Of a stretch of DNA of 43,054 bases, positions 1 to 43,054 are shown one piece after another. Under the pieces are notes generated by a model. That model was given only the letters and a program-made list of their open reading frames with translations, had not been told where the DNA came from and ran no database searches. Origin of the DNA: a virus; the IMG/VR virus record IMGVR_UViG_3300018432_000566, positions 1-43,054 of that record. One strand, written 5' to 3'. The translations under genes and the position numbers were made by a program. Numbering within the stretch: position 1 is the first letter of the stretch; each line of letters opens with the position of its first letter.

Positions 1-861
1 TCACGCCGAGGTTGCGGCCGACGTGGTGGTCGCGGAGCGGGCGGTGCCGCGGTAGACGGGCGCCTTGCCGTCGAACTTCTCGGAGATGCGGCCGGTGATG
101 TCTCGAACCGCGTCCTCGAGGATCTTGTCGAGGTTGACGAGGTCGTAGCCCATCAGCAGCTCACCGCCACGGATGCGGTACCGCAGCTTCGCGGTCACCG
201 GCTGGGTCACCTCGCCGACGAACGTCGCCAGGACGAGACCGAACTCGGTCGGAACCTCCAGCTCGCCCTCCTGGCCCGCGCTCGCCTCGATGTCGGCCTC
301 GTACCGGAACCCGCGGGCGCCGTTGTCGAGCCGACGCGTCGACTTGAACGCGGCCGTCTCGGTGCCCTCGATCGACTGGACGATCTCGAGCAGCTCGGCA
401 CCGTCCGGGTTAGCGATGTCGAGCAGCGACCTGTCGATGTGCTCGGCGAACTCGAGCTGCTTGATGAACCGGCCGTTGAGCTTGAGCCAGCGCTCCCACT
501 CCGCAGACGGCTTCAGCGCGAGCTCGACGCGGTGGTCGCCCCAGCCCGCCTTCTCGGCGTTGTCGTTGAGGACCGCCACGACCGTCGCACCGGCGCTGCC
601 GCTGGACGTCTTGCCCTCGTCGACCCAGATCGTCGTTGCGCCCTCCTCGAGCAGACGATCGACGACCTCCATGAACGCGTCCACGGTCGACGGCTTGTAC
701 GTCGCCCGCGCCCGGTTCGGCACCGGGAGGAACTTCTCCAGGTCAACGACCCTGTGGGTCGCGTTGGCCGGGACGATGATCCCGTACTGCTTCGAGGGAT
801 CGAGCACCTCGGGCTCCGCGCCCATGAGCGCGTTGTCGATGACCGCCTGAGCGTCCGACAT
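1..861 (-). CDS. DUF2303 (YfdQ-like) phage protein
   Basis: A 286-residue protein that I recognise as the DUF2303/YfdQ family from its overall pattern: a basic, aromatic-rich middle followed by a beta-rich C-terminal half. The molecular function of the family is not established; members sit in early regions of temperate and lytic phages. The start ATG (859-861) shares one base with the stop of the gene before it (TGATG), so the two are probably translated together. The stop codon is exactly at bases 3-1, so the gene is complete. The last ~15 residues are a low-complexity Ala/Thr/Ser tail. The family call is from memory, not a search. Confidence 0.75.
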   Translation of the reverse strand: MSDAQAVIDNALMGAEPEVLDPSKQYGIIVPANATHRVVDLEKFLPVPNRARATYKPSTVDAFMEVVDRLLEEGATTIWVDEGKTSSGSAGATVVAVLNDNAEKAGWGDHRVELALKPSAEWERWLKLNGRFIKQLEFAEHIDRSLLDIANPDGAELLEIVQSIEGTETAAFKSTRRLDNGARGFRYEADIEASAGQEGELEVPTEFGLVLATFVGEVTQPVTAKLRYRIRGGELLMGYDLVNLDKILEDAVRDITGRISEKFDGKAPVYRGTARSATTTSAATSA

Positions 862-1238
862 CAGAGTGCCTGCCTTTCATCCTTCGTGGTGGGATCCGCC
901 GAGGCGTCGCGCAGGCCCGTCAACTCGGGCTGGCGCGGGTCGCGGCGGCTGAGGTTGCCGTCGTCGTCGGCGTAGAACAGCGACGGCTCGGCGTCGGCGA
1001 TCGGCACATCGGCCGTGACCTTGTCGCTGACGATGAACGTGCCCGGCACCTTGCCCGGCGCGACCGTCACCTTCAGCGTCAAGGCGCCCTTCTTGCCGTG
1101 CTGCTGGACGCCCGCCACGATCTCGGCAAGCGACTCCGACAGCTCCTTGTGGAGCGTCCCTCGCCGCTGCTCCTGTAGGAACTGGGCATACGGCTTGGTC
1201 TGCACCGTTGCCGGCTCCTGATCTGCTTCGTCGGCCAT
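861..1238 (-). CDS. Hypothetical early phage protein, partner of DUF2303 gene
   Basis: A 125-residue acidic protein beginning MADEADQEP. I chose the ATG at 1238 because GAGAGGAG lies just upstream. A longer in-frame reading to 1412 exists, but its extra 58 residues are the Arg/Gly/Ala-rich text typical of a shadow of the neighbouring gene. An amphipathic N-terminal helix (KPYAQFLQEQRRGTLHKEL) precedes a beta-rich core with VTVAPGK and TFIVSDKV. I do not recognise a named family. Direct coupling to the DUF2303 gene suggests the two products act together. Confidence 0.7.
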   Translation of the reverse strand: MADEADQEPATVQTKPYAQFLQEQRRGTLHKELSESLAEIVAGVQQHGKKGALTLKVTVAPGKVPGTFIVSDKVTADVPIADAEPSLFYADDDGNLSRRDPRQPELTGLRDASADPTTKDERQAL

Positions 1239-1255
1239 GATCTCCTCTCGATTGC

Positions 1256-1513
1256 TCACGTTCCGGTCCACGCCTGTTCGGCATGGCCGCCAAGGTCGTT
1301 CTCCGCGCGGTAGGTCCCCGACAGCGGCTCTGGGTCGTCCTGCTCGAGCAGCCACCGCGACAGCGCCACGTTCGCCCGCGCCCGCGTCGAGATCACGTCG
1401 ACCTCGACCCACTCCGGCCGGTCGTAGCCGTCACGCCGAAGCTCGAAGATCCGCGTCACCGTGTAGGGGCGGGGAGCGGTCGCGGGTCGACGACGTGTCG
1501 CCACCGCGCTCAC
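1256..1513 (-). CDS. Small hypothetical protein
   Basis: An 85-residue protein with no family I recognise. The N-terminal 15 residues are basic; the rest has alternating charged and hydrophobic residues (TVTRIFELRRDGYDRPEW, then ARANVALSRWLLEQDD), consistent with a small folded domain. Its start codon overlaps the stop of the upstream membrane-protein gene by four bases (1510-1513). That supports it as a real cistron of the left-end operon. No catalytic motif is visible. Confidence 0.6.
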   Translation of the reverse strand: MSAVATRRRPATAPRPYTVTRIFELRRDGYDRPEWVEVDVISTRARANVALSRWLLEQDDPEPLSGTYRAENDLGGHAEQAWTGT

Positions 1514-1962
1514 CCGGCCCGCTCTCCGTTAGCGACCGCCTGGAGCAGGGCGAAGTCCTCGGCGGTGAACGTAAAGCCGAGTGCAACATCGGCCTTCGCT
1601 CTCACACACGCGGCGTGACCTTTGAGGAACGCCTCGGCCCACGCCGCACGCGCGTTGTGGTCGGTCACCAGACGGCGACGCCACCGCGGCGCGATCGCCG
1701 AGAACCGCCACGGCTCAAGCTCCTCGACCTCGGGGATCTGGTGAGCGAACGCCGCAGCTTCACCAGCCTCGTAGCCCGCGCGTGACGCTGCACCGACTGC
1801 GGCGTCGTGGCGCTCGCGTCGCGGCTCGAGAACGAGACGCTGATAGAGCGCCGCCAGCCCGATCAGGATCGCGGCCACGGCGATCACGCCGAGCACCCAG
1901 GCGATCCCGATAATCACCGGCAGCGGTAGCGCCGCGATCACCGACCCACCGTCCTTCCACAT
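1510..1962 (-). CDS. Single-pass membrane protein
   Basis: About 150 residues (158 if the GTG at 1986 is used). After a short charged start (MWKDGG) there is one strong hydrophobic segment of about 30 residues (VIAALPLPVIIGIAWVLGVI and on). The rest is a soluble, Ala-rich helical domain with RRERHDAAVG and a Trp/Arg-rich stretch. Predicted topology is one transmembrane helix with a cytoplasmic or outer soluble domain. The start is uncertain: the GTG lies inside the small upstream ORF, and the ATG has only a weak GAGCGGA upstream. Function unknown. Confidence 0.6.
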   Translation of the reverse strand: MWKDGGSVIAALPLPVIIGIAWVLGVIAVAAILIGLAALYQRLVLEPRRERHDAAVGAASRAGYEAGEAAAFAHQIPEVEELEPWRFSAIAPRWRRRLVTDHNARAAWAEAFLKGHAACVRAKADVALGFTFTAEDFALLQAVANGERAG

Positions 1963-2105
1963 GGCGCGTAGATCCGCTCGTAGCACTCACGCTCGGTCAG
2001 CGGCGCCGAAGGCCGGCGAAGGCACGCGAACAGGCCGGCCCGCCGGGTGGCGGGCCGCTCGCTTGCGCGCGCCTCGATACGGCGGGCTGAGGGACGAACC
2101 GGCAT
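1938..2105 (-). CDS. Small basic protein (55 aa), ATG coupled
   Basis: A 55-codon ORF starting ATG at 2105-2103. Its first base is the last base of the stop codon of the preceding small gene (TGATG), giving translational coupling. The product is Arg-rich (MPVRPSARRIEARASERPAT...) and ends CYERIYAPCGRTVGR with two cysteines. It overlaps the membrane-protein gene by 25 bases or more. The main support is the unbroken chain of coupled starts and stops from 2576 down to here. It could still be chance coding. Confidence 0.4.
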   Translation of the reverse strand: MPVRPSARRIEARASERPATRRAGLFACLRRPSAPLTERECYERIYAPCGRTVGR

Positions 2106-2212
2106 CAGTCGCTCGCCCTCTCACGACGCGCACCGACGACCAGGAGCGCAGCCACGGCCAGCAGAAGCGCGACCGTCCACACCGGCCCGTGGATCAGCAC
2201 CGACGCGATCAC
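2105..2212 (-). CDS. 35-residue transmembrane microprotein
   Basis: A very small ORF with a GTG start at 2212, preceded by a good ribosome-binding site (GGAGG, 7-base spacer). The product reads VIASVLIHGPVWTVALLLAV, then AALLVVGARRERASD: one hydrophobic helix of about 20-25 residues and a charged C-terminal tail. Its start overlaps the stop of the upstream 51-residue gene by four bases (GTGA), and its stop touches the next ATG. It is a plausible single-pass inner-membrane microprotein. Function cannot be read from the sequence. Confidence 0.6.
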   Translation of the reverse strand: MIASVLIHGPVWTVALLLAVAALLVVGARRERASD

Positions 2213-2364
2213 CGTCGCGCCTCCTCGAACGCACGATCCTCGAACGCCGAGCCAGCATCGCCGACTCGGCGAGCAGCCCAGCGGACGGCGTCGCTGGCGA
2301 CAACGAGGCCGTACTCGATCTCCGCGAAGACATCAGCGGCGAGGTTGAGCAGCCGGAGATTCAC
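2209..2364 (-). CDS. 51-residue hypothetical protein, coupled
   Basis: The GTG start (2364-2362) overlaps the TGA of the upstream helix-turn-helix gene as GTGA. The stop in turn overlaps the GTG of the 35-residue membrane protein. The product (VNLRLLNLAADVFAEIEYGL..., then a charged helix ending AFEEARR) reads as two amphipathic helices and has the composition of a genuine small protein. No family recognised. The double four-base overlap is the strongest evidence that it is translated. Confidence 0.55.
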   Translation of the reverse strand: MNLRLLNLAADVFAEIEYGLVVASDAVRWAARRVGDAGSAFEDRAFEEARR

Positions 2365-2576
2365 GCGACGGCCTCCGCTGCCGGCTCGTCGTCGGCGGAC
2401 CAGATGTCCGTCACCTGCAGCTCGAGGAAGTCAGCGATCTTGCGCGCGTTCCTGCCGCGCGGCTCGCTCTCCCCCGTCTCGGCTCCGGCCCACACTCGGC
2501 GGGTGACGCCGATCTTGTCGGCCATCTCCTGCTGGCTGAGGCCGCGGTTCTTGCGCTCGGCCAGGAGGTTGACCAT
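2361..2576 (-). CDS. XRE-family helix-turn-helix regulator
   Basis: A 71-residue Cro/CI-type DNA-binding protein. The HTH occupies residues ~5-55: LLAERKNRGLSQQEMADKIG is helices 1-2, then VTRRVWAGAETGE is the turn and recognition helix. The C-terminus (ADFLELQVTDIWSADDEP) is the usual short tail. With only one HTH domain it probably acts as a dimer. It starts one base before the end of the upstream HTH gene (TGATG at 2574-2578), so the two regulators are co-expressed from the promoter near 2820-2852. Confidence 0.88.
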   Translation of the reverse strand: MVNLLAERKNRGLSQQEMADKIGVTRRVWAGAETGESEPRGRNARKIADFLELQVTDIWSADDEPAAEAVA

Positions 2577-2815
2577 CAGGCGTTCCTCTCCGGCCGAAAC
2601 AGGTCGAGCGGGTCCTCGTACTGGAGCGCGCGAGCGAGCCGCGCCTGCGTCTCCATGTGCGGGTTGCGCACCCGGCCCTTCTCGATGTCGCGGATCGTCT
2701 TGCCGCTGACGCCCGACATGCGGCCGAGGGCGTCGATCGAGAGGTGCTTCCTGGCCCGAGCGCGAAGTAGATCGTGGTTCGGAGCGCCTGGCCGGGGGTT
2801 AGGTCCCTGTCGCAT
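2576..2815 (-). CDS. XRE-family helix-turn-helix regulator, first gene of left operon
   Basis: 79 residues with an XRE HTH at ~18-65. LLRARARKHLSIDALGRMSG is followed by VSGKTIRDIEKGRV, the turn and recognition helix. A short tail LFRPERNA follows. The ATG at 2815 has no Shine-Dalgarno sequence. It lies only a few bases after a -35/-10-like pair (TTGCAC at 2852-2847, TACGTT at 2829-2824), so the message may be leaderless. It faces the rightward XRE gene at 2910 across a region with repeated operator-like half sites, the layout of a phage genetic switch. Confidence 0.88.
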   Translation of the reverse strand: MRQGPNPRPGAPNHDLLRARARKHLSIDALGRMSGVSGKTIRDIEKGRVRNPHMETQARLARALQYEDPLDLFRPERNA

Positions 2816-2819
2816 TGAT

Positions 2820-2875
2820 CCGAAACGTATCAGAACGTTTGGAAACGTGCAACTTCGTTCGGAATGGTTCAGAAG
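2820..2875. promoter_or_regulatory. Divergent operator/promoter region with repeated AAACGT half-sites
   Basis: Between the divergent XRE genes lie AAACGT (2823-2828), its inverse ACGTTT (2835-2840) and AAACGT again (2843-2848). CCGAAACGT, TGGAAACGT and CGGAATGGT recur about every 20 bases, roughly two helical turns, and CAGAACG/CAGAAGC recurs about 35-40 bases apart. A leftward promoter TTGCAC-N17-TACGTT overlaps these half-sites. The arrangement suggests cooperative repressor binding that occludes the leftward promoter. Which HTH protein binds is unknown. Confidence 0.55.
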
Positions 2876-2909
2876 CTTCCGCCTCGGGTCAGCGAATCTC
2901 CTGGGTTAC

Positions 2910-3251
2910 GTGGCCTTCCCAGCAGACATCAAGCACCGCGTCCGAGCGGCGCGCGCCTACGGAGACCTGTCGCTCGACAACATGGCCGAGGCGGCGGAGA
3001 TCGGCCGATCAACGCTTATCCGCATCGAGACCGGCCGTCGACTTCCGAAGCGGGGCGAGCTGCGCGAGATCGCGATTGCAACTGGGCTGCCCTACGAGTT
3101 CTTTACTGCGGACTTGTCTCGGCTTCCCGAGCTGGCACCCGAAGCCGACCCAGTGGACCCGGCGTCGCTGCGCAACAGGCGTGATCGAATAGCTCAAGAA
3201 GATCGCCCCGCCGCCGGCCAGGAGGATGAGCCTCAGCACGGGTCAGGATGA
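2910..3251 (+). CDS. Rightward XRE-family regulator
   Basis: 113 residues from the GTG at 2910. The HTH spans ~5-60: IKHRVRAARAYGDLSLDNMA, then EAAEIGRSTLIRIETGRRLP, then LREIAIATGLPYEFFTADL, the classic XRE pattern. The last ~30 residues are polar and poorly conserved in style (RNRRDRIAQEDRPAAGQEDE). A longer reading back to 2847 or 2655 is possible but adds non-domain text, and no clear Shine-Dalgarno marks the start. Its 3' end overlaps a leftward ORF (3103-3342) by ~150 bases, so one boundary may be wrong. Probable CI- or Cro-like role. Confidence 0.8.
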   Translation: MAFPADIKHRVRAARAYGDLSLDNMAEAAEIGRSTLIRIETGRRLPKRGELREIAIATGLPYEFFTADLSRLPELAPEADPVDPASLRNRRDRIAQEDRPAAGQEDEPQHGSG

Positions 3252-3342
3252 GGTCGGCGGCGCGGAGTAGGACTTCGCGGTCAGCCGCATAGCGGCTCGC
3301 TTCTTCCTCGTCGACCTCTCCCCGCAGGGCCAGCTCCCTCAC
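3103..3342 (-). CDS. Small acidic hypothetical protein, convergent with XRE gene
   Basis: 79 residues from a GTG at 3342. The N-terminal half (MRELALRGEVDEEEASRYAA, then DREVLLRAADLILTRAEAHP) reads as a real helical protein. A Shine-Dalgarno-like AGGGAAGGG precedes the start. A well-formed leftward promoter (TTGCAC-N16-TATAGG, 3399-3372) lies ~25 bases further upstream. The C-terminal half is antisense to the end of the rightward XRE gene, which is the main reason for doubt. If real, it is a small regulatory-region protein under the same box as the XRE gene at 2815. Confidence 0.45.
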   Translation of the reverse strand: MRELALRGEVDEEEASRYAADREVLLRAADLILTRAEAHPPGRRRGDLLELFDHACCAATPGPLGRLRVPAREAETSPQ

Positions 3343-3371
3343 ACCCTTCCCTGCGCCCCTCGCCTTGCGAA

Positions 3372-3399
3372 CCTATAAGCCCGGTCGGAAACGGTGCAA
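3372..3399 (-). promoter_or_regulatory. Leftward promoter with shared TTGCAC-GTTTCC box
   Basis: Reading leftward: TTGCAC (3399-3394), a 16-base spacer starting CGTTTCC, then TATAGG (3377-3372), followed by a Shine-Dalgarno and a GTG start at 3342. The -35 plus GTTTCC block is nearly identical to the one in front of the XRE gene at 2815 (TTGCAC-GTTTCC, 2852-2841). The shared part is larger than a -35 hexamer, so it is probably an operator bound by one of the local XRE proteins. Confidence 0.55.
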
Positions 3400-3524
3400 T
3401 CCCCAACTGGCTTAGTAAGGCGACGTACCCCGCATCTTGCGAACGCACAGCGCGCCCCGACCGCGTTCTTGGAGGGAGGCGGGCGGGGCGCGCGACTGCC
3501 CTTGACTGGAGGGCAGGAAACGCG

Positions 3525-3552
3525 ATCTTACCCGATTTTTCCTCTTAGGGAA
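3525..3552 (-). promoter_or_regulatory. Leftward promoter-like element with TTCC-N6-GGAA palindrome
   Basis: Read leftward: TTCCCT (3552-3547), 16 bases, TAAGAT (3530-3525). The spacer holds GGAAA and TCGGG blocks that match, in the same order, the element in front of the rightward gene at 11208 (11146-11173). The palindrome TTCC-N6-GGAA lies at 3539-3552. Because the palindrome is symmetric it could also act on the rightward XRE gene at 3592. Confidence 0.45.
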
Positions 3553-3591
3553 TAGACAACGTGCAGGCCGCCTGCCAGACATCCCGGTCCC

Positions 3592-3810
3592 GTGGAGCCC
3601 GCCGAACAGGTCGCCGCCAACCTGCGCCGGCTCCGAAAGGAGCGCGGCCTGACACTCGAGGCGCTCGCCTCGGCGTCCGGCCTCAAGTACAGCGACATCG
3701 CCAAGATCGAGACGCAGGGCCGCGAGCCGCGCGTCGGAACGATCGTCAAGCTCGCCCGCGGCCTCGGCGTCAGCGTCGCCGAACTGTTCGCCGGCATTGA
3801 CGTCGGATAG
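3592..3810 (+). CDS. XRE-family regulator (single HTH domain)
   Basis: 72 residues, GTG start at 3592. The whole protein is one XRE domain: VAANLRRLRKERGLTLEALA, then SASGLKYSDIAKIETQG, then TIVKLARGLGVSVAELFAGI. It resembles small Cro-like or restriction-modification controller proteins. There is no clear Shine-Dalgarno (CCCGGTCCC precedes the start), so translation may be weak or leaderless. A TTCC-N6-GGAA palindrome 40-53 bases upstream is a candidate autoregulatory site and recurs upstream of the gene at 11208. Confidence 0.88.
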   Translation: MEPAEQVAANLRRLRKERGLTLEALASASGLKYSDIAKIETQGREPRVGTIVKLARGLGVSVAELFAGIDVG

Positions 3811-3846
3811 GCTCACGACCGTACTCAGAAGGAATCCACCAGGGGG

Positions 3847-4071
3847 TTGACGACTGTGCTGTTCGCATTGTTCGTTGGGGCGCTATTCGTCGGTCTGCCG
3901 GTGGGCGCCGTGTTTGGCGAGGGGGCGGCTGTAGGCGGCACCGCCATCGGAACGATCGCTTACATGGTCTGGGCGACCTGTCCGAGCTGCTCGAAGCTCA
4001 CAGCGCCTCTGGCGCCGGCCTGCCCGTCCTGCGGTCGCGACAAGAAGACCGGCAAGCTGCCGACCTCCTGA
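3847..4071 (+). CDS. Small membrane protein with C-terminal zinc ribbon
   Basis: 74 residues from TTG at 3847 (71 if the GTG at 3856 is used; GGGGG 9 bases upstream favours that one). Residues ~3-40 are hydrophobic and Gly-rich (LFALFVGALFVGLPVGAVFG, then GTAIGTIAYMVW), enough for one or two membrane passes. Residues ~44-60 form a CPSC-x9-CPSCG zinc ribbon, followed by a basic tail RDKKTGKLPTS. It follows the XRE gene on the same strand and ends just before a strong terminator. A role in superinfection exclusion or signalling at the membrane is possible but not shown. Confidence 0.7.
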   Translation: MTTVLFALFVGALFVGLPVGAVFGEGAAVGGTAIGTIAYMVWATCPSCSKLTAPLAPACPSCGRDKKTGKLPTS

Positions 4072-4078
4072 ACGACAA

Positions 4079-4110
4079 AAGCCTCCGCCGCCCGAAGGCG
4101 ACGAAGGCTT
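4079..4110. terminator. Bidirectional terminator
   Basis: AAGCCT (4079-4084) pairs with AGGCTT (4105-4110), with an inner GC-rich CGCC/GGCG stem and a CCGAA-type loop. An A-run on the left and TTAAG on the right give U-rich tails in both directions. It sits exactly between convergent genes ending at 4071 (rightward) and 4143 (leftward), so it should stop both the regulatory and the late transcripts. Confidence 0.75.
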
Positions 4111-4142
4111 AAGCTCCCTCACGCTCACCCTCTAGTTGAGGG

Positions 4143-4481
4143 TTATTCGTGCCGGCGCTCCTCCGACAAGGTCGCGTAGTGGAACGCCGCCGCGCCGTGT
4201 AGTGCGGCGAGGTTGAGCTCGGCGAGCCCGCCCTCGCCGCGCAGCCGACGACCGAGCGTGTCGAGCAGCGAGTAGACGCCGATGTCCGCCGCCTCCTCGC
4301 GGCTGTTGCCGGGACCGTCCCAGTCCAGTGCAAGGAAGGCGTCACCGAACTCGCGCTGGCCCTGCTCGATCCGATCGACGACCATCGCGTCGAAGCGAAC
4401 CGTGCGGATCCCGAGCTTCTCATCCGCCTCGCGGGCGAGATGCTGACGCCACAAAGCCTCGAACGCCGGGTCGCGTCCCAT
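4143..4481 (-). CDS. Hypothetical protein at end of late operon
   Basis: 112 residues starting MGRDPAFEALWRQHLAREAD. It is acidic and mostly helical by composition, with no signal peptide or membrane segment. A middle DWDGPGNSREEAADIGVYSL and a C-terminal HYATLSEERRHE give no family I recognise. It is the last gene of the leftward late transcript, 4 bases after the stop of the holin-like gene, so it is probably a lysis-cassette or accessory late protein. Confidence 0.7.
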   Translation of the reverse strand: MGRDPAFEALWRQHLAREADEKLGIRTVRFDAMVVDRIEQGQREFGDAFLALDWDGPGNSREEAADIGVYSLLDTLGRRLRGEGGLAELNLAALHGAAAFHYATLSEERRHE

Positions 4482-4484
4482 CGG

Positions 4485-4907
4485 TCAGCCCTTGATTCCG
4501 CCGAGCTGCTCGCGCACCTCGTCGAGCGGCGGGCTGCCAGGGTCGTGCTCGGTGCGCAGGACGGTGCCGGCGTTCGGCCAGCGGTAACCGACGATCGAGC
4601 CGGCGACCAGCGAGACGAACGCCTGCAGCAGCGGATCGTTCTCGGCGAAGTCGACCAGCTCGACGGCGAGGTAGGTCAGGCCGGTCGTGACGACGGTCGA
4701 CACGAGCTTCGAGTCGAGCGTCCGCAGGACCGCCACGACGGAGTCCGTCGTGGACAGGCCGGCGGCGAGGGCGACCGCGAGCGCGGTCAGTGCCGCCCAG
4801 AACGGGTCGAGCGGATCGCCGCCGACCTCGAGCGCGACGCGGGTGACGATCGCGGCCACGAACGCGAGGACGAGCGGCAACGGGAGTGAACGTAGGAACT
4901 TGAGCAT
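4485..4907 (-). CDS. Multi-pass membrane protein, putative holin
   Basis: 140 residues with three or four hydrophobic segments: ~8-28 (LPLVLAFVAAIVTRVALEV), ~36-54 (FWAALTALAVALAAGLSTT), ~68-88 (LVSTVVTTGLTYLAVELVDF) and ~93-110 (LLQAFVSLVAGSIVGY). A charged C-terminal tail follows. It lies 12 bases downstream of the CHAP lysin gene, with GGAGG in front of its ATG. A small multi-pass protein beside the endolysin is the usual setting for a holin, but the fold was not recognised directly. Confidence 0.6.
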   Translation of the reverse strand: MLKFLRSLPLPLVLAFVAAIVTRVALEVGGDPLDPFWAALTALAVALAAGLSTTDSVVAVLRTLDSKLVSTVVTTGLTYLAVELVDFAENDPLLQAFVSLVAGSIVGYRWPNAGTVLRTEHDPGSPPLDEVREQLGGIKG

Positions 4908-4919
4908 CGGAGCCTCCTT

Positions 4920-5594
4920 CTAGGCAGGGACGACGTTGAGGACGCCGAGGACGAATGCCCGCGGCCGGGTGCGGTCGTAGACGCCGCCCCCGTTCGCCTG
5001 GCTGCCGCCGTTCGACGGGGACGTGTTGAACTCGCGGGTCGGGATCACACCGCCGCGCATCGGTCCTCGAGCCAGAGCGACGTGGTCGGCGCCCGTGCCG
5101 GGGGTGAAGTCCATGACGACGATCGCGCCCGGGTGCGCCTGCTCCGGCGCGACACGTCGGAGCACGTATCGGCGGCCGTCCTTGGCCGTGAACGTCTCGC
5201 CGTGGTAGCTGAGGATGTTCGGCGTGTAGACGGTGCCGTCAGGCAGCTTGAGCCCGGCGCCCTTGAGGTAGGACCAGATCACCCCGAGGCCGCAGTAGGG
5301 CTGGCCGACCATCCAGGTGAGCGCGCCGCCGGCCTTGACGACGTAGTCGATCATCGACTGGAGCCACGGGGCGCGGTTGTTGCTCTCGGTCTTGCCGAGC
5401 ATCGTGCCGGCGGCCTGGAGGGCGAGCTGGCCGGGCGGTGCCTCCGCTGCGCGGATCAGCTTGCGGCGGGTGGCGATGTTCTTCGCGGCCTTCGCGATCG
5501 CCACGCGGATCGCGTGGAACTTGCGGCGGCGGGCGCTCTGCTTCTTCAGCGCGCGACGCTGCGTCGCCTTGCGACGGTCGAGCTGGGACGGCAT
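4920..5594 (-). CDS. CHAP-domain endolysin
   Basis: 224 residues. The catalytic CHAP (cysteine, histidine-dependent amidohydrolase/peptidase) domain covers ~75-222. The nucleophile is likely Cys101 in GQPYCGLGVIWSYLKGAG and the base His171 in GADHVALARG, after the PGAIVVMDF strand. The family cleaves peptidoglycan stem peptides or crossbridges. The first ~50 residues are very basic and helical (LDRRKATQRRALKKQSARRR), with no signal peptide, so export would depend on a holin. It could bind envelope polymers. GGAGG lies 6 bases before the ATG. No separate cell-wall-binding domain is evident. Confidence 0.82.
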   Translation of the reverse strand: MPSQLDRRKATQRRALKKQSARRRKFHAIRVAIAKAAKNIATRRKLIRAAEAPPGQLALQAAGTMLGKTESNNRAPWLQSMIDYVVKAGGALTWMVGQPYCGLGVIWSYLKGAGLKLPDGTVYTPNILSYHGETFTAKDGRRYVLRRVAPEQAHPGAIVVMDFTPGTGADHVALARGPMRGGVIPTREFNTSPSNGGSQANGGGVYDRTRPRAFVLGVLNVVPA

Positions 5595-5703
5595 GGTGAC
5601 CTCCTACGGGTCGGGATTGGCTTCTCGCTCGCTCCCCCACTCCGCCCGCAGCGCCGCTGTCGCGGCCGTGGGGCGTCGCAGTGACGCGAGCCGGTCTACG
5701 TCG

Positions 5704-5895
5704 TCAGGCGTGCCGTTTTGCGGCGCTCGTGAGCGCGGGCCGTGCGCCGTTCGCGCGGCGCGGCATCTCGGCGCGACGGCGGGCGAGCGCTTGGCCGCGC
5801 CGGCCGAGGTCGGCCCAGAACGCGTCGGACTCCGCGCGGGCCTCAGCGAGGCGGGCTCGGTAGCGGCGCGTGCGGGCGCGGGACTCGTCGGCCAT
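5704..5895 (-). CDS. Small basic protein, possibly frameshifted
   Basis: 63 residues, Arg/Ala-rich and helical (ESRARTRRYRARLAEARAES). The start at 5895 overlaps the end of the collagen-like gene by one base. Right after its stop, another frame runs to 5596 and encodes the protein-like text TPDDVDRLASLRRP followed by AALRAEWGSEREANPDP, with no usable start of its own. A single +1 slip or a one-base error at the AAAA run near 5714 would fuse the two. Function unknown. Confidence 0.5.
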   Translation of the reverse strand: MADESRARTRRYRARLAEARAESDAFWADLGRRGQALARRRAEMPRRANGARPALTSAAKRHA

Positions 5896-6503
5896 CAGTC
5901 GAAGGTGCAGGCGAACGTGCCGTCGCCATTCGGGGTACAGGTCGCGGTCGCGCCTGAGAGCGATCCGGGCGGCCCCTGTGGGCCGGCAGGACCGGGCGGG
6001 CCGGCTGGACCCGCAGGCCCGGTCGGGCCCTGCGCGCCTTGGACGCCATCGGTGCCGTGCTCGCCCTTCTCGCCAGCAGCGCCATCGCGGCCAGCGCTGC
6101 CCGGCACGCCGGACTCTCCCGCCGCGCCGACAGGGCCAGCAGGGCCGGCCGCCCCGCGCGCGCCGCCGGGGCCACGGGTGCCGCGCGGGCCGCGCAAGCC
6201 GGTCGCGCCGGCCAGGCCAGCGAGACCGGACTCGCCGCGCTCGCCCTTGAGCACCTTCACGATGCCCTTCGATCGCTGGTCGGCGCGGCCTGCCGTGTCG
6301 GCCGCCTCATCAGCGGTCGACTGCGCGGCGCCGGAGTCGCGCGAGCTCGCGTCGACCGCGAGGTAGATCGCCAGGCCGAGCAAGACGGCCATGAGGCCAA
6401 CGGCGTACCAAAGCCGCCGCTCGCGGCGAAGCACACCGTCTAGAAGGTTGCGCACCGGCTGGTCTGCGTCGTCGTGTGCGTCGCGTATGTCGTCAGCAGT
6501 CAC
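5895..6503 (-). CDS. Membrane-anchored collagen-like protein
   Basis: 202 residues: a charged cytoplasmic N-terminus, one transmembrane helix at ~32-51 ([20 protein letters not shown]), a ~30-residue polar stalk, then 31 uninterrupted Gly-X-Y triplets (residues ~87-179). The C-terminal knob [14 protein letters not shown] has two cysteines that could pair. Charge distribution predicts that the collagen stalk faces outward. Phage collagen repeats are usually on tail fibres; a membrane-anchored copy beside lysis genes is unusual. The GTG start overlaps the stop of the 6500-6781 gene by 4 bases. Confidence 0.8.
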
Positions 6504-6781
6504 GATGGGATCTCCTGTCCGAGGTCTGTTAGGCGCTGCTCGAGAAGTCGAATGCGGGTCTCTAGGCGGCGGCGCTCGCTACGGCACCACTCGCGGTCAT
6601 CGCGGCAGCGCTCGAGCGCCTCTTGCAGCTCGTCGACGACGCCGCGCATGTCGGTCATCAGGTGCGATTGCTGCTCCACGACGGCGGTGGCCTCCTCGCG
6701 CGGATGGCGCAAGGCGGCGAACAGGAGCGTGCCGAGGCCGGCGGCCACGGCAACCACGGGAGCGATCGATGCAAGGTCCAT
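6500..6781 (-). CDS. Membrane-anchored coiled-coil protein, lysis cassette
   Basis: 93 residues: an N-terminal hydrophobic segment (~4-24, [20 protein letters not shown]), then a long charged helix with heptad-like spacing ([20 protein letters not shown], then [19 protein letters not shown]). One membrane anchor plus a coiled coil is seen in spanin-like and holin-accessory proteins; which of these applies cannot be decided. It is translationally coupled to the collagen-like gene, so the two may form one envelope complex. Two Cys flank the coil start. Confidence 0.65.
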
Positions 6782-6830
6782 GCACAGACAGCCCTCCTTG
6801 GGCCAGGGTCGCTAGTCGAAAAGGGATGGG

Positions 6831-9800
6831 TCAGCGCCGGTTGCGCGCGCGCACGTCGAGCCGCGCGAAGAGGCCGGTCAACGAGTTCGTGACCGTGTCG
6901 AGCTTGAGCCGCAGCGTCTTGCTGGCGTGGCTGTAGCTCTTGTCGACGATCTTCCACGGCTGAGGATCGGGGAAGTCGACGAGGTCGATCATGTCGCCGG
7001 AGCGGCACGCCCAGACCGGCACCGGCCCGATCGTCGGGTGCTCGAGCTGCGGGACATGGCCCTCGCCGAGCGGACGGATGGTGAGGTCGCCGGAGCGCTG
7101 TGGCAGCTTCTGGTCGTTCATCCAGACGTAGCCGATCTGCACGGCCGCGTGGTCGAGCAGCGGGTGCCCGACCGTCAGCTCCTCCCAGCGCTCCTCGCCG
7201 TGGCGGTTCAGCTCGTTCGTCGGCGACGTGTCGACCAGCAGCGCGCTCTCAAAATCGCAGCCGGAGCCGGGCGGCCCGACCGTGCGGCTATGACCGTCCG
7301 GGGTCTCGTAGGCGACGACGACGCCGTTGACGAGGCTGGTCGCCTGGCGGCCGGCGGGGGTCCAGTGCGCGCCGCCCTGGATCCTCGCGATCCACGGGGC
7401 GGTGCTGTCCCACGGCTGCCACCAGAAGGTGTCGTCCTCCCAGACCTCCCAGCGCCATTGGAACCAGGCGTTGATTTCCTCGACGGCCTGGAGGCGCTTG
7501 AAGCCGCTGTCGAGCCAGGCAAGCTGGTCGATGACAAAGCTGGTGTTGTCGCGGATCGAGCCGCTGGGGCCGGTGGTGTAGTTCAGGCCAGCGGCACCGA
7601 CGATGTGCGCGAGCGCGTCGTGGCCGTAGACGCCGGGCAGAGCGCCCGCGATGTCGCGCAGCGTGAGCCCGTGGTCGCCGTAGAGCGCGAGGGCGTTGTA
7701 GCGCTCCTGCGTGCCGACCGTGGGCGTCGTGTCGCCGGAGGCGAAGACCTGGAGGTAGACACGTCGGCGAGCCGTCGTGAGCGCAAGCGTTCGCAGCGTG
7801 TCGTCCAGCGTCAGGTTGTAGGTCTCGATCGCGGGCGGCGCCGTGTCGGAGTCAGTCGCGCGAAGCGCCGGGACGTTGAAGGCCGTGAAGGCTCCCGTGC
7901 GCGCTCCCCGATAGCCGAACTTGCCGACCTTCACACCGGCGGGCATCTCCTGCCACGCCTGGCCGCGCCAGCCGTTGTGGAGCAGCTCGCCGGGGACATC
8001 GAAGACCAGGCCGCCCGCGACAAGGCCGACCTGGATTTTCTGCTGATCCTGGCCGTCATCAGCGATCTGCTTCTTGCGCCACAGCGGCGGGTCGCCCCAG
8101 CGCGACATATCCTGGTCGACGATCAGCTCGCGGTACGGCTTCGCGACCAGCTTCACGCGCCGCCCGATCGCGTTGACACCGATCGACACATCGTCACCGA
8201 GCGCCGAGGGGAAGTGCTCTTGCTGACCCTCGAAGGCGCTGCGCCCGAGCGGCTTGGTGCGGCCGTGGACGGTGAGCTTGTCGACTAGGGCGAGGTCGGG
8301 CCAGTCGCGCCGCGGGTCGCGCAGGAGCGTGAACGACGCGTCAGCGAAGCCGCCCGGCGAGGTGTCGTGGATCTCCAGGTCTTGCGGGATGCCGTCCGCG
8401 TCGGGGTCGTCCTCGGCCCACCGCGAGATGTTGCCGTTGGCGTGCTCGGCGATGACGTAGAGGCGATCGTCGACCGGCTCGCCGGTCACGGCCGCCGCGG
8501 GGACGGACTCGGGGGTCGTGAACGTCTGGTCCTCGCCGTAGATGATCGGCCCCAGCGGGGCGTGGCGGGCTACCGCGACGAAGTGGTAGGTGGCCCCCGG
8601 CGTCAGGCCGGAGATCACGGCCGAGATGTCGACCGGATCTTCGCCGGCCGCCAGCGGATTCTGGGCGGCGAAGACGACCGTGCCGTAGCTCGTCGTCGGG
8701 CCGTAGAGGAAGGCGACGAGGGTGGCCGGCCCGTTGGGGTTGACGACGCCGTGCAGCTTGGCATTGCGCGGGTTGACCAGACTCGCAGCGTCGGTCTCGA
8801 CGCTCGGAGGCTGGACGGCCGTCAGCGTCCCGGCCGTATCCGTCTCCCCCGCCTGGCCCAGCGTGGCGCCCGTCGCAGCCGGCGCCGGGGTAAGCGTCCC
8901 GCCGCTATCGCTCTCCGCTCCCTGCTCGAGGTCTATGTCCGTCGCCCCTGGCGTCGGTGAGAAAGCCGCGGCGGCGTCTGACTCAGTCGCCTGCTCGAAG
9001 GGGACGTCAATGGTCGCGTCAGGCGACAGCTCGCCCGCGGCGTCGGACTCGCCGGCCTGCTGGAGGGTGCCGTCGATCGGTCCTGGCGCCGGGGTTGCCT
9101 CGCCTGCGCTGTCGGTCTCTGCGGCTTGCTCCAGCTCGCCGCTCGGGGCCTCCGCGTCGGGGGTGCTCTCGCCGGCCGTGTCGACCTCTTGGGCCTGCTC
9201 CAGGCCAACGCCAACGGCGCCGGGACCGGGCGTGAGCGACCCTGCTGAGTCGGTCTCCTGGGCCTGCTCGAGGTCGACGTCCTGGTCGGCGGCGCTCGGC
9301 CCGAACATTCCCGCATGGGTGATGGCCTGGCGGCGGTCGCGGGCGACGACGTTCGGATAGAGCGCGAAGGCGTGCTCGATCCCGTCGAGGAAGTTCGTAG
9401 TGCCGGCGTCGGCGGCGGCGAGGCCGGCGGCGATCGCGGTGTTGGTGAGCGTCTGGTTGGTGACGGTGCCGAGGACATCAACACCGTCGAGCTCCATGAA
9501 GTGCCCACCGGCACCGTTCTTGCCGACCCACAGGTCGTGCCAGCGACCGAGGATTACGGGGACGGTCGACTTGACGATGTCGCCGACGCTGTTGCGCCGG
9601 AACAGGACCTTGTTGTCGGCCGAGTCCGTGCGGACGATCGGGCCGTTGGCGCCCTTGTCGTAGAGACAGTGGAAGACGCCGAGCGCGTCGACCTTGAAGC
9701 GGACGTGGATCGACAGCGTGTCGCCGACGTTGAACTCGGAGCGGTGGGCAATCTGGACCTTGTCGTCGACACCATCGAACGCCACGCCGGTACTGGCGTC

Positions 9801-10613
9801 GTTGGGTATGCCGATCGCCTGGCCGAAAGTGACCCCGCCTGAGTAGACGCCGGAGGCCCCGCCGACCTCATCGACGGCCGCCGTACCGGATGTCTCGTCG
9901 AGCATCAGCGCGACGTTCGGACTGTCGGCCATCAGCTCGTCGCGGAGCGAGAGGCCGCTCGGCACGACCTCGCGTAGCGCGACTGCCGCGGCGCCGGCCT
10001 CCTCGGTCGTGACCGTCCAGCCCGCGGTGAACCCGCCGCCGGCATCGACCGACGTCGACCGGATGAACGAGGCGGTCTGCGAGCCGAAGTCGAACTCGGC
10101 CTGCTCGGTCATCCCGGAGCCGGCCGCGATCGACCCCACCGCGTCCTGGCCCGAGTGGAGCGCCGCGTAGGTCAGCGTGCCGACGCTCGTGCCGGTGTTC
10201 ATCACCAGCGCCGGGTTGGCGCCCGTCGACTGGTCGAGCCAGGCGATGTCCTCGATCGCGATCTTGCTGCCCGCCACGTCCGAGACGACGGTGTCGACCC
10301 TGGCCGTGCGCGACGACCCGGTCGAGTTCGTGTCGACGAGCACGGTCTGCGCCCCCGCCGGGGGATCGGCGAGGAAGTAGATGTAGATCGCCCCGTCCTC
10401 TGACCCGGTCGGGTGCAGGAACGGCGACCCGAGCACCTCGACCATCGGGACGCCGCCATAGGTGACACCGTCGACCTGATCGGTGGCGTTCGTGTTCTGC
10501 ACGACGCGCACAACCGCGCCGGTGCCGCCAACAGCGGACCCGCGGGTGTGCGTCGCCGACAGATCGCCGGTGCCCGACCCGAGGTCGGTGCTGGCGTCGT
10601 GAGCTATCGCCAT
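6831..10613 (-). CDS. Large tail-tip/receptor-binding protein with LamG, repeat and Fn3-like domains
   Basis: 1260 residues in a mosaic. Residues ~1-215 are a beta-rich N-terminal domain. ~233-420 are a LamG/concanavalin-type jelly roll (GVAFDGVDDKVQIAHRSEF; LSIHVRFKV; GRWHDLWVGKNG), a likely glycan binder. ~448-606 hold seven ~23-residue repeats of the form LEQAxETDxAGxxTPxP. ~607-708 are an Fn3-like domain (LHGVVNPNGPATLVAFLYGP ... ISGLTPGATYHFVAVARHA ... DQTFTTP). ~715-1260 are a tail-hub-like part with Trp-rich strands, similar in style to siphovirus tail-tip proteins. It is probably the main receptor-binding or baseplate-hub protein. Confidence 0.75.
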   Translation of the reverse strand: MAIAHDASTDLGSGTGDLSATHTRGSAVGGTGAVVRVVQNTNATDQVDGVTYGGVPMVEVLGSPFLHPTGSEDGAIYIYFLADPPAGAQTVLVDTNSTGSSRTARVDTVVSDVAGSKIAIEDIAWLDQSTGANPALVMNTGTSVGTLTYAALHSGQDAVGSIAAGSGMTEQAEFDFGSQTASFIRSTSVDAGGGFTAGWTVTTEEAGAAAVALREVVPSGLSLRDELMADSPNVALMLDETSGTAAVDEVGGASGVYSGGVTFGQAIGIPNDASTGVAFDGVDDKVQIAHRSEFNVGDTLSIHVRFKVDALGVFHCLYDKGANGPIVRTDSADNKVLFRRNSVGDIVKSTVPVILGRWHDLWVGKNGAGGHFMELDGVDVLGTVTNQTLTNTAIAAGLAAADAGTTNFLDGIEHAFALYPNVVARDRRQAITHAGMFGPSAADQDVDLEQAQETDSAGSLTPGPGAVGVGLEQAQEVDTAGESTPDAEAPSGELEQAAETDSAGEATPAPGPIDGTLQQAGESDAAGELSPDATIDVPFEQATESDAAAAFSPTPGATDIDLEQGAESDSGGTLTPAPAATGATLGQAGETDTAGTLTAVQPPSVETDAASLVNPRNAKLHGVVNPNGPATLVAFLYGPTTSYGTVVFAAQNPLAAGEDPVDISAVISGLTPGATYHFVAVARHAPLGPIIYGEDQTFTTPESVPAAAVTGEPVDDRLYVIAEHANGNISRWAEDDPDADGIPQDLEIHDTSPGGFADASFTLLRDPRRDWPDLALVDKLTVHGRTKPLGRSAFEGQQEHFPSALGDDVSIGVNAIGRRVKLVAKPYRELIVDQDMSRWGDPPLWRKKQIADDGQDQQKIQVGLVAGGLVFDVPGELLHNGWRGQAWQEMPAGVKVGKFGYRGARTGAFTAFNVPALRATDSDTAPPAIETYNLTLDDTLRTLALTTARRRVYLQVFASGDTTPTVGTQERYNALALYGDHGLTLRDIAGALPGVYGHDALAHIVGAAGLNYTTGPSGSIRDNTSFVIDQLAWLDSGFKRLQAVEEINAWFQWRWEVWEDDTFWWQPWDSTAPWIARIQGGAHWTPAGRQATSLVNGVVVAYETPDGHSRTVGPPGSGCDFESALLVDTSPTNELNRHGEERWEELTVGHPLLDHAAVQIGYVWMNDQKLPQRSGDLTIRPLGEGHVPQLEHPTIGPVPVWACRSGDMIDLVDFPDPQPWKIVDKSYSHASKTLRLKLDTVTNSLTGLFARLDVRARNRR
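8795..9272 (-). repeat. Seven ~69-bp tandem repeats in tail-tip gene
   Basis: Seven in-frame units of about 69 bases (22-24 codons), each beginning like LEQAQETDSAG, LEQAAETDSAG, LQQAGESDAAG or FEQATESDAAA and followed by a Pro/Thr/Ala linker. Copies have diverged at DNA level, so they are an old protein repeat rather than a recent slippage product. They probably form an extended spacer between the LamG and Fn3-like domains. Confidence 0.8.
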
Positions 10614-10655
10614 CTCGTCACCGCCCCTCGGTCAAGCGACCGCATGGAACGGCTG

Positions 10656-11126
10656 CTAGCTCGCGACGAAAGCGCCGCCGGACGCGACCACGACGTTGAT
10701 GTCGCCGCCGTTCGGGCTCACGACGAACGGGCTGCAGGTGATCGGCACGATCGCCGAGTCCGCGCCGCCCGTGCTGTCGGAGTCGTAGCCGAGGAAGAGG
10801 TGCGTCCAGTCGTCGCCGGCCGCGATGTCCTCGAAGACCTGATCGGGAAAGTCGACGAACGCGATGTCGCTGGTGTCGTTGACCGTCACCGTGATCGAGT
10901 CGGCGTTGTCGAGCACGATCCGGGCATAGCCGCCGTTGGTCGCCTCGGCCGTGTTGCCATCGGCGATGACGGCCGCAAGCGTGTCGAGATCCTTGAGCGT
11001 CGCGTCGGTCGCCGTCGAGACGAGCGCCACGAGCACGAACACCGCGTTCGTCGGGTCATTGTTGTTGATGCGGTTGGCGAGCTCGTTGGCTCGCCCCTTC
11101 GCGATGTTGAACGTGAAAACGGCCAT
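10656..11126 (-). CDS. Putative tail or virion structural protein
   Basis: 156 residues, no membrane segment. An N-terminal helix (FNIAKGRANELANRINNNDP) leads into a beta-rich, acidic body (ATNGGYARIVLDNADSITVT; FVDFPDQVFEDIAAGDDWTH), ending in SPNGGDINVVVASGGAFVAS. This composition is typical of small virion proteins that decorate the tail tip. It sits between the two largest tail-tip genes, with an unrelated rightward gene inserted immediately upstream. I do not recognise a named family. Confidence 0.65.
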   Translation of the reverse strand: MAVFTFNIAKGRANELANRINNNDPTNAVFVLVALVSTATDATLKDLDTLAAVIADGNTAEATNGGYARIVLDNADSITVTVNDTSDIAFVDFPDQVFEDIAAGDDWTHLFLGYDSDSTGGADSAIVPITCSPFVVSPNGGDINVVVASGGAFVAS

Positions 11127-11144
11127 GTCGGGGTACGTCCTTTC

Positions 11145-11207
11145 TTTCCCTAATGGGAAAGTCGGGTTACAGTGGGCCGCTCAGACAGCGGCTTAGGAGG
11201 CAATTCG
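11145..11207 (+). promoter_or_regulatory. Rightward promoter/operator and leader of the secreted-protein gene
   Basis: TTTCCC-TAAT-GGGAAA (11145-11160) is a perfect palindrome overlapping a -35-like TTCCCT. TACAGT follows 16 bases later (11168-11173). The spacer shares GGAAA and TCGGG blocks with the element at 3525-3552. A hairpin GCCGCT-5-AGCGGC (about 11177-11193) lies in the leader, and GGAGG (around 11196-11200) precedes the GTG at 11208 by a good distance. Confidence 0.55.
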
Positions 11208-11921
11208 GTGAAGCAGCGGATCAGCAGGCACTACGCGAACGTCGTCGCGACGATCGCTCTGTTCGCGGTGCTGACGGGGGTAGGCGCGGCGGCGGCCGGC
11301 AAGGTCCAGATCGTCACTGGCAAGCAGATCAAGAACGGGTCGATCTCCACCAAGGATCTGGCCAACAACAGCGTCCGCGCCGCCGACATCAAGAACGGTG
11401 GCGTCACCTCGGCCGACATCGGGGTCAATCAGGTCAAGCGCTCCGACATCGCCTCCAACCAGATCACTAGCGACGAGATCGCCCCAGGCGAGGTCACGCC
11501 CGAGGAGGTCACGCTGCCAGAGCCCGCAAGCTTCAAGCTCAACGGGAACTGGTCCGCGATGGTCAACCAGCACGCGGCCAAGAAGGTCGTAACGCTCGGG
11601 ACCTACGCGAAGCAGGACGCTACAAGCGCCCTGAAGGTTGACTGGGTCGGGCTCGCCAAGTCATTCGAGTTTGGGTGCATCTACGAGCTGCGCGTGGACG
11701 GGATCTCCGAGGGCGCCGGCACCGCCTATGCCTACGACACGACGGCGCTGAGCGTCTCGGCCTCGTCGCTGTTCACGGGCCTGGGTGCCGGCGACCACGC
11801 GGTCGAGGTTTGGGCGAGAACGGCCTGGGGCGATCCGGCTGGTACCGAGGTGCGTTGCGCTGTGGGCGTGCCCGAGGTTGCGCTGCCTCAGTCGGTAGTC
11901 GTGGCCGAGATCGTCAACTGA
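11208..11921 (+). CDS. Secreted repeat protein, moron-like cargo gene
   Basis: 237 residues from GTG 11208 with a clear GGAGG site. A Sec signal peptide (~1-35: VKQRISRHYANVVATIALFA, then VLTGVGAAAAG) precedes ~80 residues of short imperfect repeats (KNGSISTKDLANNSVRAADI; GVTSADIGVNQVKRSDI; NQITSDEIAPGE). A ~120-residue beta-rich domain follows (FEFGCIYELRVDGISEGAG, ...HAVEVWARTAWG). The repeat and signal style is common in secreted proteins of Thermoleophilia/Solirubrobacterales, so host capture is likely. It is the only rightward gene in the tail region, with its own promoter and terminator-like hairpin. Confidence 0.8.
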   Translation: MKQRISRHYANVVATIALFAVLTGVGAAAAGKVQIVTGKQIKNGSISTKDLANNSVRAADIKNGGVTSADIGVNQVKRSDIASNQITSDEIAPGEVTPEEVTLPEPASFKLNGNWSAMVNQHAAKKVVTLGTYAKQDATSALKVDWVGLAKSFEFGCIYELRVDGISEGAGTAYAYDTTALSVSASSLFTGLGAGDHAVEVWARTAWGDPAGTEVRCAVGVPEVALPQSVVVAEIVN

Positions 11922-11925
11922 GCGC

Positions 11926-11949
11926 GAGCGCGTCTCCGCTGGGGCGCTC
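11926..11949. terminator. Possible hairpin between convergent genes
   Basis: GAGCGC (11926-11931) pairs with GCGCTC (11944-11949) around a 12-base loop, just after the stop of the rightward cargo gene and before the end of the leftward 845-residue tail gene. There is no long U tract, so a Rho-independent terminator is only possible. If it stopped leftward transcription it would cut off the tail-tip and lysis genes. Confidence 0.35.
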
Positions 11950-11955
11950 CTTGGC

Positions 11956-14493
11956 CTAGGCGGGGTCGGGTACGGCGTAGTAGCGCGGCGTGACGAAGAT
12001 GTCGGCTTCCAGGTCGCTGGGTGTGGCGGGGACGCCCATCAGGTCAGGGTCGGAGGGTGACGCGACGATCGCGAGGCGGTTCTTGCGGTTCTCGACTCCG
12101 GCGGGTTCGAGCCGCATGTAGTCGCCGCGTGGGACGAGCGGCTCGTAGACACCCGACGCGGCCCCTCCGCCCAAGGACTCGCGCTCGACGCTGGACGAGC
12201 CCAGCTCGAGCGTGCAGTCGGAGAACAGGACAGCGGCCCGCGGCGGCACCCAGACGGCCACGTTGTCGTAATTGCGGGTGACGGCCGTCGCGCCGGTCTT
12301 GGCGTCGTAGAAGCCGACCTTGCCGGACGCGAGCGTGGCAGCCAAGATCAGCGACATGTCGCGGCCGGCGAGCAGGAGCCTTGGCAGTCCGCCGGTCGCT
12401 ACGCCCCAGAGCCAGTAGCGGCCGAGTCGGTCAGCGTGCAGCCAGATCGTGCGCCAGTCGATGTAGCTCGGCACGGCTACCGCGCCGAGGGTCTCGTAGG
12501 TGCCGGCGACGCGCTTGCCGACGAAGGCGAAATCGGCGGCGGTAGTCGTGAGGTAGCCGCCCATCAACCAGTTGTTCGCATCGGTGTACCGGGCGAGCGC
12601 CGACTGCAGGAGCTGCTGCGAGCTACCTACATCGAGGACCGAGCGCTTCGCCGCGAGCGACACGACCACGTCGGAGAAGGTGTTAGTCCCGGCAACGGCG
12701 TAACGGCCGGTCAGCGTGTCGGCGTCGGAGACCTCCCCTCGCTGGGCAGTGTGGCCCGTCGCCTCGACCGCGATGTCCGTCGCGTCGCCGGTAGTCGCCC
12801 ACGTCTGCCCCGTGGCGGCGGTGTAGTAGACGGTGACCCGGACGTGGTCAATCTGGGCGCGACTGCCGTTGAGCATCGACGCCGAAATCGCGATGCCGAA
12901 GCCGCTCGCGTTGATCTGGGCCTGAGTCCAGGTGTTCGACCAGAGATCGTTCGGGGAGCCATAGCTTCTGTAGATCAGCGCGCCCGCCGGCCACAAGCCG
13001 CCCGCGGCGTGGTTGCCGACACCTTGAATGGCTCCGGCTTTGACCAAGAAGATGTGGTTGTCGACGATCTGGTCGCCGAGACCGTCGGCGCCGCGCTTGA
13101 TCTCGGCGACGATGCCGTCAACCGTCGCGCCCACCGGCAGCGAAAAGCCGAAGTTCGTTGCCTTTAGGTAGTGGCTGATGCCAGGCGATCCGCCGCTGCT
13201 GGTGTCCGCCAGCGCGCCATCCTCTGCCAGCACCGACGAGGGGTTGGCCCAGGTGAGGGCGCCGGTACCGGCGTCGTCGGCAGCCGTGCCGGGGTTGCGC
13301 GGCCCAGACACGCTTGCAGCCGCGGCGATCGACTTGCCGTGCAGGTTGCCAGAAGCCTGGTCGAACTCGTCGCGGATCGCGACGCTCAGCGGAGTGGAGA
13401 TGGATGCCTCGGCGGACACGGTGCCGTTGCCCTCGGCCACGGGGATCACGCCAATGTGGGCGACGTCGATGTCGTCGCCGACGATGGTCGAGCGTGCGGC
13501 GACGGTGCCGATCCAGTGGTGCGGACCCTGCGAGGCGGGGCGTAGGAAGACCTGGCCGAGGCTGACGAGCACCAGCTCGCCGGCTCGATCGTGGCCTACC
13601 GGGAAGATGAGCGCTGAGTTCTCGGTGCGGCGGGTGCCCGCGCCGTACTCGAGCTTGACCTCTACCTGGCCGGTGTTCCCGGTCGGGAGGTGCAGCCACA
13701 CGAGGATCTCATAGATCCCGGCGTGGGTCAGGTGGCCGCCGGCCGCGAGCTCGGTCGAGTGGACGGCCCGCCAGTTCGGCGTCAGCGTGCCCTGTCGGAT
13801 GACCGGAACCGACACGCCCTGGATCGTCGCGGTCGTCGCGGTTGCGCCGTCGAGCGGCGTTAGGTCTTGCGCGGGGTAGTAGGGCTGCGCCGTCTCGGCG
13901 TCGGAGTACTGGCGCGACTCCCAACCCCAACGGACGCGCCACTGATCGTCGGGCGACGTCAACCGCACGTCGGCGAGCGCCCGGGCGGTGCCGGGCACGT
14001 CCTCGACGACCACGTCGAGCACTGGTAGCGGGCTGCCGTCGAAGGTGAATGTGCCGGCGTTGTAGCGCTCGCCGCGGCCGAGCGGCTTGCACTCGGCCTC
14101 GATCGTCACCTCTGCGAAATCGCGCTGCACGAAGCGCCAGTCGGTCGGCAGGCCGACGATCTTGCAGCCGACGACGTCGAAGTCGATGAACGACTCGTCG
14201 GGCAGCACGCGCCGCCACACGCCGCCCTCGGACGAGAGCTTGCCGACCTTCTGCTCGATGAGCAGCAGCCGGTCGCGCATCGTGGCGCCGTAGACCTTGA
14301 CCTTGCAGGTGATCGTCCGGTTCGGCAGCTTGCGGGCGGCGGGCAGCGTGCCCTCGACGGCGATGCTCGTCGCGCCTACCAGCTCGGGTGCCGGCGGGGT
14401 GTAGTCGACCTCGAGGATCTCCACGCTGCCGGGAGCGTCGTGCAGCTCGACGCTCGCGGCCTCGGGATCAAGGATTGCGTTCTCGAATGGCAA
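11956..14493 (-). CDS. Distal-tail-like protein with extended beta-rich C-terminus
   Basis: 845 residues. The first ~140 (VEILEVDYTPPAPELVGATS, ITCKVKVYGATMRDRLLLIE, ...RDFAEVTIEAECKPLGRG) resemble distal tail (Dit) proteins, which form the ring below the tail tube. Later parts look like beta-sandwich modules (WRVRWGWESRQYSD; HYLKATNFGFSLPVGATVDG; RYTDANNWLMGGYLTT) seen in carbohydrate-binding tail proteins. Its place directly after the tape measure is the standard position for Dit. The large size suggests an evolved Dit with added receptor-binding modules. Confidence 0.7.
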   Translation of the reverse strand: MPFENAILDPEAASVELHDAPGSVEILEVDYTPPAPELVGATSIAVEGTLPAARKLPNRTITCKVKVYGATMRDRLLLIEQKVGKLSSEGGVWRRVLPDESFIDFDVVGCKIVGLPTDWRFVQRDFAEVTIEAECKPLGRGERYNAGTFTFDGSPLPVLDVVVEDVPGTARALADVRLTSPDDQWRVRWGWESRQYSDAETAQPYYPAQDLTPLDGATATTATIQGVSVPVIRQGTLTPNWRAVHSTELAAGGHLTHAGIYEILVWLHLPTGNTGQVEVKLEYGAGTRRTENSALIFPVGHDRAGELVLVSLGQVFLRPASQGPHHWIGTVAARSTIVGDDIDVAHIGVIPVAEGNGTVSAEASISTPLSVAIRDEFDQASGNLHGKSIAAAASVSGPRNPGTAADDAGTGALTWANPSSVLAEDGALADTSSGGSPGISHYLKATNFGFSLPVGATVDGIVAEIKRGADGLGDQIVDNHIFLVKAGAIQGVGNHAAGGLWPAGALIYRSYGSPNDLWSNTWTQAQINASGFGIAISASMLNGSRAQIDHVRVTVYYTAATGQTWATTGDATDIAVEATGHTAQRGEVSDADTLTGRYAVAGTNTFSDVVVSLAAKRSVLDVGSSQQLLQSALARYTDANNWLMGGYLTTTAADFAFVGKRVAGTYETLGAVAVPSYIDWRTIWLHADRLGRYWLWGVATGGLPRLLLAGRDMSLILAATLASGKVGFYDAKTGATAVTRNYDNVAVWVPPRAAVLFSDCTLELGSSSVERESLGGGAASGVYEPLVPRGDYMRLEPAGVENRKNRLAIVASPSDPDLMGVPATPSDLEADIFVTPRYYAVPDPA

Positions 14494-14502
14494 GGGGGGC
14501 TC

Positions 14503-17500
14503 CTATCTCCAGGCGGGCACGCCGTCGAGGCGCTGCGTCGTGGCGGCCCGAGCGCCGAGCGTGCCGTCGAGCATCGCCGCGACGGCCGCCTCGATCAGCT
14601 TGCCCTGGTCCGCGAGGGCGAGGATCTTGCGCTGGTTCTCCTCGATCGACTTGAGGATGTCGTCGCGCTGGCTCTCGCTCAGCGTGTCGTTGAGCGCCTT
14701 CAGCGCGTCACGGACGCCCATCAGCGCGTTGCCGGCCTCGATGTCGTCGAATGGATCCTCGGTCGCGAGCGCGGACCTGAAGGCTCCCTCCCAGTAGGCG
14801 AGCTGCTGGTTGAGAGCCGCGCGGTCGTCGTTGAGGTCGTCGGGGGTGAGCACCTTGGCGCGGACGAGCGCGGCGTCCATGTAGTCGGTCGCCTTCGGGG
14901 TGAGCGACTCCAGGTTCTCGGTGGCCTGGTTGAGGTTCTGCGTCGCCTCGATCAGCTCGCCGAGGTCGCCGGACTTCTGCGCAGCCTGCAGCGCGACGCG
15001 GGCGAGGTCGACCTGCGTCTTCGCAGCCGCGCGATCGTCGGCCTTGCCGGGGGTTCCCTGTGCCTGCTCCCAGGCGAGCTGCGCCCGTTGCTGGGCGGGC
15101 GAGGTCTCCGGGACGGGAGCGCCGATGCCGAAGCTCTTGGCGGCCTTCTGGAGCCGCTGCTGCTTGGCGCCGGCGCCAGCCAACGACTCCAGCGTCGAGG
15201 TCGCCTCGCCGGGCATCGACGCCATGTCGGAGAGCAGCGTCGAGCGCTCCTGTAGGAGCCGCTGCCGGGCGGCGGGGGTCAGCTTGCCCTTCAGGGCCTT
15301 GTTGATCTTCGCGAGCCGCTTGCGCTTCTTGGCCTGCTGCTCCTGCAGCAGCTTGATCCGCGCCCAGCCGGCCTTGCGATCGTCGCCCTTGCCGCCGGTC
15401 GTCTCGGCGCGTGCGGTCGCGCGGTCGTTGCGGGTCAGGCGCTCCTCGAGGTTGAGCTTGTGCCGGCCCTTGGTCGGGGTGCGGTCGCCCAGCTCCTCCT
15501 TGAGCGCCTTCAGGTCGCCCTTGAGCGTCTTTTGCTCGTCGAGCAGCTTCTCGCGCCGGTCCTTCTTCAGCCCGCCGCCCTTGAGCAGGCTGTTGACCTC
15601 CTGCAGCCGCGCTGACTTCTTGGTGAACGACTTTTGGTAGCCGGCGAGCACCTTCTGCGACAGCGCCCCGCCGCCGCCCTTTGGCACCCCGCCCTTGCCG
15701 AAGACGGAGTCGATGTCGTTGGGCACCGACGCGGCGAACTGCCCCGTGTTGGATGCCGCCCAGGGCTGCAGCGGGCTCGCGCCGTCGCGCTTGGAGTACT
15801 CGACGAGCGCGCCGACCATCTTGGCGTTCTGGACGGGGTTGCGCATCGCCTTCATCCCGCCGAGCTTGGCCAGGATGCCGTGCAGCGGCGAGCCCTTCGG
15901 CCATGCCCAGTTCGTGATCTGGCCGAGGCCCGTTCCGCCGTCTGAGGCGACGATGCCGGGGTAGCCGAGCGACTCGCGCTTGCGGAAGACCTTGGCGAGC
16001 ACCGCGGCGATGTAGGGCGACAGGCGGCCGTACTGCTCGAGCAGCATCCGAATGCCGCGCTCGGACATCTGCGGCTTGCCGGGCGCGTCGCTCAGCCCGT
16101 GCTGGCTGAAGGTCTGGTTCCACTTGTTCGTGCCGCCGCCGCGGCGGGCGCCGTGGCGGTAGTAGGCCATGCGCTCCTTGCCGCTGCCCCCGGCGATTTC
16201 CTGCGTCGCCTGGGCGAGCAGGCCGAGCGACCGTTGCTTGTCGCGCGGGTTGGTCGAGATGAAGTACTCGGGATGCGCCGGCGCCTCCTCGGCGTACATC
16301 ACGTTCGGGGAGGTCTGGCGGTGCGACCGCGCTCGCCGGCCGCCCTTGGCGTAGGCGACGTGGACGTGGTCCATGTGGTCGTCGTAGACCGAGCGGCCGT
16401 AGAAGCCCATGATGTTGACCGGCCGGCCGTCCTTGATGCCGACGCCCATCGGGCTGTAGATCAGCTCCTTGAGCTGGCTACCGAACTTCCCGAACATGAA
16501 GCGGGCGAAGCCCATCATCCCCGGCGTCGGGCCGCCGCCGTTGGAGTAGTCGCGGGCGCGGTTGACGCCGTGGTAGCCGTCGTCGCCGGCCCGGAAGCCC
16601 GACGTGATCGACAGGCCGTACTTGCCGGCGAATGGGTTGAACCCGTCGACACCGGCGACCTTGCCGCCAGCGCCGGGGATCAGCGGCCCCAGCAGCCCGA
16701 ACGGGTCGAGCTTGCCGGAGTTGATCGCCTCCTGAACCTTCTTCTTCGAGCCGCGGCGCACGCGGCCCTCGAGGTCCGGCCCGCCGGACGGGCCGCCCGA
16801 GGGGCCGGCCGGGGTGTTGGTGTTGCCGAACGCGCCGCCGCCCCACGACTCGCCGTTGAGCATGTCGTTGAGCTTCAGGTTGACGCCGACGTTGATCTTC
16901 TTGCCCTTCAGCAGGGCGATCTCGTCGCGCAGCGCGGCGACCTGATCGGAGGTCCCCCACGCCGAGTCTCTGACCTTGTCGATCGTCGCCTTGAGGACGG
17001 CGATCTTGGTCTTGGCGGGCATCGACGCGTCGCGCAGACGGTCGATCTGCGCACTCATCGCGCCGAGCTTGCCGTCCGACGCCGCGCTCGCGATGCCGAC
17101 CTCGTAGGCCCACTTGATGAGCGTCCGGCCCTCGGCGGTCAGCTTGCCCGACCGCGACATCGTCGCCTCGATCGTCGAGACGATGTCGCCAAGGTGGGTC
17201 TTGACGGCGTTCTTGGCGTTGCTGGTGTGGGTGCGCAGCAGCCGCTCCATCTCGGCGGCGCCCTCGGCGGTGAGGCCCTTGCCGTCCGACATATGCACGC
17301 GAATCCAGCGGGCGGCCTCGGAGAAGTTGCGCCGCACGGCCTCCTTGCCGGCGGCGCTGTTGACGCCGAGCGTCTTCGAGATCCGAACGAGGTTGTCGTC
17401 GGCGGCCTGGCGCATCCCCTGCGCGTTGACGACGAAGTTGCTGCGCATCCGCGCCCAGCCGTTCTGCAGCAGCTCGAGCTGGCGAAGCGCACCATCGGGG

Positions 17501-19524
17501 TTGATCCACGCCTCGTCGATCAGGCGCGTGCCGGCGCCGAACATCTGGTTGGCGTTGTTGCGCAGCCGCGCCATCCCGGTCAGCAGCTTCTTCTCGGCCC
17601 CGGTGAAGTCGTCGAGGTCTTCCTGACGGATCAGCGACCGGTCGGGGTCGTTGGGATCGGAGAGCTTGAGCGCCCCCGAGTCCTTCCAAGTCTGGATCCG
17701 CGACGCGATCGTCGAGAGCCGCTCGTCGATTGCCTTCGGCTCGGGGATCAGGCCCATCGTCGCGGTCGACGAGGCGCGCTGGAAGTGGTCACCGAAGCTG
17801 AAGCCGCGCTCGCCGGCCATCGCCGACGACACGCCGTCGAGGATCCCCATGCCGAGCGCGACACCGAGGGTGCCCTTGCCGACCGCCTTCATCGGCCCGG
17901 CCATGCCACGCAGGCGGCCCATGACGCCGGTCGACGCGCCGGTCGCCATCCCCTGCCCCATCGCGACGCCGGTCTGCGCGATCATCGCGCCGCCGGGCCC
18001 CTTGACCCACTGGATCGACCCCTTCGCGGCAGCGGCGCCTACAGCGGCCCCTGCCGCGCCGCCTGCGCCGCCGGCCGCCATGCCGGCGGTCATGCCGAGC
18101 GCCATCTCGCCGCCGGCCTTCTGGCCGAGCGTGCGGAACATCGCGAAGCCGCCGAACTTGTGCATCAGCCAGGCGCCCGCGATCAGCTTGCCCCAGGCGT
18201 CCGCGCCACGCCACGCGTCGAAGAACGCGTTGACGGCCTTCGGCGCAGCGTGTGCGGCCTGCTCGGCGACGAACTCCATCGCCTCGCTGAAGCCCTTGCC
18301 GAGCTTGTCCCCGAGGCCCGCCTGCTCGAGCTCGGTCGCGATGCGATCGAGGCTCGGGCCTAGCTGCCGCTCGGCCGCCTTCATCGACAGCTCGATCTTC
18401 TGGCCGAGGTTGAGATCCTCGCGGGCAGCGATCCGGTTGACGGTGTTGACCCACTTCGTCAACGCCTGCGTGCCGAGCGTGAGCGACGGCAACATCTTCG
18501 AGCCGACCGTGATCCCGAGCGTCTCGAACGACCCGCCGAGGTGCTCGATCGCGCCAGCGAGGTTGTCCTGCTTGATCCGGGCGACGTCGGCCGCAGTGCC
18601 GTGCTCCGACGTGGCCGCCGCGAGCTTGCGCAGCTTCTCGGGGCCGGCGTCGTAGAGCGAGTACAGCGTCCGCACCGCGTCGCTGCCGGCGATCACCCCG
18701 GCCTTGTTGAGGAACTGCTCCTTGGTGAGGTCGCCGAAGGCGTGGCGCAGGTTGCCGGCGATCGCGGGCAGCGGCTTCAGCTCGCCGGTCGCCGTAAAGA
18801 TGTCCATCCCGAGACCGCGCATCGCCTTGGCGGCCTTCAAAGACGGCGTGCCGATGTTCAGGAAGAAGCTCTTGAGGCTGGTGCCGGCGTCCGAGCCCTT
18901 GATGCCGGCCTCGGCGAGCGCCTCCAGGGCAACGACGGTGCTGTTGAACGACAGCCCGGCGAGCTTGGCGACCGACCCGCCCATCTTCAGCGCGAGCGCG
19001 AAGTCCTTGACGTCGGCGGTGGTGCTGTTCGCGGCGGTCGCGAGCGCGTCGGCGACCTTCATGCTCTTGCTGCCGCGCAGGCCGAACAGCTTCAGCGCGT
19101 TCGCCGTCGTCTCGGCCGCGGCGGCGAGGTCCATCTCGCCGGCCGCGGCGAGCGCGAGCGCGGATCGCAGACCACCGCGCATGATCTGCGTGACCGACAG
19201 GCCACCCTTGGCCAGCTCGGTCTGCGCCTTGGCGGCCTCGAGCGCCGAGTACTTCGTCGCGGCGCCCGACTTGAGGGCCTGGCCCCGCAAGACCTCCATC
19301 TGGCGGCCACTGGCGCGAGTGACCGCCTTCAGCGACGAAAGCTGCGACTCGAAGTCGGCAGCCTTCTTGATCGAGTAGGCAAGGCCAGCGGCGAGACCTA
19401 CCGCCCCGACCTTGCCTGCCGTAAACATCGACCGCTCGAGGCGATCGACGCCCCTCGACGCCTTCGACGCCAGCGCACCGGCACCGGCCATTTTCCGTCC
19501 GGCCGCGTCAAATTCACCGCCCAT
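14503..19524 (-). CDS. Tape measure protein with two embedded muralytic domains
   Basis: 1673 residues from ATG 19524. N-terminal coiled and hydrophobic region with the TMP signature (KKAADFESQLSSLKAVTRAS; SGAATKYSALEAAKAQTELA; ALEALAEAGIKGSDAGTSLK). Gly/Ala-rich hydrophobic stretches lie near 430-550. ~970-1060 is a metallopeptidase-like module (ITSGFRAGDDGYHGVNRARD ... DHMDHVHVAY). ~1180-1260 is lysozyme-like (RKRESLGYPGI ... GGTGLGQITNWAWP ... QPWAAS). Coiled coils follow. It sets tail length (about 250 nm at the usual ~0.15 nm per residue) and probably opens peptidoglycan at injection. The frame stays open upstream to 19650 with TMP-like sequence but no ATG/GTG/TTG, so the true start is uncertain. 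Confidence 0.92.
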   Translation of the reverse strand: MGGEFDAAGRKMAGAGALASKASRGVDRLERSMFTAGKVGAVGLAAGLAYSIKKAADFESQLSSLKAVTRASGRQMEVLRGQALKSGAATKYSALEAAKAQTELAKGGLSVTQIMRGGLRSALALAAAGEMDLAAAAETTANALKLFGLRGSKSMKVADALATAANSTTADVKDFALALKMGGSVAKLAGLSFNSTVVALEALAEAGIKGSDAGTSLKSFFLNIGTPSLKAAKAMRGLGMDIFTATGELKPLPAIAGNLRHAFGDLTKEQFLNKAGVIAGSDAVRTLYSLYDAGPEKLRKLAAATSEHGTAADVARIKQDNLAGAIEHLGGSFETLGITVGSKMLPSLTLGTQALTKWVNTVNRIAAREDLNLGQKIELSMKAAERQLGPSLDRIATELEQAGLGDKLGKGFSEAMEFVAEQAAHAAPKAVNAFFDAWRGADAWGKLIAGAWLMHKFGGFAMFRTLGQKAGGEMALGMTAGMAAGGAGGAAGAAVGAAAAKGSIQWVKGPGGAMIAQTGVAMGQGMATGASTGVMGRLRGMAGPMKAVGKGTLGVALGMGILDGVSSAMAGERGFSFGDHFQRASSTATMGLIPEPKAIDERLSTIASRIQTWKDSGALKLSDPNDPDRSLIRQEDLDDFTGAEKKLLTGMARLRNNANQMFGAGTRLIDEAWINPDGALRQLELLQNGWARMRSNFVVNAQGMRQAADDNLVRISKTLGVNSAAGKEAVRRNFSEAARWIRVHMSDGKGLTAEGAAEMERLLRTHTSNAKNAVKTHLGDIVSTIEATMSRSGKLTAEGRTLIKWAYEVGIASAASDGKLGAMSAQIDRLRDASMPAKTKIAVLKATIDKVRDSAWGTSDQVAALRDEIALLKGKKINVGVNLKLNDMLNGESWGGGAFGNTNTPAGPSGGPSGGPDLEGRVRRGSKKKVQEAINSGKLDPFGLLGPLIPGAGGKVAGVDGFNPFAGKYGLSITSGFRAGDDGYHGVNRARDYSNGGGPTPGMMGFARFMFGKFGSQLKELIYSPMGVGIKDGRPVNIMGFYGRSVYDDHMDHVHVAYAKGGRRARSHRQTSPNVMYAEEAPAHPEYFISTNPRDKQRSLGLLAQATQEIAGGSGKERMAYYRHGARRGGGTNKWNQTFSQHGLSDAPGKPQMSERGIRMLLEQYGRLSPYIAAVLAKVFRKRESLGYPGIVASDGGTGLGQITNWAWPKGSPLHGILAKLGGMKAMRNPVQNAKMVGALVEYSKRDGASPLQPWAASNTGQFAASVPNDIDSVFGKGGVPKGGGGALSQKVLAGYQKSFTKKSARLQEVNSLLKGGGLKKDRREKLLDEQKTLKGDLKALKEELGDRTPTKGRHKLNLEERLTRNDRATARAETTGGKGDDRKAGWARIKLLQEQQAKKRKRLAKINKALKGKLTPAARQRLLQERSTLLSDMASMPGEATSTLESLAGAGAKQQRLQKAAKSFGIGAPVPETSPAQQRAQLAWEQAQGTPGKADDRAAAKTQVDLARVALQAAQKSGDLGELIEATQNLNQATENLESLTPKATDYMDAALVRAKVLTPDDLNDDRAALNQQLAYWEGAFRSALATEDPFDDIEAGNALMGVRDALKALNDTLSESQRDDILKSIEENQRKILALADQGKLIEAAVAAMLDGTLGARAATTQRLDGVPAWR

Positions 19525-19650
19525 GCGGGCGGCACTCGAAGCTGCCTTCTGGTTGAGGGCGTTCGCCTGGGCTAGCTTGCGTTGAAGCGGACCAAGGTCC
19601 GCGTCAACGACGGTGTGTAGCCGGGCGATCTCCGTTCCGGTGATCGCGTG

Positions 19651-19864
19651 TCACTTTCTGCGCCGCGCCTGCTGCTTGCGCTCGTGCTCTTTGAGCTCGT
19701 TCTCGACGTGGACGAAGTCCTGCCACTCGAGAAACTCCGAGCGGGGCATTGCTCGGATCTCGGCGAGCGTCTTGTGCAGGCGACTAGCGAGGACGAACTC
19801 GAAAGCTCGCTCCCTCGCCAGCAGCAGACGCTTCGCCTCTTCGTCGGTGAATGCGCTAGCTGGC
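19651..19864 (-). CDS. Second tail-assembly chaperone ORF (frameshift extension)
   Basis: An open frame encoding TDEEAKRLLLARERAFEFVL, then HKTLAEIRAMPRSEFLEWQD and a basic tail ending QQARRRK, stop at 19651-19653. This is the expected 'T' part of a G/GT tail chaperone pair. It has no ATG or GTG at its start; it overlaps the end of the first chaperone ORF in the +1 (equivalently -2) frame. A GGGG run at 19867-19864 (GCT GGG GCC) could allow the slip. The fused product would be about 202 residues. Its stop codon is in the same frame as the tape-measure ORF that follows. Confidence 0.75.
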
Positions 19865-20260
19865 CCCAGCGCTAGCGCGAAAGGAGACGCGCGACTTCTT
19901 CCTGATGTCGGGCGTGTCCTCGCTCAGCGCGTCGATCGCGCCCGAGAGGCGGCTGATGACGGCCGCCGACTTGTCGAGCAGCGTGTCGAGCGCGTCATCG
20001 CCGATCGCCGGCTCGACGAGACCGAAGCGGACCATCAGCCGCTCCTGCAGCTCGAACTGCACGCCCTCGCCCTCGGAGACGCGCTTGATGACCTGGCCCG
20101 CCTCGCCCTGCGTGAGCGCGCGGATCTTGACCTGACCGCCCCACTCGGGGACGTCGATCACGTCGGTCGGGAGGTCTTGCGCCTCGATGATCTCCTGCCA
20201 GGTGAGGATCTTGCCGTCTGCGGCGCGCGCGGACTTGGCCTGGTTTCTCTGGGTTGCCAT
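19856..20260 (-). CDS. Tail assembly chaperone (G-like)
   Basis: 134 residues: MATQRNQAKSARAADGKILT, then EIIEAQDLPTDVIDVPEWGG, with QVKIRALTQGEAGQVIKRVS typical of siphovirus tail assembly chaperones, which coat the tape measure while the tube assembles. It ends RKKSRVSFRASAGAS, followed by TAG. It lies between the tail-tube genes and the tape measure, the canonical position. The last codons overlap the second chaperone ORF, indicating programmed frameshifting as in other siphoviruses. Confidence 0.85.
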   Translation of the reverse strand: MATQRNQAKSARAADGKILTWQEIIEAQDLPTDVIDVPEWGGQVKIRALTQGEAGQVIKRVSEGEGVQFELQERLMVRFGLVEPAIGDDALDTLLDKSAAVISRLSGAIDALSEDTPDIRKKSRVSFRASAGAS

Positions 20261-20292
20261 CTGGTGGGTCTCCTTCAGGTCTGCAACGTGAG

Positions 20293-20339
20293 CGCGCCCG
20301 CCGCCGGAACGCCGAGGTACGGCGGCGGCGACGGGCGCG
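20293..20339. terminator. Strong GC-rich hairpin between tail-tube and chaperone genes
   Basis: CGCGCCCGCCGCCG (20293-20306) pairs with CGGCGG (20320-20325) and CGGGCGCG (20332-20339), with a 3-6 base bulge on the right side. It lies in the ~110-base gap after the highly expressed tail-tube gene. There is no U tract, so it is more likely an attenuator or RNA stabiliser that lowers expression of the chaperone and tape-measure genes than a full terminator. Confidence 0.5.
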
Positions 20340-20369
20340 CGTGGGCTCGTGCTAGGCGAGGTCCGGCAC

Positions 20370-20780
20370 CTACGGCGCGACGACGCCCCAGGTCGGCTTG
20401 CCGTTGAGCTGCAGCTCGAACGACATCGACGCCTTGTCGTCGACCGGCGTCTCGATGTTCAGGCCGCCGACGATCGCCTCGTACTCGGCCTTCGGCTTGC
20501 CGACGCCGTCACCCTGCGGGTAGTAGACGACGTCGCTGAACGCGTTGAGGATGCCGTCGATCCAGCCGTAGGCGGTCGGGTCGTAGTGCCCCTCGCACGA
20601 CTGCGAGCCCTCGAAGAGGCCCGGGATGTACTTGTGCGCGTCATCGCCCAGGGCGGTGACATCTGGGGCGTCGGCGGAGCGCTCGAGGCCGACGCTGGAC
20701 AGGTAGCCCGAGACATCTCGGACGACGCTGCCAGAGTCGGTGATCGTGAGCTTGGCCTTGCTTCCGTGGTCGAATCCCAT
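20370..20780 (-). CDS. Major tail (tube) protein, paralogue 1
   Basis: 136 residues with the beta-rich pattern of siphovirus tube proteins: GSKAKLTITDSGSVVRDVSG, then VTALGDDAHKYIPGLFEGSQ, and AIVGGLNIETPVDDKASMSF. The TALGDDAHKxIPGL block is shared with the gene immediately upstream (20814-21515). It packs into hexameric rings around the tape measure. Last of the two tube genes before the GC-rich hairpin and the chaperones. Confidence 0.82.
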   Translation of the reverse strand: MGFDHGSKAKLTITDSGSVVRDVSGYLSSVGLERSADAPDVTALGDDAHKYIPGLFEGSQSCEGHYDPTAYGWIDGILNAFSDVVYYPQGDGVGKPKAEYEAIVGGLNIETPVDDKASMSFELQLNGKPTWGVVAP

Positions 20781-20813
20781 CGTTTACTTCCTCCTTGGCA
20801 GGCGCGCTGCCGG

Positions 20814-21515
20814 TTACTCGTTGGGTGTGCGGCAGACGCCGACTTGGTAGGTCGCGTTTCCATCGGAGACGACGTGGCTGGCGCGGACGTAGCGGCGCAA
20901 CGTGCCCGCCCCCGCGACTCGCTCGGCTCCCCCGTCCTCGTCGACCTCCGCGAAGGTCGCGACGTCGGCGAAGGTGGAGTTGTCAGCGGAGTCCTGGAGC
21001 TTCACGTCGAGCGTCTCGCCCTCCGGCACGCTCGTCGCGTGCAGGTAGGCCGCCCAGCCGGTCGCGCTCGACGCGCCGCCGTCGTGGCTGGCGACGTTCG
21101 CCGTGCCGGTGCGGGATGCGAGCGGCGCGATCGACACGAGCCGCTCCGATCCGCCTGACGCCTGCGTCTCGATGTTCAGCGTGGTGATGCCGTCGACTGG
21201 CGACTCGATCGCCAGCGAGGTCGGGATGCCCGACGCTCCCTGCCCCAGCGCGCCAGCCGCGTCGCCGGACGGGTAGTAGGAGAGAACGGACGGCTGGTTG
21301 GTCCGCGTGTCGAGCGCGGGCCCGCTGTCGGAGTCGTACATGCCCTCGCCGGACGCCGAGGCGTCCTCAAGGCCGGGGATGAACTTGTGCGCGTCGTCGC
21401 CGAGCGCGGTGGAATCCGGCGGGTCGGTCGACCGCTCCCATGAGAACGACTTCAGGTAGCGGGTGAGGTTGAGCGCGTCGAGGAAGACCTTGGCGCGCGA
21501 GCCGTGCTGGGCCAT
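20814..21515 (-). CDS. Tail tube protein, paralogue 2 with extra domain
   Basis: 233 residues. The first ~125 repeat the tube fold of the neighbouring gene (SRAKVFLDALNLTRYLKSFS; STALGDDAHKFIPGLEDASA; SLAIESPVDGITTLNIETQA). The last ~100 are an added beta-sandwich-like domain (GWAAYLHATSVPEGETLDVK; RRYVRASHVVSDGNATYQVG), as in tube proteins with an immunoglobulin-like surface domain. Two adjacent tube paralogues could build a mixed or two-part tube. It starts one base after the end of the 91-residue gene upstream. Confidence 0.78.
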   Translation of the reverse strand: MAQHGSRAKVFLDALNLTRYLKSFSWERSTDPPDSTALGDDAHKFIPGLEDASASGEGMYDSDSGPALDTRTNQPSVLSYYPSGDAAGALGQGASGIPTSLAIESPVDGITTLNIETQASGGSERLVSIAPLASRTGTANVASHDGGASSATGWAAYLHATSVPEGETLDVKLQDSADNSTFADVATFAEVDEDGGAERVAGAGTLRRYVRASHVVSDGNATYQVGVCRTPNE

Positions 21516-21791
21516 CTAGGCCACCTCCTCGATTGCGGCGAGCACCGCGTTCTTGTTGGGCAGCTTCTCGGGCTCCTTGACGCCGACCGTGGCGGCGTAG
21601 ACGTCGAGATCGCTGCGGTTCATGTCCTTCGGCGAGGTGCCGCCGACAAGCTCGATCAGCCCGTCGCGCAACAGCCAGGGGATCGACTCCGGCGGGATGT
21701 CGCTTCGGATGTCGTCGGGCTCGGCGCGCTCGTCTCGGCCCCAGTTGAGGCCGCGGAGCACGCGGTACTCCTGCTTCTGTGAGTCGGCCAC
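21516..21791 (-). CDS. Small head-tail region protein
   Basis: 91 residues: a beta-like N-terminus (EYRVLRGLNWGRDERAEPDD), an IPPESIPWLLRDGLIELV segment, then a small three-helix part (MNRSDLDVYAATVGVKEPEK, LPNKNAVLAAIEEVA) that resembles a SAP/HeH-type minidomain found in phage structural proteins. It sits between the tail terminator and the tail-tube genes. Structural or assembly role inferred from position only. Confidence 0.65.
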   Translation of the reverse strand: MADSQKQEYRVLRGLNWGRDERAEPDDIRSDIPPESIPWLLRDGLIELVGGTSPKDMNRSDLDVYAATVGVKEPEKLPNKNAVLAAIEEVA

Positions 21792-21828
21792 GGAGGGCCT
21801 CCTTTGCTGGGCCGCGCGAGGCGGCGGG

Positions 21829-22233
21829 TTAGGCCACGTAGAGCCGGTACAGGCCGCCTCGGTGGCGGTAGGTCTTGCCGTCCTTGACCTCGGAGTAGGC
21901 GACGTCGCTCTCGGGTCGCAGGTAGGCGTGGTGGCGCCCGGCGATCGTCAGGTCCGCGTCGGTGAGGACTGCCTCGACGCGGTCGGCGATCTGGCCGGCC
22001 TTGACAGCCGAGGACGACGGGTCGACGGCCTTGATGAGGTAGCGCGGCTTGTCGAACGCCAGGCCGTCGAGGGTGAACTCCTTGGGGCCAGAGTTGAGGC
22101 TGATGACGACGAACGGATGGCCGGAGCCCTGCGGGGCGACGTCCTCCCAGACGGCCTTCGGATCAGCGAGCAGCGCGACGAGCGGCGCGTCGGCGAGCAG
22201 CTCCTCGCGAAGGGCCTTTACGACGGCGTTCAC
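21829..22233 (-). CDS. Tail terminator/completion protein
   Basis: 134 residues of the pattern seen in tail terminators (DUF3168/gpU-like): an N-terminal helix (NAVVKALREELLADAPLVAL), an alternating strand region (GHPFVVISLNSGPKEF, RYLIKAVDPSSSAVKAGQIA), and a final strand HRGGLYRLYVA. In siphoviruses it caps the tail tube and joins it to the neck. Its GTG start overlaps the stop of the HK97-gp10-like gene by four bases, the usual neck gene order. Confidence 0.72.
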   Translation of the reverse strand: MNAVVKALREELLADAPLVALLADPKAVWEDVAPQGSGHPFVVISLNSGPKEFTLDGLAFDKPRYLIKAVDPSSSAVKAGQIADRVEAVLTDADLTIAGRHHAYLRPESDVAYSEVKDGKTYRHRGGLYRLYVA

Positions 22234-22583
22234 TTCGCCGCCCGCTTGATCGCGGCGCCCATCGCAGCCTTGAAGGCCGGGCGCTCCGCGTCGGCCGCGG
22301 GGCCGAGGAACGGCTTGGCCGGCAGGCTCTCGGTGCCGAGCTCGTGGAACTCGCCCCAGAAGGCGTTGACGACGACCGCCTTCGCCAACGGCCCCTGGTC
22401 GACGACCTCGACCGAGCCGAGCAGCTCGCCGGAGTCGACGAGGCCCTGACTCTGGATGTTCTCCTCTGCTCCGTCCTTGATGTTCTCGGCCGCGGCGGCG
22501 ACGACGATGCCCACCGTGCCGGGCGCCTTCGCGATCACGGCGGGGATGCGGGTTGTCAGGCGGGTGGTGGACTTCTTGGCCAT
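22230..22583 (-). CDS. HK97 gp10-like neck protein
   Basis: 117 residues from ATG at 22583. The frame continues upstream but reads as Arg/Ser-rich shadow. VVAAAAENIKDGAEENIQSQ, then LVDSGELLGSVEVVDQGPLA, and NAFWGEFHELGTESLPAKPF give the typical HK97-gp10 pattern: helix, 'G-L-SI'-like turn, strand, 'YA..vEfGt..mpaqPFl.PA'. It acts at the head-tail joint. It overlaps the head-closure gene upstream by one base. Confidence 0.82.
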   Translation of the reverse strand: MAKKSTTRLTTRIPAVIAKAPGTVGIVVAAAAENIKDGAEENIQSQGLVDSGELLGSVEVVDQGPLAKAVVVNAFWGEFHELGTESLPAKPFLGPAADAERPAFKAAMGAAIKRAAK

Positions 22584-22948
22584 TAGGTGACCTCCAGGCA
22601 CTCGACGCGACGTGAGAGCTGCCACGACCGGGGATCTCGTAGGCCGCGCACCTCGAGCGTCTGCCCGCCGACGACGATGCGGTCCTCGACCTTGATGTCC
22701 TGGCTGGCGGGCAGCGTGACCAGGCGGAACTTCGTCGTGGCGATTCCGTCCTCGACCTCGTCCTCGTGGTCGATCTGCGACGACAGCGGCGAGAGGCGAC
22801 AGGCGACGCCGGTCGCCAGGTCGCTCCACGCTTCGGTCTGCCCGCCCTGGCCGTCGTCGGTGACCGCCTTGCGCTTGATCGTGCAGGTGTCGGGCAGGGT
22901 CTCCTCGACCGTCTCGCGCATCGCGGCGAGCTCGCCAGCGTCGAGCAT
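22583..22948 (-). CDS. Head-closure/adaptor protein
   Basis: 121 residues: an N-terminal helix (LDAGELAAMRETVEETLPDT) followed by a beta barrel (TCTIKRKAVTDDGQGGQTEA, ACRLSPLSSQ, KVEDRIVVGGQTLEVRGLRD). This matches SPP1-gp16-type head-closure proteins, which plug the connector after packaging. Position between connector and gp10-like genes supports it. Confidence 0.72.
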   Translation of the reverse strand: MLDAGELAAMRETVEETLPDTCTIKRKAVTDDGQGGQTEAWSDLATGVACRLSPLSSQIDHEDEVEDGIATTKFRLVTLPASQDIKVEDRIVVGGQTLEVRGLRDPRSWQLSRRVECLEVT

Positions 22949-22974
22949 GTGCGCTCCCTCTTGGTCGGGGGTGG

Positions 22975-23394
22975 CTAGGCGGGGAGGTCGGGGTCGGTGT
23001 AACCCCGGCGGACGCGCCCCGTGCGCGCGGTGCCCACGGCGCCGAAGTCGACGTCCTGGCTGTAGCCGTCGTCGCGGCGCGTCGACACGGTCGTCGCTCC
23101 CTGAGCCCGGCCGCGTAGATCGCGGGCGAGCTGTGCGTACTGCTTCGACTTCTGCGAGCGGCTGAACGACTGGCCGTCAGTCGAGAAGTCGAACTCGCGG
23201 GCGAAGCGTCGCGCGAGGATGTCGCACAGCGCCGCCGCGGCAAGCGCCACGTTCTCACCGTGGTCGCCGAGCTTGGCCTTGACCTCGTCATCGGTGAACA
23301 GCGCCGACGCCTCGGTGGTGTCGCCGATCTCAAGGCGGACCTTCGAGATCAGCACTTCCTGGGCGTCGGCGGCGGCGAGGTTGTAGGTGAACAT
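22975..23394 (-). CDS. Head-tail connector protein
   Basis: 139 residues, mainly helical at the N-terminus (EVLISKVRLEIGDTTEASAL; DDEVKAKLGDHGENVALAAA; LCDILARRFAREFDFSTDGQ), then an extended basic tail (RSQKSKQYAQLARDLRGRAQ). This is the arrangement of gp6/gp15-like connector subunits that bind under the portal. Function inferred from composition and gene order. Confidence 0.7.
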   Translation of the reverse strand: MFTYNLAAADAQEVLISKVRLEIGDTTEASALFTDDEVKAKLGDHGENVALAAAALCDILARRFAREFDFSTDGQSFSRSQKSKQYAQLARDLRGRAQGATTVSTRRDDGYSQDVDFGAVGTARTGRVRRGYTDPDLPA

Positions 23395-23397
23395 GGG

Positions 23398-23667
23398 CTA
23401 GGTGACACACACGAAGGTCACGCCCTCCGCAGCGTTCTCCGCATCGACGAACACGTTGCCGAGGTCGTCGACGCCGGGCAGCTCGGCGCGGTCGCCCGCG
23501 GCGAGCGTGAGGCCACGGCCTACGGCGATCGTCTCGCCGCCGACGTACACGTCGCCGGAGTTCTCTGCCTTCGCCTGGATCTCGACGTGGCCGCCCGCCG
23601 ACGACGAGGACAGCGCTACGGCTGTCCCCGGCGTCGCGACGTCGACCTCTCCGTCAACGATCGGCAT
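23398..23667 (-). CDS. Small beta-rich virion protein
   Basis: 89 residues from ATG 23667 (GAGG upstream). The longer in-frame reading to 23748 is a Cys/Arg-rich shadow. The product is entirely short strands and turns (DVATPGTAVALSSSSAGGHV, KAENSGDVYVGGETIAVGRG, GNVFVDAENAAEGVTFVCVT), a pattern common in capsid decoration or head-fibre base proteins. Start overlaps the end of the 166-residue gene by 14 bases. Confidence 0.65.
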   Translation of the reverse strand: MPIVDGEVDVATPGTAVALSSSSAGGHVEIQAKAENSGDVYVGGETIAVGRGLTLAAGDRAELPGVDDLGNVFVDAENAAEGVTFVCVT

Positions 23668-24154
23668 AGCGATCAGCCTCCTCGGCCGGCACGAGCAGCA
23701 CCGCCTCGTCGCCGTCGCGGCGTGCCCCGTTGACCGGGCACACGTCAACCGAGTGGTGCATCGAATGGTCGGAGAACGGATCCCACCAGTCGCCGTCGAT
23801 CGTTGTGCGCTCGATCTTGCGGCGCACCTCGACGTACTCCCCGGAGGGCTCAGCCTCCGGCTCGTCGGCGTCGACCTCGTCGGCCGGATCGGCGGCAGGC
23901 TCGTCGGCCGGTGTGTCGTCGGCGGCGTCTCCTCCCGCTGCCACGGCAGCGTCCGGGTCGTCGTCGGGCGCCGAGTCGGCAGCCGCGGGCTGCTCCTCGA
24001 GGTAGCGCGTGATCGCGCGCTCCAGGTCGGGCTTGAGGACGTTGCCGCCGGCGCCCGTCCCCTCGACCTTGATGTCGTTGTCGGCGACGAACTTCTCCAG
24101 CTCAGCCTTGGGCGTTGCGTCGAGATCCTCGACGCGCAAGCTCTCGGTGGTCAT
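23654..24154 (-). CDS. Acidic head-region protein with HeH/SAP-like N-terminus
   Basis: 166 residues from ATG 24154, with GGAAGGAG before it. Residues ~8-50 (LRVEDLDATPKAELEKFVAD ... KPDLERAITRYLEEQ) form a Rho-N/SAP/HeH-like helical minidomain. Then comes ~50 residues of Asp/Ala/Glu/Pro low complexity (DDDPDAAVAAGGDAADDTPA). The C-terminal part (RRKIERTTIDGDWWDPFSDH) carries His and Cys. The acidic linker suggests a flexible virion component or scaffold-like partner. No named family. Confidence 0.65.
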   Translation of the reverse strand: MTTESLRVEDLDATPKAELEKFVADNDIKVEGTGAGGNVLKPDLERAITRYLEEQPAAADSAPDDDPDAAVAAGGDAADDTPADEPAADPADEVDADEPEAEPSGEYVEVRRKIERTTIDGDWWDPFSDHSMHHSVDVCPVNGARRDGDEAVLLVPAEEADRYADR

Positions 24155-24159
24155 GTCGT

Positions 24160-24336
24160 CTACTCCTTCCGCTGCCACGGCAGCTCGGGGACCACGATCC
24201 CCCGGTTGCGATTGGTGCGCCGGAGCGCACCGACCTCGTCCTTGAAGTCGATGCGCTCCATCCGCTCCTGCTTCTGCGAGTCGCTGCACCCCGTGCCGGG
24301 GTACAGCCGCTCGTACCGCTCTGCCTTGGTCGGCAT
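24160..24336 (-). CDS. 58-residue basic hypothetical protein
   Basis: An unlisted-size ORF with ATG at 24336, GGAGT upstream and TAG at 24162-24160, fitting neatly between its neighbours (8 and 5 bases apart). The product MPTKAERYERLYPGTGCSDS, then KQERMERIDFKDEVGALRRT, ending IVVPELPWQRKE has natural protein composition and a charged helix. Function unknown; probably a small head-assembly or accessory protein. Confidence 0.65.
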   Translation of the reverse strand: MPTKAERYERLYPGTGCSDSQKQERMERIDFKDEVGALRRTNRNRGIVVPELPWQRKE

Positions 24337-24343
24337 TCGGCGT

Positions 24344-24628
24344 CTACTCCGCGCCCCAGACGAGGTAGGACACGGTCGTGTCCTCCGTCGCTGCGGTCGC
24401 GTCGTCCTGCCAGATCTTGATCGTCAGGTCGCCGCCTGACGCCGTGTAGCTGAGCAGGGCCACGTCCCCGGCGCCTGCGCCGGGGTCCTCGGCGAGGGTG
24501 AGTACACACCCCTCGATCGAGGAGAGGCCGGTGGCGACGACGAGCGTTGCGCCCGTCACCTCCACCGTGCCGCGCTTGGTGACATCCCCGGCATCGGAGA
24601 TGCCGTTGGGGAATCGCGTGGTTCCCAT
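24344..24628 (-). CDS. Small beta-rich structural protein
   Basis: 94 residues, ATG at 24628. Reads as alternating strands (RGTVEVTGATLVVATGLSSI, LSYTASGGDLTIKIWQDDAT, DTTVSYLVWGAE), similar in type to head-fibre or decoration domains. It lies directly after the major capsid gene. Function inferred from location and composition. Confidence 0.65.
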   Translation of the reverse strand: MGTTRFPNGISDAGDVTKRGTVEVTGATLVVATGLSSIEGCVLTLAEDPGAGAGDVALLSYTASGGDLTIKIWQDDATAATEDTTVSYLVWGAE

Positions 24629-24643
24629 GATCGTCCCCCTCCT

Positions 24644-25672
24644 CTAGGCCGGCTTCTGGCCGTAGACCCAGGCGTAGTCGCGCCAGCCGTAGGACCAGCG
24701 GCCGTAGCCGCGGAACTTGGCCTGGAGGGTGTCGAAATCCTCCTCGCGGGCGAACTCGAGCGGGATGCGGTCGTACCAGAGCAGCGACCGAGACCGGCGC
24801 GCGGAGTCCATCAGGAACCACGCGGTCGGGTTGGTCAGGTAGTGCCACACGGCGCGCGTGTAGCGGCCCTGCTGCGGGTTGACCGCGTTGTTGGCGGTGT
24901 CCGGCTCCAGGGCGGACACGCCGGCCTGGGTCGCCGCGTCCTCCAGCTCCGGCGGGATCAGCAGCTCGTTCGACATGACGTTCATCAGACCGCCCGTCTC
25001 GTCGGTGAGCTTCGAGTGCGCGACGCGCGTGGTGCCGAGGTTGTCGGCCGTCAGCGCGAGGGTGCCCTCGTTCGACTGCGTGTCGCCCGGGTTGTCCTGA
25101 GACAGCGGGTGAACAGCCGAGCAGAGCCCGACACCGTCCGGGCCGGCGATCTCCAGCCCGTCCGAGTTGATGCCGGTGTCGAGGAACGCGTTGTTGAACA
25201 CGCTCGCCGCACCGATCTCGCGGGCGCGGAACGCCGAGTCGCCAAGCGACCGGGCGTCGTCGTCGACCGTCTCGGTCAGGTCGTCGTCGATGAGCTTGCG
25301 CTCGACGACGAAGCCCTGCGCGAACTCGACGTGGGTGTAGCGCTTGAGGAATCCCTTCTTGCGCTCCACGTAGGGCACGCGGCCCGTCTTCGCGAACTCG
25401 TTCCACTGGTTCGGCAGCGTGCCGACGCCGAGGTGCTCCTCGAAGGCGCGCTCCGAGTCGCGGGTCCCGTAGATCCGCTCGATCATGCTCGCGCGGCGGC
25501 CCTCATCGGAGAACCCGATGTAGAACGCCTCGGTGAGCTGGGGGGTGAGCAGCTCCGACCAGTGGGCTGCCCGCTCGGGGCTGCCGCCTGCGATCGCTCG
25601 CAGGAGACGGCCGTGGTGAACGACGCCGCCGAGCTGTGTCGGAGCGTCTGCCTTGGGGGTGTAGGTATTCAT
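24644..25672 (-). CDS. Major capsid protein (Mu gpT/HK97-fold type)
   Basis: 342 residues from ATG 25672 with GAGGAG upstream. The extra 101 residues of a longer reading are Arg/Ser/Pro shadow text. The sequence has the Mu-gpT-like layout: FYIGFSDEGRRASMIERIYG, GRVPYVERKKGFLKRYTHVE, SVFNNAFLDTGINSDGLEIA, LCSAVHPLSQDNPG, and a C-terminal RGYGRWSYGWRDYAWVYGQ. Capsomer subunit; abundant late product. Position between the decoration-like gene and small beta proteins agrees. No protease gene is evident nearby. Confidence 0.82.
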   Translation of the reverse strand: MNTYTPKADAPTQLGGVVHHGRLLRAIAGGSPERAAHWSELLTPQLTEAFYIGFSDEGRRASMIERIYGTRDSERAFEEHLGVGTLPNQWNEFAKTGRVPYVERKKGFLKRYTHVEFAQGFVVERKLIDDDLTETVDDDARSLGDSAFRAREIGAASVFNNAFLDTGINSDGLEIAGPDGVGLCSAVHPLSQDNPGDTQSNEGTLALTADNLGTTRVAHSKLTDETGGLMNVMSNELLIPPELEDAATQAGVSALEPDTANNAVNPQQGRYTRAVWHYLTNPTAWFLMDSARRSRSLLWYDRIPLEFAREEDFDTLQAKFRGYGRWSYGWRDYAWVYGQKPA

Positions 25673-25685
25673 CTGACGCTCTCCT

Positions 25686-26102
25686 CTACTGCGCCCGGCG
25701 GAACGCGTGGGCGTCCTGGTTGATGCGAACGAGGGTCTCCTCGGTCGCACTGGACTCGGCGACGACGACGAACTCCTTGTTGGAGCTGGCCGCGACGCCC
25801 TGGGCACCGGTGGCGCCCGCGAGATCGAGCGTGTCGCCGATCTTGCGAGCGTTGGCGTCCCGGACGCCGTAGACGGCGTCCTCGTCGACGATCGTCTCGA
25901 TGCGCGTCGTCGAATCGGTGCCCTGCTTGGTCTCCTGGACGGGGCCCAGGAGGTTGGTGTCGGCAGTCGCGCCAAGGTCGACCTCGCCGCTCTCCAAGTT
26001 GGCGATGTCGCCCTTGGTGAGCTTCTCGGTGTCCTTGAACAGGAACGACTGCACTGTCGGCGCCCCGCCCGACAGGCGGTAGCGGTACTCGAATCCGGCC
26101 AT
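25686..26102 (-). CDS. Capsid-region structural protein (decoration-like)
   Basis: 138 residues: MAGFEYRYRLSGGAPTVQSF, a GDIANLESGEVDLGATADTN strand-turn section, then KIGDTLDLAGATGAQGVAAS and ending NQDAHAFRRAQ. Beta-rich with repeated Gly/Asp turns, lying between scaffold and capsid genes, where decoration or capsid-stabilising proteins are often found. The family is not certain. Confidence 0.65.
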   Translation of the reverse strand: MAGFEYRYRLSGGAPTVQSFLFKDTEKLTKGDIANLESGEVDLGATADTNLLGPVQETKQGTDSTTRIETIVDEDAVYGVRDANARKIGDTLDLAGATGAQGVAASSNKEFVVVAESSATEETLVRINQDAHAFRRAQ

Positions 26103-26163
26103 AGCGGCTCGTCTCCTCGTGTTCGGGTTCGGGGACAGACCCGCGATGGGAACCGTCCCTGGG

Positions 26164-27012
26164 CTACTGCGTGGCGGCTGCGCTCTCTTGAGCCCTGGTG
26201 GCCTGCCAGTCCTTCAGGGTGCGCACGCCCTTGCGTGCCTGGTACTGCTGCGGCGACAGACCGGCCTTGTCGGCTGCCTCCAACTCCTCGGCGGTCAGGT
26301 CGACCACCGGCTGCTGACCGTTGCCGGCGCCACCGTCGATCGACGGCGCGGGCGGCGGCGGTGCCGCACCCGACCGCAGGAACGGGCGAGCCTCGAGGAA
26401 CCCGTCGAGCAAGCTCTTGCTCTCGGGATCCTCACCGTCCTTGACGGTGAGGTTCGTCGGGTTGCCCTCGGCGTCGAACTCGACGCCCACGATCAGCTGA
26501 GCCGCGGCCTCGGCATCGACGATGCCGTGCTCGGGCTTGGCCAGCTCGGTGAGCAACCGGCCCTGGCGCAACGCGTCCTGCGCCGCCGTCTCGCGGCTCT
26601 GCAGCTCCGTCTCGCGGCGCTGCGCTGCCTCCGCGTCCTCGGTGCTCAGGCCGCCCGCCTCTTGGAGCTGCTGCTGGAGCTGGGCGACCTGGCTGCGAAG
26701 GTCGGTGACCTGGCCATTGGCCGTGGTCAACTCCTCGCGGGCGGTGCGCTCGCCGTCGCGGGCCTCCCGCTCTGCACTGCGGGACTGCCGCAGGGCGCGC
26801 AGGACGCGCTCGGTATCGAACGGCGTGCCGTCCGGGCCGTTCGGCAAGGCGGGCGGGGTGACTGCGCCACCGTTGTCGGGGTCGGCGGGATCGTTGCCGT
26901 CGCCTCCCCTCAGACGCTTCAGCCGGCGCTCGCCGACGATCAGGTAGTCAGGGTCGTGCGGGTCGACGGCGTGCGCCAGGGTCGGCGGTGCCGTCACGAT
27001 CGAATCAGCCAC
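26164..27012 (-). CDS. Capsid scaffolding protein
   Basis: 282 residues from GTG 27012 with GAGGAGG upstream (the upstream extension is shadow). A Pro/Asp-rich N-terminus leads to a long coiled coil at ~65-130 (RALRQSRSAEREARDGERTA; TTANGQVTDLRSQVAQLQQQ). A polar Pro-rich linker (GAAPPPPAPSIDGG) and a helical, basic C-terminus follow (LEAADKAGLSPQQYQARKGV). This is the classic scaffold layout, the C-terminus binding the capsid inner face. It lies between the MuF-like and capsid genes. Confidence 0.78.
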   Translation of the reverse strand: MADSIVTAPPTLAHAVDPHDPDYLIVGERRLKRLRGGDGNDPADPDNGGAVTPPALPNGPDGTPFDTERVLRALRQSRSAEREARDGERTAREELTTANGQVTDLRSQVAQLQQQLQEAGGLSTEDAEAAQRRETELQSRETAAQDALRQGRLLTELAKPEHGIVDAEAAAQLIVGVEFDAEGNPTNLTVKDGEDPESKSLLDGFLEARPFLRSGAAPPPPAPSIDGGAGNGQQPVVDLTAEELEAADKAGLSPQQYQARKGVRTLKDWQATRAQESAAATQ

Positions 27013-27073
27013 TTGGCCTCCTCGGGTAGGAGCCGCCGCTTGACGGCTCGGTTGTGTCGAAACGCTTGGGTGC

Positions 27074-27925
27074 CTACGCGGCGTCGGTGGCGTCGTCGCT
27101 GTCGGCGACGAGCGAGGCGAGCGGCGCCTGCGTGATGAAGTCGTCGCCGAGGTGCTGCGGCGAGGTCGCGGCGAGGTCGGTGATCTCGAGGTCGCCACCG
27201 CGAATCAGCGCGGCGACGTCGGCGCCGACCGCCTTGTCTTGCTCGGCGCGCGACATCGACGCGAACAGCTCGGTGCCTGTTGCGCGCGGATGGGTGTCGT
27301 CCACGCCATCGACGCGCGGCTCTGCGATGCACTGGCAGCCGGGATGGATCTTGAAGCGGACGCCTTTGCCGAACGTGCGCGAGGCGGCGGCCAGGCACGC
27401 GCCGCACGTCCCGGCGATCGCGCGGCGGTAGCCGACGATCCTGTCGTCGGCGAGCTGCGCATCTCGCAGCGACTCGCGTGCTGCCGCGTCGACCGCGAGC
27501 CACAGCATCCGAAGCGCTCGGGTAAGTCCCATGTCGAGCGCCCGCGAGAGCGGCTGTCCCTGCTTCAAGGCGGCCTTGACGCCGATCAGCGGGCTATTCA
27601 GCGCATCTCGGATCGGCCGGCCGTCGCGCGCGATCCCTACGTAGTCGGGCGCGTCGATCGGGACGGTCGACGGGGCGCGTACCAGCTCGGACGCCACGAA
27701 GGCGGAGGTGTAGCCGGCCGAGGAGACGGCCGCGGCGGACTGCGCGGACAGCAGCGCCGGAAGGGTGAAGCGAAGCCAACGATCATGCTCGGCGTCAAGG
27801 TCGGGCTCCTGGCGCGGGATGCGCCCCCAGGCGAGCCGCGCCTGCGCCTCGACGGTCGCTTGGTGATCGGAGAGGCGCTCGCGGTAGGCGTCGGTGAGTA
27901 GAAGCGACAGCTCAGACCGTGGCAT
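27074..27925 (-). CDS. MuF-like head morphogenesis protein
   Basis: 283 residues, mostly helical. The MuF signature is in the C-terminal half: GTCGACLAAASRTFGKG followed by FKIHPGCQCIAEP, a Cys/His set likely to bind zinc. The N-terminal ~120 residues (LLLTDAYRERLSDHQATVEA, FTLPALLSAQSAAAVSSAGY) are helical and may contact the portal. It overlaps the portal gene by 14 bases, the usual portal-MuF pair. It is probably a minor internal capsid protein, possibly ejected with DNA. Confidence 0.78.
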   Translation of the reverse strand: MPRSELSLLLTDAYRERLSDHQATVEAQARLAWGRIPRQEPDLDAEHDRWLRFTLPALLSAQSAAAVSSAGYTSAFVASELVRAPSTVPIDAPDYVGIARDGRPIRDALNSPLIGVKAALKQGQPLSRALDMGLTRALRMLWLAVDAAARESLRDAQLADDRIVGYRRAIAGTCGACLAAASRTFGKGVRFKIHPGCQCIAEPRVDGVDDTHPRATGTELFASMSRAEQDKAVGADVAALIRGGDLEITDLAATSPQHLGDDFITQAPLASLVADSDDATDAA

Positions 27926-29387
27926 TCGCGGGATCCTGCGCGGGCTGTCGGCCGCCGCCCAACTCCTCCGAACGCGTCGGCGCTTGCATCGCGCGAGCCC
28001 GGCTCAGCAGCTCGCTGGCGACGACAGGCGTCTCCTTGGCTCGCTTGTCGCGCTCATCGTCCGGGTCGTAGCCCATCTCCTCGAGCAGGGTGTCGGAGGA
28101 CACGCCGATCGTCTTCTTGACGGCCGCCGTGTTGGCCTCGTCGATCTCGTTGCGCGACTCGACGGGCTCCCAGTCGCAGTCGGTTCGCTCGTCGAGCGGC
28201 GGGTTGGAGCTACCGAAGGCGGTCTCGACCCGCGCGGCGATCGTCTCGACGTCCTCCATGCGGTTGCCGTTCTCGGTCTGGAAGCGGACGCCCTTGCGAT
28301 CGAAGCCGGACTCCGAGGTCTTGAGCGTCTCGCCGGATGGCAGGTTGCCGCCGGCGAGCATCAGGTGAAGCGGCGTGCGGGAGCGCGACGCCATGCGCTT
28401 GATCGTGGACTCGATCGAGGAGATCGTCTTGGTCGGATCGGCCGCGTCGAACTGGCCGAACTTCGCCTCCTCCTTCTCCGAGGTGATGATCGACCCGGGG
28501 TGACGGACGATGTCGTCGAGGCGGACGCCAGTGCCCCATTGCTGAGGCCAGCCCTGCGCGTCCATGACCCAGAAGTGGTCGACGAGCTCCTTGTTCAGGG
28601 CGTCCTGCTGGGGGATGACCTGAGTGAGCTCGGATCTGCCGTAGTGCGGCCCGGCCTTGTTGGCGAAGTGGATGACGGGGATGCCGATCGGCTCGCCGCC
28701 CTCCTGGCCGTTCATCGTCCACCAGACGACGTGGCTCTCGTCGTCGGCGGCATCGCGGAACGGCGCCCAGTCCCCGTTCGACGATGCCGACATCCACTTC
28801 TCGACCCGGTCGGGCCAGTAGATGTTCATGCGCCGGATCGCGCGGCCGTTGGGATTCGACGCCGACCGCCGGGTCGTCGCCCAGACCTTCGACGCGTACA
28901 GCGGCTCGCCCGAGTCGTAGACGATCTTGACCTGGCGCGGATCGTTGTACCGGATGCGCGGCTTCTGACCCGGTTTGCCGGGCTCGACGATCACGAACGA
29001 GTCGCCGAGCTTGACGGCCGTCTCGACGATCGGGATCTGGCCGGCGTCCATGCGGTTGTCCGCCCACAGCTCGTTCGCAAACTCGCGGCGATCCTTGGAC
29101 TTGCTGGCGAACCCGCGCACCGCCAAGCGCGAGACCATCGTGTCGACGATCGTCTCGCAGAAGTTCTCGCAGTAGCTCAGCCCCGATGCCTCGAGGAACG
29201 AGCGCTCGCGCTCATCGAGCTTTACGCGGTGCTCTCCGGCGTAGTAGTCGTCGGCGAGGTCGTAGCCCGCGATGCGGTCCTTGCCCATCTCGGCGGCTTC
29301 GTGTAGGAAGTCCTGCTCTGCGCGCGGCCCCAGAGCGGAGGGCATGAGGCCGAGCTTGTCTGCAACCCATCGGATCGGAGCGGCCAT
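27912..29387 (-). CDS. Portal protein
   Basis: 491 residues, SPP1-gp6-like portal. Features: YYAGEHRVKLDERERSFLEA near the N-terminus, NFCETIVDTMVSRLAVRGFA, PVIHFANKAGPHYGRSELTQ, QDALNKELVDHFWVMDAQGW (stem), RMASRSRTPLHLMLAGGNLP, and a C-terminal crown region with acidic helices. It forms the dodecameric ring at the capsid vertex that the terminase docks on. Ends in a Gly/Pro tail. It begins 4 bases downstream of the terminase gene end. Confidence 0.88.
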   Translation of the reverse strand: MAAPIRWVADKLGLMPSALGPRAEQDFLHEAAEMGKDRIAGYDLADDYYAGEHRVKLDERERSFLEASGLSYCENFCETIVDTMVSRLAVRGFASKSKDRREFANELWADNRMDAGQIPIVETAVKLGDSFVIVEPGKPGQKPRIRYNDPRQVKIVYDSGEPLYASKVWATTRRSASNPNGRAIRRMNIYWPDRVEKWMSASSNGDWAPFRDAADDESHVVWWTMNGQEGGEPIGIPVIHFANKAGPHYGRSELTQVIPQQDALNKELVDHFWVMDAQGWPQQWGTGVRLDDIVRHPGSIITSEKEEAKFGQFDAADPTKTISSIESTIKRMASRSRTPLHLMLAGGNLPSGETLKTSESGFDRKGVRFQTENGNRMEDVETIAARVETAFGSSNPPLDERTDCDWEPVESRNEIDEANTAAVKKTIGVSSDTLLEEMGYDPDDERDKRAKETPVVASELLSRARAMQAPTRSEELGGGRQPAQDPANATV

Positions 29388-29390
29388 TGG

Positions 29391-31184
29391 CTACCTGCCT
29401 CGTTTGATGTTGCCCCGGTCACCGGGGTCACGGTCGATGTACTGGTCGCCCTGCAGGACGAGGTCGCCACGGCGGACGACGGGGGTGCCTGAGTCGGGCC
29501 GAAGTGACTGCTGCTCGACGGCATCGGATGGTCGTGTCGTGGCGTCGGCCGCGATCGCGTCGCCTCGAGCGCGCCAGGAGAGCAGGCCGGCGGCTGCTCC
29601 GTCGATCTTGTTCGGCGAGCCCGGCTTGTCCTTGGTGATCGAGTGGAGCTTGCGGGTCGGGTCGCTCTCGTCGTGGATCTTCTCCGGCTTCTTGACGGTG
29701 TTCTTGATGTGCCGGGTCAGCGTCTCGTCGCCGTCGTGGGGCACCTTGCCGGTGGCGATCGCGTCGGAGTAGTTGCGGACGGCGATGCAAACCTGGCGCG
29801 GTCGCGACATGAGCCAGCGGATCACGCGGTTGGTGCCCCAGCGGCCCTCCCAAAGCTCAACGAGCGGCTCGATGTTGCCGGTGGCCGAGCCCGGGTCGAT
29901 GTAGACGCGCCACACGTCGTAGAGCTCGAAGGCATCGACCATGACACCGTCGACCTCGCCGTCCTTCTCGATCGGATGCTCGTAGTCGTCCCCCGCGTTC
30001 TCGGGGCGCTCGACGATCGCGAGCGGCCACTGAAAGCCGGTGACGACCTCCGTCGCGACGATCGCCAGGGCATCGACGAAGCGCGCGCCGTCGACTCCGA
30101 TCACGATCAGCGCGCCGGGCTCGGGCATGTACCCGGGCTTGAAGTTCTCGTCCCACTTGACGCCGTTGAACGCCCTGGCGGACTTGGCCTCCTTGCGGTT
30201 GAGGTACCACCGCTCGGCCTGCGCGGGGTCACGCGGAAGCAAGGCGCGGATCTCGCCGTCGATGCGGTCGAGGTCGACCCACCAGGCGTCGCCGTAGACC
30301 TGGCGGAGGGCGCGCTTGCGCTCCTCCTTGTTGTCGATCGTCAGGCCCTTCGACGGCTCGACGTCGTCGAGGTAGACGCCGCCGACCTTGACCTCCTCCT
30401 CGGCCGTGTACTGCGCGACCGACTCCTCGGTCGGATCCCACGCGTTCGGCGTCGACAGCCAACGCCCGCCGGTGCCGCCGAGGTTGCGCCGCTGGTTGTC
30501 GGCGAGGTCGCGACCCCCGTTGGACGCATACCAGGACTCCGTCTGATCCTGCACGACGAACGTCGTGCGCTGGCCGAGGCGCGACTTCGCCGACGACGTG
30601 ACGGGAACGATCTTGCCGCCGCGCGGCAGGTTGATCCGCGTCTCGCCGGTGTCGGGAATATCCGCGTCGAGGTCAGCGAGCTGGATCATCGGCAGCAGCG
30701 CGTCCCAGACGTTGCCGGCCTGGTCGGCGCTGAGCGCGGTGATCTGGATCAGCGGGGTAGGCCACGGCCGCCCGACCGGCTGGCCCTTCGCGTCCCAGCC
30801 GTCGAAGACGACCGGGCCGTCTGCCTCCGCGCACACCAGCGCGCCTGCCCACGGTCCCTTGCCCCACTTCTGCGGGCGGGTGAGCTGCGAGCCGCGGTAG
30901 TGGTGGAAGACCCCGACCCATCGGCCCTTCTGCTCGTCGTAGACGGCGGTCGGGCTGACCCGGTAGTGGTGCAGCGCGAAGCGCGCCTGCTCGCCGATCG
31001 GGATGAATGGCTGCCCGATCTGCTCGCGGTCGGGAACGACGCACTTCGCGGCGATGAACTGGACGACCTGGAAGCCGAGGGTCGGGAACTCGCGGCACGC
31101 GACGCACCGGCCGAGGTCGTCCGCTGTCGCGCCGGTCGTCGTCCACTCCGTCCCGCCGCAGTTGCGGCAGCGCGGGGCTGCCAC
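29391..31184 (-). CDS. terL: Terminase large subunit with N-terminal zinc ribbon
   Basis: 597 residues. A zinc-ribbon-like start (CRNCGG at 6-11, CVACRE at 27-32). The ATPase region has a degenerate Walker A, RPQKWGKGP (~103-111), and a Walker-B-like FVVQDQTE (~209-216). A nuclease half has LIVIGVDGARFVDALAIVAT (~366), WRVYIDPGSATGN and DGAAAGLLSW as likely metal-binding Asp positions. It translocates and cuts DNA during packaging. The altered P-loop is like those of many actinophage terminases; the added zinc ribbon is less common. Directly follows TerS. Confidence 0.87.
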   Translation of the reverse strand: MAAPRCRNCGGTEWTTTGATADDLGRCVACREFPTLGFQVVQFIAAKCVVPDREQIGQPFIPIGEQARFALHHYRVSPTAVYDEQKGRWVGVFHHYRGSQLTRPQKWGKGPWAGALVCAEADGPVVFDGWDAKGQPVGRPWPTPLIQITALSADQAGNVWDALLPMIQLADLDADIPDTGETRINLPRGGKIVPVTSSAKSRLGQRTTFVVQDQTESWYASNGGRDLADNQRRNLGGTGGRWLSTPNAWDPTEESVAQYTAEEEVKVGGVYLDDVEPSKGLTIDNKEERKRALRQVYGDAWWVDLDRIDGEIRALLPRDPAQAERWYLNRKEAKSARAFNGVKWDENFKPGYMPEPGALIVIGVDGARFVDALAIVATEVVTGFQWPLAIVERPENAGDDYEHPIEKDGEVDGVMVDAFELYDVWRVYIDPGSATGNIEPLVELWEGRWGTNRVIRWLMSRPRQVCIAVRNYSDAIATGKVPHDGDETLTRHIKNTVKKPEKIHDESDPTRKLHSITKDKPGSPNKIDGAAAGLLSWRARGDAIAADATTRPSDAVEQQSLRPDSGTPVVRRGDLVLQGDQYIDRDPGDRGNIKRGR

Positions 31185-31188
31185 GCGA

Positions 31189-31617
31189 CTAGACCGCCCG
31201 GATATCTACGACATCAGCGAGCGGCTGGTCCTCAGCCTTGCCGTCGTCGGCCGACGCGCGGGCGACCTCCCACTGAAGTCCGCGGCGAGCCTTCGGGCTG
31301 ATCCCGAAGCGATCCTCGAGCGCCGTCATCTGCGCAAGCTCCGTCGCGCCGAGCTCGCCACGGCGGAAGCACTCGACGAACGTCGCGAGACGGATCAGCG
31401 GCTCGACGTCGGCGGCGACATACGTGGTCGCCATCGGCGACGCCCACAGCCTCGCCCACCAGTCGCGCGTCCCCTTCAGCCATCTCGGCCGGCGGGTCGG
31501 AAGATTGGGCGGGCGCTTGAAATCCTCGGCGGCGGGAAGCGTCGTCCAGCCGCCCTTGGCGGCGCCCTTCTGACCCCGCGGGATGGCCTGGCCGGGCGGC
31601 TTCGGATTCGGCGCCAC
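31189..31617 (-). CDS. terS: Terminase small subunit
   Basis: 142 residues from GTG 31617, chosen because GGGAGGG lies 8 bases upstream; a longer reading to 31719 crosses a palindromic non-coding-looking stretch. Basic, Pro/Gly-rich N-terminus (RPPNLPTRRPRWLKGTRDWW), then a helical core (VAADVEPLIRLATFVECFRR, LAQMTALEDRFGISPKARRG) of the TerS type seen in P27/HK97-like phages. It recognises packaging sites and recruits TerL. Stop is 5 bases before the TerL start. Confidence 0.78.
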   Translation of the reverse strand: MAPNPKPPGQAIPRGQKGAAKGGWTTLPAAEDFKRPPNLPTRRPRWLKGTRDWWARLWASPMATTYVAADVEPLIRLATFVECFRRGELGATELAQMTALEDRFGISPKARRGLQWEVARASADDGKAEDQPLADVVDIRAV

Positions 31618-31780
31618 AGCTACTGCCCTCCCAGCATATCCGCTGTGGCAATCCCCCATATGGGATTTCTGCAGATCCCGACAAGCCCCCCCTGGCGGTC
31701 CCTGTGGCCCATCCGGCAAGGGGTGGGGGGGTCTATCCGTCCTCTGCCACTCGGCATACCCTGGCGGGCCGTGCGCGGGC
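31618..31780. other. Candidate packaging (cos) region
   Basis: A 160-base gap in front of TerS. It holds an interrupted palindrome (AATCCC-CCATAT-GGGATT, about 31650-31670), a C7 run and a G7 run ~30 bases apart that could pair, and two copies of CCCTGGCGG about 70 bases apart. Position beside HNH, TerS and TerL genes, the HK97-style cos set, makes it a candidate TerS-binding and cutting site. The exact cut cannot be read. Confidence 0.4.
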
Positions 31781-32221
31781 TCATCCGAGCACCTCGATCT
31801 GCTCCGCGATGGCCTTCGCCAGCTCGACAGGCTCAGCCAGCGTCGTGTCCACCGTGAGGTTGACGATGACGTGGTCGCCGTACCCGATGTCCGTGTCCTC
31901 CCTCAACCGCGTCACGATCGTCGCGGCGTCCTCCCCGCGCTCACGCAGACGCTGCTCGAGGACGGGACGCGGCGCGGCGAGCTTGACGACGATCGCGCGG
32001 CGGGCGGTCCACCGACGACGAAGGGCACGCGGAAGCGCGACGCACTCGACGACAGCACGGTCGGATAGGTCCAGCTCGGCGTAGAGCGCCGACCAGTCGC
32101 CGTCGAAGTCGTCGGGGCCGAGCGATGCTGCGCTGAGTCGTGGTGCGAGGGCTTGACGGATCGCCGTCTTGCCTACGCCTGATGGACCGCAGAGGATCAC
32201 GAAGCGGCTAGTCGATGTCAT
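31781..32221 (-). CDS. P-loop nucleotide/polynucleotide kinase-like protein
   Basis: 146 residues with a clean Walker A, GPSGVGKT (12-19), after the strand RFVILC. LGPDDFDGDWSALYAELDLS, RAIVVKLAAPRPVLEQRLRE and a lid-like RGEDAATIVTRLRED follow the AAA_33/zeta-toxin/nucleoside-kinase layout. Substrate could be a nucleotide, polynucleotide 5' end or a small molecule. Strong AGGAGGT 7-8 bases before the ATG. It lies between the HNH nuclease and TerS genes, so a role in DNA end or nucleotide metabolism is likely. Confidence 0.75.
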   Translation of the reverse strand: MTSTSRFVILCGPSGVGKTAIRQALAPRLSAASLGPDDFDGDWSALYAELDLSDRAVVECVALPRALRRRWTARRAIVVKLAAPRPVLEQRLRERGEDAATIVTRLREDTDIGYGDHVIVNLTVDTTLAEPVELAKAIAEQIEVLG

Positions 32222-32278
32222 TGCTAGGTACCTCCTGGCGCTTGCCAGCCGGCCGCTTGGCCGGATCGGTGTGGAACG

Positions 32279-32641
32279 TCAGGTGCGGCGAAGGACGGAC
32301 AGGTCGCCACCGCTCGCGGTGACGCGGCTGTGGCACTCGTGCGCGAGCAGGATCAGGTTCGACCAGTCGAAGCCGAGCGGGCCCGTTGGTCCGAGGCCGT
32401 CGATGTGGTGGACGTCCGAGCCCTCTCGACCGCAGCCGCACTCGCAATCAGGCCCGTACCGCTCGATGTAGGCGCCGCGCTCGCGCTCCCACTCGACGGT
32501 GTAGCCACGCTCGCGTGCGCTCGGCCGCTTGGCATCGGAGCGCTTGCGAGCTTCGGCCAGGTGGATCGGACACTGGCCCGACCGATGGTCTGTCAGCTCA
32601 GGACATTGAACGTGAGTCGCGTTGCAGACCTGAAGTCTCAC
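32279..32641 (-). CDS. HNH endonuclease of the packaging module
   Basis: 120 residues from a GTG (32641) overlapping the previous stop as GTGA. Two cysteines (CPELTDHRSGQC) form a possible N-terminal zinc site. The HNH core is CECGCGREGSDVHHIDGLGP (first His pair), then FDWSNLILLAHECHSRVTA (Asn and last His). HNH proteins of this size beside terminase genes assist specific cos cleavage in HK97-like phages. A longer reading upstream is rejected as shadow of the HEXXH gene. Confidence 0.85.
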   Translation of the reverse strand: MRLQVCNATHVQCPELTDHRSGQCPIHLAEARKRSDAKRPSARERGYTVEWERERGAYIERYGPDCECGCGREGSDVHHIDGLGPTGPLGFDWSNLILLAHECHSRVTASGGDLSVLRRT

Positions 32642-33144
32642 CCTGCGGAGTGCTCGACGCCATTCTCGAGCGGCGCGTCGCCAGCGTCCGCCCAGCGAGT
32701 GCAGAAAGCTCCAGACGTACCGTGAACCGCGTTGACGATGATTCTCGCCATCCGGTCGTTGAACTCCTCCATGTCGCCGTTGCGACCGCCCTGGTAGGCG
32801 ATCCAAAGCGACGCGGCAACGTGAGGCCGCAGGATCTCGTCGTGGTCGAGAACGCGGTCGAGCGCACCATGCAGCAGCTCGTGGACGATGATGCAGTCGA
32901 GCTTGATGTCGATGAGCTCAAGCGTGTCATCGGGGAAGTGAATCTTGAGCTCGGCGATCGTCCAGTCGGACTGCATGACGCCAGCGACGTTGTCCATGTC
33001 GTGATCTGGCGGCGGGTCATCGTTGAGCGCGACGCGCCACTCGGGTACGACACGGGATCGCCACCACTCGACCCGCTCAGCGAGCTGGTCACGCGTCATG
33101 GGCTCGCCATCGGGGCGCTCGCGGTAGGTGACGACATCGGTCAT
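32638..33144 (-). CDS. HEXXH-containing protein, putative metallopeptidase
   Basis: 168 residues from ATG 33144 with GGAGG upstream. A zinc-peptidase motif HELLH (88-92) lies in the helix DCIIVHELLHGALDRVLDHD. The N-terminal part is WWRSRVVPEWRVALNDDPPP and the C-terminal part WIAYQGGRNGDMEEFNDRMA. The third zinc ligand is not obvious. Phage proteins of this type are sometimes called zincin-like; the target is unknown. The stop overlaps the HNH start by four bases, so it is expressed with the packaging nuclease. Confidence 0.7.
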   Translation of the reverse strand: MTDVVTYRERPDGEPMTRDQLAERVEWWRSRVVPEWRVALNDDPPPDHDMDNVAGVMQSDWTIAELKIHFPDDTLELIDIKLDCIIVHELLHGALDRVLDHDEILRPHVAASLWIAYQGGRNGDMEEFNDRMARIIVNAVHGTSGAFCTRWADAGDAPLENGVEHSAG

Positions 33145-33167
33145 TGGTGAGACCTCCAGAAGGGCTT

Positions 33168-33761
33168 TCAGGGGCAGTCGTCGGAGCCGTGCTCGGTCAG
33201 GCAGCGCGGGCACTCGGCTCGGTGCGCCATGCCGTCGATGTCGACGGTCGCGAGCGATTCGTTGCCGGCGTACTCCCAGCCGAAGCGCGCGCGGCGTGCG
33301 AACAGTTCGAGGTACGGGCCGGGCGAGACGCGCTCGACCATGTCTAGGAAGGCTTCGGGCTTCTGCGAGTGCCGCCGCTGGCGCGGCCAGTCGAAATGTG
33401 ACTGGCCGATCTGCTCGGTAGCCGTGAGCTGGCCTCGCCGAGCGAACAGCACGTACTCGGTCGAGATCCTGTAAGTCCCTCCGAGGCCGCCGCCGGTGAC
33501 CGGCTTGCACCAGACCAGCAGGGTCGAAGGTGTGAAGCCCCACGCTCGAGCAACGCGGTAGGCGTCCTCGACGTAGCGGTTGATCGTCCAGAGGTAGAGG
33601 TGCGAGTCGGGCGCTGCCCAGTGCCGGACGTTGAGCGCGGCGATCTCGTCAACGCTCATCGTCGGGTATGGCAGCGGGCGGCTCGGCCCACCTCCCCAGC
33701 TAGGACCGCCGCGTACCCGCCAGGGCGGGTCGGCGACGATCGTCGAGAACAACGAGTCCAT
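33168..33761 (-). CDS. MT-A70-family DNA adenine methyltransferase
   Basis: 197 residues: the MT-A70 catalytic DPPW at 11-14 (STIVADPPWRVRGG), then YPTMSVDEIAALNVRHWA, SHLYLWTINRYVEDAYRVAR, WGFTPSTLLVWCKP and EYVLFARRGQLTAT. All are in family order. It transfers methyl from SAM to adenine N6. The C-terminus has CPRCLTEHGSDDCP, a possible zinc knuckle. Likely protects phage DNA from restriction. Its Shine-Dalgarno is in the loop of a perfect hairpin (33765-33786). Confidence 0.88.
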   Translation of the reverse strand: MDSLFSTIVADPPWRVRGGPSWGGGPSRPLPYPTMSVDEIAALNVRHWAAPDSHLYLWTINRYVEDAYRVARAWGFTPSTLLVWCKPVTGGGLGGTYRISTEYVLFARRGQLTATEQIGQSHFDWPRQRRHSQKPEAFLDMVERVSPGPYLELFARRARFGWEYAGNESLATVDIDGMAHRAECPRCLTEHGSDDCP

Positions 33762-33764
33762 TTC

Positions 33765-33786
33765 GCTTCGCCTCCTCCAGCGAAGC
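33765..33786 (-). promoter_or_regulatory. Hairpin with Shine-Dalgarno in the loop
   Basis: On the minus strand GCTTCGC and GCGAAGC (7 bp, perfect) flank the loop TGGAGGAG. The loop is the ribosome-binding site of the MT-A70 gene, 10 bases before its ATG. Such placement can present or hide the site depending on a ligand, protein or temperature. Confidence 0.6.
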
Positions 33787-34010
33787 TCGGCCCCTGCCAG
33801 GGCACTAACCCTTCCGAGCGGGTTTGACCAGAAGTTCCCCGCGTGGCGCGTCAGTCAGCGTGAGCGCCCTCGCACGCAGCGCTCGGGCCGGCTCGAAGGC
33901 CGGCTACCTCAGACGCGGAGAGAACGATGCTCAGGGCGTAGAAAGTCCTGTAGCGCACGCGGGCGGCCTGTTTACCTGCAGGCCCATCCGAACATCGGCT
34001 CAGTTGGAAG
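33787..34010. other. Intergenic stretch, no gene recognised
   Basis: About 225 bases without a convincing ORF; the best leftward reading (GTG, 35 codons) has no ribosome-binding site. It includes a GCCGGC-TCGAAG-GCCGGC hairpin. A short piece resembling a tRNA D-arm near 33990-34005 is not part of a foldable tRNA. It separates the early operon from the MT-A70/packaging genes and may hold a promoter I cannot define. Confidence 0.4.
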
Positions 34011-34211
34011 TCAATCCGCCCCATCGGACGGAAGCCCTCCGTTGATCCGGCGGAACTCGCGGCGAGCCTTGAGAGCCCGACGATTCACAGCAATGTCAGT
34101 CAGCCTGCCGAGATCGTCAGCGATACGGCCAAGATGCTGCGCCGCGGCGTAGCTGGCAACAGCAAGACGCCTCAACCGCTGAGCATCAAGCGAACGAACG
34201 GGCTCGCTCAC
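34011..34211 (-). CDS. Small basic hypothetical protein
   Basis: 66 residues from a GTG (34211) overlapping the preceding stop by 4 bases. Helical, Arg/Ala-rich (AQRLRRLAVASYAAAQHLGR, IADDLGRLTDIAVNRRALKA). No motif recognised. It is the last gene of the chain of overlapping early genes, which supports translation. Confidence 0.6.
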   Translation of the reverse strand: MSEPVRSLDAQRLRRLAVASYAAAQHLGRIADDLGRLTDIAVNRRALKARREFRRINGGLPSDGAD

Positions 34212-34579
34212 CGGAGGCCCTCGATCTGGCGCCGCAGCCTCTCCATCGAGCCGGCGTCCATCGCCAGGGCGCGCGCGACGCGCTCGAACGACCAGTCGAA
34301 CTCATGCGCGATCCGACCGGCGCGGATCGCCAGGGCGAGCTGGTGAAAGGCGAGTTCGTGCCGGCGCCGGCCACGGTCCTCGAGCGAGCCGACCTGGACG
34401 TCGTCGCCACGAGCGCCCCACAGGACCAAGCGACCATGCGTCGCCGCAGGGGCACGACACGCCTCCCACGCCTCCGGGTCGATCCAACCGAAGTCGCGCA
34501 CGCTCATCCCGGCCTTCGCGAGAGCGGAGAGACCGCGGGAAGCGTCCACGGCGTTGATCCTATGCCGCCTCTCGCCCAT
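34208..34579 (-). CDS. Hypothetical early protein
   Basis: 123 residues from ATG 34579; the frame is open further upstream, but the extra 100 residues are shadow of the next gene. Sequence: RINAVDASRGLSALAKAGMS, DFGWIDPEAWEACRAPAATH, then RRRHELAFHQLALAIRAGRI, HEFDWSFERVARALAMDAGS. Ends RLRRQIEGLR. It may contain a helix-turn-helix in the C-terminal part (WSFERVARALAMDAGSMERL), which would suit a small regulator, but this is weak. Confidence 0.6.
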   Translation of the reverse strand: MGERRHRINAVDASRGLSALAKAGMSVRDFGWIDPEAWEACRAPAATHGRLVLWGARGDDVQVGSLEDRGRRRHELAFHQLALAIRAGRIAHEFDWSFERVARALAMDAGSMERLRRQIEGLR

Positions 34580-35099
34580 CCTCGACCTTCTTCGCGATCG
34601 CCTCGAGGCGCTTGTTGATGACGCGGAGATCGGATCGAATATCGACACCGCGCTCGCGGGCCATTGCCAGGAGCCGATCGAACTCCTTGGCGCCAACGAC
34701 CTTCTCGATCCGGCGGGATAGCCGATCGTCCGCCCTGTCCTGGCGCTCGCGGGCGCGCAGCTCGACCCCCGGATCGCCCCAATCGCTCGGCGGCGCCCAC
34801 TCAGGGCTGCCTTCCTCGTCGCGCTTCGCCAGATCAGGGTCCGTGGTGTAGCCGCTCTTGCCGAGGAAGCGCGTCGGTACCTCACGCACGACCTCAGTCA
34901 GCCTGACGGCATGACAGCCCTCGTGGTCGCCGCTGGTGATCGGCCAGTGGTCCTCAACGCGCGCATGGCAGCTTGCGCGCTTCCCGACGCCGACTTGCAG
35001 CGGCACGATCGCCCCGATGGCTGGGGGTCGCTGGCGGACCAAGACCTCGTCGATCTTGCCCTGTCGCAGCGCTCGCAGTTCGTCGCGGTCGACGATCAC
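34560..35099 (-). CDS. ASCH/PUA-like protein with helical tail
   Basis: 179 residues from a GTG at 35099 that overlaps the stop of the ASCH gene before it as GTGA. The N-terminal part (ELRALRQGKIDEVLVRQRPP, IGAIVPLQVGVGKRASCHAR, HAVRLTEVVREVPTRFLGKS, GYTTDPDLAKRDEEGS) has the 'G-K ... R' start and beta-barrel rhythm of ASCH/PUA-like domains. The C-terminal ~75 residues are a charged helix (RQDRADDRLSRRIEKVVGAK). RNA or modified-base binding is the family expectation. It forms a tandem pair with 35096-35488. Confidence 0.6.
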   Translation of the reverse strand: MIVDRDELRALRQGKIDEVLVRQRPPAIGAIVPLQVGVGKRASCHARVEDHWPITSGDHEGCHAVRLTEVVREVPTRFLGKSGYTTDPDLAKRDEEGSPEWAPPSDWGDPGVELRARERQDRADDRLSRRIEKVVGAKEFDRLLAMARERGVDIRSDLRVINKRLEAIAKKVEDGREAA

Positions 35100-35488
35100 G
35101 CTCGCCCGCTCTCTGCCAGTTCGGGGAAGGGCTCGGCCGCGACCGCCAGCAGCTCGAACTCGACGCGCCAAACCTTCTGTCGGGGGTCGTAGATGCCGCC
35201 CTTGCGCATCGACGCCCAGAGCTGCGTGAAGTCGTAGGCCGTCGCGAAGCCCTCGTTGGCGGCCTCCGCGTCGTCGAGCCAGCCCAACCGGACCTTTTCG
35301 ACCGACACGACGAGCATCCGGCCTACGGCGTTCTTGCCGCGGCCGGGGCAGATCGCGTAGTCGCGGCCCGGTATGTAGGCGCAGCGCTCGACCCACCACG
35401 GCGAGTTCGGATTCGGGGACGGCTCGCGGCGCGTCACCGTCTTTTCGCCGACAAGGATCTGATCGGCCAGGTGCTGCTTGAAGTTCAT
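35096..35488 (-). CDS. ASCH-domain protein
   Basis: 130 residues: MNFKQHLADQILVGEKTVTR, REP, then WVERCAYIPGRDYAICPGRG, MLVVSVEKVRLGWLDDAEAA, FATAYDFTQLWASMRKG, KVWRVEFELLAV. The opening 'F....a..I..G.KT.T.R' and final strand are the ASCH signature (a PUA-like RNA-binding fold; some members hydrolyse modified nucleosides). The start overlaps the stop of the adenine methyltransferase by four bases. Confidence 0.75.
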   Translation of the reverse strand: MNFKQHLADQILVGEKTVTRREPSPNPNSPWWVERCAYIPGRDYAICPGRGKNAVGRMLVVSVEKVRLGWLDDAEAANEGFATAYDFTQLWASMRKGGIYDPRQKVWRVEFELLAVAAEPFPELAESGRA

Positions 35489-36036
35489 GCCGCGGCCTCC
35501 CAGAGAGAGCCTTGGCCGCCGAGGTCGCGGCTACGAACTGCGAACGTCAGGCCAAGCCCGGCCTGCGCGATCGCCTCGGCGCAATCGTCGCCGTATGCCA
35601 CGAGGAGAGAAGGCGCGCCCGCGTTGCTGGTCGTGCCGTTGGACGCTCGCCGCTGCTCTGGCGGCACGAAGTTCAGCCGGCCGCGGACGAAGCACACCGC
35701 GCTCGCCGCGACGATCGTGTCGTGAAACCACGCCGTGTCGGTGCGGGCGAAGACGAGCCCGATCCCATGCCCATGCGCTGCGAGACGCCGGAGCCACGCT
35801 GCGGTGTGAGGGCCGTAGGGCGGGTTCAACCAGACGCGTCCTTCCCACGGCTGCGTCAGACCGTCATCCTCGATCGAGTAGAAGCGCTTGGCCGGAACCC
35901 ACGGCAGCCTGCCGGCCGGCGCGCACGGGTCGAGGTCGAAGTCGATCCCCAACGCCTCGAAGACATGCGGCGGCGTGTACCACTCGTTCGAGCGACCCTC
36001 GACCGGCTGATGGTGGCCTCCAATCCCTCGGCTCAC
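35485..36036 (-). CDS. Phage DNA N6-adenine methyltransferase
   Basis: 183 residues of the phage Dam-like family: NEWYTPPHVFEALGIDFDLD (17-36, cofactor/target region), PCAPAG, then RVWLNPPYGPHTAAWLRRLA with catalytic NPPY at 71-74, GIGLVFARTDTAWFHDTIVA, and RLNFVPPEQ. Transfers methyl from SAM to adenine N6, probably to evade restriction. Second of three DNA methyltransferases. Overlaps the preceding winged-helix-like gene (ATGA at 36033-36036). Confidence 0.87.
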   Translation of the reverse strand: MSRGIGGHHQPVEGRSNEWYTPPHVFEALGIDFDLDPCAPAGRLPWVPAKRFYSIEDDGLTQPWEGRVWLNPPYGPHTAAWLRRLAAHGHGIGLVFARTDTAWFHDTIVAASAVCFVRGRLNFVPPEQRRASNGTTSNAGAPSLLVAYGDDCAEAIAQAGLGLTFAVRSRDLGGQGSLWEAAA

Positions 36037-36347
36037 GCGCTCGCCCCCACGCTCGCTCGGCGCTGCGCCGGCTCCAGCCCATCGCGTTCAGCTATCCCGT
36101 CCCGGGTGACGCGGTACCGGTTCGGGGACGGGCCCAGCTTCTCGACCCAGCCCTTCCGCACCATCCACCTGAACTTGCTCGCGATCGACGCCACCGGAGC
36201 GATGACGGTCGCCGCGCGCGGATTCCGCTTCGCCAGCTCGTCGAACGCTTGGCTGGCCGTCGCCCATCCGTCAGCGGTCGACGCGCACGCGATGGCGAGC
36301 GCGTGCAGGTACTCGTGGTCGTAGAGCTTGAGCCAGCACAAGCTCAT
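36033..36347 (-). CDS. Small winged-helix-like protein
   Basis: 104 residues from ATG 36347 (GAAGGG upstream); a longer frame is shadow. SLCWLKLYDHEYLHALAIAC, WATASQAFDELAKRNPRAAT, IAPVASIASKFRWMVRKGWV, EKLGPSPNRYRVTRDGIAER: helix-helix-helix then a beta hairpin, the layout of a winged helix. Possible DNA-binding or replication accessory factor. It sits between two coupled small genes. Confidence 0.65.
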   Translation of the reverse strand: MSLCWLKLYDHEYLHALAIACASTADGWATASQAFDELAKRNPRAATVIAPVASIASKFRWMVRKGWVEKLGPSPNRYRVTRDGIAERDGLEPAQRRASVGASA

Positions 36348-36478
36348 GGCGTTCGGCCCTTCTCGCGACGGATGATCTTGCGCTCCACCGTCAACAGGCG
36401 CCGCGCTCGGGAGCGAGACGCGTCGCCACGGCCGCCAACCCACCGGACCCGCCGGACGTGCCAAGACCGGCGCCTCAC
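36344..36478 (-). CDS. 44-residue basic coupled protein
   Basis: GTG start overlaps the stop of the DnaA-like gene (GTGA, 36475-36478), and its TGA overlaps the ATG of the next gene (ATGA, 36344-36347). The product is very basic (VRRRSWHVRRVRWVGGRGDA, then RRLLTVERKIIRREKGRTP). It may be a nucleic-acid-binding peptide or simply a translational bridge. Evidence is the double overlap only. Confidence 0.5.
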   Translation of the reverse strand: MRRRSWHVRRVRWVGGRGDASRSRARRLLTVERKIIRREKGRTP

Positions 36479-36855
36479 GCCGACACCGCCTTGGTGATCT
36501 GGACAATGAGCGAGGCGAAGGCCGGATCGGCGGCGTCGCGCGCCACGGCGTTCGTGCCGATGCGACAAGCGCCGGACTCGCCGCGGGCACCGAGGCGCTC
36601 GCCGATCGCGGCCCAGCTCAGCTCGGTCTCTGCCCGGGCGACCAGCACGATCGCCGCTCGCGTGCCGGTGACGCTGTGCAGGCGGCTGCTGCCGAGGACC
36701 GCCTGAACCGTGACGCCCGTCGCGGCACATGCGGCGTCGACGATCGCGCCGAACGCCGGAACCGCCTTGGCGTTGCCCCGCGGCGCGGCGCACTCGTGCC
36801 CGAGCGGGACCGCCAGGTAGTCGCGGTCGCAGCCGCACACGACTGTCGCCGTCAC
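36475..36855 (-). CDS. DnaA domain-IV-like DNA-binding protein
   Basis: 126 residues. An N-terminal Cys/His patch (VVCGCDRDYLAVPLGHECAA) may bind zinc. The C-terminal ~80 residues (VTVQAVLGSSRLHSVTGTRA, AIVLVARAETELSWAAIGER, LGARGESGACRIG) follow the DnaA duplex-DNA-binding domain: a basic helix, an 'aR.iamyl' helix and an 'IG..lG.R.hst' signature. Without an AAA+ domain it cannot melt DNA itself. It may mark or block origins, or regulate. Starts 4 bases within the end of the HNH gene. Confidence 0.6.
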   Translation of the reverse strand: MTATVVCGCDRDYLAVPLGHECAAPRGNAKAVPAFGAIVDAACAATGVTVQAVLGSSRLHSVTGTRAAIVLVARAETELSWAAIGERLGARGESGACRIGTNAVARDAADPAFASLIVQITKAVSA

Positions 36856-37391
36856 GCCGCCGCCTTCGCCAGGGCGTCCGGGTACGTGTCCGTCAGGCGG
36901 CGCTCGAGGCCGTGGCCGAGCTCGGCCGCCATCGCGAAGACTTCCGGGCAGTGCTTGACCAGCACGGCGCGCGGAATGCGCTCGACAGCGTCGTGGTGGC
37001 GATCGTGGCAGCGGTCTCCGACCGGCAGGCGATTGCGCTTATCCCAACGCAGCAACAGGTCGAAGTCGATCCCCAGCGTCTTCGCCACGCTCTCCAACCA
37101 CTGCTGGTAGAGAACGTGATGCCCACGGGTGACACCGCAACGCTTCCCGCAGACCGCGCACGGAAGCTTTCGGACCTCTCTCGCCCACTCGGCTTGCGCG
37201 AGCAGGATCTCGACCTCCTCGACCGCTGGCCGGGACGGCTCGCTCGCCTTCTTCGACTTGCGGTCGATGCCCTTCGTCCGTGGCCTGAACGTCGACATCA
37301 GCCGCAGGCAGTCCTCGCACCGCAACTCCTCGCGTGGCGGCTCCCAACCCTTGACCTTCTTCTCGGCGCCGCAAGCGCAGTAGACCTTCAC
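36852..37391 (-). CDS. HNH-type zinc protein (second HNH)
   Basis: 179 residues with an N-terminal zinc ribbon (CACGAEKK ... CEDCLR), a basic linker (RTKGIDRKSKKASEPSRPAV), then a Recombination-endonuclease-like HNH core: LPCAVCGKRCGVTRGHHVLY, RWDKRNRLPVGDRCHDRHHD. Two Cys pairs and the conserved N and H are in order. It could be a homing-type nuclease, or a phage replication/recombination nuclease given its location between helicase and DnaA-like genes. Confidence 0.78.
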   Translation of the reverse strand: MKVYCACGAEKKVKGWEPPREELRCEDCLRLMSTFRPRTKGIDRKSKKASEPSRPAVEEVEILLAQAEWAREVRKLPCAVCGKRCGVTRGHHVLYQQWLESVAKTLGIDFDLLLRWDKRNRLPVGDRCHDRHHDAVERIPRAVLVKHCPEVFAMAAELGHGLERRLTDTYPDALAKAAA

Positions 37392-38689
37392 GCGATCCCC
37401 CCGACCGTTCCCGGCTGCGCCGCCGCGCGGAACCGCATCCGGCGTCCCTCGAACACGACGTCGGCGCGGCCCTTCAAGCCGCCACGGGCCTTCGCGACCT
37501 TGATGATCGACTCGTCGCCCTCAAGGCCAGGCTCGGTCTCCGACTCCTCCCGGTAGACGAACAGGACGTTGTTCGACAGGTTCCACATGGAGCCGGAGCC
37601 GCGAAGGTCCGAAACGGACGGCTCGGGTGGGTACGCATGGCCGACGTTGCGTGACTGGTTGAGATGCTGCAACCCGACGATGTGACACGACGCCTGGCGG
37701 GAGCAGGCGGCCAACGTGTTCACGTTGTGGTCGATGTCCTTGGTCTCCGACGAGTTCGGCAGGCCGTTGAGGAGGTCGATCACCGCGACGTCCCACCGCT
37801 CGCGCCGAATGTCGTAGGCGATCTCGTCGGCCGTGGCGCCGGCCGCCTCGATCAGCTCGTAGCCCGTGCCCAGCGCCTCGATCGCCTTCAGGAACTTGCC
37901 CTGCTCGTCGTCCTTGACCTGGCCCTGCACAAGCCGCCAGTACGAGATCCCCGAAGCGCGCGACACGTCGCGGCCGTCGATCTCCTGCGACTCCATCTCG
38001 TTCGAGTAGAGCGCGCACCGGGCACCCTGCTCGGCGAAGTGCTCGAGCATCTGCACCATCAGCGCCGACTTGCCGTGCGACGGCCAGCCGCCGAGCGTCG
38101 TGAACTGGCCCGGCCGGAAGCCCCCGGCGAACAGCTCGTTGACCCGAAGGAACGGCGTCTTCCATATCCGGCCGCCGCCGGACTCGACGAGCGCCGCAAC
38201 CGCCTCCTGACGCTCCAGCCGAGACACCTTCCGCAGCGTCCCCGCCACGCGAGCGCCGCCGGCAAGTGCTGACTCAGCGCCAGCGACGCCGTCCGCGTCG
38301 CGCACCGCGGCGGCTTGCATCAGCGCTCGACCGGCGTCGAGCTGCGCCCTGAAACCAGCGTCCGCGATCACGATCCGGGCGTAGTCACGCACGGCGCCAG
38401 CCGAAGGGACCATCGTCGGCAGCGAGTGGACGTAGGCGTTGCCGCCAGCCTCCTCGAGCAAGCGGTGGCGCTCAAGCTCGGCGCACAAGGTGACGGCGTC
38501 GACCGGCTCGCCCTTGTCGGCGAGGCCGGTCATCGCCGTGAAGATCGCCCGGTGGCGCGGCCGGTAGAAGTGGTCGGGGCGCAGGCCCTCGACTGCGAGC
38601 AGACCGGACAGCGCAGCGTTGGCGAGCAGGACCGTGCCGAGGACCGCGACCTCGGCCTCGTCGTTCTGCGGTGGCGTGATGTCGGTCAC
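37388..38689 (-). CDS. dnaB: DnaB-type replicative helicase
   Basis: 433 residues: N-terminal DnaB domain (PPQNDEAEVAVLGTVLLANA; GLRPDHFYRPRHRAIFTAMT), linker, RecA-like ATPase with Walker A GGWPSHGKS (200-208), CALYSNEMESQEIDGRDVSR, Walker B VAVIDLLNGL and a sensor region HIVGLQHLNQSRN, then the arginine finger area KARGGLKGRADVVFEGRRMR. It unwinds the fork as a hexamer. It is coupled to the initiator gene (ATGA overlap at 38686-38689), a common phage O/P-like pair. Confidence 0.9.
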   Translation of the reverse strand: MTDITPPQNDEAEVAVLGTVLLANAALSGLLAVEGLRPDHFYRPRHRAIFTAMTGLADKGEPVDAVTLCAELERHRLLEEAGGNAYVHSLPTMVPSAGAVRDYARIVIADAGFRAQLDAGRALMQAAAVRDADGVAGAESALAGGARVAGTLRKVSRLERQEAVAALVESGGGRIWKTPFLRVNELFAGGFRPGQFTTLGGWPSHGKSALMVQMLEHFAEQGARCALYSNEMESQEIDGRDVSRASGISYWRLVQGQVKDDEQGKFLKAIEALGTGYELIEAAGATADEIAYDIRRERWDVAVIDLLNGLPNSSETKDIDHNVNTLAACSRQASCHIVGLQHLNQSRNVGHAYPPEPSVSDLRGSGSMWNLSNNVLFVYREESETEPGLEGDESIIKVAKARGGLKGRADVVFEGRRMRFRAAAQPGTVGGIA

Positions 38690-39609
38690 GCCGCCGCCTC
38701 GGCCAGCCGGTCAGCAGTGCGATCGACGACCGAGCGTGCCTTCCGGGCCGCCGCCGCGCCGCCACGCTCGCTGAGCTCGTAGCGCTCGACGAAGTCCTCG
38801 AGCTTCTCCCGGTTCCGGCAGATCAGCGTCAGCTCGTCGTAGCGCTTGCCGTCGTCGTTGATGTACGCCGCTCGGGCAGCGCCACGGATCGCCTGGCCGA
38901 TCTCCCGCGGCGTCGAATCCTTCAGCCGAGCCTTGAGCTTTGCTCGGCGACCATCGGATAGCTGCGCCCTCGGGTGATCGCACTCGGCCTGCCAGAACTC
39001 GAACAGCTCCTTGACCAAACGGTTCGTCTCGGCTGCCGGTCGTTTGACCTTGGAGTCGTCCGTAGTTGCAGTTCCAACGTTCCCTTTACCCGAAGCCGTT
39101 CGGTCGGCTTTAGCCGACCGAACAGGCTCAGGTTCACCGGCGTTAGCCGGTGAACCTGAGCCGTTCCGTTCTACTGACGGTTCGGGTGGCCCCCCTGTTT
39201 TCCTAACCTGACCAAGCCCCCCAACCTCACCTGAGATTTCCTCACCTTGGGTTTCCTCACCTGAGCTTTCCCGAGCTACCTCAGCCACGTTTGCGGGCAC
39301 CTCATCCTCGGATGCATCGACCATCGGCGACCGGTCGGCGGCGAGGGGCGCGAGCACGATCCAGTCCGAGGTCCGCGACCCGTTCCGACGACGGCGAGGG
39401 AACCGGACGATCAGGCGGTCAGCCTCCAACCGCTTCAAGTTTTCCGTCACCGTCTCAGGCCGACAGCAGCAGTCCTCCGCGAGCGATTCGCGGCCCGGAA
39501 AGGCGATGCCTGCCTTGTCGGCGCGATTGCCGATCGCGACCAGCAGGAACTTCGCCCCGGTGGGCAGTCCGCCCTGCGCAAAGGCCCAGCTCGACGCCTC
39601 TACGCTCAC
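38686..39609 (-). CDS. Replication initiator / helicase-loader-like protein
   Basis: 307 residues. N-terminal winged helix (~5-90: SWAFAQGGLPTGAKFLLVAI, GRESLAEDCCCRPETVTENL, KRLEADRLIVRFP). Then ~90 residues of low-complexity linker (GEETQGEEISGEVGGL ... GSGSPANAGEPEPV). The C-terminal helical domain (RLVKELFEFWQAECDHPRAQ, SDGRRAKLKARLKDSTPREI) is like DnaT/replisome-organiser proteins. The linker DNA holds tandem hairpins and 15-bp iterons (39098-39269). The gene thus resembles lambda O, which carries its own origin. Confidence 0.75.
   Translation of the reverse strand: MSVEASSWAFAQGGLPTGAKFLLVAIGNRADKAGIAFPGRESLAEDCCCRPETVTENLKRLEADRLIVRFPRRRRNGSRTSDWIVLAPLAADRSPMVDASEDEVPANVAEVARESSGEETQGEEISGEVGGLGQVRKTGGPPEPSVERNGSGSPANAGEPEPVRSAKADRTASGKGNVGTATTDDSKVKRPAAETNRLVKELFEFWQAECDHPRAQLSDGRRAKLKARLKDSTPREIGQAIRGAARAAYINDDGKRYDELTLICRNREKLEDFVERYELSERGGAAAARKARSVVDRTADRLAEAAA
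39098..39269. repeat. Candidate replication origin: two perfect hairpins plus three 15-bp iterons
   Basis: Hairpin 1: 11-bp perfect arms (39098-39108 / 39113-39123), loop TTTA. One base later hairpin 2: 17-bp perfect arms (39125-39141 / 39146-39162), loop GTTA, core GGTTCACCGGC. Iterons CCTCACCTGAGATTT (39225-39239), CCTCACCTTGGGTTT (39240-39254) and CCTCACCTGAGCTTT (39255-39269) run head to tail, with a weaker CCTAACCTGACC near 39202. All fall in the low-complexity linker of the initiator gene. Iterons inside the initiator gene are the hallmark of lambdoid origins. Confidence 0.7.
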
Positions 39610-39911
39610 GCGCCCGCTCCCGTCGAATCGGCACGATCCGACCTAGCGGCCGTCCTACCGTCACCGTGACGGCCTACGGGCGTCTCTCGCGCCCTGATCC
39701 CATTCGCAACACCTTCCAAGGAGGTCGCTACGAGCGTCGGGGTCCAGTCGCCGGGATCGCGTGCCGGGTCGCTCGACACGACCCACGACCTCTCGCCGTT
39801 CGGCAGCACCGCCGTCACGACCACCGAGACGGCATCGAACCCAGCCGCCTCGAGCGCGGCGCGCGCCGCCAGCATCGCCGGCTCCAAGTCCTCGCTCGTC
39901 GGCCTGCTCAC
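39606..39911 (-). CDS. Small hypothetical early protein
   Basis: 101 residues, GTG start at 39911 overlapping the previous stop as GTGA, stop overlapping the initiator start. N-terminal half is orderly (SEDLEPAMLAARAALEAAGF, DAVSVVVTAVLPNGERSWVV, SSDPARDPGDW), with a helix-strand-strand arrangement; the last 30 residues are basic and disordered (GRHGDGRTAARSDRADSTGA). No family recognised. Confidence 0.6.
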   Translation of the reverse strand: MSRPTSEDLEPAMLAARAALEAAGFDAVSVVVTAVLPNGERSWVVSSDPARDPGDWTPTLVATSLEGVANGIRARETPVGRHGDGRTAARSDRADSTGAGA

Positions 39912-40591
39912 GATGGGTTCCCTGCTGCTGCCGCGTCGCGCTCTCTCGCTCGCTCGCGCGCGCCGACCGACTTGATGAGGTCGACGAGGTCGTCTGCCGC
40001 GGCGCGTGGCAGCTCGGCGAGGCCGGATATCGGCTGGTCGCAGAGGTCGTTCGCGAGCGCGATCACCTGGGCGCCCGTCAGGCCGGCCTCTTTCTGGGCC
40101 TGGCCGATGAACTTCTCGATTTGCGCCGTGGAGACCTTCTGCGCGCCTGCGACGGTGTAGACGGTGCCGCTCGCCAGCGGTGCCGGCAGCAGCTTCACGG
40201 CGAAGGTGTGGACGTACCAGCCCTTCAGGGCGCTCGTGATCGCCGCCGCGATCCCGCGCTCGCCCGTGTCTGGGTCAAGCCACGTCTCGCCCGCCCACTC
40301 GCCCACGATCTCGCGGTCTCCGTCGAGCGGCGCCGCGACATCGGTCAGCGTGACCTGGAGCAGGACGCAGGCGAGCACCTTCTCCTTGCCCATGACGAAC
40401 TTCGGCTCGCCCAGCACCCCCGACTTCACCACGAGCTTGTGGTGATCGAGCTTGGTCTGCACCTTGCCGAAGACCGCGTCGGCCTCAGCCCACGCGAACG
40501 CGCTGTCCGGCTCGCGGACCTTCGTCACCTCGATCTTCGACCGGCGGACAGCGGCCAGCTTGGCGTGAACGCTGCTCGAGGCGTCAGACAC
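39908..40591 (-). CDS. Putative ERF-family single-strand annealing protein
   Basis: 227 residues: SVHAKLAAVRRSKIEVTKVR, FAWAEADAVFGKVQTKLDHH, KLVVKSGVLGEPKFVMGKEK, VLACVLLQVTLTD, then GERGIAAAITSALKGWYVHT with a strongly polar tail. The short basic helix, the 'Y/W.ea..v...v...l..h.l' block and the 'aaitsAlKgwyv' helix resemble ERF single-strand annealing proteins, which promote phage recombination. Location in the early operon before the initiator agrees. The match is weak at residue level. Confidence 0.5.
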   Translation of the reverse strand: MSDASSSVHAKLAAVRRSKIEVTKVREPDSAFAWAEADAVFGKVQTKLDHHKLVVKSGVLGEPKFVMGKEKVLACVLLQVTLTDVAAPLDGDREIVGEWAGETWLDPDTGERGIAAAITSALKGWYVHTFAVKLLPAPLASGTVYTVAGAQKVSTAQIEKFIGQAQKEAGLTGAQVIALANDLCDQPISGLAELPRAAADDLVDLIKSVGARERARERDAAAAGNPS

Positions 40592-41177
40592 TGGTCGCCT
40601 TCCTGTGGTCGTCGTCGTGGGCCTCGACTAGCTGGAGGTGGCGGCGCACCCAGGCGGCACGGGCGAAGCCCGCCGCCAGGCCGAGCCGCCACGGCGGCTG
40701 GTCAACGTGGGCGGGCGCGTTCGTCCAGCCCTCACCACGGCTCGGCATCAGGACGCGCGCCTCGACAAACAGCGCCCAGTCGTCGGCCTCCTTGACCGCG
40801 CACGTCTCGTCAGCGTCGAGACCGGGCAAGCGCAGCCGCTCGTCGATCGCCACGGTCACGCGCCTCTCGATCTCGCGGAAGTCGGGCAGCAGCATCTTCA
40901 ACGGCCGCGGCACGTCGCCGATGTACGCCTCGGCGTCGTCGTGGTGAAGGCCGGCGAGCTGCACCGCAGCCGGGAAGCCGAGATCGGCGAGACGGCGGGC
41001 AACGAGAACGGCGTGCTCAGCGACGGAGTAGAAGCGGCGGGCGTGGCCGCCGTACCGGCAGATGTGCGCCAGCCCGTGCGCGATGTCGGCCAGGTCGATC
41101 GCCTCGGGGCGCGGGTCGGTGAGATCGACGTACCGGCCGCTGGCCGTCTCGATCATCGTCAGCTCGACGTCGCTCAT
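40584..41177 (-). CDS. HD-domain phosphohydrolase (YfbR-like)
   Basis: 197 residues. HD ligands: H55 in FYSVAEHAVLVARRL, the HD pair H79-D80 in AGLHHDDAEAYIGDVPRPLK with E83, and a later Asp in AVKEADDWALFVEARVL. The SVAEH...LHHD-EAY-GD sequence is typical of the YfbR/5'-nucleotidase HD group, which hydrolyses dNMPs. It may supply nucleosides or alter dNTP pools for phage replication. Translationally coupled to the C5 methyltransferase (ATGA). Confidence 0.82.
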   Translation of the reverse strand: MSDVELTMIETASGRYVDLTDPRPEAIDLADIAHGLAHICRYGGHARRFYSVAEHAVLVARRLADLGFPAAVQLAGLHHDDAEAYIGDVPRPLKMLLPDFREIERRVTVAIDERLRLPGLDADETCAVKEADDWALFVEARVLMPSRGEGWTNAPAHVDQPPWRLGLAAGFARAAWVRRHLQLVEAHDDDHRKATSV

Positions 41178-43054
41178 GCGTCGAGCGCTTCCCTGATCCG
41201 GGCGACGATCAGCGCCATGACGGGCGGGGTGACGCCGTTGCCGTACTGGGCCATCTGCTCGCGCTTGTTGCCGAGGACGATGTACTCGGAGCCGTCCGGG
41301 TGGTTAGCCATCTGCATGGTGTTTGCGATCTCGTGGAGCGCGAACATGCGAAAGCGGCAGGCGTCGATCTCCTCGTCGCCCCACGCCAGCGCGAAGGACT
41401 CCCGGCTCGTCTGCGTCGGGCCGGGCTGCTCGAGCGCGGGGGTCGAGTCATCGCGCCAGTTCCCGCCCGCGGGCACGACGAGCGCCAGGCGGTCGCGTGT
41501 CGACAGCGTCGCTGACGGGTCGCGCTCGGCGATGTCGGCGGTGCCCGTCCGCGTGTAGGGAATCACCAGCGACTGGTGGCAGCCAGTCGTGAGCGTGCGG
41601 ATCGGCTCGTGGGCCGGGGTACACATCTCGGCACCGCCGCTGTTGTTGCGCATGATGACGCCGTGGTGCTGGCCGCCAGCGCGCACGGTGTGAACGGGCG
41701 CGTCGGGCGACCGGACGCCGCCGTTGGCCTGGAGCTCGACGACGCCGAGCTTGCCGCCGCTCGTGACGGTCGCGGCCGGCTCCTCGTCCGCGATCTTCGG
41801 GACGTTGTTCGCCATGTTCGACAGCACGACGGCAAGGCCGCCCTCGGTGCGCAGCGTCGGTGACGGCGTCTCACCCGCCGGCTTCGGGACGTGGTTCTCG
41901 GTGTTCGCCATGACCAGCGCGCCGCGCGTGGTGGTCGTCTGCGTAGGCGTGGGCGCCCGGTAAGCGTCGCGGGGGTCGACCTTGCCCATCGGCGGGACGA
42001 CCATCGCCCGGTCGAGCGTCGCGTGAACGGTGTCCGCCGGGTGCGTCGAAGCGTCGCGTGCGCGGTTACCGGGCGTGCGCTCGAAGGTGTTGCCAGCGAC
42101 GGGGAAGACCATCGCTGCCTCCGGCAACTCGGCGAGATCGACGAGCGGCAGCGTAAGCGGCTTCGGGTGTCCGCGCTCGAAGCCGATCTCGAACGGTTCG
42201 CGCATCAGCCGCTCGAGGCCGCGGCGGATGCGCTCGCGGGTCGCGTCCGCCAACGGGCGCTTGCGATCGCCGATCAGCTCGGCGGGCAGCGTCCAGTCGA
42301 TCGCGGTCGACGCCGGCATCGCACCAGGCAGCACGGTCCCGAAGCACTCCGGGCACGAGTAGAGGTACTGCGGCCCGTAGCGGCCCCACGGGCGGCGATC
42401 GGGCCGCTTCCAAGTCTGCCGGCCGTCGACCAGCTTCTCGCAGCTCGGGCACCAGGACACCGGCTCGAAGCGCAGGTTCGGCCGGCGGATCCCCTTGCGC
42501 CAGAAGACGACGTACATCCGATCGCGCGACTGCGGGACCGGCGGTGCGAACATCGAGTTGAAGAAGACGATCTCGTGCTCGTAGCCGAGCGCCCGCATCG
42601 CCATCAGCCAGGCGTCGAACAGCGAGCCGTCGTCGTTCGGGCCCCACTTGAAAGCGTCTACGACGTTCTCGACGACGATCGCCTTGTACTCGTGCGCCTC
42701 GGCGAACCGAATGACGTCCCACATCGTCGCGCGGGAGCGCTCCTGCTCCGCGTCGCTCGACGGCCCGTCGTCGAACAGCGAGCCTGCCTGCGGCTTACGG
42801 CGACGAGCGCCCTTCGCGAGCGAGTGGTTCGTACACTCGGGCGACGCAAGCAGGATGTCCGTCGAGCGGTAGCGGCGCGGGTTGGTGTCCGAGACGTTCG
42901 CGCAGTCGTGGTCCGCGTCGGGGAAGTTCGTGTTGTGCGTCTCGACGGCTCGGTCCCAGTGGTTCAGCCCCAGCCGAAGCGTCGTCCCGGCCACGGTCGC
43001 GCCGATCGACGAGCCGCCAGCACCACAGAAGAGATCGGTGACGGTCAGGCTCAT
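41174..43054 (-). CDS. C5 cytosine DNA methyltransferase with zinc insert and repeated modules
   Basis: 626 residues, longer than usual (~350-450). Motif I DLFCGAGGSS (7-16); motif IV SPECTNHS with nucleophile Cys74; motif VI ENV (129-131); motif VIII QSRDRMYVVFW; a CPSC ... CPEC zinc pair (~203-242); an eightfold repeat ([ST]PTxTTxxxxALVx) at ~360-590; and motif X YGNGVTPPVM near the end. Adds methyl to C5 of cytosine using SAM, probably protecting phage DNA. The start is the last base of the window. No restriction partner is seen. Same operon as the HD hydrolase. Confidence 0.87.
   Translation of the reverse strand: MSLTVTDLFCGAGGSSIGATVAGTTLRLGLNHWDRAVETHNTNFPDADHDCANVSDTNPRRYRSTDILLASPECTNHSLAKGARRRKPQAGSLFDDGPSSDAEQERSRATMWDVIRFAEAHEYKAIVVENVVDAFKWGPNDDGSLFDAWLMAMRALGYEHEIVFFNSMFAPPVPQSRDRMYVVFWRKGIRRPNLRFEPVSWCPSCEKLVDGRQTWKRPDRRPWGRYGPQYLYSCPECFGTVLPGAMPASTAIDWTLPAELIGDRKRPLADATRERIRRGLERLMREPFEIGFERGHPKPLTLPLVDLAELPEAAMVFPVAGNTFERTPGNRARDASTHPADTVHATLDRAMVVPPMGKVDPRDAYRAPTPTQTTTTRGALVMANTENHVPKPAGETPSPTLRTEGGLAVVLSNMANNVPKIADEEPAATVTSGGKLGVVELQANGGVRSPDAPVHTVRAGGQHHGVIMRNNSGGAEMCTPAHEPIRTLTTGCHQSLVIPYTRTGTADIAERDPSATLSTRDRLALVVPAGGNWRDDSTPALEQPGPTQTSRESFALAWGDEEIDACRFRMFALHEIANTMQMANHPDGSEYIVLGNKREQMAQYGNGVTPPVMALIVARIREALDA

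What the first reader, a model, noticed from the sequence alone, without database searches (positions are those of the whole stretch)
11145..11949. Host-like secreted repeat protein gene, on the opposite strand, inside the leftward tail operon
The only rightward gene between 4.1 and 43 kb. It has its own promoter-like palindrome, GGAGG site, Sec signal peptide and a following hairpin. The repeat style is that of Thermoleophilia secreted proteins (from memory). Late leftward transcription would run antisense through it, so it may be silenced in lytic growth and expressed at other times, as expected of a moron for host surface change or superinfection exclusion.
Basis: partly seen in the sequence, partly recalled or inferred. 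Interest (0 to 1): 0.8.

Follow-up and report, generated by a model that had tools for sequence, protein, structure and literature searches.

The report
Phage gene for exported surface fibre
A bacterial virus carries, backwards inside its tail genes, a gene for a fibre-like protein that is probably sent out of the host cell and ends in a trimer-type binding head; the same gene recurs in nine other viruses, which suggests it changes the surface of infected cells rather than building the virus particle.

Summary
The gene is real: 11208-11921 (+), 237 aa, the only strongly coding rightward ORF in the region, inside a leftward late operon. It encodes a signal peptide, six decapeptide repeats and a C-terminal domain of about 130 aa with two invariant cysteines. 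AlphaFold2 gives that domain a confident beta-sandwich (pLDDT about 90) that matches the TNF/C1q fold: Pgp3, a Bdellovibrio fibre tip, TNF-like lectins, BclA, a lactococcal phage receptor-binding head. Nine full-length homologues (mostly 36-44% identical) were found, all in other IMG/VR viral contigs. In eight of the ten contigs the gene runs against, and converges on, the tail or lysis genes, at three different places; in two it sits in another region with its neighbours. Other small exported proteins, including lipoproteins, often lie just upstream. Four contigs carry an integrase. This is a phage-borne accessory (moron) family for an exported fibre. Lysogenic surface change is the best explanation; receptor masking (superinfection exclusion) and adhesion remain undecided. 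'Host-like' was not shown: the bacterial-genome scans were insensitive. The promoter, terminator and antisense-silencing claims are unproven. A new variant of a known kind.

The parts
11208..11921 (+). Exported fibre gene, 237 aa, GTG start
11195..11200 (+). Ribosome-binding site AGGAGG, 7 nt before the start codon
   Evidence: direct reading
11208..11297 (+). Signal peptide, residues 1-30 (predicted cleavage AAA|G)
   Evidence: hydropathy and charge; A/V-x-A readable at the same place in homologues
11328..11507 (+). Six decapeptide repeats, residues 41-100 (pattern I/L..N/G.I/V...D/E), presumed stalk
   Evidence: homologues have 5-8 units; low pLDDT in the model
11517..11915 (+). TNF/C1q-like head domain, residues 104-236, with invariant Cys157 and Cys217
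11144..11161 (.). Perfect palindrome CTTTCCC-TAAT-GGGAAAG between the divergent g156 and fibre genes (possible operator; function not shown)
11920..11949 (.). Weak hairpin between convergent stop codons (possible bidirectional terminator; not significant)
11956..14493 (-). Tail protein, 845 aa, convergent with the fibre gene; homologue in G014 (39% over 872 columns)
10656..11126 (-). Conserved phage protein of 156 aa (phrog_26662), divergent from the fibre gene
6831..10613 (-). Tail protein, 1260 aa; its C-terminal half is homologous to the tail gene that borders the fibre gene in L018, L026 and L028 and lies nearby in L029

Best explanation
The gene is an independently placed accessory gene (moron) of a probably temperate phage of an actinobacterium. 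Its product is exported by the Sec pathway, the signal peptide is removed, and three chains are thought to join through the decapeptide stalk and the TNF/C1q-like head into a short fibre on or outside the host envelope. There the head binds a ligand, most likely a cell-surface glycan. I think it is made in the lysogen and most likely helps to mask the phage's own receptor (superinfection exclusion; about 0.35 on its own), with adhesion of the lysogen as the close alternative. Shown here: the gene, the comparative signal peptide, the repeats, the conserved cysteine pair, the predicted head fold, recurrence in ten viral contigs, and usual opposition to the late genes. Inferred: trimerisation, disulfide, surface location, expression in lysogeny, ligand, and the exclusion role.
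For: Full-length homologues in nine other viral contigs. A signal peptide and A/V-x-A site are readable in the nine aligned members, with two invariant cysteines in the exported part. The head model has pLDDT about 90 and matches trimeric adhesive folds: Pgp3 CTD Z 12.4, Bd2734 tip Z 12.4 (rmsd 2.5 over 121 residues), PLTL lectin 11.4, BC2L-C lectin 11.0, Tuc2009 RBP head 9.4. The gene is convergent with tail or lysis genes in 8 of 10 contigs, at three different places. Exported or membrane companions lie upstream in L018 and L026-L031 (lipobox in L028 and L029). Integrases or serine recombinases in 4 of the 10 contigs. Literature precedent: exclusion lipoproteins within structural gene clusters in mEpimmI phages (PMC11893012), and T5 Llp next to the receptor-binding gene pb5 (PMC9586334).
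Against: No promoter or terminator stands out. The window itself has no integrase by two profile families, and its XRE-type ORF has weak coding support. In L032 and L049 the gene is co-oriented with its neighbours. Nothing shows which ligand the head binds or that it trimerises. No expression data.
Confidence: 0.65

Rival explanations
1. A lysogenic-conversion adhesin: the fibre helps the lysogen stick to soil surfaces or other cells, and has nothing to do with excluding other phages.
For: The head's nearest solved folds include lectins and adhesive fibre tips; Bdellovibrio TNF-like tips bind glycans (PMC10769870).
Against: The frequent placement beside the tail-tip gene and beside small exported lipoproteins fits exclusion at least as well.
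Confidence: 0.3
2. It is a virion or late protein (a receptor-binding fibre or a soluble fibre released at lysis), with an N-terminus that only looks like a signal peptide.
For: The repeats match phage tail-fibre families (phrog_892 E 3.5e-8) and the head resembles the Tuc2009 RBP head; it lies among tail genes.
Against: Charged-hydrophobic-AxA N-terminus in homologues, and opposite strand to the late genes in 8 of 10 contigs.
Confidence: 0.12
3. A host secreted-protein gene recently captured by this phage.
For: The N-terminal YANVVAT...VTGKQI style resembles actinobacterial secreted proteins (recalled from memory, not tested). The gene's GC (65.5%) equals the lowest among the main genes tested.
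Against: Divergent homologues in nine other viral contigs and none confirmed in 84,980 species genomes, although that scan was insensitive.
Confidence: 0.08

Closest known systems
Superinfection-exclusion lipoproteins Llp (T5), Cor (T1-like) and Lpp (mEpimmI phages)
   Same: Small exported phage proteins encoded next to receptor-binding or structural genes; several related contigs here have small exported lipoproteins in the same place.
   Different: This protein has no lipobox, is larger, and has a repeat stalk and a TNF/C1q-like head; no exclusion activity has been shown.
Bdellovibrio mosaic adhesive trimer (MAT) fibres
   Same: Signal peptide, fibre architecture, TNF-like tip (Bd2734 is a joint best structural match).
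   Different: MATs are about 1,000 aa, have a conserved beta-rich domain right after the signal peptide and belong to a predator bacterium; this one is 237 aa, with decapeptide repeats directly after the signal peptide.
BclA, Pgp3 and C1q-like trimeric proteins
   Same: C-terminal TNF/C1q-like fold at the end of a trimeric stalk.
   Different: The stalk here is of decapeptide repeats, not collagen or coiled coil; sequence identity is only about 10-15%.
Phage tail fibres with decapeptide-type repeats (phrog_892, phrog_28766)
   Same: The same kind of repeat.
   Different: Signal peptide, independent orientation, and a full-length family of its own.

Membership tests
Phage moron / lysogenic conversion gene | Unit placed independently of the surrounding operon (own orientation, variable insertion point) | tested here: met
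   Opposite to the late genes in 8 of 10 contigs, at three different places
Phage moron / lysogenic conversion gene | Own promoter and terminator | tested here: inconclusive
   Palindrome present, but no promoter or terminator consensus
Phage moron / lysogenic conversion gene | Expressed from the prophage | not testable with these tools
   Needs RNA from a lysogen
Superinfection-exclusion lipoproteins (Llp/Cor/Lpp) | Lipobox and lipid anchor | tested here: not met
   No lipobox in the window protein; present only in companions in L028 and L029
Superinfection-exclusion lipoproteins (Llp/Cor/Lpp) | Blocks infection when expressed | not testable with these tools
   Needs an infection assay
Bdellovibrio MAT superfamily | Conserved beta-rich domain of about 130 aa right after the signal peptide | tested here: not met
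   Decapeptide repeats follow the signal peptide directly; definition from PMC10769870
TNF/C1q-like fold | Jelly-roll head domain | tested here: met
   AF2 residues 107-236, Z up to 12.4
TNF/C1q-like fold | Homotrimer | not testable with these tools
   Only monomer prediction was available
Pfam Decapeptide PF25296 | Score over the curated cut-off | tested here: not met
   13.8 bits against 45
Thermoleophilia secreted repeat proteins | Full-length homologues in host chromosomes | tested here: inconclusive

The most novel reading that the evidence does not exclude
Temperate phages of actinobacteria export a miniature trimeric receptor-binding-like fibre to the cell surface so that the lysogen's receptors are occupied by a phage-made decoy: a fibre-based superinfection exclusion system unlike the known lipoprotein ones.
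Probability: 0.2. Interest if true: 0.75.

Novelty: new variant of a known kind. Interest (0 to 1): 0.5.

Why it matters
The protein had only sub-threshold matches in Pfam and NCBIfam, and its PHROGs matches are weak, repeat-level ones to tail fibres. It appears to be a family of phage-encoded exported fibres with a TNF/C1q-like head in probable phages of soil actinobacteria, where very little is known about how prophages alter the cell surface. If the exclusion reading holds, it would be a kind of superinfection exclusion built on a trimeric binding fibre, and the ten sequences give a ready set for testing.

Tried and rejected
Single-protein scans of viral contigs with the fibre or the 845-aa tail protein found no relatives; the relatives came from a TerL search, a YANVVAT DNA pattern and then alignments. 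Two scans of bacterial genomes gave nothing, and relatives cannot be drawn for a virus record, so the host test failed for technical reasons. Named phages and plasmids gave only repeat-level matches. No relative of the head was found elsewhere in the window or in the loci held when this was run, apart from a marginal E 0.026 hit in L013, so there is no evidence that it copies the phage's own receptor-binding protein. A structure for the neighbour g156 failed (pLDDT 34). No solved structure is related by sequence. The family tree is unresolved, with the window as a long branch.

Full report
What is there. The window is an IMG/VR viral record of 43,054 bases with a leftward late region: TerL, portal, protease, major head protein, tape measure and tail proteins. 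Inside it, between the 845-aa tail gene (11956-14493, -) and the 156-aa gene (10656-11126, -), lies one rightward gene, 11208-11921, with a good ribosome-binding site. Codon scoring ranks it far above every other + strand ORF in the window. The palindrome (11144-11161) is real and unique in the window, but it was not found in the other loci held at that point and no promoter consensus is present. The trailing hairpin is not significant.

The protein. It has a signal peptide, six ten-residue repeats and a C-terminal domain. Homologues keep the A/V-x-A cleavage motif, have 5-8 repeats, and keep two cysteines in the head. AlphaFold2 on six sequences gives low confidence for the signal peptide and repeats, but about 90 for residues 107-236, a ten-stranded sandwich. 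Foldseek and VIA-align place this with TNF/C1q-like trimeric heads: Pgp3 CTD, Bd2734 tip, PLTL and BC2L-C lectins, BclA, C1q and the Tuc2009 RBP head. A fold match does not show function.

A phage family. A full-length homologue (43%) came first from a second viral contig, G014 (L016/L018); further scans gave eight more. With the window that is ten viral contigs. A further contig, G013, the nearest by TerL, carries only the N-terminal and repeat module fused to collagen repeats, also opposite to tail genes. In the window and L029 the gene sits between homologues of the two tail genes; in L018, L026 and L028 after the second; in L027, L030 and L031 after the lysis genes; in L032 and L049 in another region, co-oriented with its neighbours. 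So the gene has changed place while usually keeping opposition to the late genes. Directly upstream lie small exported or membrane proteins in L018 and L026-L031, with lipoboxes in L028 and L029. HTH_20-type regulators lie nearby in L027, L030 and L032 (only the one in L032 passes Pfam's cut-off).

Lifestyle. Tyrosine integrases occur in the contigs of L027, L030 and L031, and a serine recombinase in G014; none was found in the window, G021 or G022 (G022 was tested for the tyrosine family only), nor in the three short contigs. The window and G014 each begin at a stop codon and end at a start codon of leftward ORFs, as trimmed proviruses do; this is an inference.

Function. Exclusion proteins encoded beside receptor-binding or structural genes are known in T5 and mEpimmI phages (PMC9586334, PMC11893012), and TNF-like tips of Bdellovibrio fibres bind glycans (PMC10769870). 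The best-supported account is an exported accessory fibre that changes the lysogen's surface, perhaps by masking the receptor. Trimerisation, ligand, expression stage and exclusion are all inferred.

Host. TerL matches phages of Mycobacterium, Gordonia and Streptomyces, so an actinobacterial host is likely; Thermoleophilia was not tested successfully.

Noticed in passing
window 1-3 and 43052-43054: The record begins exactly at the stop codon and ends exactly at the ATG of leftward ORFs; G014 also begins TCA and ends CAT. This looks like provirus trimming at gene boundaries.
   Followed up: partly
window 5895-6503 (-): Collagen-repeat protein with an N-terminal hydrophobic segment, next to the endolysin (4920-5594); a comparable membrane/collagen-like ORF lies in L015 306-809.
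   Followed up: no
L015 1468-1995: Fusion of the same N-terminal/repeat module to collagen repeats, opposite to the tail genes: the C-terminal part seems to be swappable.
   Followed up: partly
L018 2317-2751; L026 2899-3609 and 3606-3995; L027 7691-7981; L028 7637-7888; L029 6564-6962; L030 7591-8001; L031 7597-8004: Small exported or membrane proteins directly upstream of the fibre gene; those scanned (L018, L026, L030) match no family. Candidates for exclusion proteins.
   Followed up: partly
window 10656-11126 (-): The 156-aa protein (phrog_26662) recurs in 12 viral contigs whose held stretches share none of the window tail genes tested; in L008 two copies lie in tandem.
   Followed up: partly
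window 2655-3251 (+): ORF with an XRE-type helix-turn-helix, a possible repressor, with weak coding support.
   Followed up: partly
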